Source: Oceanobacillus damuensis
GTDB taxonomy: Bacteria; Bacillota; Bacilli; Bacillales; Amphibacillaceae
Reading direction: 5' to 3'
DNA: 64,000 nucleotides
Assembly (NCBI RefSeq): GCF_001618145.1
Contig: NZ_LQNF01000004.1
Location: 1-64,000 of the forward strand
This document shows positions 1 through 64,000 of this stretch, piece after piece. The notes under the pieces were generated by a model. The model saw nothing but the letters and a program-made list of their open reading frames with translations. It was not told where the DNA came from and searched no databases. A program made the translations under genes and the position numbers. Each line of letters starts with the position of its first letter. The stretch's first letter is position 1.

Positions 1-125
1 CAACTATTGGGGGTCACACCAAAAGCGCAGTGTATTTCCCAGAGCGGTCGCCGAAGTTACTTGCTTCCATTATCAGCTATAAATTTATCGCAAATAGGCA
101 GTTACGTCGCAGTTTACACAGAATG
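1..125 (-). repeat. Partial copy of the composite intergenic repeat (right half)
   Basis: This is noncoding sequence that matches, in reverse orientation, the ends of the elements near 10.2 and 26.7 kb. It shares the GTTACGTCGCAGTTTAC end (about 101-117) and the block around CGAAGTTACTTGCTTCCATTA. The remaining part lies outside the window. It sits just downstream of the stop codon of the CapA gene, which reads leftward towards it. Confidence 0.6.
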
Positions 126-169
126 CGAGTCTTTTATAGCGGTAAAAATTCCTAAAACCAGTCTGGCTT

Positions 170-1336
170 CTATTTCTCCACAAACTCTAATTCTGGCATC
201 CATTGTGACAGGTGATTCTTTATTTCACTATAATGTTTTTCCGCTTCTGCAAGTTCGCTGTTCGTTAGCGTATACATTGGCAAAACCTTATATTCAGACC
301 AATCGGAACGGAAATTTACATATGTAGGCATAAATTTCGGTGAATGGACTTCGATCAGCTCATCGGTTCCCGATAACGTTTTCTTTATCGAAAATGTAAC
401 AATCCCACCTATTCGCTGATACAAATCCTGTTGGTTCGATAGGAAGTTTCCTAACGAATAGGCAACGAAGGTATTATTTCCATCCTCGCCGGTTACCCAT
501 TCCGTCGGCTGCAAAACATGAGGGTGGTGACCCAGCACTGCATGTACTCCCTGATCTGCTGCGAACTGAACAATCTCCTTCTGTTTTTCATTTGGCATGC
601 GTTCATATTCATTGCCGAAATGAAGGCTGAGTACAATCGCGTCTGCCTGTTCCTTTGCCATTGATATTTCTTCAGCAATCCTCTTTTTATCGATTACGTT
701 TACTAAATGATCCTTGCCTTCTGGTACTGGGATACCATTTGTACCATACGTATAGGATAAGAATGCGACAGCAATTCCTTCATCAGTTTCATAGATACGG
801 AGAGTATCCCTGTCGTGTTTATCTTTAAATGCACCTGTATACATCATATCAATTGTTTCCCAATGGCTGATAGCACTTTGGATTGCTGTCTCTCCACGAT
901 CCAATGTATGATTATTGGCAAGGGTAACAACATCTATACCAGTATTCTTTAAAGCATCTCCCACTTCGTGAGGGCTATTAAAAGACGGATATGCGGATAA
1001 GCCCAATGAAGCTCCACCAATCATTGTTTCCTGGTTTGCAATTGTAACTGTCGCACTGCTCAAGTAGGTCTTTACATCTTCCATCATAGGTAAAAAATTA
1101 TAGCTATCTTCCACCTTGGCATCATTGTATACAGGACTATGAATCAGTATATCTCCAATTGCCGATAATGTTATTTCCTGTTCAATTATTTTGTGGTCTT
1201 TCATTTGAATGCTCACCTGCTTCAGTGAGATACTTTCCTTGCTGCTGTTCATTTCTTCTATTTCACTTCCACAAGCAGCCAGCAATATGGAGATAAAAAG
1301 ATAAAGAATTAAACAGGCTGATTCCCCCCATTTCAT
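170..1336 (-). CDS. CapA family lipoprotein (poly-gamma-glutamate synthesis/metallophosphatase-like)
   Basis: The 388-residue protein has a lipoprotein signal with lipobox LLAAC (Cys22), so it should be anchored to the outer face of the membrane. The rest matches the CapA/PGA_cap domain, a calcineurin-like metallophosphoesterase fold. Typical motifs are SAIGDILIH near the start of the domain, LANNHTLDRG in the middle and LGHHPHV further on, which supply metal-binding Asp, Asn and His residues. CapA proteins take part in capsule or poly-gamma-glutamate production, but no capB or capC lies nearby, so this is a stand-alone member whose substrate cannot be named. The ATG at 1336 follows a good AAGGAGA ribosome site. 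Confidence 0.85.
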   Translation of the reverse strand: MKWGESACLILYLFISILLAACGSEIEEMNSSKESISLKQVSIQMKDHKIIEQEITLSAIGDILIHSPVYNDAKVEDSYNFLPMMEDVKTYLSSATVTIANQETMIGGASLGLSAYPSFNSPHEVGDALKNTGIDVVTLANNHTLDRGETAIQSAISHWETIDMMYTGAFKDKHDRDTLRIYETDEGIAVAFLSYTYGTNGIPVPEGKDHLVNVIDKKRIAEEISMAKEQADAIVLSLHFGNEYERMPNEKQKEIVQFAADQGVHAVLGHHPHVLQPTEWVTGEDGNNTFVAYSLGNFLSNQQDLYQRIGGIVTFSIKKTLSGTDELIEVHSPKFMPTYVNFRSDWSEYKVLPMYTLTNSELAEAEKHYSEIKNHLSQWMPELEFVEK

Positions 1337-1487
1337 AGGTATTTCTCCTTAAGTCGTTTTTATTACATCATATCATTAATAAGAAGAATATCGACAAATA
1401 GTATAAAATTTTTACAAATTTTTCTAAATTATAATTCATATTATCCACAACTTAAATCACTTCGTTAAGCATGTTATTCATTATTTA

Positions 1488-1511
1488 GTTTGTTATAATA
1501 ACACTGGGTAA
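1488..1511 (+). promoter_or_regulatory. Candidate sigma-B promoter for the 58-residue membrane protein
   Basis: GTTTGT (1488-1493), a 12-base spacer and GGGTAA (1506-1511) resemble the Bacillus sigma-B consensus GTTTAA / GGGTAT. It lies about 80 bases upstream of the GTG start at 1591. The -35 box matches only four of six positions, so this is an inference. Confidence 0.45.
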
Positions 1512-1590
1512 AGGTACATAATAATACGTGTGGACACATGTTTGGAAAGTATCATTTTGCAATTTGCCTGCTATGATGGGGGAGTTATGT

Positions 1591-1767
1591 GTGAAACGTA
1601 ATTTAACTTATATACTGATCGGATTAAGTTTGGTCATTATATTAATCGGAATCAGCTTGGATTTTTATTGGAGCGGGATTGTTTCCTGGGGACTGGCAAT
1701 TGTCCTGTTATTGTTTGCAGCGTACTATTCCAAATATATTCCTAATGAAAAGAAGGGCAAAAAATAA
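1591..1767 (+). CDS. Small two-helix membrane protein
   Basis: The 58-residue hydrophobic protein has two predicted membrane segments (about residues 7-23 and 28-45) separated by a short turn around DFYWSG, and a lysine-rich C-terminal tail ending KKGKK. I chose the GTG at 1591 because it sits seven bases after a strong GGGGGAG site; a longer reading from 1528 has no ribosome site. A shared terminator follows directly. The family is not one I can name; such proteins are common in Bacillaceae. A sigma-B-like promoter upstream suggests stress induction. Confidence 0.7.
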   Translation: MKRNLTYILIGLSLVIILIGISLDFYWSGIVSWGLAIVLLLFAAYYSKYIPNEKKGKK

Positions 1768-1806
1768 AAAACGGAGAAACTGCCTAAGACAGTTACTCCG
1801 TTTTTT
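1767..1806. terminator. Bidirectional terminator
   Basis: AAAACGGAGAAACTG pairs with CAGTTACTCCGTTTT over 14 of 15 positions around a short loop, with A and T runs on the two sides. It separates the converging small membrane protein gene and the YqcI/YcgG gene. Confidence 0.85.
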
Positions 1807-1808
1807 AT

Positions 1809-2540
1809 TTAATGTGGATGAAATGGACATTTACCTTCAATCGGCTTAACATCATCTCCGATAAAGAATTGCTTCCATTCGCGATGATCCTTGTCCCCGT
1901 AATGGCTGATATTGGGATGCTTCGGCAAGCCATCCCATTTTTCCACTCTTTCCCTGACCTTTTCACGTGACATGACCCCGTTTTTCTCCGTTCCTTTTAA
2001 GCCTTCAAAGATTCTCCTCGGTTGAAACCCGATGACAAGGCTGTTACCTAAGTCTCTTGTTTTCCTTTGTTTATAGGCAGGAGCATTTCCGAAAGCAAAA
2101 TAAGGCTCTTTCGCAAAGCAAAAATTCCATAAATAATGATCCGGATCTTTCGGATAATCCGATGGCCACTCGTATTGATCATTATCATGCAGGTATTGAA
2201 GAACATTCCAGAAATATTCCCGGTAATACTCCAAGGATTTTTCTTCCTTTTCAGGTTCGACAAATAGAAAGAAACCGTGACGAACGATCTTTTCCTGATT
2301 ATCGAACAATCTATTAAAGTCCTCGAGCATCAATGGAAGGTTACTCCAGTCATCGTGTGAAATATAACCATACCTTAGCTCTCCTCTTTTTTGACCAGAC
2401 ATTCCAAAATAGCATGGGAAAGTTTTATTGGTTACGACATTCACAAAGTTGCTGTATTCCTCATTGACCCATTCGGGCAGTAAATCTTGGTTGTTTTCCA
2501 TATCCTCTTTCGTAAGTAAATAAGCTGCTGTCTTATTCAT
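1809..2540 (-). CDS. YqcI/YcgG family protein (possible haem-dependent guanidine N-hydroxylase)
   Basis: The 243-residue soluble protein has the two family signatures: FPC at residues 41-43 (in TFPCYFG) and CPF at 238-240 near the C-terminus (GKCPFHPH). This is the YqcI/YcgG family. Its characterised relatives include GntA, which N-hydroxylates a guanidino group in guanitoxin biosynthesis using haem. The exact substrate here is unknown; L-arginine is a plausible guess. The gene diverges from a DDAH-type hydrolase that also acts on guanidines, and both have sigma-B-like promoters in their shared 146-base gap. The ATG at 2540 follows GGAGG. Family assignment is firm, the reaction is inferred. 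Confidence 0.85.
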   Translation of the reverse strand: MNKTAAYLLTKEDMENNQDLLPEWVNEEYSNFVNVVTNKTFPCYFGMSGQKRGELRYGYISHDDWSNLPLMLEDFNRLFDNQEKIVRHGFFLFVEPEKEEKSLEYYREYFWNVLQYLHDNDQYEWPSDYPKDPDHYLWNFCFAKEPYFAFGNAPAYKQRKTRDLGNSLVIGFQPRRIFEGLKGTEKNGVMSREKVRERVEKWDGLPKHPNISHYGDKDHREWKQFFIGDDVKPIEGKCPFHPH

Positions 2541-2589
2541 ATATTTTCCTCCACGTTGGCTTTTCTTTTAATTCCTATATTAGTTAAAA

Positions 2590-2614
2590 TTACCCGCAGT
2601 GGATTTTTTCAAAC
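2590..2614 (-). promoter_or_regulatory. Candidate sigma-B promoter for the YqcI/YcgG gene
   Basis: Read on the minus strand: GTTTGA, 13 bases, GGGTAA. Five of six -35 positions match GTTTAA and the -10 is GGGTAA. It lies 50-74 bases upstream of the ATG at 2540 and points away from the similar promoter at 2629-2653. Confidence 0.6.
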
Positions 2615-2628
2615 TAATGCGCAATAAT

Positions 2629-2653
2629 GTTTATAAAATGTTATATAGGGTAA
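2629..2653 (+). promoter_or_regulatory. Candidate sigma-B promoter for the DDAH-family gene
   Basis: GTTTAT (2629-2634), 13 bases, GGGTAA (2648-2653): five of six -35 matches and a good -10. It lies about 35 bases upstream of the start at 2687, leaving room for a short leader and the GGAGG site at 2674. Confidence 0.65.
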
Positions 2654-2686
2654 ACTCATTTAGATTATGTATTGGAGGACAAGTAT

Positions 2687-3547
2687 ATGAACACTGCCAT
2701 ACAAAAGGAAATTACTCCTAGAGTTAATTGCCGGAATGAATATGATCCACTGAAGCAAGTCATTGTTGTTCCCCCGCATTATATGAAAATAAAAGAAGTA
2801 ATCAATGTGACACAACGGCATTATTTAAATGAAAATATCAATATAGAAAAAGCAGTGGAACAGCATAACCATCTTATACATACGCTTCAATCGGAAGGTT
2901 CACATGTAATATCCTTAGAGGCCAAGAAACAGCTGAATGAGCAGGTTTTCACACGGGATATCGGTTTTACGATTGGCGATAGATTTTTTGTATCATTCAT
3001 GAAAAAAGATATTCGCAGGCAGGAAGAAAGTGTGTTGACCGATTGGTTAGAGAACAAACAGATTCCATATTATAAATTTGCCACGCCCTCTATAGAAGGT
3101 GGAGATGTTCTCGTTGATAACAATAAGGTATGGATTGGCCAAAGCGATCGAACCTCACCTACCGCAATTGACCTTCTTGAAAAAGAGCTGCCAGACCATA
3201 CAGTGACACCGATTTTTATGAGGAAGGATATTCTGCATCTTGATTGCATATTCAATGTCATCAGTGAAGACACTGCATTAATCTATTCTCCCGCAATGGA
3301 TGAGGGTTCATATAAGCTATTGAAAGCTTCCTATAATCTGATAGAAGTGACAGAAGATGAGCAATTCCAAATGGGGCCGAACGTCCTTCCAATCGGGAAC
3401 AAGAAACTGATTAGTTTACCAGAAAACAAACGCTTAAATCACGAATTGACACAAGCAGGATTTACAGTAATTGAAGTTCCTTTTTCAGAAATCATAAAGT
3501 CAGGCGGCTCTTACCGCTGCTGCACCCTGCCCTTGATCAGAGATTAG
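2687..3547 (+). CDS. Dimethylarginine dimethylaminohydrolase (DDAH)-family guanidine hydrolase
   Basis: The 286-residue protein belongs to the pentein (guanidine-modifying) superfamily. Visible marks are FTRDIGFTIGD, the EGGDVLV segment, HLDCIFNVI carrying the catalytic His, and SGGSYRCCTLPL near the end, where the first Cys (about residue 278) is the expected nucleophile. DDAH cleaves N-omega-substituted arginines to citrulline plus an amine; related enzymes are arginine deiminases. It starts at ATG 2687 after GGAGG, since a TTG at 2672 overlaps that site. It diverges from a YqcI/YcgG gene, which could feed it a hydroxylated guanidine (inference). A hairpin terminator follows. Confidence 0.85.
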   Translation: MNTAIQKEITPRVNCRNEYDPLKQVIVVPPHYMKIKEVINVTQRHYLNENINIEKAVEQHNHLIHTLQSEGSHVISLEAKKQLNEQVFTRDIGFTIGDRFFVSFMKKDIRRQEESVLTDWLENKQIPYYKFATPSIEGGDVLVDNNKVWIGQSDRTSPTAIDLLEKELPDHTVTPIFMRKDILHLDCIFNVISEDTALIYSPAMDEGSYKLLKASYNLIEVTEDEQFQMGPNVLPIGNKKLISLPENKRLNHELTQAGFTVIEVPFSEIIKSGGSYRCCTLPLIRD

Positions 3548-3614
3548 GAAAACTTGGCATTTGCCAAACTCAAATCCATATGTTTCAGATGCATTGACCT
3601 TTTGCATGAAAGTA

Positions 3615-3650
3615 AAGCATTAGCCGACTGTGGTCAGCTAATGCTTGTTT
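3615..3650. terminator. Hairpin between the converging DDAH and malL genes
   Basis: AAGCATTAGC pairs with GCTAATGCTT, and the inner CGACTG/TGGTCA bases extend the stem to about 14 pairs around a four-base loop. GTTTAAAT follows on the plus strand. It overlaps the malL stop codon. Confidence 0.7.
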
Positions 3651-5337
3651 AAATACCTTTATATACTCTTGCTTCATATGGTTTTAATGTAAATGAACGA
3701 GCATTGTCGCTTTCATCCACTTCATTCATATAGTTTCCTATCATCAGCTCTTGTGCTTCAAACTCAACATTCTCGGGCAGATGGAAGTGGACTGCTTCCT
3801 TACTGAAGTTCGTTATAACCAGTAACTTCTCGTTTTCCAAGGAACGCATGTATGCATAAATTTTATCATGTTCGGGCAATAACAATTGGTAGTCACCATA
3901 GACAATAATTGAATGCTGTTTCCGCAACTGAATTAATCTGCGATAATAATGATAAATAGAATTCTCATCTTCAACAGCTTGCTTCGCATTAATCTCTCTA
4001 TAGTTCGGATTCACTTTTATCCATGGTTTTCCAGTCGTAAATCCTGCAGAAGTACTTTCATCCCATTGAAACGGAGTTCTGGCATTATCTCTTCCCTTTA
4101 CATAAATAGACTCCATGACTCTCTCATGGTCTTCATTACCTTCCATCACTTTCTCACGATAAAGATTACGTATTTCAATATCCTGATAATCTTCAATAGA
4201 TTCGAAGCGAATATTGGTCATCCCAATTTCTTCTCCCTGGTAAATATATGGAGTGCCTTGGAGCATATGGAGAAAGGTTCCCAGCATTTTCGCCGACTCC
4301 ACACGAAACTCCTTATCATCTCCAAATCTGGAAACAATTCGAGGCTGATCATGATTGTTCAAGTATAGGCTATTCCAGCCGATATCGTGTAAACCGGCTT
4401 GCCATTTTGTTATATTCTCTTTTAGGTCTGTCAGTGCAAGTGGCTTCAAATCCCACTTCCCATTGTTTCCGGAATCCAGATCCATATGTTCAAACGTAAA
4501 GACCATCTGCAATTCCTGCCTTGTGTGATCTGTATATCTCTTTGCTTCTTCCACATCAACACCTGGCATTTCGCCAACAGTCATCACATCATATTTTGAA
4601 AGAACTTCCTTGTTCATTTCCTGCAGAAATTCATGGATTCGCGGACCATTCCTGAATAATTTACTTCCGGATACATATCTTTCCCCTGCTTTTTCAGGAC
4701 CGTCGGGCAATCCAGGTACTTTAGAGATAAAATTAATGACATCCATACGGAAACCATCGATGCCTTTGTCCAGCCACCATTTCATCATTTTATAAATTTC
4801 CTGCCGGAGTTGTGGGTTTTCCCAGTTCAAATCCGGTTGCTTTTTACTGAATACATGCAAATAGTATTCATCTGTATGGTCATCATATTCCCAAGCAGAA
4901 CCACCAAATGAAGACTTCCAGTTATTAGGCTCCCTGCCATTTTTGCCTTCACGCCAAATATAGTAATCCCTATAAGGGTTGTCTTTGGACTTTCTGGCTT
5001 CCCTAAACCATTCATGTTCATCAGAGGAATGATTTACGACCAGATCCATAATTAATTTCATTCCACGTCTATGCGCTTGTTCGAGCAATTCTTCCCAATC
5101 GCCCATCGTTCCAAAGTCATCCATAATGGCATAATAATCTGATATATCATAGCCGTTATCATCATTTGGGGATTCATATACCGGAGATAGCCAAATAACG
5201 TCTATACCCAATTCTTTTAAGTAATCCAGCTTTTCGATAATCCCCTGAATATCTCCAATTCCATCCCCGTTGCTGTCATTGAAGCTTCGGGGATAAATTT
5301 GGTAAACCACACTCTCTTTCCACCAGGCTTTTTCCAT
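3649..5337 (-). CDS. malL: Oligo-1,6-glucosidase (GH13 alpha-glucosidase)
   Basis: The 562-residue cytoplasmic GH13 enzyme matches Bacillus MalL/oligo-1,6-glucosidase along its length. The catalytic triad motifs are GFRMDVINF (nucleophile Asp), TVGEMPG (acid/base Glu) and NNHDQPR (Asp). It should release glucose from isomalto- and malto-oligosaccharides. I chose ATG 5337 (MEKAWW) because GGGAGG lies eight bases upstream; an in-frame extension to 5370 lacks a site. It is the last gene of the treP-treA-treR-malL run, 50 bases after treR, so it is probably induced with trehalose. It is clearly distinct from treA upstream, whose motifs are of the phosphotrehalase type. Confidence 0.9.
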   Translation of the reverse strand: MEKAWWKESVVYQIYPRSFNDSNGDGIGDIQGIIEKLDYLKELGIDVIWLSPVYESPNDDNGYDISDYYAIMDDFGTMGDWEELLEQAHRRGMKLIMDLVVNHSSDEHEWFREARKSKDNPYRDYYIWREGKNGREPNNWKSSFGGSAWEYDDHTDEYYLHVFSKKQPDLNWENPQLRQEIYKMMKWWLDKGIDGFRMDVINFISKVPGLPDGPEKAGERYVSGSKLFRNGPRIHEFLQEMNKEVLSKYDVMTVGEMPGVDVEEAKRYTDHTRQELQMVFTFEHMDLDSGNNGKWDLKPLALTDLKENITKWQAGLHDIGWNSLYLNNHDQPRIVSRFGDDKEFRVESAKMLGTFLHMLQGTPYIYQGEEIGMTNIRFESIEDYQDIEIRNLYREKVMEGNEDHERVMESIYVKGRDNARTPFQWDESTSAGFTTGKPWIKVNPNYREINAKQAVEDENSIYHYYRRLIQLRKQHSIIVYGDYQLLLPEHDKIYAYMRSLENEKLLVITNFSKEAVHFHLPENVEFEAQELMIGNYMNEVDESDNARSFTLKPYEARVYKGI

Positions 5338-5387
5338 CAAAATACCTCCCATATGAAGAACACTGCTCACTAAAAGTAGCGGTAGTT

Positions 5388-6104
5388 TTATTTCTTCACT
5401 CTTCTGGCGAAGTCAACAAACCGGAATTTGTCCGGTCTGTGTCTCGATTCGGTGAATTGAAACAAACTGGCATCATCCAAATAAACCTGACTTCTGATTA
5501 CCACCACATTTGAAAATCCTTCCAAATCCAATAACTCCCGGTCTTCTTCCGTTGGTTCTTCCACAACTATTTCTTTTTGGGCAAAACCAATCACAAGACC
5601 CAAATTATTTTCGATATGCTCATAAATGGATTGCCCGCAAATTTCTTCGGAGAGCAGCGGCACATACATTTCATTGAAATAATCTTTATCCAATATTATT
5701 TTTTCACCGGATATTTCCCTGATCCGTTCAACGGTCCATACAGAATCGGATGGATCTATTCTGAGAATTTTTGCAATATCATTATCTGCTTCCAGATAGT
5801 CGAGTGTATGAACGATTGTCCTGGTTTCCAACTGTAGTTTTTCTGCCAGTTCTGTATAGCTTTCAATACCAGATACCGGAAACGAAAACTTATGGATATC
5901 GAGCACGACGGACCCTTTGCCGCGGACTTTTTGTATATATCCATTCTGCGACAAAAGGTTCAGTGCTTTTCTGATTGTTTCCCTCGACGTATGATAGTGA
6001 GATGTTAGCTCATTCTCTGATGGCAGCATACTAGATGGCGGCCACACGTTGGACTGTATCTGTTTTACCAAATCCTCATATATGGTCAAATATTTCTTTT
6101 GCAT
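5388..6104 (-). CDS. treR: Trehalose operon repressor TreR (GntR family)
   Basis: The 238-residue regulator has an N-terminal winged helix (LPSENELTSHYHTSRETIRKAL region, about residues 25-50) and a C-terminal UTRA effector domain ending FRFVDFARR. Bacillus subtilis TreR has the same length and closely similar ends; it binds trehalose-6-phosphate and then leaves its operator. I prefer the ATG at 6104, six bases after TGAGGT, over the ATG at 6110 that touches that site. It follows treA by 12 bases, so it is co-transcribed. A TreR-like palindrome sits at the treP promoter. Confidence 0.92.
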   Translation of the reverse strand: MQKKYLTIYEDLVKQIQSNVWPPSSMLPSENELTSHYHTSRETIRKALNLLSQNGYIQKVRGKGSVVLDIHKFSFPVSGIESYTELAEKLQLETRTIVHTLDYLEADNDIAKILRIDPSDSVWTVERIREISGEKIILDKDYFNEMYVPLLSEEICGQSIYEHIENNLGLVIGFAQKEIVVEEPTEEDRELLDLEGFSNVVVIRSQVYLDDASLFQFTESRHRPDKFRFVDFARRVKK

Positions 6105-6116
6105 CTTCATACCTCA

Positions 6117-7778
6117 TTATTTCACATAATAGACAATGGATTCGTAAGGTCTTAAGTGTAATTGCTCCAACGTTTCAGGAGAATCAGGGTAGTTGGACAA
6201 CAGGATTTCAGGATTGATGATATTTTTCTCCAGCTGTAGATCAACCGTCACTTCTTCACCATAGAAATTATTGATAACAATCAACTTTTCCCCGTTCCAG
6301 TTTCTCGTATATGCAAAGATTTGAGGATCATCTTCAAAAAGTAATTGATAGTCCCCATAGGTAATAATATCATATTTTTTACGTAATTCGATTAACTGCT
6401 GATAGTGATAAAAGATGGAATCGGGCTCATTTACCATCTTTTCTGCATTAATTTCAGGATAGTTATCTGCAGTTGCAATCCAAGGTGTTCCAGTTGTAAA
6501 TCCAGCATGTTCTTCATTTGACCATTGCATTGGTGTACGTGCATTGTCACGGGATTTTTGCTGCAGGATACCAATGATTTCTTCCTCTGTTTTTCCTTCA
6601 TGCTGTAATGCTTTATAGGCATTCAATGATTCTACGTCGCGATATTCTTCAATGGATGAAAAGTTTGGATTTGTCATTCCAATTTCCTCACCCTGATAAA
6701 TATATGGTGTACCCTTCATCATATGAATCGTTGTTGCAAGCATTTTTGCTGATTCGGAATGATAATTTTGATCATCGCCGAAACGGGATACTGCACGCGG
6801 CTGATCATGATTACACCAGAACAGTGCGTTCCAGCCATCCCCTTCATGCATGCCCACCTGCCAGTCGGAAAGAATTCTCTTCAACTCCACAAAGTCAAAC
6901 GGCGCTTTTGTCCATTTCTCACCGTTTGGGTAATCGACTTTCAGATGATGAAACTGGAATGTCATTGCAAGTTCCTGACTTTCCGGCCTTGTATATAAAA
7001 TGCAATTTTCCAGGGTGGTAGAAGACATTTCGCCAACTGTGAGCATATTGTGTTTTGAAAAAACTTCCTGATTCATTTCATGTAAATATTCATGGATACG
7101 GGGGCCATCTGTGTAAAACTTACGGCCGTCCCCGCTGTCATCATTTGGGAAATCCTGATTTTTAGAAATAAGGTTGATGACATCCAGCCTGAAACCATCA
7201 ATCCCCTTTTCTGCCCAGAAACGCATCATTTCAAATAGTTTTTCACGCAAATCTTCATTTTCCCAGTTTAAATCTGCCTGGGTCCGATCAAATAGATGGA
7301 GATAATATTGGTCTGTTTTCTCATCGAATTGCCATGCGGAACCACCGAATTTCGATTGCCAGTTATTCGGCTCTTCTTCGCCCTCGGCATCTTTCCAAAT
7401 ATAAAAATCACGGAATTCATTGTCTCTTGAAGATGCCGCCTGTTTGAACCATTCATGCTCCGTGGAAGTGTGGTTAATCACAAGGTCCATGATGAGTTTC
7501 ATATCACGCTTGTGTGTTTCATCCAATAATTCCTGAAAATCCTCCATCGTGCCATATGCCGGTTCGATGGAATAATAGTCGCTGATATCATAGCCATTAT
7601 CTTTTTGAGGGGACTGATATACCGGTGTCAACCAAATAACGTCGACACCAAGTTTCTTAATATAATCCAATTTTGAGATGATCCCTTGGATATCACCTGT
7701 TCCACTGCCTGTTGTATCGTGAAAACTTTTTGGGTAAATTTGATATACTACTGATTTTTTCCACCATGCTTCACTCAT
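6117..7778 (-). CDS. treA: Trehalose-6-phosphate hydrolase (phospho-alpha-(1,1)-glucosidase)
   Basis: The 553-residue GH13 enzyme splits cytoplasmic trehalose-6-phosphate into glucose and glucose-6-phosphate. It resembles B. subtilis TreA over its length, with segments such as QADLNWEN, LISKNQDFPND and GEMSSTT. Catalytic motifs are GFRLDVINL, TVGEMSS and CNHDQPR. The gene lies 30 bases downstream of treP and just before treR, which is the classical trehalose operon order. ATG 7778 follows AAGGAG. The name treC is used in other species. Confidence 0.93.
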   Translation of the reverse strand: MSEAWWKKSVVYQIYPKSFHDTTGSGTGDIQGIISKLDYIKKLGVDVIWLTPVYQSPQKDNGYDISDYYSIEPAYGTMEDFQELLDETHKRDMKLIMDLVINHTSTEHEWFKQAASSRDNEFRDFYIWKDAEGEEEPNNWQSKFGGSAWQFDEKTDQYYLHLFDRTQADLNWENEDLREKLFEMMRFWAEKGIDGFRLDVINLISKNQDFPNDDSGDGRKFYTDGPRIHEYLHEMNQEVFSKHNMLTVGEMSSTTLENCILYTRPESQELAMTFQFHHLKVDYPNGEKWTKAPFDFVELKRILSDWQVGMHEGDGWNALFWCNHDQPRAVSRFGDDQNYHSESAKMLATTIHMMKGTPYIYQGEEIGMTNPNFSSIEEYRDVESLNAYKALQHEGKTEEEIIGILQQKSRDNARTPMQWSNEEHAGFTTGTPWIATADNYPEINAEKMVNEPDSIFYHYQQLIELRKKYDIITYGDYQLLFEDDPQIFAYTRNWNGEKLIVINNFYGEEVTVDLQLEKNIINPEILLSNYPDSPETLEQLHLRPYESIVYYVK

Positions 7779-7808
7779 GTTTTCACTCCTTCATCTAGTT
7801 GTTGTGTA

Positions 7809-9752
7809 TTATTTTATTTTGCGTTTTGCAATAATAAACGTAATGATAAATGGTACTGCGATAACGATTAACATTCCCAGGAAGAAGGATACCATGCCGC
7901 TATCGATAGATAAAAATGCCGGAATACCGCCAACTCCGATGGATGAAGCCTGTACGTTAGCAACGGTGATAAAGGCTCCCGCAATTGCAGTACCGATAAG
8001 CGCTGCAAAGAATGGATATCTATATTGTAAGTTGACCCCGAACATTGCCGGCTCCGTGACGCCCAGCCAAGCGGAAATACCGGAAGTACCAGCCAAGCCT
8101 TTCAGTTTTTCATCTTTGGCTGCCAAGAAAATTGCAAATACTGCAGAACCTTGAGCAATATTAGATAGTGCAACGATAGGCCATAAGAATGTCGTTCCCG
8201 TACTTCCAATTAATTGTAAATCAACAGCAAGGAATGTATGGTGCATCCCTGTTATAACCAATGGTGCATAAAGTGAACCATAGATCAGTCCACCGATGAT
8301 TGGTGCTGCTTGGAAAATGGATACTAAACCATCTGTTATCCAGTTACCGATTGTAAATGTAACTGGTCCGATCAGAATAAATGCAAGAAAACCTGTAACC
8401 AATAATGCAATTGGCGCAACTACCAATAGCTGCAGGGAATCAATCACTCGTTTTTTCAGCCAAATTTCAATTTTTGCCAATACCCATGCCGCTACTAATA
8501 CAGGCAATACTTGCCCCTGATAGCCCATCATGTTTACTTCGAGCCCAAATAGATTCCAAGTAGGCGCATTCCCTTCAACTGCAGCCAGAGCAAATTCACT
8601 GGCTGGCATTAACGACGGGTGTACGAGTATCAAACCGAGTACAATACCGAGTAACGGATTACCACCGAACCGTTTTACTGCCGACCAGCCAATCAATGCC
8701 GGCAGGAAGGTAAAGGCCGTATTGGCAATGACGTTAATCATATCAGCTACGCCCGCCCATGACGGATACATTTCGATAATTGATTCGTCCGTAAATATCG
8801 GGTTTACTAATATATTATTAAGCCCTAACAGCAAACCTGCTGTAACAATCGCCGGTAAAATCGGAATAAAAATATCTGCCAGTGTCTTAATCGCTCGCTG
8901 AAGTGCATTCTGTTTTTTGCCTCCCGCAGCTTTTACGTCATCTTTTGAAGCTTCTTCTATTCCCGTTTCGTGAACCATTGCTTTGTAAACCTTATCGACG
9001 GTCCCTTGTCCGATAACGACTTGATATTGACCATTCGCCGAGAAGGTTCCTTTGACAACTTTCAAGTTTTCCAATGCATCTTTATCGACAATGTCTTCGT
9101 CGACAAGCGCAAAGCGAAGTCGGGTTACACAGTGGGTTGCGGCATCAATGTTTTCCAGACCGCCAACAGCGGCAACAATCTGCTCTGCTTCCTCACTGTA
9201 TTCCATGCCTTGAGGTTTTTCCTTATTTCCTTTATCTTGCGTTGTCTGATTTTCAGCTGTTTCCTCTTCCTTCAGAGCCAGCCGTAATAAATTTGATTCT
9301 CCTGCAATTACAGTGTCATCACTTGTTTTCTCTATGGAACTTAGTACATCTCCATTTGTGAGTATGACCGGTGTAATATGGCTGGCAGCCTTCTCTTTGA
9401 TCAGTTGTAAGTCAAACGTTACTAAACGATCGCCAACTTTTACTCGTTCTCCTTGTTTGACATGCAGCTCAAAGCCTTCACCTTCCATGTTTACGGTTTC
9501 GAGACCAATATGAATCAATACTTCCACACCGTTCTCGCTTTTAAGCCCAACTGCATGTTTTGTCGGGAAGGTCAATGTAACCTCTCCATCGATTGGTGAA
9601 ACTACTTCCCCGTCTGTCGGCTCTATTGCAATGCCGTCTCCCATCATTTTTCCTGAGAATGTTGGATCCGGCACATTCTCAAGCGGTGTGACTTTACCTG
9701 TCAGTGGTGCGTAGAGCAGTACTTCGTTTGTTCCTGCATCTTGATTTGCCAT
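7809..9752 (-). CDS. treP: Trehalose-specific PTS enzyme, IIA-IIB-IIC fusion
   Basis: This 647-residue PTS permease imports trehalose and phosphorylates it to trehalose-6-phosphate. An N-terminal glucose-type IIA domain (about residues 10-150; active-site His in VLIHIGLETV) comes first. A IIB domain follows (about 185-260; phosphorylated Cys in ATHCVTRLRF). The C-terminal half is the IIC membrane domain with about ten helices. B. subtilis TreP lacks IIA and borrows one, and fused glucose-family enzymes often carry IIA at the C-terminus, so the A-B-C order is notable. ATG 9752 follows GGGGAGG; an ATG at 9791 has no site. Promoter, operator and cre lie upstream. Confidence 0.92.
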   Translation of the reverse strand: MANQDAGTNEVLLYAPLTGKVTPLENVPDPTFSGKMMGDGIAIEPTDGEVVSPIDGEVTLTFPTKHAVGLKSENGVEVLIHIGLETVNMEGEGFELHVKQGERVKVGDRLVTFDLQLIKEKAASHITPVILTNGDVLSSIEKTSDDTVIAGESNLLRLALKEEETAENQTTQDKGNKEKPQGMEYSEEAEQIVAAVGGLENIDAATHCVTRLRFALVDEDIVDKDALENLKVVKGTFSANGQYQVVIGQGTVDKVYKAMVHETGIEEASKDDVKAAGGKKQNALQRAIKTLADIFIPILPAIVTAGLLLGLNNILVNPIFTDESIIEMYPSWAGVADMINVIANTAFTFLPALIGWSAVKRFGGNPLLGIVLGLILVHPSLMPASEFALAAVEGNAPTWNLFGLEVNMMGYQGQVLPVLVAAWVLAKIEIWLKKRVIDSLQLLVVAPIALLVTGFLAFILIGPVTFTIGNWITDGLVSIFQAAPIIGGLIYGSLYAPLVITGMHHTFLAVDLQLIGSTGTTFLWPIVALSNIAQGSAVFAIFLAAKDEKLKGLAGTSGISAWLGVTEPAMFGVNLQYRYPFFAALIGTAIAGAFITVANVQASSIGVGGIPAFLSIDSGMVSFFLGMLIVIAVPFIITFIIAKRKIK

Positions 9753-9795
9753 CGGTAAACCTCCCCATATAATTTGAATATCTATCATCATTTTG

Positions 9796-9813
9796 AACTT
9801 GTATATACATGTT
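9796..9813. promoter_or_regulatory. TreR operator
   Basis: AACTTGTATATACATGTT is an 18-base palindrome with a single mismatched pair. Its core is almost the TTGTATATACAA tre operator of B. subtilis. It sits immediately downstream of the treP -10 box, where a bound repressor would block transcription. Confidence 0.85.
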
Positions 9814-9822
9814 ACGTTTTAT

Positions 9823-9851
9823 AGTATAACTTTTATGAATAATATTTGCAA
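9823..9851 (-). promoter_or_regulatory. Sigma-A promoter of the tre operon
   Basis: On the minus strand: TTGCAA (9846-9851), 17 bases, TATACT (9823-9828). Transcription should begin near 9815, inside or next to the TreR operator. Confidence 0.75.
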
Positions 9852-9860
9852 ATGCTTACA
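9847..9860 (-). promoter_or_regulatory. Candidate catabolite-responsive element (cre)
   Basis: On the minus strand TGTAAGCATTTGCA matches the CcpA consensus TGWAANCGNTNWCA at 12 of 14 positions; the central CG is CA. It overlaps the -35 box of treP, as expected for glucose repression. Confidence 0.5.
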
Positions 9861-10013
9861 TTGAAATTTTGTTGCTATCTTTATCCAGTAACCTGTTTAT
9901 ATTCTATTTACCTTTCCCTCAACCACCTAACACTTAAACCTTCCATGGCAAATGTATGCAAGCCTTCCCATTCATGAATGAATCATTTGATGTCATGAAT
10001 TTATACTTTTCCA

Positions 10014-10051
10014 TAAAAAAACCTCTTATCAGATTTGCTGACAAAAGGCTT
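10014..10051 (-). terminator. Terminator on the minus strand
   Basis: Minus-strand reading: GCCTTTTGTCAG, loop CAAAT, CTGATAAGAGGT, then seven T residues; 12 pairs including G-T pairs. It lies 0.9 kb downstream of the sugar dehydrogenase gene and would stop read-through into the tre promoter. The stretch 9861-10013 shows nothing recognisable. Confidence 0.7.
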
Positions 10052-10220
10052 ACACGTCTATATATTCATGGTTCAACTTTCAAACCAATGAAACAACCTC
10101 AATCACTTAACTTAGGCTAATCTTAGAATGTCTTTAATAATCACCTTGCTAAGTGCAGTAAAAATAAGGCTGTTTCTAAAGTCTATTTTTAAAATTTTTG
10201 TCAAAATCTTCACAGTTTAT

Positions 10221-10745
10221 GTAAACTGCGACGTAACTGCTATTTGCGATAGACCTGTAGCTAATAATGGAAACAAGTTGCCTCGGCGACCGCTCGGGGA
10301 AATACACTGCGCTTTCCACGGGCGGCTGGTGAGCCCCTTCATGCTACGCATTTCAGTGTCTCACCTATGCCTCTCTTCCCGTAGGAGTCTCCGTGTATTT
10401 CCCCGAGCTGGATAGAAGGTTGCTGGCATTTACTGTATTTGCAACAGCTAATGAAGACGGAGGAATCTTTTGTTTTAAACATATATGAAGCATTGAAAGT
10501 AAATCAAATATATTGAACTTTCTTGAGCAGAATTTTTTGTGAAAATTCCATACCAGCAGCCCGTATACACGTAGACTCCAGCGGGAGGAAAGGCATAGGT
10601 GAGACCCCGCAGTGCGGTAGCACGAGGAGGGCTCACCAGCCGCCCGCGGAAAGCGGAGTGTGTACGGGCTGCTGTAGCCGAAGTAACATGCTTCCATTAC
10701 CAGTGTATAGATTCCACAAATAGTGGTTACGTCTCACTTTATATC
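10221..10745. mobile_element. Composite inverted-repeat element (copies A and B)
   Basis: Two related GC-rich modules face each other. Copy A spans about 10221-10410 and copy B, inverted, about 10553-10740. The outer ends are inverted: GACGTAAC at the left (10230-10237) and GTTACGTC at the right (about 10726-10733). Each module has a small hairpin flank followed by a large hairpin of about 120-130 bases. The arms of A (10292-10307 and 10393-10408, GCTCGGGGAAATACAC and its complement) and of B (CAGCAGCCCGTATACAC) differ in sequence but each pair internally. No transposase is present, so it resembles a MITE or a structured-RNA repeat. Confidence 0.6.
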
Positions 10746-10907
10746 AAATGCGATGATAAAAAGCAGCAAAATGAACGAAAGGGTCTTGGAGTCCTGACTG
10801 TTGACTAAAACTGTTAATCCAAAGCCATTATGCAGAATATCTTCAGTCCTTCTTATCCACCAAAACATAGCTTCCAATTCCACTATGCTAACGTCGAGTA
10901 AATGTAT

Positions 10908-12044
10908 CTAACTATCTGGAATAGGAATGAAAATAAGCTGATCATCCTCATCAGAAGGATTACCACGGCCATCTGTATTATTTGTAATGATATATACGCC
11001 ATTCTCTACTGCCATTGCATCCCGTACCCTTCCGACATCTGATACAATAAGATCCTGCGTTTTATTTATAGGATCAAACATACGCAAACCTTCCCCGCGC
11101 AATGAGGCAAAATAAAAGTTTCCTTCATGATATGTCATTCCAGAGGGTGCCCAGGTCTCTTCACCAGAATGGATCAGGGGTGACTCCATTCCATCAGCCG
11201 TTTCGTCTCCTTCAATAACTGGCCATCCGTAATTGCTTCCTGCAGTAAGATGGTTAATCTCATCAAGCGCCTGATCCCCATGCTCTGTTGCGTACAGTTC
11301 GCCATCAGGAGTCCATGCAAGGCCCTGTGGATTACGGTGCCCATAGGAATATACGTAAGAATCTTCAAATGGATTATCGTCTGGGATTGTTCCATCGAGG
11401 TTCATGCGTAATATCTTACCGGCCAAACTGTCCAGATCCTGGGCTGAATCAGGAATGGAAGCATCTCCAATTGTAATGAATAATTTACCGTCGGGACTGA
11501 TTTCAATTCTGCCACCATGGTGATACGTACCACCAGGAATTTCATCAAGGAGTATGGAGGTTTCCTCCCACTGATCGCCCGTCTCCTCAATGGTAACAAT
11601 CCGTTGGTAATTTTCATTATCCCGTTGATAAGAATAGTATGCATATGCTCTGTTCGACTCCTTGAAGTCGTCAGGAATTGCAATTCCAAGGAGACCAGAT
11701 TCCGGTTGTTCTGCCAGGTTTTCGTCAAATTGGACAGGCTTTCTGTTTTGGTTCTCTCCTTTAACAGTCACGATTGACCCAGTTCGCTCACTAATATAGA
11801 AAGTATCGTTGACTTTTGCGATTTCCCACGGCTCTTCCAGGTTTTGAGCAATTATTTCCCTTTCTTCATCAGGTACTGGCTGATTTACCGCTTCCGTATC
11901 TTGGTTTTCTTCATGCTCGTTTTCAGTATCTTCTTGACCGGAAGTGGCACGTTCAGAAGCCGGTTGATCTTCTTCACAAGCTGCCAAAAATAGTAATAAG
12001 CTAACGATGACAATCAAAAATTCGTGATTGCGAATAGGAAACAC
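10908..12044 (-). CDS. PQQ-type sugar dehydrogenase lipoprotein (aldose dehydrogenase fold)
   Basis: The protein of about 375 residues carries a lipoprotein signal ending LFLAAC, then an acidic linker and a six-bladed beta-propeller of the GSDH/YliI type. Motifs include LLGIAIPDDF, YHHGGRIEISPDGKLFITIGD, YSYGHRNPQGLAWTPDGELYATEHG and NYGWPVIEGDE. Relatives oxidise aldose sugars with PQQ; I see no PQQ biosynthesis genes here, so cofactor and substrate are uncertain. The start is odd. A GTG at 12044 lies inside the GGGAGGTG ribosome site, whereas an ATT at 12035 is ideally spaced and gives a compact signal peptide. It stands alone, with the composite repeat downstream. Confidence 0.85.
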   Translation of the reverse strand: MFPIRNHEFLIVIVSLLLFLAACEEDQPASERATSGQEDTENEHEENQDTEAVNQPVPDEEREIIAQNLEEPWEIAKVNDTFYISERTGSIVTVKGENQNRKPVQFDENLAEQPESGLLGIAIPDDFKESNRAYAYYSYQRDNENYQRIVTIEETGDQWEETSILLDEIPGGTYHHGGRIEISPDGKLFITIGDASIPDSAQDLDSLAGKILRMNLDGTIPDDNPFEDSYVYSYGHRNPQGLAWTPDGELYATEHGDQALDEINHLTAGSNYGWPVIEGDETADGMESPLIHSGEETWAPSGMTYHEGNFYFASLRGEGLRMFDPINKTQDLIVSDVGRVRDAMAVENGVYIITNNTDGRGNPSDEDDQLIFIPIPDS

Positions 12045-12121
12045 CTCCCATTAATTTCCGACACTATCTTTTACCCGTTTGAAGTTTACTCAAAAGCAAA
12101 AATGAGACTGCAAAGGGTGCC

Positions 12122-12167
12122 CGTAAATAAAGAAACAGCAAAAGCATCATTAATATGCCTTTGCTGT
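12122..12167 (-). terminator. Terminator of typA
   Basis: On the minus strand ACAGCAAAGGCAT pairs with ATGCTTTTGCTGT around a short loop, followed by TTCTTTATTT. It begins some 18 bases after the typA stop codon. Confidence 0.8.
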
Positions 12168-12184
12168 CAGATGTTTTAAACGTA

Positions 12185-14008
12185 TTATATCTTCTTTTTC
12201 GCAGCTCTTTCACGTTCATTTTTATTCAGGATTTTCTTACGTAAACGAATGGATTCCGGAGTAACCTCACAGTACTCATCTTCGTTTAAATATTCCAGTG
12301 CTTCTTCCAATGACATCTCACGCGTTTTACGGATTGTTGACGTTTGGTCTTTATTTGCGGAACGAACATTAGTCAAATGTTTCTCCTTTGTGACGTTTAC
12401 CGTTAAATCATTTTCACGATTATGCTCGCCAACTATCATTCCCGCATAAACTTCTGTACCTGGGTTTACAAAAATAATCCCACGGTCTTCAAGTCCCATA
12501 ATTCCATATGTGGAAGCTTTGCCGTTTTCCTGTGCAACAAGTACACCTTCACGTCTTCCACCAACCTGGCCTTTAATTAAAGGCTCATAGGCATCAAATG
12601 TATGGTTTAAAATTCCGTAACCACGGGTTTGTGACATGAATTCAGTTGAATATCCCAGTAGTCCGCGTGATGGGACCTTGAACTCGATACGAACCTGTCC
12701 ATTACCATGGTTAACCATATCAAGCATCTCACCTTTTCTTTCTCCAAGTGATTCCATTACGGCTCCAGTATATTCTTCAGGAACATCAACCTGTACGCGT
12801 TCAACCGGTTCACATTTAACACCATCAATTTCTTTAATGATAACCTGTGGTTTTGAAAGCTGTATTTCATATCCTTCACGGCGCATATTCTCAATAAGAA
12901 TAGATAAATGGAGCTCTCCACGTCCTGATACTGTCCAGGCATCCGGTGAATCGGTTGGATCGACACGTAAACTTACGTCCGTTTCCAATTGCTTCAATAA
13001 ACGCTCCTCAATTTTACGGGAAGTGATGTATTTTCCTTCACGTCCGGCAAATGGGCTATTGTTAACAAGGAAAGTCATTTGCAATGTCGGTTCATCAATT
13101 CTTAACCATGGCAATGCTTCCGGATGGTCAACGGGACAGATGGTATCTCCGACATTGATGTCTTCCATACCGGAAATCGCCACGATATCCCCTGACGCTG
13201 CTTCTTCAATTTCAATACGCTTCAATCCGATGAAACCAAATAATTTGGTAACACGGAAGGATTTTTGTGTTCCATCTTCTTTCAGGAGAACTACTTGCTG
13301 TCCAACCTTAATAGAGCCTCTGACAACACGTCCGACACCGATACGCCCGACATAGTCGTTATAATCCAGCAGTGTCACCTGGAACTGCAGCGGTTCAGTG
13401 CTAGTATTGGCAGGTGCAGGGATATGTTCCATGATGGTAGTAAATACTGGATCCATCGTCTCCTGCTGATCTTCCGGCTCTAAGCTTGAAGTTCCATTTA
13501 ATGCAGACGCATATACAACCGGGAATTCCAATTGCTCATCATCTGCCCCCAGTTCGATGAATAAATCGAGAACTTCGTCGATAACCTCAGTTGGTCTCGC
13601 ATTCGGACGATCGATTTTGTTCAGTACGACGATGGGTATGAGCTTTTGTTCCAATGCTTTCTTCAGCACGAAACGAGTTTGCGGCATTGTTCCTTCGTAG
13701 GCATCAACCACAAGTGCAACACCATCAACCATTTTCATAATACGCTCAACTTCACCGCCGAAATCGGCATGTCCAGGCGTATCCAGAATATTAATTGTAG
13801 TATCTTGATATTTAACAGCAGTATTTTTTGCTAAAATTGTAATTCCACGTTCACGTTCAATATCACCAGAGTCCATGGCACGTTCATCAACGTGTTCGTT
13901 TTCACGAAAAGTTCCGGAGTATTTTAACAGCTGATCCACAAGTGTTGTTTTTCCATGGTCAACGTGAGCAATAATTGCGATATTGCGAATGTCTTCTCTT
14001 AATTGCAT
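12185..14008 (-). CDS. typA: Ribosome-associated GTPase TypA/BipA
   Basis: The 607-residue translational GTPase of the EF-G superfamily binds the 70S ribosome and helps 50S assembly and growth under stress or cold. G-domain motifs are AHVDHGKTT (G1), RERGIT (G2), [11 protein letters not shown] (G3) and NKIDRP (G4) within the first 140 residues, followed by domain 2, EF-G-like domains III and V, and the BipA-specific C-terminal region. The length equals that of the family. ATG 14008 follows GAGGGG. It is a single-gene unit with its own terminator, and a TATAAT-like box lies about 45 bases upstream of the start, next to a perfect inverted repeat. Confidence 0.95.
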
Positions 14009-14083
14009 AAAAAGTACGCCCCTCTATTATTTACAGGATGATTAACTTGACAATTATAACATAATTATTTCCGTTTGAAAGAA

Positions 14084-14118
14084 GTTTTACTTAAAATTGT
14101 TAAAATTTTAAGTAAAAC
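14084..14118. repeat. Perfect 14-base inverted repeat upstream of typA
   Basis: GTTTTACTTAAAAT and ATTTTAAGTAAAAC are exact complements separated by seven bases. The repeat lies between the end of cssS and the typA promoter, ending just before the probable -35 box. It is AT-rich and lacks a T-run, so it is either an operator or a weak terminator for cssS. Confidence 0.7.
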
Positions 14119-14200
14119 TTATCATTCACCAAGCTTTTACACGAATGCTCTGCTGGTTATACAGGAAGAAAAATTTTATGCATCCTTCCTGCTAAACCAA

Positions 14201-15544
14201 TTACTTTTCATTGCCTGACCCCAAAAGGATAATGAATTTTGCCCCACCAAGTTCCGACTTGCCTACAGAAATAGTTCCATTTGATTGCTCAATGATAGCC
14301 CTGGCGATAGCCAGGCCTAAACCAGTTTCGCCATTTTTCCCCTTTACAAACCGATGAAATATTTGATTTGCTTCTTCCTGTGCAATCCCTTCACCGTCAT
14401 CTTCAACCAGTATTTCCACCTGATCTCTTTTTCTGTTTACTTCAATCCTTACGACTGAGTTTGCATGTCTGATTCCATTGAAGACAACATTGAGTACGGC
14501 TCTTAGTAATTTTTCCTCATCGGCAACGATTTTAATATTATTTTCCACAATATGCTGAAAGTTAATCCCTTTTTCATTGATTAAAGGAATTGCCCGATCG
14601 ACTACTTTGTCTATCAATTCTTTTACATCCAGCTCGACAGGTTCTGCAGCTGAAGGTTCACTGTCCAATTTGGCCAGCAGTATCATTTCATTAATTATGC
14701 CTTTTAACCGTTTCACTTCTGTTACCATTACATCAAGGCCTTTTTCACTTTCCTTCTCATCGAAGATTCCATCTTTAATTCCTTCTGCATAACCTTGAAT
14801 TGTCATTAACGGTGTCTTTAGTTCATGACTTGCATTTTGGAAAAATGTTTGTTGCGATTTCATGTATCGTTGCAGTTCCTGTGCCATATCATACACACTT
14901 TGCTCTACTTCTTTAATTTCACCGGTTGCTTTCACACGTTCCATATCATCAAATTGCCTTTTTTCCACCTTTTTCACTTGAACCTTTAACTCAGACAACG
15001 GAGTAACTAATTTGTTTGTCAAAAAATAACTAAGCAGAACAGCTGCTGCCGCCCCGATAAGGAACACAAGAAATAACCTGATGAAGAAGTTTTGCTGGAC
15101 TACCTCCAGATCACCTAAAGGCGTCAACAGGATTAACTCCAGTCCGGAAATTTCCGGAAAGAATAAAATTCGCGAGGTGACGAATTTATCATTTCCAAAT
15201 TGCCAAAGTGTTTCATTTGTGGCAGAAAAGTCATTCTGCTGGAAAAATTCATTCACAACAGACATCGACATCGTAGAAAAAAGAACAGCATTTTGGTTTC
15301 TGTCATACATAAATAGCTGCAAGTCCTGTTCCTGCAAGAAGTCATTAAATTGCCTTAAATCACTCACTGTTCCATATTGTTCATTCAGGAAGCTTACCAG
15401 AAGCTCTCCCGTCTCTCTTAACTGCCGCTGCTCGTCCTGGATCAGCAGGTCGAGAATAAGGGAATAGATAACAAGGCTGGCAGCAGTCAAAATAATCAGC
15501 AATAATGTTGTAAATGCTGCATTCAGCTGTGATTGTAGCTTCAT
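14201..15544 (-). CDS. cssS: Membrane sensor histidine kinase, CssS-like
   Basis: The 447-residue kinase has two membrane helices (about residues 8-30 and 155-177) enclosing an extracytoplasmic sensor of about 125 residues, a HAMP linker, a dimerisation domain with the phospho-accepting His in NASHELKTPL, and an ATPase domain with GEGIAQEE and GETGLGLAIA. It follows the response regulator gene with a two-base gap. The partner strongly resembles CssR, and htrA is divergent next to it, so this should be CssS, which senses misfolded protein at the membrane-wall interface. The assignment rests more on context than on the divergent sensor domain. Confidence 0.78.
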   Translation of the reverse strand: MKLQSQLNAAFTTLLLIILTAASLVIYSLILDLLIQDEQRQLRETGELLVSFLNEQYGTVSDLRQFNDFLQEQDLQLFMYDRNQNAVLFSTMSMSVVNEFFQQNDFSATNETLWQFGNDKFVTSRILFFPEISGLELILLTPLGDLEVVQQNFFIRLFLVFLIGAAAAVLLSYFLTNKLVTPLSELKVQVKKVEKRQFDDMERVKATGEIKEVEQSVYDMAQELQRYMKSQQTFFQNASHELKTPLMTIQGYAEGIKDGIFDEKESEKGLDVMVTEVKRLKGIINEMILLAKLDSEPSAAEPVELDVKELIDKVVDRAIPLINEKGINFQHIVENNIKIVADEEKLLRAVLNVVFNGIRHANSVVRIEVNRKRDQVEILVEDDGEGIAQEEANQIFHRFVKGKNGETGLGLAIARAIIEQSNGTISVGKSELGGAKFIILLGSGNEK

Positions 15545-15546
15545 AC

Positions 15547-16233
15547 TTATTCCTCTTCTTTACGCAGACGATATCCGAAACCCCATACGGTTTCGAGCGG
15601 AATATTGCCCATTTTTTTTCTTATCCTCTTAATTAAGTCATCCACTGCGCGATCACTTCCGAAATAATCATTTCCCCAGATTTTCATTAATAATTCTTCT
15701 CTTGAAAAGGCCCGGTTCGGATTTTCCGCCAATAGGAGCAGCATATCATATTCCTTCGTGGTCACTTCATATTCCTTACCATCGAAAAATATCCGACGGT
15801 CATTTTTGTATATTAAAAGGTGATCGACTTTTAATCTGTCTTCGTCCTCTTCATTCACCTTGTTGTTAATCAAAGTCCTCCTGAACAGCCTTTTGACACG
15901 GGCAATCAATTCCCTCGGACTGAAAGGTTTTGTAAGGTAATCATCTCCACCGAGCTCAAGTCCAAGAATCTTATCAATCTCTTCATCTTTAGCGGAAATG
16001 ATGATAATTGGCACTTCACTCTCGTTTCGGATTTTTTTGCAAAATTCATAGCCATCCATACCTGGAAGCATGATATCAAGGATCCACATATCCGGTGGGT
16101 CATTCTCCCACAGCTCCCAACCTTTTTCGGCAGAGTCCATAATGGTGATTTCATAACCTTCTTTTTTTAAGTATGCTGATACGATATTTTGAATATTGCT
16201 GTCATCTTCAACCAACCCAATATGATAATTCAT
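15547..16233 (-). CDS. cssR: OmpR-family response regulator, CssR-like
   Basis: The 228-residue regulator has an N-terminal receiver domain (acidic pair EDD, phosphorylated Asp in WILDIMLPG, Lys in LTKPFSP) and a C-terminal winged helix of the OmpR type. Shared features with B. subtilis CssR include MWILDIMLP, ILGLELG and GNDYFGSDRAVDDL. CssR activates htrA and htrB when secreted proteins misfold. An htrA-type gene starts 195 bases away on the other strand, so the gap probably holds its binding sites. It forms an operon with cssS. Confidence 0.85.
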   Translation of the reverse strand: MNYHIGLVEDDSNIQNIVSAYLKKEGYEITIMDSAEKGWELWENDPPDMWILDIMLPGMDGYEFCKKIRNESEVPIIIISAKDEEIDKILGLELGGDDYLTKPFSPRELIARVKRLFRRTLINNKVNEEDEDRLKVDHLLIYKNDRRIFFDGKEYEVTTKEYDMLLLLAENPNRAFSREELLMKIWGNDYFGSDRAVDDLIKRIRKKMGNIPLETVWGFGYRLRKEEE

Positions 16234-16300
16234 TATACAGTCACCTTTTTCACGTAATATTGTTCCAATCTGTCTATATCGTCCGTGTATATTCCCATTT

Positions 16301-16344
16301 TTACATATCTTATCAAATCTTTACACCAATACGCGCGATTACAC
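16301..16344. promoter_or_regulatory. Possible CssR-binding repeats in the cssR-htrA gap
   Basis: Three hexamers, TTACAT (16301-16306), TTACAC (16321-16326) and TTACAC (16339-16344), are spaced by 20 and 18 bases, roughly two helical turns. They lie 40-90 bases upstream of a TATAAAAT-like box (about 16385) for htrA. The link to CssR is an inference from position and regular spacing. Confidence 0.35.
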
Positions 16345-16427
16345 ATTTTTTCCACATTTATCCCAAACCAATTCCTTCATACCTATATAAAATAAAGTTA
16401 TACAATAAATATCGAGGTGATTTACTC

Positions 16428-17741
16428 ATGGATTATCGAGAACAGAAAGAGACAGGATCATATGATAATTTCGAACGACCTAATGATACAGAAGAATCTG
16501 AAATAGAGAATGCCGAAGCGAGCGAGCAAGAAAACAGTCCGCATCACGAGACACAAACAGAACAAAGAAGCACAACAAAAGGCAAAAATAACTGGAAGAG
16601 CGGTATTTTCGGCGGGGTGATCGGAGGTGCAGTTTCCGCTCTAATTGTTGCCTTCCTGTTCATCTCTAATATAATTCCACTTAATGAAACTAGTGAGAAT
16701 AACAATGAATCCGCAAATAATGATTCTTCTCCAACTGCTGTACAAACGCTGGCTGCAGAAGAAGCCGATGTTTCCACAGATATCAACGAAGTGGCCGAAA
16801 CGGTAGTTGGAGTAGTAAACCTTCAGCAGCAAAGTGTCTGGACAGGAAGCCAAGAAGCCGGGACTGGATCTGGAATCATTTATAAGAAGGAAGACGGAAA
16901 GGCATATATCGTTACAAATCAGCATGTCGTGGACGGTGCCGAGGAAGTGGAAATTGTTTTAAATGAAGAGGAACGGATTCCAGCCACAGTTTTAGGGGAA
17001 GATGCTTTGACTGATTTGGCAGTATTACAAATTGATGGAGAAAAAATAGATAAGGTTGCCAATTTAGGATCATCCGAAGATTTACAGGTCGGTGAAACGG
17101 TCCTTGCCATAGGGAATCCTTTAGGGTTGGAATTTGCCAACACAGTAACAAAAGGGATTATCAGCGGCATAAATCGCTCCGTTAATGTGGATACGAACAG
17201 TGATGGTCAAGCTGACTGGGTAACAGAGGTTCTGCAGACAGATGCTGCAATTAACCCAGGTAACAGTGGAGGGGCCCTCGTAAACACGGCCGGAGAAGTT
17301 ATCGGCATCAATTCCATGAAAATTGCCCAGAGTACTGTTGAAGGTATCGGATTTGCAATTCCAATTGATTCGGCCCTTCCTATAATGGAACAGCTTGAAA
17401 CGGAAGGCGAAGTTTCACGTCCATTGATCGGTATCAGCACTGCATCCCTGAATCAGGTACCACCACAATACCGCTATGAAATCAATCTCCCGGATGATGT
17501 GGAAGGTGGAATGGTCATAGCCAATGTGCAACAAGGGTCACCTGCTGACGATGCAGGACTGCAGCAATTCGATGTCATCACTAAAATCAATGGCCAGGAG
17601 GTAACAACTATTCTGGAACTTCGAAAATACTTGTATTCTGAAACAAGTATCGGCGATAATATCGAAGTAGAATATATCCGTGATGGCGAGCAGCATACAA
17701 CTACACTGGTGTTGGAGGAATTAAACCGACAAGCGCAATAA
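16428..17741 (+). CDS. htrA: HtrA-like membrane-anchored serine protease
   Basis: The 437-residue protein has an acidic cytoplasmic N-terminus, one membrane helix (about residues 60-82), a trypsin-like domain and a C-terminal PDZ domain (from about residue 335). The catalytic triad is visible: His in VTNQHVVDG, Asp in ALTDLAVLQ and Ser in NPGNSGGAL. It degrades or refolds misfolded proteins outside the membrane. I start it at ATG 16428 after GAGGTGA; in-frame sequence further upstream is the intergenic region. It diverges from cssRS, the arrangement seen for htrB in B. subtilis, so htrB is an equally good name. A terminator follows at 17765. Confidence 0.92.
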   Translation: MDYREQKETGSYDNFERPNDTEESEIENAEASEQENSPHHETQTEQRSTTKGKNNWKSGIFGGVIGGAVSALIVAFLFISNIIPLNETSENNNESANNDSSPTAVQTLAAEEADVSTDINEVAETVVGVVNLQQQSVWTGSQEAGTGSGIIYKKEDGKAYIVTNQHVVDGAEEVEIVLNEEERIPATVLGEDALTDLAVLQIDGEKIDKVANLGSSEDLQVGETVLAIGNPLGLEFANTVTKGIISGINRSVNVDTNSDGQADWVTEVLQTDAAINPGNSGGALVNTAGEVIGINSMKIAQSTVEGIGFAIPIDSALPIMEQLETEGEVSRPLIGISTASLNQVPPQYRYEINLPDDVEGGMVIANVQQGSPADDAGLQQFDVITKINGQEVTTILELRKYLYSETSIGDNIEVEYIRDGEQHTTTLVLEELNRQAQ

Positions 17742-17764
17742 ATGTACTGCTTTAACCAAATTGT

Positions 17765-17796
17765 AAAAGAAGGGAAATCCCCTTCTTTTTTTGTTT
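17765..17796 (+). terminator. Terminator of htrA
   Basis: AAAGAAGGG pairs with CCCTTCTTT around a short loop, followed by a long T-run. Confidence 0.85.
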
Positions 17797-17883
17797 TTAA
17801 TGGCACATTATTTTTTGAAATTTTAAAAGGAATAAGGTGAATGATGTCGATGTAATCTGTATTTTTTGGACAAAAACATGTAA

Positions 17884-17940
17884 AAGAAAAAAGCCGAACT
17901 AATTCGAATCCCAACTAAAGAATCCTGAATCATAGTTCGG
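17884..17940 (-). terminator. Terminator of yteA
   Basis: On the minus strand CCGAACTA and TAGTTCGG enclose a 31-base loop with some internal pairing, followed by CTTTTTTC. It lies 43 bases after the yteA stop codon. Confidence 0.65.
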
Positions 17941-17982
17941 ATTTTACTATAACTAAGCCACTCTTGTCACAGCCTCTTTCAT

Positions 17983-18654
17983 TCATTCCGTTTCTTCTTC
18001 CTCATACTTATTATGATTTGGAGTTACCCCACTGAATTTCCCATGAATATCCGCTGCCAGGAAGTTTTCCACATCCTCAACAGAACCAACACGATCATCA
18101 CTGTTTGAAAACATTTCGTTATAATGATCTTTGTCTCCATATAAATCTGACTGGGTTTCTGAAGTTCCATACCTGCTCACTTCCTGCCACGTATCCTCGG
18201 CATCATAGCTAACCTGTTCTTCATCTTTGACTTCATTTGGATTTATGTTAGGGCTGAACACTTCTTCCTCAATTGTTCGCTGGTTATCGAACGTATTATT
18301 TTTGGCGTGTTCTATACATTTATCTGTAGTCGGAACTGCTGCCAAACGTTCATAAGGTATATCCGCTCCACAAGTAGTGCATATCCCGTAAGTCCCTTCT
18401 TCGATCGCATGTAATGCTTCATTAATTTCTTCCAATTCATTTTCGGCATGTTCATTCAGTGCGAGATCCTTTTCTCTCTCAAAGAGCTCTGTCCCGGTGT
18501 CTCCCGGATGGTTATCATAATTTGATAACTCACTCACCGTTTCTTGAGCAAATTCATATTTCATACCAAAGTGGTCCTTTATATGGTCAATTAATTCCGT
18601 TTGCCTTTGCGATAAATCAGCTTTGCATTTTGATAGTTGCTCTTTAGTAATCAT
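17983..18654 (-). CDS. yteA: YteA family TraR/DksA-type zinc-finger protein
   Basis: The 223-residue protein resembles B. subtilis YteA. It has an N-terminal coiled-coil-like part, the conserved NYDNHPGDTGTELFEREKD stretch (about residues 46-64), a DksA-type finger with CTTCG and a later KCIEHA, then an acidic tail rich in short YteA-like motifs. DksA relatives bind RNA polymerase through the secondary channel; YteA is a sporulation-associated protein without a defined reaction. The finger reads C-x2-C and C-x2-H, so one usual Cys is replaced by His. ATG 18654 follows GAGGAGGA. It is a single gene. Confidence 0.88.
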   Translation of the reverse strand: MITKEQLSKCKADLSQRQTELIDHIKDHFGMKYEFAQETVSELSNYDNHPGDTGTELFEREKDLALNEHAENELEEINEALHAIEEGTYGICTTCGADIPYERLAAVPTTDKCIEHAKNNTFDNQRTIEEEVFSPNINPNEVKDEEQVSYDAEDTWQEVSRYGTSETQSDLYGDKDHYNEMFSNSDDRVGSVEDVENFLAADIHGKFSGVTPNHNKYEEEETE

Positions 18655-18955
18655 GGATGTCCTCCTCTATATATTACCGAAAGTTGCGTGCTATCTATAC
18701 TATGTGTAAAAGCTTTGTATTGATTCCTGATTAGCCTTCCCAAATCATGTCAAAAAGGGTAATGTCATCCTTCAGATACGTATCCGACTGAAAGCAAAAG
18801 CTGAATAAAAATCTTCGAGGCAGTCTTAAGCTTGAATTTTCATGATCATGCCATGCTTTCCACCCTTCGACTAAATATTAATTGAAATTGCAGGAAATTG
18901 TCGCACGTTTGTAGAATTAAGAATATATATCAAGGATAAAAGGAGAATCGCATTG

Positions 18956-19834
18956 ATGCTTTCGACAGAGACTACAGTTGGATTCGTTGGTACAGGCGTT
19001 ATGGGGAAAAGTATGGCTCGAAACCTGATGAATGCAGGATATTCCGTTAATGTCTACACACGTACAAAGGAGAAATCACAAGAGTTGCTTGACAATGGTG
19101 CTGAATGGATGGAGACAGCAGCCGAAGTTGCAGCCACTTCCAATGTAATTATTACAATGGTTGGGTATCCGTCAGATGTGGAAGAAGTTTATTATGGAGA
19201 AAATGGCATTCTGGAAAATGCAAAAGCCGGATCCTATACTGTGGACATGACAACGTCCAAGCCATCACTGGCAAAACAAATTTATAGGAAGGCTAGAGAT
19301 AAGGGTATCTTTGCTTTAGATGCTCCAGTTTCCGGTGGTGATATCGGTGCCAAAAGCGGTAAACTTGCCATAATGGTCGGCGGGGACGAAGAAGCGTTCG
19401 CAAACCTCCTCCCTCTTTTTGAAGTAATCGGAGAAAATATTCTCCTCCAAGGTAAAGCTGGTGCTGGGCAGCATACAAAAATGGCAAATCAAATTACCAT
19501 CGCCTCCAATATGATTGGGGTCTGTGAATCAATAATGTATGCAAAAAAAGCCGGTCTCGATCCTGAGCGTGTTCTGCAAAGCATCACAACCGGCGCGGCA
19601 GCAAGTTTCTCGCTTACCAAGCTTGCTCCCCGTATGCTTCAGGGCGATTTTGCACCCGGTTTCTATGTGAAACATTTTATTAAGGATATGACCATAGCCA
19701 TTGAATCAGCAGAAGAACTTGGGTTGACCACTCCAGGCTTATCCCTGTCACTAAAATTATACAAAGAACTCGCGGCAAAAGGTGAGGAAGATAGCGGTAC
19801 ACAGGCTCTGATTAAGCTTTTTGAGCAGGGCTGA
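18956..19834 (+). CDS. ykwC: NAD(P)-dependent beta-hydroxyacid dehydrogenase, YkwC type
   Basis: The 292-residue enzyme belongs to the 3-hydroxyisobutyrate dehydrogenase family. It has a Rossmann dinucleotide motif GFVGTGVMG near the start, the substrate motif DAPVSGGDIGAKSG (about residues 122-135) and the catalytic Lys in GQHTKMANQ. It closely resembles B. subtilis YkwC; its natural substrate is not established. AGGAG at 18941 could serve either TTG 18953 (seven bases) or ATG 18956 (ten bases); I prefer ATG. It ends 22 bases before the convergent small gene, with no clear terminator between them. Confidence 0.88.
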   Translation: MLSTETTVGFVGTGVMGKSMARNLMNAGYSVNVYTRTKEKSQELLDNGAEWMETAAEVAATSNVIITMVGYPSDVEEVYYGENGILENAKAGSYTVDMTTSKPSLAKQIYRKARDKGIFALDAPVSGGDIGAKSGKLAIMVGGDEEAFANLLPLFEVIGENILLQGKAGAGQHTKMANQITIASNMIGVCESIMYAKKAGLDPERVLQSITTGAAASFSLTKLAPRMLQGDFAPGFYVKHFIKDMTIAIESAEELGLTTPGLSLSLKLYKELAAKGEEDSGTQALIKLFEQG

Positions 19835-19856
19835 CAACTACGAAAAGCGGGGATTT

Positions 19857-20165
19857 TCATTTCTCCTGCTTTTCTATGTATTCCTGGACAACAAAAGCCA
19901 AATCGTCATTGCCAAAGAGCTGTAACACATTTAAGACAGTCTGGTCAGGAATCTCTTCGGACTCATGTGCAGGTACTGTCAATTCGAGCACTTCTGTCAT
20001 CGTATTATTTTTTTCCTGATGTGGATATGCCTCTACATAAAGTTTCTCGGGGTCTAACCCATTATTGATGCACCACTGCGAAAAAATTAGAATCATCATC
20101 CGTTCATCTTTTTGATAGCTTTCAATCACTTGCTTTTCCATTTCATTTTTATTAATCTGATTCAC
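19857..20165 (-). CDS. Conserved hypothetical protein, about 100 residues
   Basis: This is a soluble, acidic protein of about 100 residues. I do not recognise the family. It overlaps the methyltransferase gene by 14 bases, which implies translational coupling. The start is unusual. The GTG at 20165 lies within the ribosome-site-like AGAAAGCAGGTGA, and an ATT at 20156 sits at the ideal distance; the first ATG (residue 9 from the GTG) has no site. It may assist or be regulated with the methyltransferase, but nothing in the sequence states a function. Confidence 0.6.
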   Translation of the reverse strand: MNQINKNEMEKQVIESYQKDERMMILIFSQWCINNGLDPEKLYVEAYPHQEKNNTMTEVLELTVPAHESEEIPDQTVLNVLQLFGNDDLAFVVQEYIEKQEK

Positions 20166-20844
20166 CTGCTTTCTTCAATAAGAACACCCACATAAATGTT
20201 AAAGCCTGTTTTAATTTAGTAGGGAGACTTTCCATATTTACTGCTTTTGCACCTTCTTTATAAACACCAAAACCATCTGCATATCCCAGCCCAAGATCTG
20301 CAGCAAGCTTACGGAACTCCCAAGGCATCATCGTATTGCAGATTGCCTTTTCACCAACCAGCCGTCCATAACTGTTTTCCCTTGGACCAGCTGTTGGACC
20401 AAGTACTCCTGCACAAATAATTCCACCATCTTTTACCACACGTTTTAATTCATTGATTGCCTGCAGTGGGTTTTCCACCCATTCCAGTACATTGATGGCC
20501 ATAACTGCATCAAAATAATTATCCTCAAAAGGAATTTCGTTTACATCCCCCTGCATAAAGGAAATATTCCTTTCTTTCCTTCTGGTGTTTGCCAAACGAA
20601 TCATTTCCTCGGATAAATCGATCCCGGTAACCTGGAAACCACTTTGATATAGTTTAGTGGTGCCATAGCCGTCTCCACACCCAATATCAAGCACTTTGCT
20701 TCCCTGTTTTAAATGGCTGGACAACAGTGGCACAATATCTTTTCTGCTTCCATTATCCCACATATCCCTGCTTTTTTTATTCCAAAAGGCTGCCCTGTTA
20801 TCCCATTCCGATGCAGATTCTGATTTCCAATTGAATGATGACAT
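20152..20844 (-). CDS. Class I SAM-dependent methyltransferase
   Basis: The 230-residue protein has a Rossmann-type methyltransferase fold. The SAM-binding motif I is VLDIGCGDGYGT (about residues 53-64), followed by GIDLSEEMI, the acidic QGDVNEIPFED segment and AINVLEWVENP. It belongs to the broad Methyltransf_11 group; the substrate cannot be told from sequence. ATG 20844 follows a GGGGG site. The cold-shock gene terminator lies just upstream, so this gene begins its own transcript, coupled to the following small gene. Confidence 0.85.
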   Translation of the reverse strand: MSSFNWKSESASEWDNRAAFWNKKSRDMWDNGSRKDIVPLLSSHLKQGSKVLDIGCGDGYGTTKLYQSGFQVTGIDLSEEMIRLANTRRKERNISFMQGDVNEIPFEDNYFDAVMAINVLEWVENPLQAINELKRVVKDGGIICAGVLGPTAGPRENSYGRLVGEKAICNTMMPWEFRKLAADLGLGYADGFGVYKEGAKAVNMESLPTKLKQALTFMWVFLLKKAGESD

Positions 20845-20863
20845 GGAATCCCCCTTTTCTTAA

Positions 20864-20900
20864 CCAAAAAAAGACTTATCCCGATAAGAGACAAGTCTTT
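20864..20900 (-). terminator. Terminator of the cold-shock gene
   Basis: On the minus strand AAAGACTTGTC pairs with GATAAGTCTTT, followed by seven T residues. Confidence 0.85.
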
Positions 20901-20914
20901 ATAATTATTATATA

Positions 20915-21112
20915 TTACAGGCGAGTTACGTTAGCAGCCTGTGGTCCACGGTTACCTTCAACGATTTCAAATTCAACTTCTTGACCTTCTTCAAGCGTTT
21001 TGAAACCTTCAGCCTGGATTGCTGAGAAGTGTACGAATACGTCATCTCCATCTTCGCGCTCGATAAAACCGAAACCTTTTTCTGCATTAAACCATTTTAC
21101 TTTACCAGTCAT
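20915..21112 (-). CDS. Cold-shock protein (CspA/CspB family)
   Basis: The 65-residue single cold-shock domain is a small beta-barrel RNA/DNA-binding protein that melts mRNA structure in the cold and in stationary phase. RNP1 is KGFGFIE and RNP2 is VFVHF. It resembles the CspB/CspD proteins of Bacillus; I cannot decide which paralogue. ATG 21112 follows AAGGAGGT. The predicted promoter lies about 120 bases upstream, leaving the long leader typical of cold-inducible csp genes. A good terminator follows. Confidence 0.95.
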
Positions 21113-21228
21113 TTAAATGACCTCCTTATACAATATCGTGCAAAGTAATTGAATCATAAATACTTTCCACCATCTTGAACAAGAGATCGTAAAGTATTAT
21201 TCAACTTCAATTTCCTTTTGCTAGTTTA

Positions 21229-21257
21229 ACTTTATCTTTTTTTAAAATAAAATGCAA
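21229..21257 (-). promoter_or_regulatory. Promoter and long 5' leader of the csp gene
   Basis: Minus strand: TTGCAT (21252-21257), 17 bases, TAAAGT (21229-21234). A start near 21222 would give a leader of about 110 bases before the ATG at 21112, similar to csp leaders that act as RNA thermosensors. Confidence 0.6.
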
Positions 21258-21683
21258 GCGTTTCTATATTAATTTATGGTAAAAACTAATTGATTTTCAC
21301 CTAAATAAAAGGAGCTAAAAGAAGGGATATTTTCATGTATGGTAAAAGAGGGCTAATCTGAAGTAAACACTTTGGGATTCGCCTAGCCTGTGGCTGAACC
21401 CCAAATACGCTTAAACAAAATCTCCCCGCCTGCATTTTCAGGTGGGGATGATTTTATAAATACTGTACTCATTTTTTTGAGTGAAAATTACAAATAATCA
21501 TTAGCTTGGGTATACTGTTTAAATTGACTTTAGTTTTTTAAGATAATATCGCCTAACGAAGACGATTCTTTTTAGGATAAATAGACCGCAAAAATAAGCG
21601 GGAAAGGACACTGCCTGCTTTATGCAGATAATTTATATCTCCCTGACATTTCTTACCTTTCTAATAATCATTACATTAACTTA
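21258..21683. other. Gene-free stretch with two hairpins
   Basis: No gene of useful size is visible. TTTGGG and CCCAAA form a hairpin at about 21371-21404, and CCCCGCCTG/CAGGTGGGG forms a second at about 21423-21446. An eight-codon reading frame (ATG near 21336, after AGGAG) precedes them. This could be a decayed IS200/IS605-type end or an RNA; evidence is thin. Confidence 0.35.
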
Positions 21684-22118
21684 TTAGAGAATATCCAAGC
21701 TGGCGACGATAGCTACAAGAATCTGTACTAATAATTGGATATTAACTGCTATATCCGTGTCAGTTGTAGTGATTTCAACATTTCTGGAGCCTTCTATAAT
21801 CGTTTTCTGACGATTGCTTTGTCTTGTTTTGGAGACTTGGTTGAAATCTTGCATGACATGCTTTGCCTGGTCAGAATCTCCAATGGTTATACTAAGAACT
21901 ACGGCAATTGCAACCTGAATACCAAGCTGCAAAGAAACTGCTGCTTGCGTATCTGTTGTAGTAACATCAATACCTTCAGAATCCTTTATTATAATCCATT
22001 CATTTGATACTTGCTTAATGGAATCGTGCTGAACAGCCTCTTGTTCAACAACTGCGTTATCATCGCTATCAGTATCACAATGGTCTAAAGCTCGCCATTC
22101 TTTAAGCTGCTTTGTCAT
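21684..22118 (-). CDS. CotX-like spore coat protein
   Basis: The 144-residue protein contains two copies of the CotX/CotV-type hydrophobic module. The first includes TTTDTQAAVSLQLGIQVAIA and the second TTTDTDIAVNIQLLVQ; both are followed by valine- and isoleucine-rich strands. CotX proteins form the insoluble outer coat or crust of Bacillus spores. I chose ATG 22118 after GAGGTG. It follows a second CotX-like gene by 32 bases, so the two are probably one mother-cell operon. The N-terminal 35 residues are polar and acidic. Confidence 0.85.
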   Translation of the reverse strand: MTKQLKEWRALDHCDTDSDDNAVVEQEAVQHDSIKQVSNEWIIIKDSEGIDVTTTDTQAAVSLQLGIQVAIAVVLSITIGDSDQAKHVMQDFNQVSKTRQSNRQKTIIEGSRNVEITTTDTDIAVNIQLLVQILVAIVASLDIL

Positions 22119-22150
22119 TCTACACACCTCTTTTCATCATTATTTTTGTT

Positions 22151-22699
22151 TTATAAGATATCGACTATAACTGTTAACGCAACTAGTAGCTGCAGCAAAA
22201 CTTGAATATTGATTGCTAGGTCTGTATCCGTAGTTGTAATATTGGCATCTTTTGTATTATAGATATAGATTTTCTGTTTGTTAGACTGCGTCATATCAAA
22301 TTGTTGCATTAACTCTTGTGATACTGCTTCACTTCGATCAGTATCTCCAATTGTAATTCTAAGAACCAGCGCAATTGCCAGTTGTAATCCCGCTTGAAGT
22401 GATACTCCTGCTTGTGTATCCGTGGTATTAATCACGATATCACAGGATTCTTTCACCCAAATCAGCTCGGCTGACTCTTGATCCATAAATGCATATTCGC
22501 TCCCCTCTTGGGAAACTGTTTCATCATTGTTATTATCTAATTTGTAATTGAATTCTGGTTTACTGCTTAATCCATGTTTGCATTTCCCGCTGCAATTATT
22601 GCCGCAGCTGCACTTGTGACGACCTTCGCTATCTAAATAAAAATGTTTATTTTTACGACTGTAGCCATAAGGGGCCCTTGAAATTCTATAAACTGCCAT
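22151..22699 (-). CDS. CotX-like spore coat protein with Cys-rich N-terminus
   Basis: The 182-residue paralogue of the downstream gene has the same two hydrophobic CotX modules (NTTDTQAGVSLQAGLQLAIA and TTTDTDLAINIQVLLQ). Before them is an N-terminal segment rich in Tyr, Lys and Cys, including CSCGNNCSGKC, which could give disulphide or metal cross-links in the spore crust. ATG 22699 follows AAAGGAG. The GC-rich internal duplication and tandem gene arrangement suggest repeated duplication of one module. A CATAAATTA motif upstream fits a sigma-K -10 box. Confidence 0.87.
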   Translation of the reverse strand: MAVYRISRAPYGYSRKNKHFYLDSEGRHKCSCGNNCSGKCKHGLSSKPEFNYKLDNNNDETVSQEGSEYAFMDQESAELIWVKESCDIVINTTDTQAGVSLQAGLQLAIALVLRITIGDTDRSEAVSQELMQQFDMTQSNKQKIYIYNTKDANITTTDTDLAINIQVLLQLLVALTVIVDIL

Positions 22700-22728
22700 A
22701 TTGACACTCCTTTCTTGTGGTTATAGGA

Positions 22729-22737
22729 TAATTTATG
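22729..22737 (-). promoter_or_regulatory. Possible sigma-K -10 box for the coat operon
   Basis: CATAAATTA on the minus strand fits the sigma-K -10 pattern CATANNNTA and lies 30 bases upstream of the first coat gene. A -35 AC at the usual distance is not evident. Confidence 0.35.
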
Positions 22738-22782
22738 GTTTTTACAACCAGAAGATTGTACAGATGCACTAGTGCCATGAAA

Positions 22783-22813
22783 AATAAAGAAAACACCTAT
22801 CAAGAGGTGTTTT
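22783..22813 (-). terminator. Terminator of the 67-residue gene
   Basis: AAAACACCT pairs with AGGTGTTTT on the minus strand, followed by CTTTATT. It separates this gene from the coat operon. Confidence 0.8.
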
Positions 22814-22822
22814 CCTTCAGTT

Positions 22823-23026
22823 TTATTCACTTGTTTCATTATTTCTGCTATTGAATTGGTCCACCTGTTTCTTTAGATCCTCTACCATTTCTCTAAGCAC
22901 TTTTTTCTGCTCATCTGTTAAGTTCTTTTTCAGCTCTTCAGGTTTAATTCCGTTTTTTTTAAATATACTATCAACCGCTAATTCCACTACTTTTTCAGGG
23001 ACCATTGGTTTGGATGCATCACTCAT
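22823..23026 (-). CDS. Small helical protein, possibly spore-coat associated (CotW-like)
   Basis: The 67-residue charged protein is predicted to be mostly helical, with LSDEQKK-like and MVEDLKKQVDQF segments. It lies directly upstream of two CotX-like genes and vaguely resembles CotW, a short helical protein of the B. subtilis cotVWX cluster. That resemblance comes from memory and is weak. I prefer ATG 23026, eight bases after AAGGTG, over the GTG at 23032, which is too close to the site. It has its own terminator. Confidence 0.6.
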   Translation of the reverse strand: MSDASKPMVPEKVVELAVDSIFKKNGIKPEELKKNLTDEQKKVLREMVEDLKKQVDQFNSRNNETSE

Positions 23027-23168
23027 GTTCACTTCACCTTCTTTCTTTAAATATAATTTATATTATGGTTAGCCGTCATGAAGTGACTATGCTGTTGTCT
23101 ATGTATGCTACTGTCGATATTTCTGAAATGGGCTGAAAATGACTATTTTTCAGTGAATTCCTCCCAAC

Positions 23169-23310
23169 GCTTCATGCCTTGATATATCTGGGTATATGAA
23201 TGGTGCCAAATAAATTTAATTACATAAGATAAACAGAACGAAATTTTTTATAGGGCTTAGGGTTATTATTTAGTCAACAAAGTGGAGATTAAGTCCCTCC
23301 ACCTTTTTTC
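23169..23310 (+). ncRNA. Candidate sigma-B-dependent small RNA (promoter plus orphan terminator)
   Basis: GCTTCA (23169-23174), 15 bases and a perfect GGGTAT (23190-23195) could be a sigma-B promoter. About 85 bases later GTGGAG and CTCCAC (23282-23302) form a hairpin followed by CTTTTTTC, a terminator with no gene before it. The implied transcript is about 105 bases, without a credible coding frame. The -35 match is only four of six. Confidence 0.35.
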
Positions 23311-23521
23311 TATTAAAAGAGTTCTACCGGTTACAAAATAAAATGCGATGATTAAATCGGGGGCTAGTTCTGTAAATAAGCTGGAAGTCATATGTAACCA
23401 TAATCTTCACTTTGAATTAATTTCGATTCGCTGTTATAATATCTTTTGCAAGATGTTTAAAACCAAATATCGACACCGACATTTGTATCTTGCAAATATA
23501 AATGAACAGGTGGTAATAAAA

Positions 23522-24493
23522 ATGGAAAGCAATAAGAATTATCAAGTTTTATTGTATTATAACTATGTGCATATTGAAGATCCCGAGGGCTTTGCAGCTG
23601 AACATCTCCAGTTTTGCAAAGACTTAGATCTAAAAGGGCGGATTTTGGTAGCCAAGGAAGGAATCAACGGGACTGTTTCCGGAACCATTGAACAAACCCA
23701 AAAATATATGGATGCAATGCATAATGATCCACGCTTTGCAGATATGGTATTTAAAGTAGATGCCCATGATGGTCATGCATTCAAGAAAATGCATGTTCGT
23801 CCACGTAAAGAATTGGTCACACTTCGTCTGGAAGATGATGTCAATCCTCATGAAACTACTGGTAAATATTTGGATCCAAAAGAATTTTTCGAAGCCATGC
23901 AGGATGAAAACACGGTCGTGCTGGATGCCCGTAATGATTATGAGTATGATTTGGGACATTTTCGTGGCGCGGTTAGACCAGACATTAAAACCTTCCGCGA
24001 CCTACCTGAATGGGTCCGTGAGAACAAGGAACTGCTCGAAGGTAAAAAAGTATTGACCTACTGTACTGGCGGCATTCGCTGTGAGAAATTCTCTGGGTGG
24101 CTTGTAAAGGAAGGCTTTGAAGATGTAGGACAGCTGCACGGCGGAATCGTCACCTACGGAAAAGATCCTGAAGTTCAAGGAGATCTATGGGATGGACAAT
24201 TGTACGTATTCGATGAGCGCATCGCTGTTCCAGTCAATCAAAAAGAACACGTTGTAGTAGGCGTTGATTATTTTGATGGACAACCTTGTGAAAGATATAT
24301 AAATTGTGCAAACCCTGAATGCAACAAACAAATTTTATGTTCTGAAGAAAATGAGCATAAATATTTGCGCGGCTGCACACACAACTGTCGTGTGAGCCCT
24401 CGCAACATGTATGTGAAAGAACACAATCTTTCTGCTGAGGAAGTTGAAGAAAGACTGGCACTTCTAGGAGAGAGCATGAAGCAGGAAGCTTAA
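23522..24493 (+). CDS. trhO: tRNA uridine(34) hydroxylase TrhO (rhodanese-like)
   Basis: The 323-residue cytoplasmic enzyme helps form 5-hydroxyuridine at the wobble position of tRNAs, the first step to 5-methoxyuridine in Bacillus. An N-terminal acylphosphatase-like domain is followed by a rhodanese domain whose active Cys lies in [14 protein letters not shown] (about residues 178-191), and a Cys-rich C-terminus ([17 protein letters not shown]). ATG 23522 follows AGGTGG; upstream in-frame sequence from 23348 is untranslated leader. Terminator directly after the gene. Confidence 0.93.
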
Positions 24494-24505
24494 TATAATG
24501 AAGAG

Positions 24506-24538
24506 AAAACGACTATATTTACGGGTCGTTTTTTTTCT
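24506..24538 (+). terminator. Terminator of trhO
   Basis: AAAACGAC pairs with GTCGTTTT around an 11-base loop, followed by a T-run. Confidence 0.8.
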
Positions 24539-24550
24539 TGGCAGATAATA

Positions 24551-24620
24551 TAAAACTTCCTATCTGCATAAGTGCAACTAAGCTGTCACAGAAAGGCTTG
24601 GTGACAACCAAGTTTTCTAA
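24551..24620 (+). repeat. Repeat family II, copy 1
   Basis: This block closely matches 41641-41724. Shared blocks are CCTATCTGCATAAGTGCAAC, GCTGTCAC-GAAA and GCTTGGTG-CAACCAAGTTTT. The CTTGG/CCAAG part forms a hairpin. It sits right after the trhO terminator and just before the yflT promoter. Confidence 0.7.
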
Positions 24621-24634
24621 CACTATTGGAAGAT

Positions 24635-24660
24635 GTTTCAAAAAGGATTAGCGGGGAATA
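24635..24660 (+). promoter_or_regulatory. Candidate sigma-B promoter for the YflT-like gene
   Basis: GTTTCA (24635-24640), 14 bases, GGAATA (24655-24660). The -35 matches five of six positions; the -10 is weaker. It lies about 47 bases before the start codon, and YflT of B. subtilis is a sigma-B general stress protein. Confidence 0.45.
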
Positions 24661-24706
24661 TGTTTTACATGAGTCAATTTCGAACTCTTTAGGAGGTAAG
24701 TATAAA

Positions 24707-25147
24707 ATGGCTAAACATATCATTGGAGCATATAAATCAGAAGAAGAAGCTATACAGGCAATAGGTGAATTTAAACTTGCCGGCTATACCACAACAGATC
24801 TTACAATTCTTGCTGACCGTAAAAGTAATATAAAAAAAGGTGATCTGGAAAGTTTTACAGACGTTAATATTGAAAAAGGCCCTTATGTAACAGAGGATGC
24901 TTCATTTTGGGATAAAATTAAAAAGGTATTCAAAGATGAAGGCACTTTAGATGTGACGCCGTATGAACAATTAGTTAAATACGGTGTAGACAAGGAAGAA
25001 GCTGAGAAATATACCAGCACCGGAGAACAATTTAATCTATTTTTAATTGCAGATGAGTTAATTGGCACTTCAAGTTCAGATAGCGCTTTTCATCATAATC
25101 CAGAAGTATCGACCAACCTTGACGAAGATCTAAAAAGACCTTTATAG
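24707..25147 (+). CDS. General stress protein, YflT/GSP17M family
   Basis: The 146-residue soluble protein has the YflT N-terminal domain: HIIGAYKSEEEAI, then LAGYTTTDLTILADR, and an acidic middle ending EEAEKYTSTGEQF. B. subtilis YflT (GSP17M) is heat- and sigma-B-induced; its biochemical role is unknown. ATG 24707 follows AGGAGGT; in-frame sequence back to 24626 is the leader. Its sigma-B-like promoter and bidirectional terminator make it a single-gene unit. Confidence 0.85.
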   Translation: MAKHIIGAYKSEEEAIQAIGEFKLAGYTTTDLTILADRKSNIKKGDLESFTDVNIEKGPYVTEDASFWDKIKKVFKDEGTLDVTPYEQLVKYGVDKEEAEKYTSTGEQFNLFLIADELIGTSSSDSAFHHNPEVSTNLDEDLKRPL

Positions 25148-25157
25148 GAATACAGAA

Positions 25158-25188
25158 AACAAAGACTGCCTAAACGGCAGTCTTTGTT
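25158..25188. terminator. Bidirectional terminator
   Basis: AACAAAGACTGCC and GGCAGTCTTTGTT are perfectly complementary (13 pairs) around TAAAC. It serves the converging stress-protein and acetyltransferase genes. Confidence 0.85.
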
Positions 25189-25226
25189 CTTATAAGGAAT
25201 GTTTCTATAAATTTAAATTTGACTTT

Positions 25227-25919
25227 CTATTTTTCAAATCGCAAATACCAATCATTATTTCTATATTCCATTGCTGTTCCGCGGTATCCTTCGTTCAATA
25301 GCATTTTTTGCTGCTCCATAGCACTCATGTTGATATTTTCGGTACCGCTGGCGAATGGAGAAGGGTTTTCTGCTGTCAGTTCCTTCACAAATAAGTAGCG
25401 GAGTTTCCCACCGAACTTTTCCTTTAATTCAGCAATCTCCATACCAAGAGAGAACTTATCTTTTAAACTTGCTATGTTAAACGGAGCTACTGTTGCCAGT
25501 ACATACTTATACTTTTTTCTGTCAATGTTACTTATAAGTATTTTTCCCATATACGTCTGTAAACCATTTCCACGAAAATCCGGATCGACATTTGAGATTT
25601 CAGAATAGATGATGGAAGGAAACTCCTCCACACGTAACCCAATATCCGCTCCCAACCCCTCATCATCGTTCTCCGGAGCGAGCATCGCCCGAAAAGCGAT
25701 CAGCTTCTTACTTACGAACACACCAATCACCATGTCCTTATTATTTAATATCTTTGCGTACTCTCCTTTAGTAAGCGGTTGTAGAACATCCGGTTCAGGA
25801 AGAGCTTTTACAACCTTGTTTTGCAGGTTCATCACTTCATCTATATCATTCAAGTTCAGGTATCGAACGGAAAATTCCTGGCCATTACCTAGTTTTCCTG
25901 TTGTTATATAAGTACCCAT
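25227..25919 (-). CDS. GNAT family N-acetyltransferase
   Basis: The 230-residue protein has the GNAT fold. Its acetyl-CoA motif is seen as SNVDPDFRGNGLQTYMG (about residues 117-133), followed by a beta-strand VLATVAPFN and a helix. The acceptor is unknown. I chose ATG 25919 because AAAGGAT lies six bases upstream; a longer reading from 26000 has no ribosome site. The gene is alone on its strand, divergent from the glutathione peroxidase gene. Confidence 0.82.
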   Translation of the reverse strand: MGTYITTGKLGNGQEFSVRYLNLNDIDEVMNLQNKVVKALPEPDVLQPLTKGEYAKILNNKDMVIGVFVSKKLIAFRAMLAPENDDEGLGADIGLRVEEFPSIIYSEISNVDPDFRGNGLQTYMGKILISNIDRKKYKYVLATVAPFNIASLKDKFSLGMEIAELKEKFGGKLRYLFVKELTAENPSPFASGTENINMSAMEQQKMLLNEGYRGTAMEYRNNDWYLRFEK

Positions 25920-26033
25920 CCAACGATCCTTTCTGAATGTATGCTGTTGCCCCTGTATTGCTTTAAAGTTCTGGGGCCATACCTTCCTATTGTACTTCAT
26001 GATGCCGGTAGCAGTATCGACATTCTTTATATT

Positions 26034-26063
26034 TTGACTTAGAAATCCTCTGGTTGCTATACT
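26034..26063 (+). promoter_or_regulatory. Sigma-A promoter of the peroxidase gene
   Basis: TTGACT (26034-26039), 18 bases, TATACT (26058-26063), about 27 bases before the start codon. Confidence 0.6.
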
Positions 26064-26089
26064 TTTCTATAAGAAGGGAGGCGCTACAT

Positions 26090-26569
26090 ATGACTGTTTA
26101 TGATTTTACCGCAATAACGATCGAGGGTGAAGAAAAACCCCTTAGAGAGTATCAGGGGAAAACATTGCTTGTCGTCAATACTGCAAGTGAGTGCGGATTT
26201 ACTCCACAACTAGAGGGATTACAAAAGCTATATGATCAATATCATGATCAAGGGTTTGAAATATTGGGATTTCCAAGCAACCAATTTGGAAATCAGGAGC
26301 CGGGTTCAGATTCAGAGATATCCAGTTTTTGCCAAAGGAACTATGGAGTTACTTTTCCCATGTTCAGTAAAGTCGATGTAAATGGTGAAAATGCACATCC
26401 GCTGTTCAAACACCTTACTTCCGAAAAAAAGGGCTTGCTTGGCGGCCAGATCAAATGGAACTTCACAAAGTTTTTAGTGGATAAAGAAGGTAATGTCGTG
26501 GATCGGTTTGCTCCTCAGAAAAAGCCGGAAAATCTTGAAAGAGATATTGAGAAATTACTGAATGCATAA
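26090..26569 (+). CDS. Glutathione peroxidase family thiol peroxidase
   Basis: The 159-residue enzyme reduces hydroperoxides. The peroxidatic residue is Cys, not selenocysteine, in ASECGFTPQ (about residue 35). The other active-site residues appear in [12 protein letters not shown] (Gln) and [10 protein letters not shown] (Trp, Asn). Bacterial enzymes of this type usually use thioredoxin rather than glutathione. ATG 26090 follows GGGAGG. It corresponds to BsaA/Gpo of Bacillus. It has its own promoter and terminator. Confidence 0.93.
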
Positions 26570-26570
26570 T

Positions 26571-26606
26571 AATTCCCCTCCATTGATTTATGGAGGGGAA
26601 TTATTT
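26571..26606 (+). terminator. Terminator of the peroxidase gene
   Basis: AATTCCCCTCCAT pairs perfectly with ATGGAGGGGAATT around TGATTT, then ATTTT. Confidence 0.9.
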
Positions 26607-26666
26607 TCACTACGGTAGAGAATAATAGCACTTTTCGTATGTTTTTTTTATTTAGTTTCACAGTTG

Positions 26667-27096
26667 ATATAAAATGCGAAGTAACTGCTATTTGCGATAG
26701 ATCTATAGCTAATAATGGAAGCAAATTACTTCGGCTACCGCTCGGGGAAATACACTGCGCTTTCCACGGGCGGCTGGTGAGCCCCTTCATGCTAGCGCAT
26801 TTCAGTGTCTCACCTATGCCTTTCCTCCCGTTGGAGTCTCCGTGTATTTCCCCGAGCTGATTAGCGCATACTGCCAATTATAACCTGTGCGATAGCTAAA
26901 CTAGCAATACACAGCTATACCAGTCCGAGTGAGCGGCGGGTGGTGACTCCTGCGGGAAAGCACGTGTCCGAAGACCAGAAGAGTGGTTTTCTCTTCGGGG
27001 CTGAGGCCGTGCCCGCGGAAAGCGACTGTCCGTAGCGATCCCGGACGGCAGCAGAAGCACATATATTAAATATATAAGTTACTTCGCAGTTTACCT
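26667..27096. mobile_element. Composite inverted-repeat element (copies C and D)
   Basis: The ends are inverted: GCGAAGTAAC at 26676-26685 and GTTACTTCGC at 27078-27087. Copy C (to about 26865) closely matches copy A near 10.2 kb, including the 16-base arms at 26740-26755 and 26842-26857. Copy D (26921-27052) is a different GC-rich hairpin with GACTCCTGCGGGAA and CCGCGGAAAGCG motifs. No coding capacity is visible. It lies between the peroxidase gene and the end of proS. Confidence 0.6.
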
Positions 27097-27173
27097 ATTT
27101 TGCGTCTAAAACAACATTTTTAAGGTTTGACGAGTAAACGAAATCCCGATCTTTTAGAAAACAGCCATGGTCA

Positions 27174-28622
27174 TTAATATGCTTTTGCCCAGTAAACCAT
27201 TTCCTTTGCTTCCTTGCCGCAGCATACGCATGTCTCTGCAACGGTCTCCTGTTCAAATGGTATACAACGCGATGTCGCAGTAGTATCTTCCTTAATTTTC
27301 TCTTCACAAGCCAAATCGCCGCACCACATTGCTTTAATGAATCCGCCTTTTTGATCAAGCGTTTGTTTAAGCTCTACCATATTCGTTGCAGTGGAGGTCA
27401 TTTCATTCCGATGTTCCAAAGCTTTCGCATATAGGTTGGATTGAATTTCATCCAGCAATACCGGTAAGCGTTCTTCAAGCTCGCTCAATGATACAAATTC
27501 TTTTTCCCCAGTATCACGGCGAACAAGTACAACCTGCTCTTTTTCAATATCTTTAGGGCCCATTTCAATACGAACAGGAATCCCTTTCATTTCATATTCA
27601 TTGAATTTCCAGCCAGGCATCTTGTCACTTCCATCAATATCAACCCGTACTAAGTCCTTCAACTGATCGCGCAGAGCATATGCTTTATCCAATACACCCT
27701 CTTTATGCTGGGCAATCGGAACAATCATTGCCTGTGTTGGTGCAATACGTGGTGGTACCACTAAACCGCGGTTATCGCCATGCACCATGATCAATGCACC
27801 CATAATGCGTGTAGAGAGGCCCCATGATGTTTGGTGAACAAACTGGCTCTCCCCATTCTCATCCAGGTAAGTAATGTCAAATGCTTCTGCAAAGCCAGAA
27901 CCGAAATGATGGGAAGTACCTGATTGCAGCGCCTTTCCATCATGCATTAAGCTTTCGATTGTTAACGTGTATTTTGCACCTGCAAACTTTTCTTTCTCTG
28001 TTTTTCGACCTTTCAGCACTGGGATTGCCAGATAATCTTCTACAAGAGAAGCATATACTTCAAGCATTCTATCAGTTTCTTCAGATGCATCCTTATCTGT
28101 CGCATGTGCTGTATGCCCTTCCTGCCAGTGGAACTCAGAAGAACGCAGAAACGGACGTGTTGTCTTTTCCCAGCGAACAACATTTGCCCATTGATTATAC
28201 AGCTTTGGCAAATCACGATACGAATGAATGTTTTTGGAATAATAGTCACAGAAAAGAACTTCTGATGTAGGACGGACTGCTATGCGTTCAACCAGCTCCT
28301 CTTCCCCGCCGTGTGTAACCCAGGCAACTTCCGGTGCAAAGCCTACCACATGATCTTTCTCCTTTTGCAGAAGACTTTCAGGAATAAACATCGGGAAGGC
28401 AACATTGGAGTGGCCTGTCTGTTTGATTTTACGGTCCAGTTCGTCTTTAATATTTTCCCAGATAGCATAACCGTATGGCTTAATGATCATCGTTCCACGA
28501 ACCTGACCATAATCAACCAAGTCCGCCTGCTTTACGACATCTGTATACCATTGTGCGAAGTCATCTTCCATCGCAGTAATTTTTTCAACAAATTGTTTAT
28601 TCTTCTTACCCAAAATGAACAC
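27174..28622 (-). CDS. proS: Prolyl-tRNA synthetase, type 3 (archaeal/eukaryotic-like)
   Basis: The 482-residue class II synthetase charges tRNA-Pro. It lacks the INS editing domain of the usual bacterial enzyme and has the type-3 plan: motif 2 region [25 protein letters not shown], motif 3 around [15 protein letters not shown], an anticodon-binding domain, and a Cys-containing zinc-like C-terminal domain ([17 protein letters not shown]). Some Bacilli carry this form beside the standard ProS; none other is in this window. A T-box leader precedes it, so it is induced when tRNA-Pro is uncharged. It ends with Tyr, as many type-3 enzymes do. Confidence 0.95.
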
Positions 28623-28654
28623 CTCATTTTATTATTAGTTATTTCGTAGTAATT

Positions 28655-28925
28655 TTGTTAGCAACCGCTGTTTGGGCACAAAAAAATCCTCCATCCGAAA
28701 AGGGACCGAGGTCTGGTGGTACCACCCTTGTTTGCAGGAGATATTATCCCTTGCACACTTTACTTGATAACGGTTATGAACCGCGCACATCTTACGGCAT
28801 GATGCCTTTCCGATGGCGAACTCAGGAGGCAGGTTCCAATTGATGTCTTTGGAAACTCACAGCAAACATTTCCTCTCTTTGAAAGACAGACAAATTGTAC
28901 TAATCCTCGTCAATGTTTCGTATAT
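28655..28925 (-). promoter_or_regulatory. T-box riboswitch leader of proS
   Basis: On the minus strand the antiterminator carries AGGGTGGTACCACC, and the competing terminator CCTCGGTCC-TTTTC-GGATGGAGG ends in seven T residues (about 28681-28712). Upstream is a stem I domain starting near AAAGAGAGG. A GAACCTG stretch there offers CCT (28831-28833) as the proline specifier codon. Uncharged tRNA-Pro would favour read-through into proS. Confidence 0.9.
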
Positions 28926-28931
28926 GTTCTT

Positions 28932-28960
28932 AATATATAGTGATGAATTTGTAAAGTCAA
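28932..28960 (-). promoter_or_regulatory. Sigma-A promoter of the T-box-proS transcript
   Basis: Minus strand: TTGACT (28955-28960), 17 bases, TATATT (28932-28937). Start expected near 28925, just before the leader. Confidence 0.75.
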
Positions 28961-29030
28961 GGGCCAACAAATCTGGCTTAACATGAGTTTAACATGGCAC
29001 CTGTTCCGCAGACATTTTCCAGCCCTCCAA

Positions 29031-29582
29031 TTATAATACTTTTGCCCCCAATGAATGAACAAAATGCCCAAGAGCCCAATCATGCCCGGCTTGATTGAAA
29101 CTAGCCACTGCATCTTTATGTATAACAATCTGGAATCCCTTATTATAAGCATCCACTGCTGTATGCAGCACGCAAATGTCTGTGCACACTCCAATAATAT
29201 GAACTTCATCAATGCTTCGTTCACGCAGTCTGATTTCCAAATCAGTACCTGCGAAAGCACTGTAACGCGTTTTATCGAAGTAATAAACATTTTCTTGTTG
29301 CTTGATATTTTCATAGACGTCGGCTAGCTTGCCATACAAATCACGACCGGAAGTTCCCACAATATTATGTGGCGGAAAAAGTTTTGATTCTGGATGAAGC
29401 TGGTCCCCTTCCTCGTGCGCATCAATAGCAAAAACAACATAATCACCAGCTGATTCGAATTCTTTTGTCAGCTCCACTACCTTGTCTTCAATAGCCTGTC
29501 CGGGTTCTCCACAAGTGAGTGCACCTTTTTCTGCCACAAAATCATACGTATAGTCTACATTGATTAATGCTCGTTTTACCAT
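29031..29582 (-). CDS. pncA: Nicotinamidase (cysteine hydrolase family)
   Basis: The 183-residue isochorismatase-fold enzyme converts nicotinamide to nicotinate for NAD salvage. It resembles B. subtilis PncA (YueJ). Catalytic residues are Asp in NVDYTYDF, Lys in DKTRYSAFAG and Cys in GVCTDICVLH (about residue 138). I start it at ATG 29582, six bases after GAGGGG; the ATG at 29588 adjoins that site. It follows the pdxK-type kinase gene by 15 bases and is probably co-transcribed, giving a small cofactor-salvage unit. Confidence 0.92.
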   Translation of the reverse strand: MVKRALINVDYTYDFVAEKGALTCGEPGQAIEDKVVELTKEFESAGDYVVFAIDAHEEGDQLHPESKLFPPHNIVGTSGRDLYGKLADVYENIKQQENVYYFDKTRYSAFAGTDLEIRLRERSIDEVHIIGVCTDICVLHTAVDAYNKGFQIVIHKDAVASFNQAGHDWALGHFVHSLGAKVL

Positions 29583-29597
29583 GTCCATCCCCTCATT

Positions 29598-30428
29598 TCA
29601 TATCGTTTTTACTATTATACGATGTGCTTCCCCATTTTTCCTCTCTGCAGCATGATATGTTGGCCCAACGATATCTGTATAGGAAAATCCATGTGCGATT
29701 GCTGTTGTTACAAAGCTTTTAGCCAGATGTACCGCTTCAGTGACAGGCTTCCCTTTTGTTAAATATGCTGCGATTGCAGCCGAATATGTACATCCTGCCC
29801 CGCTTGTGTTAACCGTATCGATTCGGGGTGCTTCAAAAGCAGTCAGTTTCCTGCCGTCATATAATACATCAATTGCCGGTCCTGCCAGCCTGCCGCCTTT
29901 TACCAGTACATATTTCGGACCAAGTCGATGCAATTCTACCGCTGCCTGCTGCAAATCATCGATAGAGTCAATTTCTCTGCCATCTAAGAGCATAGAAGCC
30001 TCAGGCACATTTGGAGTGATGATGGTTGCCATAGGAATAAGTTGGTGTTTTAATGCTTCGATTGCGTCATCCTTCAGAAGCTTCGAATTCATCTTACCAA
30101 TCATTACCGGGTCGACAACAACCGTTTTAATGCCAGAATTCCTTATCAATCCCCCAACTGTTTCAATGACTTTTTCTGAAAATAACATTCCTGTTTTCAG
30201 ACCGTCCACACCTACTTGCTTTATTGCCGTATCAAATTGTGCTTCAATTGCTTCAATTGTTTGGGAATGGACATTTTTTCCCGTATCAGGATGTCTGCCA
30301 ACAATTGCAGTTACAATGCTCATCCCATAGACATCCAATTCTTGAAAAGTTTTCAAATCTGCCTGAATCCCTGCACTTCCTCCAGCTGCCGATCCAGCAA
30401 TGGTCATTACTCTTGACGGATAATTCAT
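29598..30428 (-). CDS. pdxK: PdxK/ThiD-type kinase (pyridoxine or hydroxymethylpyrimidine kinase)
   Basis: The 276-residue ribokinase-fold enzyme has the ThiD-like N-terminus TIAGSAAGGSAGIQADLKTFQE, the DPVM segment, TPNVPEAS, and a C-terminal NTSGAGCTYSAA motif whose Asp-to-Ser/Cys pattern is that of the B. subtilis PdxK group. That group phosphorylates pyridoxine, pyridoxal and hydroxymethylpyrimidine for vitamin B6 or thiamine salvage. The choice between B6 and thiamine is not settled by sequence. No thi genes adjoin it; pncA follows. AAAGGA lies about ten bases before ATG 30428. Confidence 0.83.
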   Translation of the reverse strand: MNYPSRVMTIAGSAAGGSAGIQADLKTFQELDVYGMSIVTAIVGRHPDTGKNVHSQTIEAIEAQFDTAIKQVGVDGLKTGMLFSEKVIETVGGLIRNSGIKTVVVDPVMIGKMNSKLLKDDAIEALKHQLIPMATIITPNVPEASMLLDGREIDSIDDLQQAAVELHRLGPKYVLVKGGRLAGPAIDVLYDGRKLTAFEAPRIDTVNTSGAGCTYSAAIAAYLTKGKPVTEAVHLAKSFVTTAIAHGFSYTDIVGPTYHAAERKNGEAHRIIVKTI

Positions 30429-30455
30429 CTAGGAAGATCCTTTCTCTGCATTTTT

Positions 30456-30941
30456 TTAAAACCACACCAACATAAAAAACCATATAATCATAATAAGCTG
30501 TATAACGATCTTAGCAAAACTGCCACCTAAAAATCCAAATAAAGAACCTAATGATGCTCGGAAAGCTTCCTTTAACGTCCTCCTCTGAATCGTTTCGATG
30601 ATAAATACGACGATGAAAGGCACGTAAATAATACCGAACGGAGGTGTTATAAATGAACCGACGATGACTGCTACCGCAGCACCTCGTTCTCCCCATTTAC
30701 TTCCACCATATCGCTTCACAAAGTAACTGTTCGCAATTATATCAGCCGCAAACAGCAGGACTGTGAATAAGATCATGACCATCCAGAATAACGTATTCAG
30801 TTCGTTCCCATCCAGAACAAATTGATATAGTAAAAAACCGCCCCATAATACAAGAACGGAAGGAACGATCGGAAAAATCACTCCAACGAAACTTAAAATA
30901 AATAGTGCAGCAATAATTATCCAGATGATAACATCCAGCAT
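30456..30941 (-). CDS. DUF456 family membrane protein
   Basis: The 161-residue protein has four or five membrane helices and the DUF456 signatures GVIFPIVPS, GGSKWGERGAA and GSFITPPFG. Its function is unknown; B. subtilis YqgC is a relative. I chose ATG 30941, which follows GGAGGA, over an ATG at 30959. It precedes the kinase by 27 bases and is probably in the same transcript. Confidence 0.85.
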   Translation of the reverse strand: MLDVIIWIIIAALFILSFVGVIFPIVPSVLVLWGGFLLYQFVLDGNELNTLFWMVMILFTVLLFAADIIANSYFVKRYGGSKWGERGAAVAVIVGSFITPPFGIIYVPFIVVFIIETIQRRTLKEAFRASLGSLFGFLGGSFAKIVIQLIMIIWFFMLVWF

Positions 30942-31035
30942 AAAGTCTCCTCCAATCATTCCTCTTTAAAATTTCTGCGACTGCCTATCGATTAACAAGT
31001 ATATCGTAAACTTTGATTAAAGAGCAGTACTCGCC

Positions 31036-32487
31036 TTATACATTCGTAATATGATTAAAGTTTATCATACGATTGCTTACTCGTTTTAACAAATCATAAT
31101 CATGACTTATCGCAAGAACACCAATATTTCTCTCATCTGCAAGGCGTAAGATCGTTTGCCAAAGATGTGCCTGTGTTATCGGGTCAAGCATTGTTGTCAT
31201 CTCATCGGCAATAATATATTTGGTGTCCTTATGAAGCGCACGTGCCACACAGAACCGCTGTAATTCACCACCAGATAACTCACTTGGCCAGCGAGACAGC
31301 CACTCTTGTCTGATGCCTAATTCGCCAAGCAGACCATTATCCGTCATTCCTGCTTCCCTCAACACTTTAGACATTTGCCATCTGGGATTAATTACTTTCT
31401 CTGGGTGCTGCCAAACCAACTGCACTGGATTTTTGCTGCCAGAAGCTGTTTTACCATTCACTGATATCCTGCCAGTTTCCGATTTCAAATAACCGGCGAT
31501 GATTTGAGCCATCGTTGACTTCCCAGATCCGCTATAACCATGCAAACCTACTGCCTCGCCAGGCTTTACGTACAGTTCCAAGTCTCTAAAAAGATAAGGA
31601 TTTTTTCCATAATGGTAACTGATCCGTTCTACCTTAAGTCCTTGCCCATCTGTTTCTATTGATTCCGGAAGCCTCCCCTGCAAATTAACTCCTTCGATAA
31701 ATGCATTCTGTGGCATGGCATTCCATAATTGTTTCGTAAAGGAATGCTTTAGCTTCTCACCATTCCCAGTAAAATTATTTGCATCCGCAATCTCTACAGT
31801 TTTACCCTCCTTAAATACAACCACTCTGTCAGCGATTTTAAGTGCAGTTTCAATGTCATGGGTAATGAACATAATTCCTTTTCCATCCAAAGCCAGTTGT
31901 TTCATATATCCGACTGTCTCGTTAAGAACTTTCGGATCCAATCCAGGGGTTGGTTCATCAGCAATGATCAGGTCAGCACCGCTCGCCATTGCAGTGGATG
32001 CCAAAACGCGCCTTGCCATACCTCCTGATAATTCAAATGGATATTTCTCGGCCGTTCCGATTGGTAACCCTACTTCAGCAAAAATAGACTGCTGGGCTTT
32101 TTTTTTATTTCCCTTTCGAATAACGGATTGCACTTGTTTTCCTGTTTTCATTAATGGATCGAGCGCATTGACCGATTGGGGAATAAGTGAAATTTGATTT
32201 CCTCGTAATTGACGCTGGCGATCAGAAGTGAGTGCCTCCCCTTTATAATTTAAAGTCCCGTCAAGCAGTGCGTGGTCAGGAAGTATGCCTAATACAGCAT
32301 TTGCGAGCAAACTCTTTCCTGAACCACTTGCACCTATTACTGCGACAATTTCTCCTTTGTGTATCGTCATGTTCAGGTCTCGGACCACTTGAAGTTTTGT
32401 TTCACGTAATCCTTTCTTATATTGAATAAAGGAGAGGGAAAGATTTTTAACTTCAAGCAATGGTTCGTTTCCTTTACTGTTTTTCAT
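31036..32487 (-). CDS. ABC importer ATPase, two fused ATP-binding domains (Opp/Nik type)
   Basis: The 483-residue protein fuses two ABC ATPase domains. The first has Walker A GASGSGKS, signature LSGGMARR and Walker B LIIADEPT; the second has GYSGSGKST, LSGGELQR and YIIADEMT. In Opp and Nik systems these are two separate genes (oppD/oppF or nikD/nikE). Both domains keep their ATP-binding motifs. It is the last gene of a four-gene importer: binding protein, two permeases, ATPase. ATG 32487 follows GGGGAGC. Confidence 0.88.
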   Translation of the reverse strand: MKNSKGNEPLLEVKNLSLSFIQYKKGLRETKLQVVRDLNMTIHKGEIVAVIGASGSGKSLLANAVLGILPDHALLDGTLNYKGEALTSDRQRQLRGNQISLIPQSVNALDPLMKTGKQVQSVIRKGNKKKAQQSIFAEVGLPIGTAEKYPFELSGGMARRVLASTAMASGADLIIADEPTPGLDPKVLNETVGYMKQLALDGKGIMFITHDIETALKIADRVVVFKEGKTVEIADANNFTGNGEKLKHSFTKQLWNAMPQNAFIEGVNLQGRLPESIETDGQGLKVERISYHYGKNPYLFRDLELYVKPGEAVGLHGYSGSGKSTMAQIIAGYLKSETGRISVNGKTASGSKNPVQLVWQHPEKVINPRWQMSKVLREAGMTDNGLLGELGIRQEWLSRWPSELSGGELQRFCVARALHKDTKYIIADEMTTMLDPITQAHLWQTILRLADERNIGVLAISHDYDLLKRVSNRMINFNHITNV

Positions 32488-32503
32488 TCCGTACCAGCTC
32501 CCC

Positions 32504-33322
32504 TTATCCTCTCTGACCCTGAAATGGGCCTCCTAATTTATGGATATTTTTTCCTAATAAATCAAACAGTGCCACCATTAGCAATAATGATAGTCCCGGG
32601 AAAAACGCCAGCCACCACAAGCCGGTTGATAAATAGCGCATCGATTCGGATAATATCACACCAATTGCAGGCTGATCGGTAGATAACCCAAACCCGAGAA
32701 ACGTTATTGCAGCTTCATGCAAAATTACATGGGGAAACAACAGAATAAATCCGACAAATAGCTGAGGGGCTAAATGAGGAATTATATGGTGTCTTAAAAT
32801 CCAAAGTTTGGATTTACCCAGCTGTTGAGATACCCCCACGTATTCTGCTGATTTTATTTGCAGCACTTCCGATCGCAACAGTCGCGCTAAACTCGGCCAA
32901 TGGGTAAGAGCCAGGCCGACTACGACACCATTGAAACCTCCACCAAAAGCAAAAGAAATCATAATTAATAAGACAATATGTGGAACACTTAAAATTAAAT
33001 CAATAAGCCATGTAACCATGTAATCAAATGTTTTATTCAAGGAGGCCAATAAACTCAGCATTAAAGCGATCCATGCACTTAGAAAAGCCGCAAGCAGACC
33101 TACTCCCATACTCATTGTAAGCCCCTTCAAGGTACGTGCCAGCATATCCCTTCCCAGCCAGTCGGTTCCAAAGAGATGATTCAGTGATGGGGCATTATTC
33201 TTACTATCTAAATTGACTGTAAGCCTGTCATTATCCATAAATATCCCATTCAGCATGATGACTGAAAGCAAGACGATTGCCAGAATAATAATCACTGCCG
33301 TTCGTTGTCTTAGATTAAGCAT
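32504..33322 (-). CDS. ABC importer permease (OppC/NikC type)
   Basis: The 272-residue inner-membrane permease has about six helices and the BPD_transp_1 loop (ALTHWPSLARLLRSEVLQIK, about residues 150-169). It pairs with the upstream permease to form the channel. I chose ATG 33322 after GAGGGGG, because the upstream ATG at 33340 lies before that site. Its end is 16 bases from the ATPase gene. Confidence 0.88.
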   Translation of the reverse strand: MLNLRQRTAVIIILAIVLLSVIMLNGIFMDNDRLTVNLDSKNNAPSLNHLFGTDWLGRDMLARTLKGLTMSMGVGLLAAFLSAWIALMLSLLASLNKTFDYMVTWLIDLILSVPHIVLLIMISFAFGGGFNGVVVGLALTHWPSLARLLRSEVLQIKSAEYVGVSQQLGKSKLWILRHHIIPHLAPQLFVGFILLFPHVILHEAAITFLGFGLSTDQPAIGVILSESMRYLSTGLWWLAFFPGLSLLLMVALFDLLGKNIHKLGGPFQGQRG

Positions 33323-33339
33323 AGGAATCTTCCCCCTCA

Positions 33340-34329
33340 TTAAATAGGCCCCTTTCTAATGCGAGGGTCGATAATCTTGTACAGCAGATCCGCAATCAAA
33401 TTCCCTGTAAATACAAATATCGTACTGAATAATACGATACCCAATAATAGCGGCACATCCCCGCTTAGTCCCGCCTGGACGACTGCCTGACCGAGACCCG
33501 GATAAGAAAATACTTGTTCTGCGAGTACGGCTCCGCCAAAAAGTTCACCAAATGAAGCGAAATGCAAGGAAACAGCAGGCAGTGATATGTTTCTTAATCC
33601 ATGCCGCCATACCAAAATAAAACCATGTTCCCCTTTTGCTTTGGCGAAGCGCACATAATCACTTTGCAGCACTTCAATTAACTTTTGTCTTGTATGCAGT
33701 GCTACATTTGCAACCCCTGTAATGCTTAAAGTCAACGCCGGCAAGACAAGATGCCTTACACGTTCAAGAAACGATACGTCCTCAGCACGTACGCCAGCAG
33801 GTGTCCCTAGACCTATCGGAAACCAACCGAGCCGTACAGAAAACAGCATGACTAACAATAACCCCATCCAAAACGCCGGAGTGGAGGCGAGTGTAAAGCA
33901 ATATCCTTTTATTAGGCGATCAACCCATGTGCCTTCTTTCATACCTGAGATAATCCCCAGTAAAAAGCCAAATACCCCTGAAAGCACCCAGGCTGACGCC
34001 ATCAATGCCAAGGATGCAAGGAAGCGTTCCGCAATCGTTTCGGATACCGGGCTCCGATACAACAAGGAAGTACCCAAATCACCTCGGAGTACATTTTTGC
34101 CCCAGTTAAAAAATTGCTGGACTTTTGGTTCGTTTAACCCCCAATATTCCGTGATGGCTTCCCTCTGCTCCGGACTTACTCTAGTCATATCAGCACCTAT
34201 ATATGACTGCACAGGATCCAAAGGTGAATAACTAATCAATGTGAAGGAAATTATGCTGACCGCTATTAGCAATGTTGCCAATTTGATTGATTTTCTAATG
34301 ATGTAAAGTGCCAATTGTCGATAGTGCAT
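33340..34329 (-). CDS. ABC importer permease (OppB/NikB type)
   Basis: The 329-residue permease has six predicted helices, an N-terminal OppB-type domain with DPVQSYIG and GLNEPKVQQF segments, and the permease loop around DYVRFAKAKGEHGF. It lies 21 bases downstream of the binding-protein gene and overlaps or abuts the second permease. ATG 34329 follows AGAGGG. Confidence 0.9.
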   Translation of the reverse strand: MHYRQLALYIIRKSIKLATLLIAVSIISFTLISYSPLDPVQSYIGADMTRVSPEQREAITEYWGLNEPKVQQFFNWGKNVLRGDLGTSLLYRSPVSETIAERFLASLALMASAWVLSGVFGFLLGIISGMKEGTWVDRLIKGYCFTLASTPAFWMGLLLVMLFSVRLGWFPIGLGTPAGVRAEDVSFLERVRHLVLPALTLSITGVANVALHTRQKLIEVLQSDYVRFAKAKGEHGFILVWRHGLRNISLPAVSLHFASFGELFGGAVLAEQVFSYPGLGQAVVQAGLSGDVPLLLGIVLFSTIFVFTGNLIADLLYKIIDPRIRKGPI

Positions 34330-34350
34330 GTTTACCCTCTTTCCATCCTA

Positions 34351-35940
34351 CTACTCTCTCCAATGCCATTGTTCAATAAAGTCGGTAACTGGCCATCCAT
34401 GTCCATGCGGCTGGATTTTTTGTTCGCCAATTTCCAAATTTTCGTCAATCAAATACAGATGATCCAGGTTGACAAGCCATGCCCACGGTGCATCTCCTTG
34501 AGCAGAAAATCCTGTTTCGCCGTCCCATTGTGCTTTTTTCCAGTAGCTATTTGCTTCCGATTCGGAAGTCGCCCGTAATGCTTTATTTAAATAATCGTCA
34601 ACTGATGGATTGGAGTAATAGTTGGCATTATAATACCCAACCCCTCTCGTTTCGCTGCTGTATAAATTATAGATTTCAAGCGGATCATGACTTCCCCAGC
34701 CCATCATGACCGGGTTTGAATACATTAAGTATTCCAAGTCATTCCAGCTTTTCCCTTCCGGAATAACATGGATGCCGAGTGGCCTCATCATTTCTGCAAA
34801 GGTGATTGATAAGGATTGCCGAATCTGATCACCTGCAGGATAGAGCAACGTAAATGCCGCACTTAATCCGTTTTTTTCCCGTATGCCATCCTCATTCTCC
34901 AGCCAGCCGGAATCCTCCAGTATTTTCCTTGCCTGTTGCAAATTATTATCATCTATTGTCGTTTCCGGATTCCACCAAGGCAAATTGTCTGCTACGGTAT
35001 ATGCCGGTGTGCCAAAACCTTCCAGCACTCCACCAACCAATTTTTGGCGATCCACCCCAACATTGATTGCTTTCCGGATAGCAATATCGGCTGTGACATC
35101 ATTGCCTATAGGGGCCCCTTCCTCTGTTTCTCCCCCTGCTTGTTCGAAGGGAAACATAATCCCTCTATTATCAACGCTTTCCAATTGTATCAGCTTCATT
35201 CCAGCTACTTCTTCATCAGCGAAAGCCGGTTGTATGGAAACAACATCCGCTTCACCAGCTTTTGCGGCTGCAAATGCGGCATCTTCAGAAAGGAATAAAA
35301 AAGTCATCTTTTTAAAATAAGGTTTATCACCGTAATAATTGGGGTTTTCCTCCACAATTATTTGCTGTCCTTTATCCCATTGCACCAATTGATAAGGCCC
35401 CGACCCAATCGGATTTTCATTGTAGTTTTCACCGTAAGCATGTTCTGGCACAATCCCTGTAGATACGAGCAGGTAGATGAATGTTGATTCTGGTTCTTTT
35501 AAGTTGAATTCAACCGTATATTCATCCACCTTATGTAGATCCTCCAAATTGCTAAGGTCTATAATCGATCCACTTGATTTTGCCGTTTCGAATGTAAAAA
35601 TGACATCATCAGCAGTAAGCGCTTCTCCATCTGAGAAGGTCGCATCCTTTCTGAGTTCTACCGTCCACTTCAGACCATCCGCACTTACTGCATAGTCAGT
35701 GGCTAAATCATATTGAATGTTGAAATCTTTATCATAAGTCAGCAGTGTGCTCTGAAAAAGCGGTGACCCATAGCGTCCCCATCCCGTGGTAGGATCAAAG
35801 CCTTCATCAGGTTCTCCCCCAATAGCGAGAATAAGCTCATCATCTTTTTTAGGGGAAGAATTGTCCGACTCTCCCCTACAACCTGCAAGTAATGCGACAA
35901 ATATAAGTATAGTCATGAAAGTTAATTTTTTTATCTTCAT
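34351..35940 (-). CDS. Nickel/oligopeptide-type ABC substrate-binding lipoprotein
   Basis: The 529-residue lipoprotein (lipobox LLAGC near residue 20) belongs to the SBP_bac_5 family. Conserved stretches are DPTTGWGRYGSPLFQSTL, NPIGSGPYQLVQW and GWGSHDPLEIYNLY. The C-terminal PHGHGWPVTDF is rich in His and could bind a metal or metal chelate, as in NikA/CntA relatives, but an oligopeptide cannot be excluded. I chose ATG 35940 rather than the TTG at 35949 because of GAGAGGGA spacing. It heads the importer operon. Confidence 0.85.
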   Translation of the reverse strand: MKIKKLTFMTILIFVALLAGCRGESDNSSPKKDDELILAIGGEPDEGFDPTTGWGRYGSPLFQSTLLTYDKDFNIQYDLATDYAVSADGLKWTVELRKDATFSDGEALTADDVIFTFETAKSSGSIIDLSNLEDLHKVDEYTVEFNLKEPESTFIYLLVSTGIVPEHAYGENYNENPIGSGPYQLVQWDKGQQIIVEENPNYYGDKPYFKKMTFLFLSEDAAFAAAKAGEADVVSIQPAFADEEVAGMKLIQLESVDNRGIMFPFEQAGGETEEGAPIGNDVTADIAIRKAINVGVDRQKLVGGVLEGFGTPAYTVADNLPWWNPETTIDDNNLQQARKILEDSGWLENEDGIREKNGLSAAFTLLYPAGDQIRQSLSITFAEMMRPLGIHVIPEGKSWNDLEYLMYSNPVMMGWGSHDPLEIYNLYSSETRGVGYYNANYYSNPSVDDYLNKALRATSESEANSYWKKAQWDGETGFSAQGDAPWAWLVNLDHLYLIDENLEIGEQKIQPHGHGWPVTDFIEQWHWRE

Positions 35941-36004
35941 CTGTGTCAAAGTCCCTCTCTGTTAATTAACCGCTCATTACATTGTAAATCCTCTTAAATC
36001 ATAC

Positions 36005-36016
36005 TGCAATATTGCA
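36005..36016. promoter_or_regulatory. Palindrome upstream of the Nik/Opp importer
   Basis: TGCAATATTGCA is a perfect 12-base palindrome 65 bases upstream of the binding-protein gene. It is not a standard Fur, Zur or NikR box, so it may be a site for an unknown regulator. The divergent peptidase gene is 110 bases away on the other side. Confidence 0.4.
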
Positions 36017-36127
36017 TAACACATCTTACTATCCAAATTTGTTTTTTTATACGCAGCTAAAAGCAATTCATCAGGAAAAAAATCTGTTATGATTAAGGTA
36101 ACATTTTTAAAAGGGGAACACTACTGC

Positions 36128-36697
36128 ATGAAAGGCTTTGGCAACATAGTAGCAACATGGATGATTATTATTTTGTTTTTAATACTTTTATTCTTTCTAT
36201 ATAACAAGCTCCAGGATAACAGATATATATACTTAGGTGAGGACGCATCCATTCCTGCAGAACTCCATCCAATCGTCGAAGAGAACAAAAACATTCTGGT
36301 TGAAATGGCAGAGGAAAGAAATATAGATATCGTAATCACGGATGAAACCCGCTCTATTGAAAGACAGGATCAGCTCTATGAACAGGGCAGGTCCCGTAAT
36401 GGAAATATCGTAACAAATGCAAGGGGTGGAGAATCGTATCATAATTATGGTCTGGCAATAGATTATGCATTGAAAAACGATGCTGGTGAAATAATCTGGG
36501 ACATTCACTATGATGGTAACGGAAATGGAGAATCCGACTGGTTCGAGGTTGCTGAAATTGCAAAGGACTTAGGATTTGAATGGGGCGGAGACTGGGGGAG
36601 CTTCAAAGATTACCCTCACCTGCAAATGACCTTTGATCTAAGTATCCATCAACTTCAAAAAGGGTTCAGACCTCCCGAAAATATTCCGTCATCATAA
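36128..36697 (+). CDS. Membrane-anchored M15 family peptidase (CwlK/VanY type)
   Basis: The 189-residue protein has one N-terminal membrane helix (about residues 8-24) and an extracytoplasmic M15 zinc peptidase domain. The metal ligands are His and Asp in SYHNYGLAIDYA and His in YPHLQM; TRSIERQ is the usual upstream motif. Such enzymes cleave peptidoglycan peptides (L-Ala-D-Glu or D-Ala-D-Ala bonds). I prefer ATG 36128 after AAGGGG; the ATG at 36089 has a poorer site. Single gene. Confidence 0.87.
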   Translation: MKGFGNIVATWMIIILFLILLFFLYNKLQDNRYIYLGEDASIPAELHPIVEENKNILVEMAEERNIDIVITDETRSIERQDQLYEQGRSRNGNIVTNARGGESYHNYGLAIDYALKNDAGEIIWDIHYDGNGNGESDWFEVAEIAKDLGFEWGGDWGSFKDYPHLQMTFDLSIHQLQKGFRPPENIPSS

Positions 36698-36711
36698 ATA
36701 AATCACTGAAT

Positions 36712-36741
36712 TTGGACAAGGTACAAAAATAAAGCTATACT
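36712..36741 (+). promoter_or_regulatory. Sigma-A promoter of the ring-cleaving dioxygenase gene
   Basis: TTGGAC (36712-36717), 18 bases, TATACT (36736-36741), 48 bases before the start codon. Confidence 0.5.
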
Positions 36742-36789
36742 TAATTTATGTTTAATTAAAGATATTTTCTAATCTTAGGAGGAAAATCC

Positions 36790-37767
36790 ATGGAGATAAA
36801 AGGAATTCATCATGTATCTGCCATTACGGCAAATGCTAAAGATAACCTTCATTTTTATACCGAAGTTTTAGGTATGCGTCTAGTGAAGAAAACCGTTAAT
36901 CAGGATGACACATCTATGTATCACTTGTTTTACGCCGATGAAGCAGGAAATCCCGGTACCGATTTAACGTTCTTCGAAATCCCAAATGCCGGAACGACGT
37001 ATCCGGGCGTCGGCAGTATTTCAGCTACCTCCCTGCGTGTGCCAAATGATGCGGCATTGGAATATTGGCAACAACGTTTTACTGAATATAATGTTGATCA
37101 TGATGGTATAACGAAGCAAGGGGCACGGAAGGTAATCCATTTCCGTGACCATGAAAAACAACGTTTAACACTTATATCCGATGAAAATAATAAAGGGGTT
37201 CCAGGTGGGAAGGTATGGGAGCATAGCACTGTCCCAACTGATAAAGGTATTATCGGCCTTGGCCCAGCCAAATTGACTGTACGGAAGCCTGAACCGACAA
37301 TAAATATATTAACCAACCTGCTAACCTTTGAACAGATTGGCAGTTATCCTTCTGACGTTGATGACCAGCCCGACATACTCGTATTTTCAACAGGCGAGGG
37401 TGGGACAGGTGCAGAAGTGCATCTTGAAGTCAGAAAAGACCTGCCACAGGAAAGACCTGGAAGAGGAAGTGTCCACCATGTTGCCCTTCGTGTGGAAGAT
37501 AAAGAGGAGCTGACAATATGGAAGGATCGATTGGAAGAAATCCAGCTGCCCAATTCCGGCATGGTCGAACGTTTTTACTTCAGATCCCTTTATTTCAGAG
37601 ATCCTAATGGGATTTTATTTGAACTTGCGACAGATGGACCGGGGTTTGCCACCGATGAAGACTTTGAACAGCTTGGAGAGTCATTGGCATTGCCTCCATA
37701 CTTGGAAAACCAGCGCAAAAAAATTGAGACTGCCATTAAGCCGTTAGATACAACAAGATCGCACTGA
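36790..37767 (+). CDS. Ring-cleaving dioxygenase, VOC superfamily (MhqO/MhqA type)
   Basis: The 325-residue protein has two VOC (glyoxalase-like) domains. The first begins GIHHVSAITANAKDN and LHFYTEVLGMRLVKKTVNQDD; the second has SVHHVALRVED and a metal ligand in GILFELATDGPG. B. subtilis MhqO and MhqA are thiol- and quinone-stress-inducible extradiol-type dioxygenases. The metal ligands are His residues plus Glu. No mhqR gene is adjacent. ATG 36790 follows TAGGAGG. The terminator overlaps the stop codon. Confidence 0.9.
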   Translation: MEIKGIHHVSAITANAKDNLHFYTEVLGMRLVKKTVNQDDTSMYHLFYADEAGNPGTDLTFFEIPNAGTTYPGVGSISATSLRVPNDAALEYWQQRFTEYNVDHDGITKQGARKVIHFRDHEKQRLTLISDENNKGVPGGKVWEHSTVPTDKGIIGLGPAKLTVRKPEPTINILTNLLTFEQIGSYPSDVDDQPDILVFSTGEGGTGAEVHLEVRKDLPQERPGRGSVHHVALRVEDKEELTIWKDRLEEIQLPNSGMVERFYFRSLYFRDPNGILFELATDGPGFATDEDFEQLGESLALPPYLENQRKKIETAIKPLDTTRSH

Positions 37768-37786
37768 AATGTGCGATCTTGTTTTA
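37753..37786 (+). terminator. Terminator of the dioxygenase gene
   Basis: ACAAGATCGCAC pairs with GTGCGATCTTGT around TGAAAT, followed by TTTTA. It includes the stop codon. Confidence 0.85.
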
Positions 37787-37813
37787 CTTTTGGTAACAAA
37801 ATAAGATGATTTC

Positions 37814-37978
37814 CTATTTTTTATTCTTTTCTTCCAAATCTTCTTCCTTCTTGCCAGCAGGCAAGGGGTCAATCGAATGCTTGTATCCATAGCCTTTAGA
37901 CAAGGTGGCAAGTGAAAGGCCTACAACAAGTCCAACGATCGCCACGGATACAATTCCCACTGCTATATATGCGCCCAT
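37814..37978 (-). CDS. 54-residue membrane protein (YtzI-like)
   Basis: A short gene runs leftward from ATG 37978 to TAG 37814. It has one hydrophobic segment (about residues 5-26) and then SKGYGYKHSIDPL, followed by a charged tail rich in Lys and Glu. This layout and the SKGY.Y.H.IDP pattern resemble YtzI of Bacillus, a protein of unknown role. GTGAGGT lies nine bases before the start. The gene is convergent with the dioxygenase gene and is easily missed because of its length. Confidence 0.75.
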   Translation of the reverse strand: MGAYIAVGIVSVAIVGLVVGLSLATLSKGYGYKHSIDPLPAGKKEEDLEEKNKK

Positions 37979-38387
37979 TGTTTAAAACCTCACTTCATTA
38001 TGCCATGAAAAGCTTCATCTCTTTAATATACAGATTAAACCAGAAACAGTGCCATTTCAATTGGAAATGTAAACTTTTGTTGAACCCTGCCGCTTATTCT
38101 TCGACTGAAAGTATTTGGGAGGAAACAGCACCATTTACAAGTATGTTTCTGTATCTGTAAGCATACATACTATCAACGCTAAATTTCAAAGTAAATTACA
38201 AATTATCGAAAAATACAATGTTTGATGGAAAAGTTATTAATCTATAACATTATATCTATGAATGTTGGAAAACCCCATTTCTTCCATTCTCTTTTTTTCA
38301 CCTATACAAGGTGATATATACCTAGTAAAAAGTCACCAAAAGGAAGAACATAAATCTCTTTACACTATACAGGGAGGTCATTTAATT
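37979..38387 (+). promoter_or_regulatory. Leader region of ehuB with a candidate promoter
   Basis: The 400-base stretch holds no gene that I can support. TTGATG (38222-38227), 17 bases, TAACAT (38245-38250) may be a promoter, leaving a leader of about 130 bases before ehuB. Osmotic control is expected for ectoine uptake, but no specific site is evident. Confidence 0.35.
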
Positions 38388-39266
38388 TTGAAAAAATTAT
38401 TAGTTACAGTGCTTTTCGGGTCTATGCTAGTTTTTCTGGCTGCTTGCGGATCAGATGAGGATACTGCGAATGCCGGTAGCAGTTTGGAACAATTACAGGA
38501 AGCAGGAACAGTTACAATTGGTTTTGCCAATGAAGCACCATATGCATATGAAGAAAATGGGGAACTTAAAGGAGCATCAGTAGATATTGCAGGAGCGGTA
38601 TTTGAAGAGCTTGGTATTGAAAATATGAATTCTCAGTTATCGGACTGGGCCCAATTAATTCCAGGAGTTCAAGCTGGACAGTTCGATGTTATTACTGCAG
38701 GGATGGCCATCAATCCGGATCGTTGCGAAAATGCCGCGTTCAGCGAACCAACGATGCAATATGGTGAAGGACTTATCGTAGAAGCCGGGAACCCCTTAGG
38801 GTTAGAAAGCTATGAAGATATTGCTGATAATCCGGACGTTACTGTAGTTGTAATGGAAGGTGCAACCGAAATTGAGTTTCTAAAATCAGAAGGCGTCAGT
38901 GAAGATCAAATCCAGACGGCGTCAGATATTCCGGCAACATTTTCTGCTGTTCAATCAGGTCGTGCCGATGCAACAACTGGCACGGAAATGACAGTCAAGA
39001 TGGCTTTAGAGTCAGCTGATACAGACGCACTGGAATTTGTTGAGTCATTTGAACAACCGGATGTTGAAGGGGTACCAAGTTATGGGGGAGCAGCATTCAG
39101 TCTGGAGAATACTGAATTGCGTGATGCCTATAATGAAAAACTTGCAGAATTAAAAGAAGACGGAACAGTTGCTGAACTGTTGGAAGCAAATGGATTCAGT
39201 GGAGAGAGTAATTTCGTTCCTGTAGGTGAAGTGACGACAGAGCAACTTTGCAATGGTGAAATTTAA
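38388..39266 (+). CDS. ehuB: Ectoine/hydroxyectoine ABC transporter binding protein EhuB
   Basis: The 292-residue lipoprotein (lipobox FLAAC) of the SBP_bac_3 family contains the EhuB-type segment ITAGMAINPDRCENAAFSEP, with Cys residues conserved in this subgroup and a second Cys at the end (EQLCNGEI). It captures ectoine or hydroxyectoine outside the membrane for use as an osmoprotectant. The start is TTG 38388, ten bases after GGGAGG; in-frame sequence from 38262 is leader. EhuC, EhuD and EhuA follow, after a hairpin. A glutamine-type binding protein is the alternative. Confidence 0.85.
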   Translation: MKKLLVTVLFGSMLVFLAACGSDEDTANAGSSLEQLQEAGTVTIGFANEAPYAYEENGELKGASVDIAGAVFEELGIENMNSQLSDWAQLIPGVQAGQFDVITAGMAINPDRCENAAFSEPTMQYGEGLIVEAGNPLGLESYEDIADNPDVTVVVMEGATEIEFLKSEGVSEDQIQTASDIPATFSAVQSGRADATTGTEMTVKMALESADTDALEFVESFEQPDVEGVPSYGGAAFSLENTELRDAYNEKLAELKEDGTVAELLEANGFSGESNFVPVGEVTTEQLCNGEI

Positions 39267-39309
39267 TCAAGTTCTTAGAAGCTAAACTTACATGAAGTAA
39301 AGACTCCAT

Positions 39310-39352
39310 AGGGTCCGGTTCCCTCGCCCAGGGGACTGGACCTAATTTTTTT
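39310..39352 (+). terminator. Hairpin between ehuB and ehuC
   Basis: GGTCCGGTTCCCT pairs with AGGGGACTGGACC, followed by TAATTTTTTT. It looks like an intrinsic terminator within the operon and may let EhuB be made in excess over the membrane parts. Confidence 0.85.
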
Positions 39353-39432
39353 CAGGTCAGCGTAAAAGCAACTTTCAAATATTTACATAGTATCTTGACC
39401 AATCATTCAGTTGATTAATAAAAAACAAAGGA

Positions 39433-40101
39433 GTGGTTACGATTAATGCAATCATTGATATTGCCCCGCAACTTGCGAGAGGATTGAGCGTCACAGTAAG
39501 TGTACTGCTCGCTTCAGCTATATTTGCCTATCTGATGGCTTTTATTGCTGGGCTAAGCCGCCTTTCTAAAAATACTTTCATTCGTAAATTCACTGGTCTA
39601 TATGTTGAGGTGTTCCGTGGAACTTCCCTCATCGTTCAGTTATTCTGGCTCTATTATGCTATACCAATGCTATTCGGCATTCAACTTGGGTCCAACTGGT
39701 GGATAGGTGTCATAGCGATAGGCTTGAATTATGGAGCCTACCTTTCAGAGGTCGTACGTGGTTCCATTCTTTCTGTTGCAAAAGGACAGACAGAGGCTGC
39801 AACAGCACTTAACATGTCCAGCTTTCAACGAATGCGGCTGATTATCTTTCCTCAGGCAGTACGGATGATGCTTCCGGAATTCAGTAATTATACCATTCAA
39901 ATGTTAAAGGGTACGTCCTTAGTATCACTAATTGGAATGACCGACATTCTATATTATGGAGATATTATAAGAAGTACCAATTTATCTCAAGCACCACTTG
40001 TTTACTTATTAGTCCTTGTATTCTACTTTATTCTTGCCCTTCCATTGATTTGGCTGACAAGAAAAGGTGAAACTATTTCCAAAAAAGGGGTGGCTAGCTA
40101 A
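39433..40101 (+). CDS. ehuC: Ectoine ABC transporter permease EhuC
   Basis: The 222-residue HisM-family permease has about five helices, the conserved segment EVFRGTSLIVQLFWLYYAIP and the ATPase-contact loop GQTEAATALNMSSFQRM. The start is ambiguous. The GTG at 39433 lies inside AAAGGAGTGG, whereas an ATT at 39442 is eight bases after AAAGGAG. I keep the longer boundary. The gene overlaps ehuD by one base (TAATG). Confidence 0.87.
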   Translation: MVTINAIIDIAPQLARGLSVTVSVLLASAIFAYLMAFIAGLSRLSKNTFIRKFTGLYVEVFRGTSLIVQLFWLYYAIPMLFGIQLGSNWWIGVIAIGLNYGAYLSEVVRGSILSVAKGQTEAATALNMSSFQRMRLIIFPQAVRMMLPEFSNYTIQMLKGTSLVSLIGMTDILYYGDIIRSTNLSQAPLVYLLVLVFYFILALPLIWLTRKGETISKKGVAS

Positions 40102-40820
40102 TGAATTTTACTTACTGGAGCTGGGACACATTTTTTGATGCCCTTCCCTTCGTCTTACAAGGATTGGGAATAACGGTAGGTCTTACGATCACTTGTTATT
40201 TATTTGCGCTCACTTTCGGGTTCGTATGGACATTTCTACGCAGAGTTCCTAACAAAGCATTTAACTGGATTGTTACATGGACAATGGAATTTATTCGCTC
40301 CACCCCCCCTCTTGTTCAGCTATTTTTCATTTACTATGCGTGGCCGATGATACCCGGAGTCGGATTTGCCTTAAACCCTTTTGCAAGCGCCGTGCTTGGC
40401 CTTGGTATCCATTTCAGCACATATGTAGGTGAAATCTATCGTTCTGGCATTGAAAGTGTTGACAAAGGGCAATGGGAGGCTTCCAGAGCATTAAACTTTA
40501 CGACGCTTGATAAATGGAAGAAAATAATCTTACCACAGGCTATCCCTCCTACCATCCCTATGCTTGGAAACTACTTTATCATTATGTTTAAGGAAGTTCC
40601 TCTTGCATCAACAATAGGGGTCGCTGGTATAATGCTTATGGCAAACACTTATGGGGCACAGAACTGGGCTTACTTGGAACCCTTGACAATAGTGGGGATT
40701 ATCTTCCTTGTACTAAGCTATCCTTCTGCAGTCCTGATCAAGAAATTGGAAGTGAAAATGAATACACGCTTTGATAAAAATGCAGCTGTCAAAAGCGATC
40801 AAAAAGGAGCAGTGATGTAA
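40101..40820 (+). CDS. ehuD: Ectoine ABC transporter permease EhuD
   Basis: The 239-residue HisM-family permease is the partner of EhuC. It has the segment MEFIRSTPPLVQLFFIYYAWP and the loop GQWEASRALNFTTLDKWKKI, and five to six helices. TAATG overlaps at both ends couple its translation to ehuC and ehuA. Confidence 0.9.
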   Translation: MNFTYWSWDTFFDALPFVLQGLGITVGLTITCYLFALTFGFVWTFLRRVPNKAFNWIVTWTMEFIRSTPPLVQLFFIYYAWPMIPGVGFALNPFASAVLGLGIHFSTYVGEIYRSGIESVDKGQWEASRALNFTTLDKWKKIILPQAIPPTIPMLGNYFIIMFKEVPLASTIGVAGIMLMANTYGAQNWAYLEPLTIVGIIFLVLSYPSAVLIKKLEVKMNTRFDKNAAVKSDQKGAVM

Positions 40821-41590
40821 TGTCTGAACCAATCGTAAAATTCCAGGATGTCCACAAATCCTTTGGAGACATCAAAGTTTTAAAAGGGATCAACCTGGAT
40901 ATAAAACCAGCTGAAAAAGTAGCCGTCATCGGACCCAGTGGTTCAGGGAAGACTACAATCATCCGTATGCTTATGACCCTTGAAGAGCCTACATCAGGAG
41001 ATATTATTGTCGATAGCACAAACCTTTGGAAGATGGAAAAGAAAGGGAAAATGGTCAAAGCAAACGAAAAACATTTGAGACAGGTTCGCGGAGATATCGG
41101 AATGGTGTTCCAGCACTTCAACTTATTTCCGCATATGACCATTCTGGAAAACTGTATGACAGCACCCATTCACGTCAAAAAGGAAAACAAAGAAGAAGTG
41201 CGTGAACGTGCTATCCAAATGCTTGACAGGGTTGGACTTGGTGATAAACTGAATAATTACCCAAGTCAGCTTTCAGGAGGGCAAAAGCAGCGTGTAGCGA
41301 TGGCCCGTGCACTGGTCATGCGTCCAAAAATCATGTTGTTTGATGAGGTGACATCTGCACTGGACCCGGAATTGGTCGGAGAGGTTCTTGAAGTTATCCG
41401 TGATATTGCAAAACACGATGATATGGCAATGGTCCTCGTTACACATGAAATGGACTTTGCCCTTGATATAGCAGATAAAGTTCTGTTCCTAGACGAGGGT
41501 GTTATTGCTGAGCAGGGAACTGCAAGCCAGGTTATCGAGCACTCTACCAATGAAAGATTGCAAGGATTCCTGCATCGATTCAGAAGATAG
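40820..41590 (+). CDS. ehuA: Ectoine ABC transporter ATPase EhuA
   Basis: The 256-residue HisP/GlnQ-type ATPase powers uptake. Motifs are Walker A GPSGSGKT, Q-loop GMVFQHFNLFPH, signature LSGGQKQR and Walker B IMLFDEVTSALDPE. It ends with the usual EQGTASQVIE...RLQGFLHRF tail. It closes the operon and is followed by a strong terminator. Confidence 0.9.
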   Translation: MSEPIVKFQDVHKSFGDIKVLKGINLDIKPAEKVAVIGPSGSGKTTIIRMLMTLEEPTSGDIIVDSTNLWKMEKKGKMVKANEKHLRQVRGDIGMVFQHFNLFPHMTILENCMTAPIHVKKENKEEVRERAIQMLDRVGLGDKLNNYPSQLSGGQKQRVAMARALVMRPKIMLFDEVTSALDPELVGEVLEVIRDIAKHDDMAMVLVTHEMDFALDIADKVLFLDEGVIAEQGTASQVIEHSTNERLQGFLHRFRR

Positions 41591-41606
41591 ATCATACTAT
41601 ACATCT

Positions 41607-41637
41607 GCACTCCCGCTGGACGGGAGTGCTTTTTTTG
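41607..41637 (+). terminator. Terminator of the ehu operon
   Basis: GCACTCCCG pairs perfectly with CGGGAGTGC around CTGGA, then seven T residues. Confidence 0.9.
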
Positions 41638-41640
41638 CAA

Positions 41641-41724
41641 GTAGGAAAGTATAAAACTTTCCTATCTGCATAAGTGCAACTAAGGCTGTCACCGAAAAGC
41701 TTGGTGGCAACCAAGTTTTTCTAA
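41641..41724 (+). repeat. Repeat family II, copy 2
   Basis: Near-copy of 24551-24620, again just downstream of a plus-strand terminator. It begins with GTAGGAAAGT and CTTTCCTAT, which are inverted to each other, and contains CTTGGTGGCAACCAAG, a perfect hairpin. No gene is inside. Confidence 0.7.
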
Positions 41725-41760
41725 AAAGAAAAGCCGTGAACATTCCAGATGTTCACGACT
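41722..41760 (-). terminator. Terminator of murB
   Basis: Minus strand GTCGTGAACAT pairs with ATGTTCACGGC, followed by TTTTCTTTTT. Confidence 0.85.
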
Positions 41761-41767
41761 TTAGAAG

Positions 41768-42688
41768 TTATGCCAGTTCCTCACCGATTATTTTTACTTC
41801 ACGCTCAAGTTTTACGTCAAACTTTTCTTTCACGGTTTTCTGAACATATTTGATGAGGTCGATATACTCTTTTGCAGTAGCATCATCTTTATTCACGATA
41901 AATCCTGCATGCTTAAGGGAAACCTGAGCCCCACCGATTTGCATTCCCTGCAGCTCACTGTCCTGTATCAGTTTCCCTGCAAAATGGCCAGGCGGACGCT
42001 TAAATACACTTCCACATGATGGGTACTCGAGCGGCTGCTTCGTTTCCCGACGATTTGTCAAATCATCCATGACTTCCTTTATTGCATCATATTCGCCAGC
42101 TTCAAGAGTAAAAGTAGCCTCCAGAACAATATAGCCATTTTCAGGGATGTTGCTAGTGCGATAAGCCAAATCCAGCTGATCAGCAGTTAATGTCAGGATT
42201 TCACCTTCACGGTCAACGACTACAGTGCTCGTCAGGACATCCTTAATCTCCCCGCCATAGGCTCCTGCATTCATAAACAGCGCCCCGCCTACAGAACCGG
42301 GAATTCCGCAGGCAAATTCCAATCCGGTCAGCTCCTCTTTCAATGCTTCACGGGAAGTATCGATAATTCGTGCTCCACTTTGAGCAATAATCGTATTGCC
42401 CACTGTTTTAATATCCGATAATTTTTGGAGGTTCATTACTATACCGCGAATCCCACCATCTTTAACGATTAGATTGGATCCATTTCCAAGCATCGTAAAA
42501 GCAATATTCTCCTGATTGGCAAGCCTTATAACTTCCTGTACTTGTTCGTAAGTTTCAGGGGTTACATAAAAATCGGCCTTCCCGCCTAAACGGGTATACG
42601 TATGATTTTTCAGGAGCTCATTCACCATCACATTACTCTTAGATGTTATTTGTATTAATTTATCGTACATATGATGATTTATTGTCAC
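41768..42688 (-). CDS. murB: UDP-N-acetylenolpyruvoylglucosamine reductase
   Basis: The 306-residue flavoprotein reduces the enolpyruvyl group to make UDP-MurNAc, an early peptidoglycan step. The FAD-binding segments are LGNGSNLIVKDGG and PGSVGGALFMNAGAYGGE. The catalytic Ser is in PSCGSVFKRP and the C-terminal Glu in EREVKIIGE. The length fits the short type II enzymes of Gram-positive bacteria. The start is GTG 42688, nine bases after AAAGGA; the next ATG lies six codons further. Single gene. Confidence 0.94.
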   Translation of the reverse strand: MTINHHMYDKLIQITSKSNVMVNELLKNHTYTRLGGKADFYVTPETYEQVQEVIRLANQENIAFTMLGNGSNLIVKDGGIRGIVMNLQKLSDIKTVGNTIIAQSGARIIDTSREALKEELTGLEFACGIPGSVGGALFMNAGAYGGEIKDVLTSTVVVDREGEILTLTADQLDLAYRTSNIPENGYIVLEATFTLEAGEYDAIKEVMDDLTNRRETKQPLEYPSCGSVFKRPPGHFAGKLIQDSELQGMQIGGAQVSLKHAGFIVNKDDATAKEYIDLIKYVQKTVKEKFDVKLEREVKIIGEELA

Positions 42689-42840
42689 TCATATCATTCC
42701 TTTAAATTTATCTTTAGAAATCCAGAAATCCGATCAACTGACAAATCGGGTTTTTATTATCCCTCTCATCGCATGAGATTACGAATATACCCCGTTACAG
42801 ACAGGGATATCGATTATAATCAGTCCTTATCTATTGTAAG

Positions 42841-43653
42841 TTATAGCCCATCATCTTGCCACAAAAAAGAATGTATCATTTTGTCTACTTCTTTATTTTC
42901 GTGCAAGGCACTATGTCCTAATTTTTCATTCTCAATTATAATTTCCTGTAAATTTCCATTCGGTATAATTGTTCGTAGGGCCTGGACACTTTCTGGGAGT
43001 GCAATCACGTCTCCTGTGCTGCCAATGCTCAATACTTCAATATCAGCTGGGAATGTACCTTCCTTCAATAGTTGAAGCGCAAGCGATCCTGGTTTTAAAT
43101 CCATCGCTGCGGCATCTTGATGTATATGAAAGTATTCCTCACTGTATATGCCATCAAACGGACTGCCTATCGCAATTATCTTATTCACACGCGGATAATC
43201 TTTTCCATCATAGTCCATCGCATATTTTACGGAAATTATTCCGCCCATGGAATGGCCCACAAGATTGACTGAATCGATGTAGTATTTTTCCTTCATATGT
43301 TTGAGGACGTTGGAAATCCATTCGGTACTGTCAGCAAAACTTGCCCGGTTATTTTCCAGGATGATTTGTACAAAGGCCGGTGCATGCTTTCCTTTACTCA
43401 TGTTGAAATCCCGAATTTGGCCTTCCTTGGATACACGGTAGATCAGGCCTTTATTACCCCAGCCATATTTCTTCTCAAACCTGTTCAGCATGAAACCAAA
43501 GGAATTAGCAGTACCTTTATAACCATGGATAAAAACAGTTGGTTCACCAAGGTACAGCTCCGATTTTGTTTTGTTCGGCAAGTTCAGGATAATGATCATT
43601 CCAAATAATAGCATCCCTGCTGCTGTAACCATTCTCATTCGTTTATTTCTCAA
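42841..43653 (-). CDS. Alpha/beta hydrolase, DUF915 family
   Basis: The 270-residue protein has an N-terminal membrane helix or signal (about residues 8-24) and an alpha/beta-hydrolase fold. The nucleophile elbow is GHSMGG (about residues 135-140), the oxyanion segment is FIHGYKGTANS, and a late His lies in LGHSALHE. DUF915 proteins are lipase-like with unknown substrates. The start is TTG 43653, overlapping the preceding stop codon by TTGA; GAGGGAAAG precedes it. Confidence 0.85.
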   Translation of the reverse strand: MRNKRMRMVTAAGMLLFGMIIILNLPNKTKSELYLGEPTVFIHGYKGTANSFGFMLNRFEKKYGWGNKGLIYRVSKEGQIRDFNMSKGKHAPAFVQIILENNRASFADSTEWISNVLKHMKEKYYIDSVNLVGHSMGGIISVKYAMDYDGKDYPRVNKIIAIGSPFDGIYSEEYFHIHQDAAAMDLKPGSLALQLLKEGTFPADIEVLSIGSTGDVIALPESVQALRTIIPNGNLQEIIIENEKLGHSALHENKEVDKMIHSFLWQDDGL

Positions 43654-44048
43654 GGACTTTCCCTCATTTTTATATTATTTCGCAATGTTTTTTGCTTAAT
43701 AATGAACCATGTAAAAAAACAGCCTGTTAAAAACAGCAGTACCTTCACAATCATTATTGGTATCACAAAAATTATTGTATAAAGCATGGAAAACCAAAGC
43801 AAGGTCACTCCGATTATTTTTGCGCTTAAAGGAATCCCTTTTCCCTGCCTGTAGTTCAGAATATACATTCCAAAATACTTATTGGCTATCAACCAGTTAT
43901 ATAGCTTTTCTGAACTTCTTATATAACAGGCAGCGGAAAGGAGAAGCAAGGGTGTTGTCGGCAATAACGGCAAAAATATACCTACTGCTCCCAACCTCAA
44001 TGAAATAGAGCCTATAATAATTAAAAACACTTTTTTGATAGCTTTCAT
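43650..44048 (-). CDS. YbaN family (DUF454) membrane protein
   Basis: The 132-residue protein has three to four membrane helices and the DUF454 signature GIFLPLLPTTPLLLLSAACY with a following SEKLYNWL. Its function is unknown. It is translationally coupled to the DUF915 hydrolase by a four-base overlap, suggesting the two act together at the membrane. Confidence 0.87.
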   Translation of the reverse strand: MKAIKKVFLIIIGSISLRLGAVGIFLPLLPTTPLLLLSAACYIRSSEKLYNWLIANKYFGMYILNYRQGKGIPLSAKIIGVTLLWFSMLYTIIFVIPIMIVKVLLFLTGCFFTWFIIKQKTLRNNIKMRESP

Positions 44049-44153
44049 ACTTCACCAGCTCAGGAAATTAATTTACCTTTATTATATCATTTGCTCCCCC
44101 TTCTATAGTGGGTTCTGCAAAAAAGTTCATATAAAATTCTTATCGCCTGCCAT

Positions 44154-44954
44154 TTATTTCAATATCGTTTCTATTTTATGAAAAACAGGCTCTTGCTCCT
44201 CAAAAGATGCGATATAGTTAAAACCAATGGACTGCAACAATTCCAAGGATTCCCTAAATTGGTATGCAAGCGTTGTTTCCACATGGGAATCCGAACCAAG
44301 GGTAATGATTTCACCGCCATATTCTTTATAAAGCTTCAGTATATCCTTACTTGGCATACCATTTTCAAGGCCATACCTGAAACCCGATGTATTCAATTCA
44401 ATTCCCTTTCCTGCAGGGATGATCTCCTTGAAGATCTCTCCAATAATATCGTAAAAGTTTTTCTTGCTCTTCTCTTTTGTATACCGCTTCACCAGATCAA
44501 TATGTCCCAGAATACTAAACGCTTTAAATTCCTTTATGCACTCATAAAATTCCTTATAATAGATTTCATATGCTTCGTCTACTGTCCTGTCTTTAAAAAA
44601 TTCTCCTGAGTGCAGATCTTTTCCTTCCGTAGCATGCATGGAACAAATAACAAAGTCAAAAGACTCTTCTTTCATTAAAGCATTGTGTTTTGCAGCCAGA
44701 TGTGGCTGGACCCCAATCTCTACACCCTTTTTAATTCGAATCTGACCTGCATATTGCTGCTGCATTTCCTTTATCTTTCTATCATATTGATTTAAATCAA
44801 ATTCAAAAACCCAGTCTTTGTCCGGGTAATCGTAATCGATGTGTTCCGTAAAACAAATTTCCTCGAGTCCGATTTGTATTCCTTTTTCGATCGTTGTTTC
44901 CATATCCGTCTTGCAATCTGCCGAAAACTTGCTGTGTACATGATAATCAAACAT
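44154..44954 (-). CDS. hisJ: Histidinol-phosphatase (PHP family)
   Basis: The 266-residue PHP-domain metallohydrolase removes phosphate from histidinol-phosphate in histidine synthesis. Metal-ligand motifs are DYHVHSKFS at the start, TEHIDY (about residue 40), ICSMHA, GHIDL, and GSDSH near the end. It replaces the HAD-type phosphatase that is fused to HisB in enteric bacteria; the HisB here is the short form. It diverges from the his operon across a 112-base gap. ATG 44954. Confidence 0.92.
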   Translation of the reverse strand: MFDYHVHSKFSADCKTDMETTIEKGIQIGLEEICFTEHIDYDYPDKDWVFEFDLNQYDRKIKEMQQQYAGQIRIKKGVEIGVQPHLAAKHNALMKEESFDFVICSMHATEGKDLHSGEFFKDRTVDEAYEIYYKEFYECIKEFKAFSILGHIDLVKRYTKEKSKKNFYDIIGEIFKEIIPAGKGIELNTSGFRYGLENGMPSKDILKLYKEYGGEIITLGSDSHVETTLAYQFRESLELLQSIGFNYIASFEEQEPVFHKIETILK

Positions 44955-44974
44955 TTATTCCTATCCCCTTTCGG

Positions 44975-45003
44975 TTGACTTTCTTCTGATTTATATTTAT
45001 AAT
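44975..45003 (+). promoter_or_regulatory. Sigma-A promoter of the his operon
   Basis: TTGACT (44975-44980), 17 bases, TATAAT (44998-45003): a strong match. Transcription should start near 45010, giving a leader of only about 55 bases, so there is no room for a T-box. Confidence 0.85.
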
Positions 45004-45012
45004 ACTATATAA

Positions 45013-45028
45013 CTTTAGTTAGTTAAAG
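45013..45028. promoter_or_regulatory. Candidate operator in the his promoter
   Basis: CTTTA and TAAAG arms flank GTTAGT in CTTTAGTTAGTTAAAG, placed exactly over the expected transcription start. It could bind a histidine repressor; the identity is unknown. Confidence 0.35.
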
Positions 45029-45066
45029 CGGTAAAGTAATAAAGCTATGAAAAAGGAGTTTTATAT

Positions 45067-46317
45067 ATGCATAGAGATGTTACGGAAATGAACAGAAATA
45101 AAAATGTGGAAGACTTTCAAATGAGAGATGAGTTGATATCAACATTAAAAAATCGCTTTACTACTTACGGATATAAGCAAGTACGAACCTCAACATTTGA
45201 ACATTATGATATGTACTCCAATATCATCGGAACTGTAAATAAAGATGACATGATTAAGGTAATCGATACTACCGGAAAAGTACTCGTTCTCCGCCCTGAT
45301 GTAACGATTCCTATAACAAGAATAACAGCAGCCAATCACAATTCCAATCCCTTTAATCAGAGACTGTTCTATGTATTGGACGTATTTCGCCAATCGGTCG
45401 AATTGCCTAACCAGAAAGAGAGTACCCAAGCTGGCGTAGAGTTTTTCGGCGAGAATACTCCCGAGGTGGATTCAGAGGTTATTATGCTTGCGATACACAC
45501 ACTGGAAGATATGGGATTTGAGAATTTTAAAATCGAAATCGGCCATGCAGGTTTCTTTAAGGAACTGATTCAGCAGGCTGCATTATCCAAACAGGAACTG
45601 GAACTGCTGCAGACTTTAATTCAGTCAAAAAACTTAGCGGAAATTGAATTGCTTTTAGAAAACATGCCTATAGAAAATGATCTTAAAATGGCTATCCAGT
45701 CCATTCCAATGCTGTATGGTGAACCTGCCAGTGTAATCCAGCAGGCAGAAAAAATTGTCCGCAGCGATAAGATGCAACGCATTCTTCACAACTTGATTGA
45801 TGTATATGAAGTGTTGAAGGACTATGGAGCAGATGATTATGTTGTTTTTAACCTTGGACTAATCAACAATATGAATTATTACACTGGAGTTATCTTCCAA
45901 GGTTTTGTAGATAGATTCGGTCAGCCCGTATTGATGGGTGGAAGATACGATAATCTGGGAGAGCAGTTTGAGGCCGAGATGCCAGCAATTGGGTTTGCAT
46001 TTGAGGTTGATTATCTGCTCCAGGCCATTCAGCAGCAAGGCTTGGCAGAACCTGATAGTCAGACGGTTGATATTATCATTTATTACATGAAGGAAAAACA
46101 AAAAGAAGCCTTGACCACAGCCTATGAATTACGAAGGCAAAATTATCAGGTCCTAACTTTTTCAAAGGAGTCCAGCAGTATGAAGCCGCTGCCTTCTAGG
46201 ACTATAGTAAACTATGACGAAGAACAGAATGTACTGATCAACAAGGACGGAAAGCATAATTTTTCTGATACGAAGGATATTTTATCATTGCTTAAGGACA
46301 CAAAGGGGGACTTATAA
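45067..46317 (+). CDS. hisZ: ATP phosphoribosyltransferase regulatory subunit HisZ
   Basis: The 416-residue paralogue of histidyl-tRNA synthetase binds the short HisG and is required for its activity and histidine feedback. HisRS-like segments are VLRPDVTIPITR, QAGVEFFGE and LGGRYDNL-like LMGGRYDNLG. It lacks a functional anticodon domain, ending in a short region. It is the first gene of the operon and adjoins hisG directly. ATG 45067 follows AAAGGAG. Confidence 0.93.
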   Translation: MHRDVTEMNRNKNVEDFQMRDELISTLKNRFTTYGYKQVRTSTFEHYDMYSNIIGTVNKDDMIKVIDTTGKVLVLRPDVTIPITRITAANHNSNPFNQRLFYVLDVFRQSVELPNQKESTQAGVEFFGENTPEVDSEVIMLAIHTLEDMGFENFKIEIGHAGFFKELIQQAALSKQELELLQTLIQSKNLAEIELLLENMPIENDLKMAIQSIPMLYGEPASVIQQAEKIVRSDKMQRILHNLIDVYEVLKDYGADDYVVFNLGLINNMNYYTGVIFQGFVDRFGQPVLMGGRYDNLGEQFEAEMPAIGFAFEVDYLLQAIQQQGLAEPDSQTVDIIIYYMKEKQKEALTTAYELRRQNYQVLTFSKESSSMKPLPSRTIVNYDEEQNVLINKDGKHNFSDTKDILSLLKDTKGDL

Positions 46318-46944
46318 TTGCAACCTATTACACTTGCATTGGCCAAGGGGCGACCAGCAAAGAGCACGATTGACCTATTGGTGAAAACAGGTATACAGTT
46401 TCATGATTTTCATGAAAAAAGCAGAAAGCTCGTCTTTTACAATGATGATCGGTCCATCAAACTTATATTTGTCAAGGCAATGGATGTACCGACATACGTG
46501 GAAAAGGGTGCTGCCGATATTGGCATTGTCGGGAAAGATAATATCCTTGAATCAAAGGCAGATATTTACGAGCTTCTCGACTTAAAAATCGGAAAATGCA
46601 AATTTGCTGTTGCTGGAAAAAAGGAACAAATGCCGGAGCAGAATCAGCAGCTTATAATAGCAACCAAGTACCCAAACATCGCCAAAAAACATTTTGCAAA
46701 AAAGGGCCAATCGATTGAAGTTGTCAAACTGAACGGTTCCGTAGAATTGGCTCCATTAATCGGTTTGGCAGATTATATTGTCGATATCGTGGAAACGGGA
46801 AACACTTTGAAGGAAAATGGGCTGTCCGTAATCGAAGACATTGAAAATATCAGTACGAGGCTGATTGTGAACAAAGCAAGCTTTGCGACAAAGTCAGCAG
46901 AAGTACAGCAACTAATCAGTCAATTAAAATCCGCGTTGGAGTGA
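46318..46944 (+). CDS. hisG: ATP phosphoribosyltransferase catalytic subunit, short form
   Basis: The 208-residue enzyme joins ATP and PRPP in the first committed step of histidine synthesis. ALAKGRPAKSTID and the PRPP-binding region DYIVDIVETGNTLKENG are visible. It lacks the C-terminal regulatory domain of the long form, in accord with hisZ upstream. The start is TTG 46318, seven bases after GGGGGA. Confidence 0.95.
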   Translation: MQPITLALAKGRPAKSTIDLLVKTGIQFHDFHEKSRKLVFYNDDRSIKLIFVKAMDVPTYVEKGAADIGIVGKDNILESKADIYELLDLKIGKCKFAVAGKKEQMPEQNQQLIIATKYPNIAKKHFAKKGQSIEVVKLNGSVELAPLIGLADYIVDIVETGNTLKENGLSVIEDIENISTRLIVNKASFATKSAEVQQLISQLKSALE

Positions 46945-46950
46945 TGAAGA

Positions 46951-48237
46951 ATGAAAATACTGACAGCAAAGCAATTTGCAAATGAAGTGCAGGATCAGAC
47001 CGCCTTACTAAGCAACGAGCAGGAGCTTGACAGTGCGGTGTTGGAAATAATTAAAACGGTTCGTAAAAACGGTGACGAAGCACTATTTAACTATACAGAA
47101 AAATTCGACCGGGCAGCATTAACAGCATTAACCGTTTCAGAGTCCGAATTCGCTGAAGCCCACAAGCTTGTCGACGAAGAATTTCTTACTGCATTACGTA
47201 AGGCAAAAGGAAATATCGAATCTTTTCATATCGAACAAAAAGAACAGTCCTGGTTCATGGATAAAGAACCCGGAATAATGCTCGGACAAAAGGTTACTCC
47301 TTTGGATAAGGTCGGGGTCTATATCCCCGGAGGAAAGGCTGCATACCCATCCTCTGTACTGATGAATGTCATACCGGCCAAAATTGCTGGTGTCGAGAAA
47401 ATCGCAATTACTACCCCACCGAATACAGAAGGAAAAATCAATCCATATGTGCTTGTTGCCGCAGCAGAAGTTGGTGTCACAACAATCTATAAGGTCGGGG
47501 GAGCACAGGCAATTGCCGCTTTGGCATATGGAACGGAAACAATTGACAAGGTCTCTAAAATTGTCGGTCCCGGAAATGCCTTCGTTGCCCGGGCAAAAAA
47601 ATGGGTTTATGGCGATGTTGCCATCGACATGATTGCCGGACCGAGTGAAATCTGTATTGTTGCAGATGCTACCGCTCCACCAGGCTATGTGGCAGCAGAT
47701 TTATTGTCACAGGCAGAGCATGATGAATCCGCAAGCGCGATTTGCATTACAACAAGCGAAAAGATGGCTAATCTGATTAAAGCGGAAATAGAGAAACAAA
47801 CAGCCTCCCTTGAACGCAAAAGGATCATCGAACAATCCATTAATCAAAACGGTAAAATCATTTTAGCTTCAGACCTAAACGAGGCATTTGAAATCGTAAA
47901 TGAGATAGCGCCAGAACATTTACAGCTGATGATTGAAAAACCTGGTGAAAACGTCCAATATATTCAAAACGCCGGAGCCATATTCCTTGGAAACTATTCT
48001 CCCGAACCACTTGGTGACTATTTTGCGGGACCGAACCATACATTACCGACAAATGGTACGGCAAAATTCGCATCCCCGCTTGGTGTCTATGATTTCATGA
48101 AAAAATCCAGTATCATCAGCTATTCAAAAGAAGCGATTCAATATGCAGCAGATGAAATCATCAAAATCGCAAATGTTGAAGGCTTGACTGCACATGCAAA
48201 TTCCATTCGCATCAGAAAGGATGATCGAAATGCGTAA
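46951..48237 (+). CDS. hisD: Histidinol dehydrogenase
   Basis: The 428-residue zinc enzyme carries out the last two oxidations, from histidinol to histidine, with NAD. Recognisable segments are VGVYIPGGKAAYPSSVLMN, KVGGAQAIAALAYGT, IAGPSEICIVAD and the zinc-binding QAEHDE and GPNHTLPT. ATG 46951 is six bases after the hisG stop; it overlaps hisB by eight bases. Confidence 0.96.
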   Translation: MKILTAKQFANEVQDQTALLSNEQELDSAVLEIIKTVRKNGDEALFNYTEKFDRAALTALTVSESEFAEAHKLVDEEFLTALRKAKGNIESFHIEQKEQSWFMDKEPGIMLGQKVTPLDKVGVYIPGGKAAYPSSVLMNVIPAKIAGVEKIAITTPPNTEGKINPYVLVAAAEVGVTTIYKVGGAQAIAALAYGTETIDKVSKIVGPGNAFVARAKKWVYGDVAIDMIAGPSEICIVADATAPPGYVAADLLSQAEHDESASAICITTSEKMANLIKAEIEKQTASLERKRIIEQSINQNGKIILASDLNEAFEIVNEIAPEHLQLMIEKPGENVQYIQNAGAIFLGNYSPEPLGDYFAGPNHTLPTNGTAKFASPLGVYDFMKKSSIISYSKEAIQYAADEIIKIANVEGLTAHANSIRIRKDDRNA

Positions 48238-48814
48238 GGCAAAAATAGAAAGAAAAACGAACGAAACTTCCATTGCTTTGGATCTCACAATTGATGGAAC
48301 AGGAAGATCATCCATTGATACAGGAGTCGGTTTTTTCGACCATATGCTTACTTTGATGACAAAGCATGGTTTATTTGATTTACGTGTGGCATGTGATGGA
48401 GACCTGAACGTCGATCAGCATCATTCGGTGGAGGATATCGGTATTGCCCTTGGACAGACATTCCAGGAAGCATTAGGCAACAAAGAAGGCATTACAAGGT
48501 ATGCAAATGTCACAACTCCAATGGATGAAGCACTATCCACTATTTCATTGGATATCAGTGGCCGCCCCTACTTTGTCTACAATATTGAGGGTTTAAAGGA
48601 TAAAGTTGGAAACTTCGATACAGAGCTTGTGGAGGAGTTTTTCCAGGCTTTTGTAAGCAATGCAAAGGTAACCCTCCATATCAATCTTGCTTACGGGAAA
48701 AATACCCATCATATGATTGAATCAATCTTTAAGGGCTTTGGACGTGCACTGGATGAGGCAACACAAAAAAATCCCCGTATAAAAGGGATTCCTTCAACAA
48801 AGGGAAGTCTATAA
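48230..48814 (+). CDS. hisB: Imidazoleglycerol-phosphate dehydratase
   Basis: The 194-residue short, monofunctional HisB dehydrates imidazole glycerol phosphate. Metal-binding motifs are GVGFFDHMLTLM, DQHHSVEDIG and NTHHMIESIFKGFGRAL-type KNTHHMIES. I chose ATG 48230 after AGAAAGG; longer in-frame sequence belongs to hisD. An 83-base gap separates it from hisH. Confidence 0.95.
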   Translation: MRKAKIERKTNETSIALDLTIDGTGRSSIDTGVGFFDHMLTLMTKHGLFDLRVACDGDLNVDQHHSVEDIGIALGQTFQEALGNKEGITRYANVTTPMDEALSTISLDISGRPYFVYNIEGLKDKVGNFDTELVEEFFQAFVSNAKVTLHINLAYGKNTHHMIESIFKGFGRALDEATQKNPRIKGIPSTKGSL

Positions 48815-48897
48815 GCAACTTGAATTAATTGCACGTATGCGGAGGAAAACCGCTAAAAGAATACTATATATTGTCTAAAGCGAAAGGAAGATACCTG

Positions 48898-49503
48898 ATG
48901 ATCGCAATCATTGATTATGGTGCAGGAAATATAAAAAGCCTGCAGTTTGCACTCGATAAATTGAATAAGAAATCAGTATTAACTACCGATCCACAAGTAA
49001 TCAGAGATTCAGATTCCATTATTCTTCCCGGTGTAGGAGCTTTTAAAGATGCCATGGATGCCATTAATGGCTTAGGTTTGACTAAGGTATTACAACAGGA
49101 AGCAGCTGGCGGGAAACCGATTCTTGGTATCTGCCTTGGAATGCAGCTATTTTATGAAAAGAGCTACGAAGACGGTGACTGGGAAGGCTTAGGTTTACTT
49201 AAAGGAAATGTAAGTAAAATCAAAGATACCGTCAAGGTTCCACACATGGGATGGAATACAATCACAAAGCACAAAGAAAACCCGTTAATGAATGGTTTGC
49301 CTAATGATGTATATGTTTACTTCGTCCATTCCTATGCTGTTGGTTCGCTTGAAGAAGATTCACTTGTCGGCAGCACACAGTATGGCGGGGTAGTTCCGGC
49401 GATCGTTCAACAAGGGAACATTACAGGCATGCAATTTCACCCGGAAAAAAGCGGTGATATCGGAATAAAATTACTAAAAAACTACGGGGAGATGATTTCA
49501 TGA
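48898..49503 (+). CDS. hisH: Imidazole glycerol phosphate synthase, glutaminase subunit
   Basis: The 201-residue class I glutaminase supplies ammonia to HisF. The catalytic Cys is in GICLGMQL, the His and Glu in QFHPEKS, and the DYGAGN start is typical. ATG 48898 follows AAAGGAAG; upstream in-frame sequence lacks a site. It overlaps hisA by four bases (ATGA). Confidence 0.95.
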   Translation: MIAIIDYGAGNIKSLQFALDKLNKKSVLTTDPQVIRDSDSIILPGVGAFKDAMDAINGLGLTKVLQQEAAGGKPILGICLGMQLFYEKSYEDGDWEGLGLLKGNVSKIKDTVKVPHMGWNTITKHKENPLMNGLPNDVYVYFVHSYAVGSLEEDSLVGSTQYGGVVPAIVQQGNITGMQFHPEKSGDIGIKLLKNYGEMIS

Positions 49504-50222
49504 TCCTGTTTCCAGCAATCGATATTCGTGGTGGGAAATGTGTCCGCCTTACACAGGGTGATTATAATAAAGAAAAAGTCTATGGAGATTCTCCAACGGC
49601 AATGGCTTCCCAATGGGAGGAAAAAGGAGCGGTATTCATACATACTGTAGACCTCGATGGCGCAAAAACCGGCGACTCCTTAAATCGTAAATCCATTAAG
49701 AAAATCGCTCAGCAGACCAATATCCCGGTTCAGGTGGGCGGTGGAATTCGTTCCATGGAAATCATCGAGGATTACCTTTCAGCAGGAGTTTCACGAGTCA
49801 TCATTGGCACAGCTGCAATTAACAACAAAGTGTTTTTAAAAGATGCGGTGGATAAATACGGAGCAAAAATCGCAGTCTCCATCGATGCACGAGGTGGTTA
49901 TGTAGCGACAGATGGTTGGACGGAAACCAGTAAAGTAAAAGCGATTGACCTTGTAAAAGAGCTAGAATCCATTGGGGTTAAAACGATTGTCTACACGGAT
50001 ATTCTAAAAGATGGCATGCTGCAGGGACCCAATTTCGAGGAGCTTCAAGCAATCAATGAATCAACGAAAATGTCTGTTATTGCTTCTGGTGGTGTTTCAA
50101 CAGAGGAAGACATTGAGAGACTGAAGTCCCTGAATATGTATGGTGCAATTATCGGAAAAGCATTGTACGACGGCACGATGGAATTCGAAAAACTTATAGA
50201 AGGTGATCAAAATGCTCGCTAA
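49500..50222 (+). CDS. hisA: Phosphoribosylformimino-5-aminoimidazole carboxamide ribotide isomerase
   Basis: The 240-residue TIM barrel is the isomerase before HisF. Marks are [12 protein letters not shown] (catalytic Asp), QVGGGIRS and the second Asp in YTDILKDGM, with ASGGVS at the second phosphate site. It overlaps hisH and hisF. Confidence 0.95.
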
Positions 50223-50982
50223 ACGAATTGTCCCCTGTCTCGATGTCGATAAAGGCCGTGTCGTAAAAGGAAAAAAGTTTCAGAACATACGCGATGTTGC
50301 AGCCCCGGTAGAACTAGCAAAAAGATACAATGAAGCTGGTGCGGATGAACTTGTTTTCTATGATATCACTGCATCAAATGAAGAACGTGATATTTTCCTT
50401 GATGTAGTTGAAAATGTCGCAAAAGAAATCGCAATCCCATTCACTGTTGGCGGAGGGATCCGCACAGTAGAGGATATTCATAAAGTACTTCGTTCTGGAG
50501 CCGATAAGGTGTCTATAAATAGTGCTGCAGTCGATAATCCCCAGTTGATAACAGATTCTGCTCTGAAGTTTGGCAGTCAGTGTATTGTACTATCCATTGA
50601 TGCAAAAGAAGTTGCACCAAAGAGATGGAATGTATTTACAAGAGGCGGTCGCAATGACACCGGAATCGATGCGATTGAATGGGCGAAAAAAGGCGAACAG
50701 CTCGGTGCCGGTGAACTTGTAATCAATGCAATGGATTCAGATGGAGAAAAAAATGGCTATAATCTTGCATTAACCAAAATAATTGCCGAGACAGTCAATA
50801 TTCCAGTTGTTGCAAGTGGCGGAGCCGGAACACAGGAACACTTCAGCACAGTGTTAAAAGAAGGTGCAGACGCAGCTCTTGCAGCTTCCGTTTTTCACTA
50901 TGGTGAGATTAATATACAACAGTTAAAGAAATATCTTCAGGAAGAAGACATCATTGTCAGGAGGGACAACGAATGGAACTAA
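50212..50982 (+). CDS. hisF: Imidazole glycerol phosphate synthase, cyclase subunit
   Basis: The 256-residue TIM barrel is a homologue of HisA. It forms IGP and AICAR with HisH ammonia. Marks are [15 protein letters not shown] (Asp), [24 protein letters not shown] (second Asp) and [12 protein letters not shown] chose ATG 50212 after AAGGTGA. It overlaps hisA by 11 bases and hisIE by 10. Confidence 0.95.
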
Positions 50983-51614
50983 ACATCGAACAGCTCTCAT
51001 TTAATGAAGACGGACTTATCCCTGCAATCATTCAGGATGCAAAAACAGGCAGCGTATTAACACTGGCATATATGAATAGCGAATCTCTACTGAAAACCAT
51101 CCAGACAAATGAAACATGGTTCTTTTCAAGAAAGCGTCAGGAACTCTGGAATAAGGGAGAGACCTCCGGAAATAAGCAGCAAGTTAAAAAAATATCTTTC
51201 GATTGTGATGCCGATGCACTATTGGTACAAGTTGAACCGGCTGGTCCAGCGTGCCATACTGGAGAAGAAACCTGTTTTCACAATGAGCTTTATACAAACG
51301 AGGCACCTTCACATGATATCGTTCATCAAGTAGTCGCGCGAATAAGGGACAGACGTGAAAACCCAGTCGAAGGTGCATATACCTCCTATCTTTTCGAGAA
51401 AGGGATTGATAAAATCCTGAAAAAAATTGGGGAAGAGACAACAGAAGTAGTGATCGGTGCAAAAAATAATGATAAAGAAGAATTAACGAGTGAAATATCT
51501 GACCTCACCTATCACACCCTTGTTTTAATGGAACTAATGGGTGTAACGATAACGGATGTAAAAGATGAACTGAAGAAAAGACATATCAAAAAGGAAGGCC
51601 AAAATCGTGAGTAA
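50973..51614 (+). CDS. hisIE: Bifunctional phosphoribosyl-AMP cyclohydrolase / phosphoribosyl-ATP pyrophosphatase
   Basis: The 213-residue fusion has two domains. HisI comes first (about residues 1-115: [31 protein letters not shown], metal-binding CDADALLVQ and [10 protein letters not shown]). HisE follows (about 120-205: [32 protein letters not shown]). It performs steps 2 and 3 of the pathway. It overlaps hisC by eight bases. Confidence 0.95.
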
Positions 51615-52662
51615 ATTTTGGAGCAAGACGGCAAAACAATGTGTTCCTTACGTTCCGGGCGAGCAGATTAACCAATCGGACATCATCAAACTGAATACGA
51701 ATGAAAATCCATACCCACCATCTCCAAACGTTATAGAGGAGATAAAAAAGGAAACAGATCGGAGACTAAATCTCTATCCTTCACCAACAGCTGATAGCCT
51801 GAAGGAAGAGATTGCATCTTTTTATCAACTATCGAAGAAAAACGTCTTTGTCGGAAACGGTTCTGATGAAATTCTCGCTTTTACATTTATGGCGTTCTTC
51901 GATAATGACAAGCGAATTCGATACCCTGCTATTTCCTATAGTTTTTATCCGGTCTATTCGAAACTGTTCAACATCCCAGCTGAGGAAATTCCACTGAATG
52001 ATGATTTTTCAATTCCAGTTAAAGATTTCTTTCACGCAGAGGGTGGAGTTATTTTCCCTAATCCGAATGCACCGACTAGCATTTATTTGGGACTTGATTC
52101 AGTAAAGGAAATTTTGGACAATAACCCGGACCAGATTGTAATAGTGGATGAAGCATACGTGGACTTTGCAGAGGCTTCAGCAGTTTCTTTAATTGATTCT
52201 TATGAAAATCTGCTCGTTATTCAGACGATGTCCAAATCCAGATCACTCGCAGGACTGCGGGTAGGACTTGCTTTAGGACAGCCTGAGCTGATTGAAGGAT
52301 TAGTCCGTATTAAAGACTCGTTCAACTCGTATACGCTGGATAGGTTGGCCCTTGCCGGTGCTGAAGCGGCCATAAAAGATGAAGCATATTTCAAAGCTAC
52401 AACAGAAAAGATTATCCAGACAAGGGAATGGACAATTACAGAGATGAAAAAACGCGGATTTACCGTATTGCCGTCACAAGCAAATTTCATTTTCGCCAAG
52501 CATCCTGAACAGGAAGCGGGTCACCTGTATTCCTCGTTAAAGGAAAAAGGCGTTCTCGTAAGACATTTCAGCAAAAAATCGATTGATAATTATATCCGGA
52601 TCACAATCGGCACAGATGACCAAATGCAATTATTCTTCGATACACTGGATTCTATAATTTAA
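51607..52662 (+). CDS. hisC: Histidinol-phosphate aminotransferase
   Basis: The 351-residue PLP enzyme of fold type I transfers an amino group from glutamate to imidazole-acetol phosphate. The PLP Lys is in [15 protein letters not shown], with [18 protein letters not shown] and DEAYVDFA as other signatures. The start is GTG 51607 after AAGGAAGG. It is the last gene of the operon, and in many Bacilli it sits elsewhere with trp genes. Confidence 0.93.
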
Positions 52663-52684
52663 CGAAACAGAACATGTTAGGAAA

Positions 52685-52721
52685 CTAAGGCATTCGCCAT
52701 ATTCTTTGGCGAATGCCTTAG
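52685..52721 (+). terminator. Hairpin after the his operon
   Basis: CTAAGGCATTCGCC and GGCGAATGCCTTAG are perfect complements (14 pairs) around nine bases. The following T-run is weak, so it may act mainly as a stable 3' end or stop transcription in both directions. It ends just before the nucleotidase stop codon. Confidence 0.65.
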
Positions 52722-52728
52722 TGTTCCC

Positions 52729-53277
52729 TTATACCGCCCGTAAACTGCTGAACAGTGCCAATACTTCGTTCCAGCTGTCCACTTGGATGTAGTCAGTTAC
52801 TATGTTTTCGTTATGATTGGCTTTAAATAGAATACCTTCTCCTGTAAACGCATCTAACTGACTAACTGTATCATCAATCAGATAATCTGCATGGACAACT
52901 TTCTTATTTCCGCAAAATATAAAATATCTGGGATCCAGGAAGGGGAAATGCTCCATTAACCATTCATATTTATCATGAAAAGAATTCGGTACCTCCATGG
53001 CAGCTGTAGCAATATAAATGTCGTAGTGTTCCGAGAGCTCTTTAACTGCATCCACAGCTGAATCAATCACTTCCAAATCCCGGAAAAATCCTGGGCTGTT
53101 AACCGCTGTTCTCAATTCCTTTGCCTGTTCTTTATTTATGAAATCCCACATTCTATTTCCTTTAACATCCACCTCAGACAATGAAAGATCACATATTTCA
53201 TTCGCAGTTTTCATTATTTTTTTAAAGGTGTCTGCAAGAACCTCATCCATATCAATCGCAATACTTTTCCTATTCAT
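52729..53277 (-). CDS. HAD-type 5'(3')-deoxyribonucleotidase family protein
   Basis: The 182-residue protein has the HAD signature AIDMDEVLAD (nucleophile and second Asp at residues 8-16), an ATAAME-type motif II region and the acidic YLIDDT motif IV. It fits the NT5C family that dephosphorylates pyrimidine deoxynucleotides. In Bacillus such genes are small and often annotated only by family. ATG 53277 follows AGGGG. Single gene. Confidence 0.83.
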   Translation of the reverse strand: MNRKSIAIDMDEVLADTFKKIMKTANEICDLSLSEVDVKGNRMWDFINKEQAKELRTAVNSPGFFRDLEVIDSAVDAVKELSEHYDIYIATAAMEVPNSFHDKYEWLMEHFPFLDPRYFIFCGNKKVVHADYLIDDTVSQLDAFTGEGILFKANHNENIVTDYIQVDSWNEVLALFSSLRAV

Positions 53278-53402
53278 ACATGTATACCCCTATTCTTATG
53301 AAGTTGGAACCAAATTGTTCTCTTGCTTCCACCCCTTTTTTAAAATCTTGCTTTTTAATGATACTCCACATTATGAGGGATGCGCTTGACCGTAAGATAT
53401 GA

Positions 53403-54035
53403 TCAGGTGTATTTTTTGACAAATGAGACAATATCGTTCATTTCGTGATAACGTTCATTCAATTCCTTTCGTGACCAATCCCACCAGGAGATTTCAAGTA
53501 ACTTATCAATTATGTTACTTGAAAACCGTTGTTTAATTGGCTTGGCCGGAACCCCTACCACTACCGCATAGGGCTCAACATCCTTTGTTACTATTGCACC
53601 TGAACCAATTACCGCTCCATGACCAATAGTAACGCCTTTCATTACGGTAGCCTCGTGACCAATCCAAACGTCATGTCCGATTGTTACTCTATTAGAGCGA
53701 CGCCAATTGAAAATTTCAACATCATCGAGATGTGCCAGCCCGTAATCAGCCCTGCGATATGTCATATGATGCTGTGTTACTCGGTTCATAGGGTGGTCCG
53801 TTGGATTTATACAGACGTGGGAAGCGATGGAAGTAAATTTACCAATCGTACTATAATTAATCGTGACATCATCCATCGTATATGTATAGTCACCAATTAT
53901 AGATTCTACAATCTTGTTAGCAGGACCGATTGAAACCCATTCTCCTGCTTGGCTATCCAAAATATGACTTGTTTCGTGAATACTGGGTTTGCTTGAAAGT
54001 TCCTTTTTCCTTCCAGGTTGATGGATATGCTGCAT
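53403..54035 (-). CDS. Hexapeptide-repeat acetyltransferase (phosphonate-metabolism Phn family)
   Basis: The 210-residue protein is a left-handed beta-helix acyltransferase. The repeat stretch includes [38 protein letters not shown] and [12 protein letters not shown]. The [21 protein letters not shown] segment fits the transferase family linked to phosphonate metabolism. No other phn genes adjoin it, so it may act on another acceptor, such as an antibiotic (xenobiotic acetyltransferases share the fold). AAGGAG lies 12 bases upstream of ATG 54035. Confidence 0.8.
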
Positions 54036-54203
54036 GGCATGTCAGCTTCTCCTTGTACTCGCTTCGCTCAAAAATTTAAAATTAATACAAGCGCAACAGT
54101 AATGTTTAATTCAAGTATAACTTGTTATGAAGTTCAGATTGTAAACTCACTTTATTCTTATCCTTAAAAAAATTTAAAGTTATGAAAGATTAAAGGGATA
54201 GCA

Positions 54204-54371
54204 ATTGTAAATTGGAAATTAAATCCACATGAAAAGCATTATTCGGCAAATCGAACAAATTCACTTATATATGACGCCATCATTTCAGAGAATTACGACA
54301 GTATCAAAAAGATCTTAAAGGATTATTATCTATACAATCGCGAACGCTTTATAACCAACGGAAGTATATAA
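54204..54371 (+). CDS. Possible 55-residue reading frame or gene remnant
   Basis: An open frame ending at TAA 54371 reads like protein in its second half, with the pattern SLIYDAIISENYDSIKKILK followed by YLYNRERF. There is no ATG, GTG or TTG in a good place; AAAGGG at 54192 lies six bases before an ATT at 54204. I do not recognise it. It may be the tail of a decayed gene or chance. The stretch 54036-54203 holds nothing else visible. Confidence 0.25.
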   Translation: MVNWKLNPHEKHYSANRTNSLIYDAIISENYDSIKKILKDYYLYNRERFITNGSI

Positions 54372-54401
54372 AGAAAGAAGCATAGGGAGCCCTCTTCTCC
54401 T

Positions 54402-54440
54402 TTTAAAAAAGCATCACTCAACATAATTGAGCGATGCTTT
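54402..54440 (-). terminator. Terminator of the SurA_N lipoprotein gene
   Basis: Minus strand AAAGCATCGCTCAA pairs with TTGAGTGATGCTTT, followed by TTTAAAAGG. Confidence 0.85.
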
Positions 54441-54456
54441 CTTGGCTTAAATGAAC

Positions 54457-55173
54457 TTAAATGACAGTTTCCACTTCACCGTTTTCTTTTAATTCTTCCA
54501 CTTTTACACGTAATTGTTCACTTTCTTTTTCATTAACAAGTATTTCTCTAATTTGATCTTCCACTTCTTCCAATTCTCCAACTTCTTCGTTTTGCTCTTT
54601 CAGCTGGTCATAATATTCCTGGACCTCTTCGTCCGATACTTCTGCTTCAAATTGTTCCACATACTTCATTGTAATCATGTCATCCATAAGCTGTCTTTTA
54701 AAATCTTCTTCTGTCATATTAAACTGTTCCAGCAGGGCGTCAAACTCTTCTTGACTGCTGGCTTCTTTAATCCCGTTTAATTCTTCTTCGGCCTCTTCTT
54801 CCGTAACTTCAATTCCTTCATTTTCTGCATCCTGCTTAATTAACGTTTGTTCGATAAGGATATCCACGGTTTGGTTTTTAATCATATCCGTGTCACTAAC
54901 ATCTTGTCCATATTGATACATCGTTGATTTAACCTGGCTGTAAATTGGATTATAATCTTTTCCCTGAATCTCTTCCCCATTAACGACTGCGACTGAAGCA
55001 TCATCTTCCAGCTTTTCCTCTTCCGTTATTTCAAGTTCCTGTTGAACTTGTTCCTGGGCATTTTCATTGTCATTTTCTTCTGTATTTTCATTTTCCTCAG
55101 CTTCATCATTGTTGCAGGCTGCCAATGTGATTGCTAAAGTAAGTGTTGTTACCAGCATTAAGAGCTTTTTCAT
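54457..55173 (-). CDS. SurA_N-domain lipoprotein (PrsA-like, without a PPIase domain)
   Basis: The 238-residue lipoprotein (lipobox TLAAC near residue 20) is very acidic, with Asp/Glu/Asn-rich linker after the Cys. It then has a SurA N-terminal chaperone domain (VAVVNGEEIQGKDYNPI, TVDILIEQTLIKQDAENEGI, FNMTEEDFKRQL). It stops after a final helix and lacks the parvulin PPIase domain found in PrsA. It may help fold exported proteins as a holdase (inference). I chose ATG 55173, seven bases after AGGGA. Confidence 0.83.
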   Translation of the reverse strand: MKKLLMLVTTLTLAITLAACNNDEAEENENTEENDNENAQEQVQQELEITEEEKLEDDASVAVVNGEEIQGKDYNPIYSQVKSTMYQYGQDVSDTDMIKNQTVDILIEQTLIKQDAENEGIEVTEEEAEEELNGIKEASSQEEFDALLEQFNMTEEDFKRQLMDDMITMKYVEQFEAEVSDEEVQEYYDQLKEQNEEVGELEEVEDQIREILVNEKESEQLRVKVEELKENGEVETVI

Positions 55174-55367
55174 ATACATGTCCCTCATTTCTATAAAGTC
55201 TTCCTCCATTCAAACATATATCCACACTTCATATCAAGTATTAAAACATAGGAATATCAACAAAACCCTTGCCCTCATCGACCTCGACAAGGTTATTACA
55301 TTTGCTTAACAATTCAGACAGGTATTTACTTACTTTTGCCAATATTTATAGCAGGAAATGCAGGCAT

Positions 55368-55403
55368 TAAAAAACGCAACCGGCTCATATGCCAGCTGCG
55401 TTT
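55368..55403 (-). terminator. Terminator of yclQ
   Basis: Minus strand AAACGCAGCTGGC pairs with GCCGGTTGCGTTT, followed by TTTAATG. Confidence 0.85.
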
Positions 55404-55407
55404 CTGG

Positions 55408-56361
55408 TTAGTTCAAACTGGAATCGATTTCTTTGATCATTTCTGCAACAGATACTAATCCGCCGCCTGAAAGATACCAAAAATCAGGGTCCAAATAAAC
55501 GATATTGTCATTTTTATATGCTTGTGTATTCTCAACCAGTTGATTTTCGACCAGCTGCTCTGCTGAAGTGTCTCCACCAACAACTGCACTTCTGTCGATT
55601 ACATACAATAGTTCAGGGTCCTGTTCCATTACGTATTCGAATGTAACATTCATTCCATGAGTGGATGCTTCAATTGAGTAATCAACAGAGGGAACACCTA
55701 GAATGTCATGAATCAAACCAAAACGCGAACTCGGGCCAAATGCACTGATTTTATCATCGTTTGCCAGAATAATCAGCGCCTGTTTCTCAGAAGCAGTTGC
55801 TTTTTCATTCACTGTTGCTATTGATTCCTCAATTGCTGCCAATTCAGCTTCAATTTCTTCCTGAGCATCGAACAGCTCACCTACAACAGCCATGTTTTCT
55901 TTAAAGGACTCCATATAGTTGGTTACATCTACACCGAGATGGATCGTTGGTGCAATTTCTTCAAGCTGATCATATAATGATGCCTGACGATCGGAAATGA
56001 TAATGACATCTGGATCAATCGATGCGATTTTTTCGAAATCAGGTTCTTTTAGGCTACCAATATTTTCGTACTCACCACTTGCATATTTTTCCAAGTACGA
56101 CGGAATCGTTCCTGATTGGGCAACCCCTGTTACTTCAACGCCAAGTTTATCCAATGTATCTAGTATACCAAAATCAAAAACAACAATGTTTTCAGGATTT
56201 TTCGGTACTTCTGTTTCACCAAGCTCATGGGATACAGTAACCGTTTCGTTACTTTCTCCATTTTCGTTCGCGTTTACGGCATCATCATTAGAATCGGATC
56301 CGCAAGCCGCGATAAATAGAACCAATGTACTCATTACGAGTATCAGATATAATTTCTTCAT
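55408..56361 (-). CDS. yclQ: Siderophore-binding lipoprotein (petrobactin-type YclQ)
   Basis: The 317-residue lipoprotein (lipobox FIAAC) of the FepB/FhuD family closely resembles B. subtilis YclQ, which binds petrobactin and catecholate precursors. Shared segments are VVFDFGILDTLDKLGV, IGSLKEPDFEKIA, SAFGPSSRFGLIHDILG, STHGMNV and LYVIDRS. I chose ATG 56361 after GGGAG; a longer frame to 56529 lacks a site. It is the last gene of yclNOPQ on the minus strand, after a 355-base gap. Confidence 0.9.
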   Translation of the reverse strand: MKKLYLILVMSTLVLFIAACGSDSNDDAVNANENGESNETVTVSHELGETEVPKNPENIVVFDFGILDTLDKLGVEVTGVAQSGTIPSYLEKYASGEYENIGSLKEPDFEKIASIDPDVIIISDRQASLYDQLEEIAPTIHLGVDVTNYMESFKENMAVVGELFDAQEEIEAELAAIEESIATVNEKATASEKQALIILANDDKISAFGPSSRFGLIHDILGVPSVDYSIEASTHGMNVTFEYVMEQDPELLYVIDRSAVVGGDTSAEQLVENQLVENTQAYKNDNIVYLDPDFWYLSGGGLVSVAEMIKEIDSSLN

Positions 56362-56716
56362 TTTGATCTTCTCCCTTTTTGTTAAAATATTTATTATTAA
56401 AAACAACGAATGAGGCCTATTTATGTACAGTAATCTGGACCCGCTATATTTCAACAAAAGAATAGCAATTTTTTCAGCAAATGAGCTGTTCTCTATGTTG
56501 GCCCTGTCTTGCCTGAGCACTCGAAACAAGCAGGAATTTATATTTAATAGGCAAAACCATTTACCAAATCAAACAGATAGGGTAAACTGTAGTTAGGTGT
56601 CGCTCCTTCATCATGGTTTGTCTTTTCTTTTTTCCATGAGAAGGGGCTTTTTTTTGCTTTTATTTTGTTGATCTACAGCATATCTCTCATACCGCACATA
56701 TCATGCTTCATCGTTA
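56362..56716 (-). other. Gap between yclP and yclQ
   Basis: The 355 bases hold no gene I can support and no clear Fur box. AT-rich tracts dominate. It may contain a separate yclQ promoter or a processing site that allows more YclQ than transporter; nothing decides this. Confidence 0.3.
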
Positions 56717-57472
56717 TTAGAAATAAACACAAATACGTCTGTCATCAATTTCCTTGATGTCAATATCCATATCATAGATATCTTTAAGCACACATTTATC
56801 GATCACATCACATGTGCGACCCTGTTTGACAATTTTTCCATCCTTCAGGGCGACAATATGGTCGGAATAGCATGATGCAAAATTAATATCATGAATAACG
56901 AGAAGAATGGTTTTACCCATTTCGTTAACAAGCTTACGGAGCGTTTTCATGATTTGTACGGAATGACGCATATCAAGATTATTCAGCGGCTCATCAAGTA
57001 AAATATACTCGGTGTCCTGAGCTATAACCATTGCAATATGTGCACGCTGACGCTGTCCTCCACTCAATTCATCCAGGTACTTATCCTGTATTTCACGCAG
57101 TTCCATATAGTCAATCGCTTCATCAATTTTAGACTGGTCTTCTTCTGTCAATTTCCCTTGCGAATAAGGGAATCGACCAAACGAAACCAGTTCACGAATG
57201 GTCAATTTTAGATTGATTGCATTGGACTGTTTTAAAATGGAAATCTTTTTTGCCAATTCATTGTTTTTTGTTTGCATAATGTCCTGGCCATCAATTGTAA
57301 TGGCACCATTATCTTTTGCTATCAAACGGCTGATCATGGAGATTAGCGTACTTTTACCTGCACCGTTTGGGCCAATAAAAGAAGTAATCGTTCCTTTTTC
57401 TATTTCTAGTGAAACATCCTCAATCACTTTCTTTTTATTGTAGGTTTTAAAAACATTCTTCAAATCTACCAT
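56717..57472 (-). CDS. yclP: Siderophore ABC importer ATPase YclP
   Basis: The 251-residue ATPase of the FepC/FhuC type has Walker A GPNGAGKST, signature LSGGQRQRAHI and Walker B YILLDEPLNNLD. It powers the YclN/YclO channel. It overlaps yclO by seven bases. The C-terminus ends ...RRICVYF. Confidence 0.92.
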   Translation of the reverse strand: MVDLKNVFKTYNKKKVIEDVSLEIEKGTITSFIGPNGAGKSTLISMISRLIAKDNGAITIDGQDIMQTKNNELAKKISILKQSNAINLKLTIRELVSFGRFPYSQGKLTEEDQSKIDEAIDYMELREIQDKYLDELSGGQRQRAHIAMVIAQDTEYILLDEPLNNLDMRHSVQIMKTLRKLVNEMGKTILLVIHDINFASCYSDHIVALKDGKIVKQGRTCDVIDKCVLKDIYDMDIDIKEIDDRRICVYF

Positions 57473-58416
57473 TTTTTATTCTCCTTTAACAAAAGAAATA
57501 TAAAGTAAATGCCACCGATAAAATTAATAATAACACTGATTGTCGTATTGAAGGTGAATACTTTTTCTACGATGAATTGACCACCCAGTAAAGCTATCAT
57601 ACTTATGAAAACCGAGCTTAGTATAATATAGAAATGGCGGTAGGTCTTCATCAATTCATATGCCAGATTCACAACGAGCAGTCCAAGAAAAGTAATCGGC
57701 CCAATCAGCGCTGTAGATACAGATATAAGTACTGCCACAATGATCAATAACCGCTTTACTACATAATCGTAAGGAACACCCAGATTTATTGCCTCGTCTT
57801 TTCCTAAAGCTATTACATCAAGGTATTTATAAAAACGCATGAAGTATGCCATTACCAAAGCGATTATAATAACTGACAGATAAACCAAATCTGTATTTAC
57901 GTTATTGATGCTGGCGAACATTCGATCCTGCGCAATCATGAATTCATTCGGGTCGATGAGCACCTGCATGAAATCTGTAAAACTTCCAAAAAATGTCCCA
58001 AGGATCATCCCGATCAAAAGCAGAAAATAGATATTGTTCTTTTCCCCTCTAAACAGGAACTGGTAAAGCAATAATGAGAACAGAACCATGAAACCGATGG
58101 AAATAAGATAGTTTATTTCACCGCTCATCATGGCAAGCGTATTGGCACCAAAGATGAAAACAATAAATGTTTGAATCAGCATATATAGGGAATCAAGTCC
58201 AAGTACACTTGGTGTCAGGATTCTATTGTTGGTGATTGTCATGAAGACGACAGTTGCAAATGCAATGGCCCCACCAGTAAGAATGATGGCAAAGACCTTA
58301 ATAGATCGTCTCGGTAAAATATATTCGATATTTCCGCTTAAATCATAAAAGATATATAACAATGCTAGTAAGAATGCGACTACGGCGAGAATGATTGTTT
58401 TGCTTTTATAACCCAT
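57466..58416 (-). CDS. yclO: Siderophore ABC importer permease YclO
   Basis: The 316-residue FecCD-type permease has eight to ten helices. The conserved loop LGKDEAINLGVPYDYVVK contacts the ATPase. It overlaps yclN by 11 bases, implying a coupled operon. Confidence 0.9.
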   Translation of the reverse strand: MGYKSKTIILAVVAFLLALLYIFYDLSGNIEYILPRRSIKVFAIILTGGAIAFATVVFMTITNNRILTPSVLGLDSLYMLIQTFIVFIFGANTLAMMSGEINYLISIGFMVLFSLLLYQFLFRGEKNNIYFLLLIGMILGTFFGSFTDFMQVLIDPNEFMIAQDRMFASINNVNTDLVYLSVIIIALVMAYFMRFYKYLDVIALGKDEAINLGVPYDYVVKRLLIIVAVLISVSTALIGPITFLGLLVVNLAYELMKTYRHFYIILSSVFISMIALLGGQFIVEKVFTFNTTISVIINFIGGIYFIFLLLKENKKW

Positions 58417-59359
58417 ATTTTTTTCTCCTTAGTAATAGATAGATGAAAATTCCACTACCTATAACCCCAACGGTCAAGCTGATTGGAATTTCATAAGGAT
58501 AAATGATGACTCTGCCGATGATATCGCAAAACAATACAAATACTGCACCTAGCAATGCCGTATGTATTAATGACTTCTTCAAATGGTCTCCCTGATAGAT
58601 GGTAACTATGTTTGGTATGATCAAGCCAAGAAATGGTATTACTCCAACTGAAAGTACTACTGACGCAGTAACCAAAGCACTGATAATCAGGCCAAGATTG
58701 ACTACTTGCCGGTAATTGAGACCAAGATTTTTCGAAAAATCTTCACCCATACCTGCAATCGTAAACTTATTGGCATAAATATATGCCAGAATCAGGATCG
58801 GCACACTTACAAACATTAGCTCATAATTTCCGCTCATGATCATCGAGAAGTCTCCCTGCATCCAGGATGCCATATTCTGGATAAGGTCATTCTGATAAGC
58901 GAAAAATGTGGATATGGAACTGATGATATTCCCGAACATTAACCCAATTAAGGGAATGAAGATTGCATCCTTGAATTTAATTTTCGAAAGGATTTTCATG
59001 AAGACAATTGTGCCTAACAGGGCAAACGCAAAAGATACAAGCATTTTCTGAAATGGACTTGCAGCTGTAAAGACCATCATCGAAACAAGGATTCCCAGCC
59101 TTGCAGCATCCAAAGTACCTGCTGTTGTAGGTGAAACAAACTTATTCCTGCTTAGCTGCTGCATGATCAAACCAACAATACTCATGCTCATTCCTGCAAT
59201 TATGATACTGAAAAGTCGTGGAATTCTACTCACGAACAACACCTGCTGCTGAGCTTCTGTGAGGCTAAATATGTCTTTAGGTGTTACTTCAGAAACACCT
59301 ATAAAAACCGATGCTATAGATAGAACAACTAGTGCTAATACTAAATACCTTATCTTCAT
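58406..59359 (-). CDS. yclN: Siderophore ABC importer permease YclN
   Basis: The 317-residue FecCD-type permease has the segments RIPRLFSIIIAGMSMSIVG, PTTAGTLDAARLGIL and GEDFSKNLGLNYRQV. It pairs with YclO. ATG 59359 follows AAGGG, and it is the first gene of the operon, with Fur-box sequences upstream. Confidence 0.9.
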   Translation of the reverse strand: MKIRYLVLALVVLSIASVFIGVSEVTPKDIFSLTEAQQQVLFVSRIPRLFSIIIAGMSMSIVGLIMQQLSRNKFVSPTTAGTLDAARLGILVSMMVFTAASPFQKMLVSFAFALLGTIVFMKILSKIKFKDAIFIPLIGLMFGNIISSISTFFAYQNDLIQNMASWMQGDFSMIMSGNYELMFVSVPILILAYIYANKFTIAGMGEDFSKNLGLNYRQVVNLGLIISALVTASVVLSVGVIPFLGLIIPNIVTIYQGDHLKKSLIHTALLGAVFVLFCDIIGRVIIYPYEIPISLTVGVIGSGIFIYLLLRRKKYGL

Positions 59360-59456
59360 AGACTGCCCTTCTCTTCCAAAAACTGCTGCGGCTTCTGATT
59401 GAGTAAGGAAGCTGCATCAGAAATTTTCGTGTATCCCCAAGGTTGTATAGTGTTAT

Positions 59457-59510
59457 TAATAATGACTATTATCTTTAAATAAATTTAAATAAGAATGATA
59501 TTCATTATCA
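59457..59510 (-). promoter_or_regulatory. Two Fur-box-like sequences upstream of yclN
   Basis: TGATATTCATTATCA (59496-59510) matches the TGATAATNATTATCA pattern at 14 of 15 positions. A second block, TAATAATGACTATTATCT (59457-59473), is a weaker inverted pair near the expected -10. Together they suggest iron repression by Fur. Confidence 0.75.
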
Positions 59511-59610
59511 ATTAGACTTTCAATTTCAGTATAACAGATTTATAGTAACCGTCAATACAAACAAGCTTGTTTTTAATTAATAATGGAAGGAACAAAAGCG
59601 GAGGTGACTG

Positions 59611-59690
59611 TTCAGAAACGCATGTATAAGCAAGGGACTGGAAAGCGCATGGTCTTCGCGCTTGGAATGTCCATTGCTTATGACAGGAGT
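59611..59690 (+). repeat. Repeat family III, copy 1
   Basis: This is a near-copy of 60626-60695. The alignment carries TTCAGAAACG, an A/G-rich stretch with CAAGGGACTGGAAAGC, CATGG, and GCGCTTGGAATGTCCATTGC. It lies downstream of the DsbA-like gene. The remaining bases 59530-59610 show nothing. Confidence 0.65.
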
Positions 59691-59766
59691 TTCTAGGAAC
59701 CGTAGCTGGACGTGGCCGTTTATGTGTAAGAATTAATTGCTGCCAAAATTTTATACTTTCTATCCT

Positions 59767-59809
59767 CAAAAAAAACATACCGCAAGTGTATTCTCATACG
59801 GTATGTTTT
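59767..59809 (-). terminator. Terminator of the DsbA-like gene
   Basis: Minus strand AAACATACCG pairs with CGGTATGTTT around 16 bases, followed by a T-run. Confidence 0.8.
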
Positions 59810-59817
59810 ATCATTAA

Positions 59818-60537
59818 TTAATTATTTACATCACAGCCATCATCCGTGCAATAGGACGTTTCTGACTTTTTCGGGTTTAGTGATTGCAATACCGGCTTTT
59901 CCTTCTCTTCTTCCCAAACCTTCTCAAACACTTCCAAAAACACTTCTTCTGGCTGGGCTCCTGATATGGCATATTTCTCATTGAACACAAAGAAAGGCAC
60001 TCCCTGCACGCCAATTTGTCGTGCAACATCGATATCTTCATTTACTCTATTTCTGTATTTATCCGAATTGACTACTTCGTGAACCTTTTCTTTATCAAGA
60101 CCTACTTCACCTGCAAGTCTGGTTAAGGTTTCACGGTCACTCATAAGCTCGGATTCAGTGAAATACGCATGGAGAAATCTCTCGGTAATTTCTTTCCCCT
60201 TGCCATTCTCCTCAGCATACTTTGCCACACGATGCGCATCAAAGGTATTTGCATATTTCATATCATCAAAATTGTACGTTAATCCTACACTGGCTGCCTG
60301 CTGTCCAACTTGCTGATTCATTGCTTTAACCTGATCGAGCGGCATCCCTTTAAGCTCAGAAAAAGTTTCATAAAAATCTTTTCCAGGTATATGCTTTGCA
60401 GTCGGATCAAGCTGATAACTTTTATATTCTATTGTTATATTTTCACGGTGCGGAAACTTTTCCATCGCACTTTCCAATCTTCTTTTTCCAATGTAACAGA
60501 ACGGACATACAAAATCTGACCAAACTTCAATTTTCAT
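59818..60537 (-). CDS. DsbA/FrnE-family thiol oxidoreductase
   Basis: The 239-residue protein has a thioredoxin fold with a helical insertion. The redox motif is CPFC in DFVCPFCYIGKRR (about residues 11-14) and the cis-Pro is in GVQGVPFFVF. It lacks a signal peptide, so it acts in the cytoplasm, unlike classical DsbA; B. subtilis YwbO and FrnE are relatives. I chose ATG 60537, which follows GAGAGGTG. Family III repeats stand on both sides, in the same orientation. Confidence 0.88.
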   Translation of the reverse strand: MKIEVWSDFVCPFCYIGKRRLESAMEKFPHRENITIEYKSYQLDPTAKHIPGKDFYETFSELKGMPLDQVKAMNQQVGQQAASVGLTYNFDDMKYANTFDAHRVAKYAEENGKGKEITERFLHAYFTESELMSDRETLTRLAGEVGLDKEKVHEVVNSDKYRNRVNEDIDVARQIGVQGVPFFVFNEKYAISGAQPEEVFLEVFEKVWEEEKEKPVLQSLNPKKSETSYCTDDGCDVNN

Positions 60538-60625
60538 CAAAAAAAAACACCTCTCTTTTCTTAAAATATTGTAGCATAGGACAAACATGACGGAAAATAA
60601 TGTGCTTAAAAAGCCAAGGTCAATC

Positions 60626-60695
60626 TTCAGAAACGTAAGCATGAGTAAAGGACCGAAAGCACATGGATTTGGCGCCTAGAATATCCAATGCATAG
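60626..60695 (+). repeat. Repeat family III, copy 2
   Basis: This is a near-copy of 59611-59690, with TTCAGAAACG, GAGTAAAGGACCGAAAGC, CATGG and GGCGCCTAGAATATCCAATGC. It lies upstream of the DsbA-like gene in the same orientation as copy 1. Confidence 0.65.
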
Positions 60696-60712
60696 CACCT
60701 TCTCTCCCCATC

Positions 60713-60740
60713 AAAAAAAGACTACCCTCATAGTAGTCTT
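60713..60740 (-). terminator. Terminator of the YdaT-like gene
   Basis: Minus strand AAGACTACTATGAGGGTAGTCTT forms an eight- to nine-pair stem, followed by seven T residues. Confidence 0.8.
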
Positions 60741-60747
60741 CCTCCAT

Positions 60748-61203
60748 TTATTGATTATATGATTGTTCATCCTGTACCGAGCCATCCTGCTTGTAAATGG
60801 TTAATGAGGTTCCTTTATTTTTGGCGATTTCCCTGGCACGCTTTATCGCTTCATCTTTGTTATCGAAAACTTCGCTGGCACGTTGGGAGCCACTTGATTT
60901 AACTGCCCAGCCATTCGCATGGGCGACTACTTCTTCTCCTTCTTCCATCCGTTCAGGGTTGCTTTCATACTTTTTCCCTTCTTTCGAACGCTGGGTGGGT
61001 TTACCGTGCTGTTTATAATCATTAACTTCATCTTGTGAAGCATTTTCACGCCATTCCTTTGCTTGTTCAATAGCTATTGGAATTGCACGCCCTTCTTCAT
61101 AGCCTTCATCAACCATTGCATTGGCAATATCGATTGCTTTCTTTTTTGTAACTTCATTTAAATTTTTCATTGAAGATGGATAATCGTCCATAGTCCATGG
61201 CAT
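60748..61203 (-). CDS. ydaT: General stress protein, YdaT/DUF2188 family
   Basis: The 151-residue protein begins PWTMDDYPSSMKNL and VTKKKAIDIANAM, typical of the ChaB-like/YdaT N-terminal domain. It ends with a DUF2188 domain (VVAHANGWAVKSSGSQRAS, FDNKDEAIKRAREIAK). B. subtilis YdaT is in the sigma-B general stress regulon; the role is unknown. A strong sigma-B promoter lies just upstream. The middle is rich in Lys/Glu and probably flexible. Confidence 0.88.
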   Translation of the reverse strand: MPWTMDDYPSSMKNLNEVTKKKAIDIANAMVDEGYEEGRAIPIAIEQAKEWRENASQDEVNDYKQHGKPTQRSKEGKKYESNPERMEEGEEVVAHANGWAVKSSGSQRASEVFDNKDEAIKRAREIAKNKGTSLTIYKQDGSVQDEQSYNQ

Positions 61204-61234
61204 TAGATATCTCTCCTCGCCTTTTACTTTACTA

Positions 61235-61259
61235 GTACCCGTGTTTCAGACTGTAAAAC
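61235..61259 (-). promoter_or_regulatory. Sigma-B promoter of the YdaT-like gene
   Basis: Minus strand: GTTTTA (61254-61259), 13 bases, GGGTAC (61235-61240). Both boxes match the sigma-B consensus at five of six positions and it is well placed before the ATG at 61203. Confidence 0.7.
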
Positions 61260-61275
61260 CCTAATATTCCTTTCA

Positions 61276-61314
61276 AATAAAAAGACAGCTAAGGCCACAA
61301 TTGGCTTTAGCTGT
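61276..61314 (-). terminator. Terminator of fni
   Basis: Minus strand ACAGCTAAAGCC pairs with GGCCTTAGCTGT, followed by CTTTTTATTT. It overlaps the stop codon of fni. Confidence 0.8.
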
Positions 61315-62362
61315 TTTCTTCCAATAAAGATTGTCCCATTACGCTGACACGCTTTGTATTCTTTAATTCATCCAGGTTTTTAACACCGATTCCAAACATC
61401 GTCATTTTTAATTCGAGTTCAATCTGTGCCATCGTTTGAATAACGTCATCCTTTGATACTGTAGCCGCCTTCAGCAACTGGCGGGCATAGCCTACGATGT
61501 CAGCTCCAATAGTGATCGCTTTTGCTGCATCGACACCCGTTTTCATTCCACCACTGGCAACAAGAGGAGCATCTGGAAGCTTGCCTCGAACGGAAACAAT
61601 ACAGTCTTTTGTAGGGATACCCCAATTATTAAATGCTTCGGCAGCAGCTTTTTTTAACGGATCGCGCGAACGCAGCTTTTCCACCTGACTCCATGATGTC
61701 CCGCCTGCTCCAGCAACATCAATATAGGAGATTCCAGCATTGTATAATTTTTCGGCAACCGACCCATCAATACCAAAACCAACTTCCTTAACTCCCACTG
61801 GCGCATCCAATGTTTTACAAACCTGCTCAATTTTAGGCAAAAGATCTTCAAAGTTCAAATCTCCACCATCCTGAACCGCTTCCTGTAAGCTATTCAAATG
61901 GAGCACAATTGAATCTGCACCTGTTTTATCTATAATTCGCTGGCATTCTTCCGGACCGTATCCATAGTTGAATTGCACTGCTCCAATATTTACGATGACT
62001 GGTGCTGTCGGGGCCTGTTTTCGGATCAGAAATGATTCCTTATGCTGATCACTTTCCAGAAAGGCACGTGTTGATCCGATTGCTAAAGCCCAGCCCTTCT
62101 CTTCCGCGGCTATCGCGAGGTTTTGATTAATGGTGGTTGCAAGCTCTGATCCACCAGTCATTGAACTGACCAAAAAAGGCGCTTTTAGTTTTTTATCCAA
62201 AAAGCTTGTTTCTAGCGTAATATCGTCAAAATTTATTTCCGGTAATGCATTATGTATAAAGTTAATCCCTTCAAGCCCTGTTGATTTATTCACACCTTCA
62301 ACGTTACCGGTTAAGCAAAGGCGAATATGCTCGGTTTTTCGCTGATTAATTCCTTTTTCCAT
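61307..62362 (-). CDS. fni: Type 2 isopentenyl-diphosphate delta-isomerase
   Basis: The 351-residue FMN enzyme interconverts isopentenyl and dimethylallyl diphosphate for isoprenoid synthesis, unlike the metal-dependent type 1 enzyme. The TIM barrel has RKTEHIRLCL, SSMTGGSE, GSTRAFLES, LHLNSLQEAVQDGGD, GVKEVGFGI and VASGGMKTGVDAAKAI. ATG 62362 follows GGAGGT. Single gene; B. subtilis Fni (YpgA) is the counterpart. Confidence 0.95.
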   Translation of the reverse strand: MEKGINQRKTEHIRLCLTGNVEGVNKSTGLEGINFIHNALPEINFDDITLETSFLDKKLKAPFLVSSMTGGSELATTINQNLAIAAEEKGWALAIGSTRAFLESDQHKESFLIRKQAPTAPVIVNIGAVQFNYGYGPEECQRIIDKTGADSIVLHLNSLQEAVQDGGDLNFEDLLPKIEQVCKTLDAPVGVKEVGFGIDGSVAEKLYNAGISYIDVAGAGGTSWSQVEKLRSRDPLKKAAAEAFNNWGIPTKDCIVSVRGKLPDAPLVASGGMKTGVDAAKAITIGADIVGYARQLLKAATVSKDDVIQTMAQIELELKMTMFGIGVKNLDELKNTKRVSVMGQSLLEENS

Positions 62363-62531
62363 ATGGTGGTACCTCCACTATGTTTAAAATATCGTTACCT
62401 TATAGTCTACTTGTTTCGTTTCGGAAATGAAAGAGAGAGCTCTTGTTTATTATGTGTTATATTTAAGTTAATAATTGTGGAGCCTGCAGCTTTTTTTATG
62501 TTATATATTGAAAAAAAGGAGGTAATGAATA

Positions 62532-63071
62532 GTGAAAGCTAAAGCAAAAGCATTTGCGATCAGGGCTCATGAAGGGCAAAAGAGGAAAAATTCAAACGCC
62601 CCTTATATCTCCCACCCCATTCGTGTAGCTGAAAGGCTTGAAAATGAAGGATTTAGCGATGAATTGGTCAGCGCTGGGTATCTGCATGATGTCGCAGAGG
62701 ATACAGACGTTGAAATAGATGATATAAAAAGGGAATTTGGTCATGATGTTGCGCATATTGTAGCAGCTCATACAGAGGATAAATCAAAGTCCTGGCAGGA
62801 GCGAAAACAGCATACAATTGACACGTTAAAAAATGTCGAAAAAGAGATTAAATATTTGATTATAGCAGATAAGCTGGACAATCTGATTGGACTTGAACAG
62901 GATATGAAACAGCAAGGGGAAGCCATTTGGAAGAATTTCAATGCCGGATATGATCAGCAATTATGGTACAACCAATCCATCGTAAAAAACATGTATGCTG
63001 GACTAAAGGAAAAAGATATCCCCGACTATTTCAGAGAATATGAGGAAGTTGTGCAGAGAGTATTCGGTTAG
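62532..63071 (+). CDS. HD-domain phosphohydrolase (SpoT/MESH1-like)
   Basis: The 179-residue protein has an HD fold with YISHPIRVAE, the metal-binding LHDVAEDTDVE, and a later D in IADKLDNLIGLEQD, as in (p)ppGpp hydrolases of the RelA/SpoT and MESH1 type. It has no synthetase or regulatory domain. A (p)ppGpp or related nucleotide substrate is likely but unproven. The start is GTG 62532, eight bases after AAAGGAGGT. Confidence 0.83.
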   Translation: MKAKAKAFAIRAHEGQKRKNSNAPYISHPIRVAERLENEGFSDELVSAGYLHDVAEDTDVEIDDIKREFGHDVAHIVAAHTEDKSKSWQERKQHTIDTLKNVEKEIKYLIIADKLDNLIGLEQDMKQQGEAIWKNFNAGYDQQLWYNQSIVKNMYAGLKEKDIPDYFREYEEVVQRVFG

Positions 63072-63204
63072 ACTTTTCACTGCGTATTTCGTTCATTGTG
63101 CATGAAGTAATGTACCCTGCTGTATGGGCACCTTGGCTAACCTTTAACATCTGCCGTATGGATGATACTTCTTTCTTAAGTTGACGCACCGTTTTTTATG
63201 TACC

Positions 63205-63681
63205 TTACAGCATTAAATTCATTATGAACTGTTCACCAACAGGTCCCGTTTTTCTCCTGCCTGTATCTTGAAAACCAACTTTTTCATATAATTTCTGTGC
63301 AGCAATATTTTTGTGATTAACAGCTAAAACAATTTCGTTACAATTAGGAAAATCATCTGATACAAACTTCTTGAGTATATCCATAGCTTGTTTTGCATAA
63401 CCTTTTCCCTGTTTCGCGTGGTTTATTGATAACGAGGTTAACAGCATAGCGTTCTGGTTATCTGAGTACTCTTTCACCCGGTCAGTTGAGTGTAATAAAA
63501 AGAAGCCAACAGGTTCGTTATCATTAAGTATAACAATACGATGCTGCCCCTCTGTTACTTCAATAAAATTTATTGGCAAAGAGGTAAACTTTCCTTGTTC
63601 TTCCGGAAGTTGAAAAGAACTTAACAGATCCATGTGCTCATTGGAAAAATGTTTTAACTCTATGGAATCCATTTTTCCCAT
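63205..63681 (-). CDS. GNAT family N-acetyltransferase
   Basis: The 158-residue protein has the GNAT fold with the acetyl-CoA loop HAKQGKGYAKQAMDI (about residues 94-108), and the C-terminal NHKNIAAQKLYEKVGF strand-helix segment. The substrate is unknown. ATG 63681 follows GAGGAGGA. It is one of two GNAT genes in the window and is not closely similar to the other. Confidence 0.87.
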   Translation of the reverse strand: MGKMDSIELKHFSNEHMDLLSSFQLPEEQGKFTSLPINFIEVTEGQHRIVILNDNEPVGFFLLHSTDRVKEYSDNQNAMLLTSLSINHAKQGKGYAKQAMDILKKFVSDDFPNCNEIVLAVNHKNIAAQKLYEKVGFQDTGRRKTGPVGEQFIMNLML

Positions 63682-63757
63682 TTTCTATTCCTCCTCTGGT
63701 TATTTACTCTTAGCTCTACTGCGTTTTCACCTTATTATGTTAAAGCACCAGCACAGC

Positions 63758-64000
63758 TCAATAATTCAACTGACGTAAATACAAGAGAATTTCGTGCTCA
63801 TTTATTTTTCTGAAATTGTATTTTCGTAGCCTGCTGTCAATTTTCTTTTGTTGCTTATTTCCTTTGCTGAAGAAATTGATAATGTGGAAAAATATCCCCC
63901 CGAATATCCCTGCCCAGCCATTAAACCCAAGTTGAAATGCCATTTCTTCCGTTTCCGTAACTGGCAGTTGTGTCTTTTTTAAAAAGTCGGCTTTAAAGTA
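63758..64000 (-). CDS. Partial gene: membrane-containing protein cut by the window edge
   Basis: The last 80 codons of a leftward gene are visible; the frame stays open to the edge. It has one hydrophobic segment, GWAGIFGGIFFHIINFF, followed by a strongly basic stretch (GNKQQKKIDSRLRKYNFRK) and a polar end. An internal ATG at 63943 exists but upstream codons continue in frame. I do not recognise the family. Confidence 0.55.
   Translation of the reverse strand, partial: YFKADFLKKTQLPVTETEEMAFQLGFNGWAGIFGGIFFHIINFFSKGNKQQKKIDSRLRKYNFRKINEHEILLYLRQLNY

Follow-up and report, generated by a model that had tools for sequence, protein, structure and literature searches.

A divergent yqcI-hydrolase gene pair with sigma-B-like promoters in Oceanobacillus damuensis, and its possible role in stress-linked arginine modification

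Organization of the locus

The window discussed here is a 64-kb stretch of Oceanobacillus damuensis DNA that runs from the first base of its contig onward, in a genome of 4.1 Mb. Two divergent genes near its beginning (Table 1) encode, respectively, a YqcI/YcgG family protein and a GME (guanidino-modifying) hydrolase. The original prediction had these open reading frames diverging from a 146-base gap holding two back-to-back sigma-B-like promoters, and each of these elements was recovered at the predicted position. A loose sigma-B pattern has ten matches on both strands of the window, two of which are the promoters of the pair. A third, 1.1 kb away, faces a small neighbouring ORF (69 aa, membrane-like), which it precedes by about 46 bases and which has no match in Pfam or NCBIfam. 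A terminator-like inverted repeat with a T run, discerned by eye, separates the small ORF from the end of yqcI.

Table 1. Features of the yqcI-hydrolase locus, in window coordinates
Feature	Position	Strand	Remarks
Third sigma-B-like match, GTTTGTTATAATAACACTGGGTAA	1488-1511	+	
69-aa membrane-like ORF	1558-1767		
Terminator-like inverted repeat and T run	1769-1805		by eye
yqcI, YqcI/YcgG family (PF08892), predicted thiolate-heme guanidine N-hydroxylase, clade A	1809-2540	-	243 aa
Gap between the divergent genes	2541-2686		146 bases
Sigma-B-like promoter of yqcI, GTTTGA-13-GGGTAA, GTTTGAAAAAATCCACTGCGGGTAA	2614-2590	-	49 bases before YqcI start
Sigma-B-like promoter of hydrolase gene, GTTTAT-13-GGGTAA, GTTTATAAAATGTTATATAGGGTAA	2629-2653	+	33 bases before ATG 2687
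Likely ribosome-binding site TGGAGGA of hydrolase gene	2673-2679	+	read in the sequence
GME hydrolase gene (DDAH/ADI type)	2687-3547	+	286 aa from ATG behind GGAGG
Hydrolase ORF, alternative start TTG	2672-3547	+	

The host genome contains a single PF08892 match, a single PF19420 match and a SigB gene, whose product scores over the curated cut-off (459 bits vs 315). The pair has the combination by which we recognise candidate members of a SigB regulon, i.e., both promoter boxes, a spacer of 12-15 bases, and a SigB gene in the same genome. Control by a guanidine riboswitch was considered and rejected: no Rfam guanidine riboswitch scores over its gathering threshold in the window or in 11 loci of clade B (defined below).

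The YqcI protein and its clade

PF08892 was surveyed in 159 genomes of the window's family and in 398 genomes sampled across the class, 99 of which have a match. The locus set was built from 84 family places with flanks of up to 6 kb (six fragmentary places left out), 80 class-sample places with flanks of up to 3 kb (seven fragmentary places left out), 17 loci from a further search (3 of clade A and 14 of clade B, with 1.5-kb flanks) and 16 named loci; after removal of 15 superseded or duplicate loci and addition of the window, it comprises 196 loci with 193 distinct protein stretches. Clade A consists of the 82 loci with at least 54% identity to the YqcI protein of the window, and "clade B" is a label for the 114 loci below 54%, not a demonstrated single branch. 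Two named proteins near to that of the window, from Oceanobacillus massiliensis and O. rekensis, are 86% and 85% identical to it.

The protein matches PF08892 with E = 3.4e-71 (239.9 bits vs gathering 27) and has the FPC motif at C43 and the CPF motif at C238. It misses the equivalog cut-off of GntA (NF041366, 55 bits vs 145), and its identification as GntA was rejected. A close comparison is AglA of the argolaphos pathway (PDB 9ub3 and others), which shares with it the sandwich fold and the heme-ligand cysteine and is 31-32% identical to it over the structural alignment; the window protein keeps F152, R166, Q177, R179, F182 and R200 of AglA. An older view of the conserved cysteine as a peptide anchor (PMC2922099, excerpt) has given way to that of a heme ligand, the part it plays in AglA. 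The two proteins differ in setting, the AglA gene being part of a phosphonate cluster and the window gene having a sigma-B-type promoter, and also in substrate-relevant positions: AglA, whose substrate is AMPn-Arg and which shows essentially no activity towards free arginine, has K196 and K225 where the window protein has R and E.

Pocket positions C44, F152, R166, Q177, R179 and F182 do not vary in any of the 82 clade-A rows, and AglA positions 196 and 225 are R and E in 81 out of 81 readable ones. The K196R, K225E and double mutants of AglA hydroxylate free L-Arg at N-delta, and the K196H, K196M and T220R mutants at N-omega instead (PMC12866846, excerpt), so that regiochemistry is not to be read with certainty from two residues. 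The clade-A pocket is thus naturally set in the way that AglA engineers set theirs for free arginine. It fits a guanidine N-hydroxylase of free arginine, and its residues would favour N-delta-hydroxylation at least as much as N-omega; we consider the two products of the predicted step about equally likely. The proposal of an arginine-hydroxylating YqcI therefore stands as far as the predicted suitability of the pocket for free arginine is concerned, and its N-omega site is not singled out, since the residues lean to N-delta.

Some other members of the family belong to known pathways. In the D-cycloserine pathway, a heme protein of the YqcI/YcgG family, DcsA, is said to act with a "hydroxyarginase", DcsB; unlike the window pair, this is an antibiotic pathway, and DcsB is arginase-like, not a GME cysteine hydrolase. 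The activity of DcsA is described as unconfirmed in vitro (PMC11177257, excerpt). ChmN of the chalkophomycin pathway, likened to the window protein by description only, is also a YqcI/YcgG heme enzyme; it converts free L-Arg to N-delta-hydroxy- and dihydroxyarginine and is proposed to work with a SznF-like enzyme in a natural-product cluster (PMC11177257, excerpt). Six bacterial members are counted as characterised, all in natural-product pathways (PMC12866846, excerpt), and a stress role for the family would be new. No activity of any Bacilli YqcI is reported in the titles and abstracts among the YqcI/YcgG and PF08892/IPR014988/COG3403 matches listed in the open-licence literature. The two B. 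subtilis genes that gave the family its name are of unknown role, and a housekeeping role is proposed for the family here. A SpoIIID list includes B. subtilis ycgG, and so does a longer list of sporulation genes (PMC3097244, excerpt), which, judged by its members, we infer to be that of SigE; this would agree with another YqcI branch having a role of a different kind. A rough sigma-E pattern gave 0 of 114 and 0 of 24 when sigma-E control of clade B was considered, a result that carries no information either way.

The hydrolase

The second gene product has the alpha/beta propeller fold of GME proteins and matches PF19420 (DDAH_eukar, 5.4e-36, 124.8 bits vs gathering 23) and PF02274 (6.3e-29). 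It falls under every NCBIfam cut-off for dimethylargininase (NF045658, 56.7/450; NF045659, 101.8/300; NF045660, 73.9/340), arginine deiminase (TIGR01078 equivalog, 82 bits vs 489.1) and ArgZ/AgrE (NF052232 equivalog domain, 90.4 vs 450), and the nearest structures to its model are ArgZ and an ADI. What had been called a DDAH-type hydrolase thus keeps its family resemblance to PF19420 and loses the more specific identity, "DDAH" being only a family-level label for a protein that misses all DDAH cut-offs.

E137, H184 and C278 are invariant, as are arginines 90, 110 and 155. From the motifs of such enzymes, we take the first three to be the Glu-His-Cys triad. Such a triad is typical of GME cysteine hydrolases (PMC11659421, excerpt), and together with the invariant arginines it would suit a guanidine substrate whose amino-acid end is free. 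An ArgZ-like dihydrolase was rejected, Asp91 being present where ArgZ has Asn71, with Asp in all GME rows aligned. The catalytic columns are alike in 19 DDAH rows linked to yqcI (window included) and 29 unlinked rows, the short or frame-split L107 and L038 being left out; nothing in the columns examined therefore marks a specialised hydrolase, and the notion of a dedicated "linked" DDAH was abandoned.

Sigma-B-like motifs and SigB across relatives

SigB promoters have the -35 box GTTT and the -10 box GGGWA. A spacing of 13-15 is given for them in PMC7824861 (excerpt). We looked for GTTT-N2-N12-15-GGGWA within 260 bases around the predicted start (-230 to +30); none of the motif and SigB counts that follow is corrected for kinship. 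The motif was found upstream of 59 of the 82 clade-A yqcI genes, with 1.04 expected from 50 shuffles per window, and upstream of 1 of the 114 clade-B genes, with 1.44 expected from shuffles. Twenty-three clade-A loci are devoid of it, and six of the 59 matches, near -220 in genus g36, may be spurious, which would leave 53/82. Spacers are 14 bases long at 34 loci, 13 at 24 and 15 at one. When the box letters were permuted (79 permutations), a mean of 4.5 of the 82 clade-A loci matched, and the top permutations, with 37 and 31, are register shifts. An earlier pass over family and named loci, made with ORF starts, gave 34/43 for clade A, 0/52 for clade B, 0/4 for intermediate rows and 13/858 for background ORFs. 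Across the 81 rows of the clade-A tree, the motif switches between present and absent at least 10 times.

In the class sample, SigB is encoded in all 43 clade-A genomes vs 25 of the 50 whose YqcI genes all lie outside clade A (Fisher p 5.6e-9, with no correction for kinship; six genomes with YqcI fragments only were left out). The family set cannot test this link, because SigB is near-universal there (157 of 159 genomes). Taken with the 59/82 motifs, the class-sample counts support the predicted sigma-B-type control of clade-A YqcI.

The hydrolase side is more varied. An own-strand sigma-B-like motif precedes 14 of 25 linked clade-A hydrolases: all five deiminases have it, as do the six divergent DDAHs that group with the window's in the tree, and three more hydrolases complete the count. 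It is present at none of the 15 ADI-like partners of clade B and at 1 of 30 unlinked DDAH loci, the best-scoring 30 of 111 family genomes with a match. In family f18, the motif is present at two of the ten paired hydrolases and absent at eight, which weakens the claim of joint control in that family.

Both families of the window pair are represented, by name, in B. subtilis, as ycgG and ykgA, the latter presumably a DDAH-like gene. The gene list of a SigB-regulon paper includes ykgA (PMC7824861, excerpt), which is termed a general stress protein elsewhere (PMC5717166, excerpt); sigma-B control of a DDAH-like gene is thus not new in itself.

Recurrent pairing of yqcI with guanidine hydrolases

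Adjacency in other genomes had been made one test of the original prediction, and a GME hydrolase was found near clade-A yqcI at 25 of 82 loci, the other 57 having none within the flanks covered (1.5-6 kb). If a genome of about 3.6 Mb has one or two such genes and about 7 kb of it is examined, we estimate that fewer than one pairing would be expected by chance. No other neighbour family is shared as widely within clade A: GME hydrolases occur under 14 of 35 genus labels, or 13 of 34 when "Oceanobacillus" and g1 are counted as one (L062 and L063 are contigs of g1 genomes); a broad ABC-ATPase cluster follows with 11 labels, and the rest have at most 4. The YqcI tree, a quick one with many weak forks, requires at least 11 changes between linked and unlinked; on the DDAH tree, which has weak forks too, the linked genes fall into two regions and have unlinked neighbours in both.

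The arrangement seen in the window, a divergent DDAH-like gene, accounts for 17 clade-A pairs: in the window, two named Oceanobacillus, and g1, g45 and g46 of the window's family, as well as in g69, g127, g133 and g166 of f18. At three loci, the DDAH-like gene is downstream on the same strand (directly in Pontibacillus and g55, 1.4 kb off in g67), and at five, in Mesobacillus and its kin, the partner is a convergent arginine deiminase. One of these deiminases, L066, was scanned and scores 541.8 bits vs the equivalog cut-off of 489.1; the other four group with it in the tree. All five (L066, L067, L068, L211, L233) have a well-conserved sigma-B-like motif 131-132 bases before the predicted start. 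Clade B is paired with an ADI-like hydrolase of its own, about 313 aa long, at 15 of 114 loci (14 convergent, 1 downstream). YqcI is thus linked to guanidine hydrolases of three kinds, and the divergent YqcI/DDAH pair, though found repeatedly as foreseen, is one case of a wider pairing that takes in a deiminase and a third, ADI-like family. No description of a yqcI-hydrolase pair appears in titles and abstracts among the matches listed in the open-licence literature.

Two observations concern individual loci. In L107 (G067), the DDAH-like gene divergent from yqcI (about 4891-5619) is split over two frames (L030 covers the same place); G067 has a second, unlinked DDAH besides the frame-split one. 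A set of genes recurrent in clade B (L079, L082, L083, L084, L087, L090, L092, L093, L100) consists of a LysE-type exporter, YqcI, an amino-acid permease and/or ADI-like hydrolase, and a gene that is CotF-like by reading; it resembles a system for exporting a modified amino acid.

A possible arginine N-oxidation and hydrolysis module

Our explanation starts from computed families, folds, intact active sites, the promoter motif and the recurrent pairing; from there on we infer activity, substrate, order of steps, products, reductase and benefit under stress. The pair may oxidise and then split the nitrogen-rich end of arginine under stress, and the repeated pairing of both kinds of enzymes in relatives points to an undescribed stress pathway. 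The clade-A YqcI, as a thiolate-heme enzyme of the AglA/ChmN kind, would N-hydroxylate the guanidine of free L-arginine, or of a close free amino acid, with electrons supplied by a general reductase. The GME hydrolase, DDAH-like here and in f18 and arginine deiminase in Mesobacillus, would then attack the guanidine carbon, giving citrulline and hydroxylamine if the hydroxyl is on N-omega, or N-delta-hydroxycitrulline and ammonia if it is on N-delta; alternatively, the hydrolase may act on the same arginine pool as YqcI. No DDAH or ADI acting on hydroxyarginine is mentioned in titles and abstracts among the matches listed. Many DDAH-like hydrolases live without YqcI (PF19420 is found in 111 and PF08892 in 72 of the 159 family genomes), which counts against this explanation. 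Our tentative choice, to which we give slightly less than an even chance, is to see in the pair one version of a module for arginine N-oxidation and hydrolysis under sigma-B control. Both the pairing and the link to sigma-B are stronger than sequence alone could show, and the chemistry is a well-aimed hypothesis; if it is true, the bacterial stress response would gain a new metabolism of N-oxidised arginine.

The same enzymes could serve another end if N-hydroxyarginine were itself the wanted product, be it a signal, an antimetabolite or a source of NO/HNO, and the hydrolase removed the excess or protected the cell. Within the family and named set, a LysE-type exporter gene lies directly upstream of clade-B yqcI on the same strand at 24 of 56 loci and an amino-acid permease gene is nearby at 20 of 56, which makes export of a modified amino acid plausible in clade B, and N-hydroxyarginines do occur in natural products (PMC12866846, excerpt). 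In clade A, however, the exporter family is found anywhere in the stretch at just 3 of 42 loci of that set and never directly upstream, and joint sigma-B control equally suits a pathway, so that we hold this alternative to be unlikely. Another possible source of substrate is methylated arginines from protein turnover under stress, which the DDAH-like enzyme would hydrolyse directly and YqcI would oxidise. The resemblance of the hydrolase to PF19420 agrees with this, as does the use of N-methylarginine by SznF, another guanidine N-hydroxylase (PMC11177257, excerpt), but the hydrolase stays under the DDAH equivalog cut-offs and the YqcI of Mesobacillus is paired with an arginine deiminase, the substrate of which is arginine; we regard this alternative as decidedly improbable.

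It is also conceivable, if quite unlikely, that two unrelated general-stress genes merely share one sigma-B control region. We know of no yqcI beside B. subtilis ykgA, and this, the listing of ykgA as a SigB-regulon and general stress gene, and the 57 of 82 clade-A loci that are unpaired would all agree with such an accident. The convergent and tandem pairs, however, share no control region and the partners are GME proteins of three types; moreover, clade B pairs too, with no motif at its partners, and the motif is present at 1 of the 30 best-scoring unlinked DDAHs.

The preferred module of arginine oxidation and hydrolysis may be extended to a more general, and rather doubtful, proposal: that Bacilli have a general-stress, NOS-independent arginine N-oxidation, in which a thiolate-heme enzyme that is neither P450 nor NOS and recruitable GME hydrolases make a reactive-nitrogen or hydroxamate-like stress metabolite. 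Hydroxyarginine would be formed from free arginine on sigma-B command, and GME hydrolases would release hydroxylamine from it or form N-delta-hydroxycitrulline. The host genome has no match to NOS (PF02898), which is found in 49 of 159 family genomes. Some of these (G075, G079, G080, G013, G157) also have clade-A YqcI, so there is no exclusion between the two, and YqcI as a replacement of NOS was rejected. In g36 genomes (L146, L148, L153, L154, L158, L159, L160, L161), a NOS gene lies near a clade-A-like yqcI, at about 4 kb in seven of the eight and about 9 kb in the eighth.

Other features of the window

Beside the pair, at 3649-9791 (-), are two glucosidase-like genes, a GntR-type regulator and a PTS transporter, named by reading, which together look like a trehalose-type gene set. 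An Rfam match to the cspA thermoregulator, a family known mainly from enterobacteria, lies at 20868-21208 (-) with 85.6 bits vs 78, overlying a 65-aa cold-shock-like ORF (20915-21112). A T-box leader is found by Rfam at 28698-28922 (-), with 116 bits.
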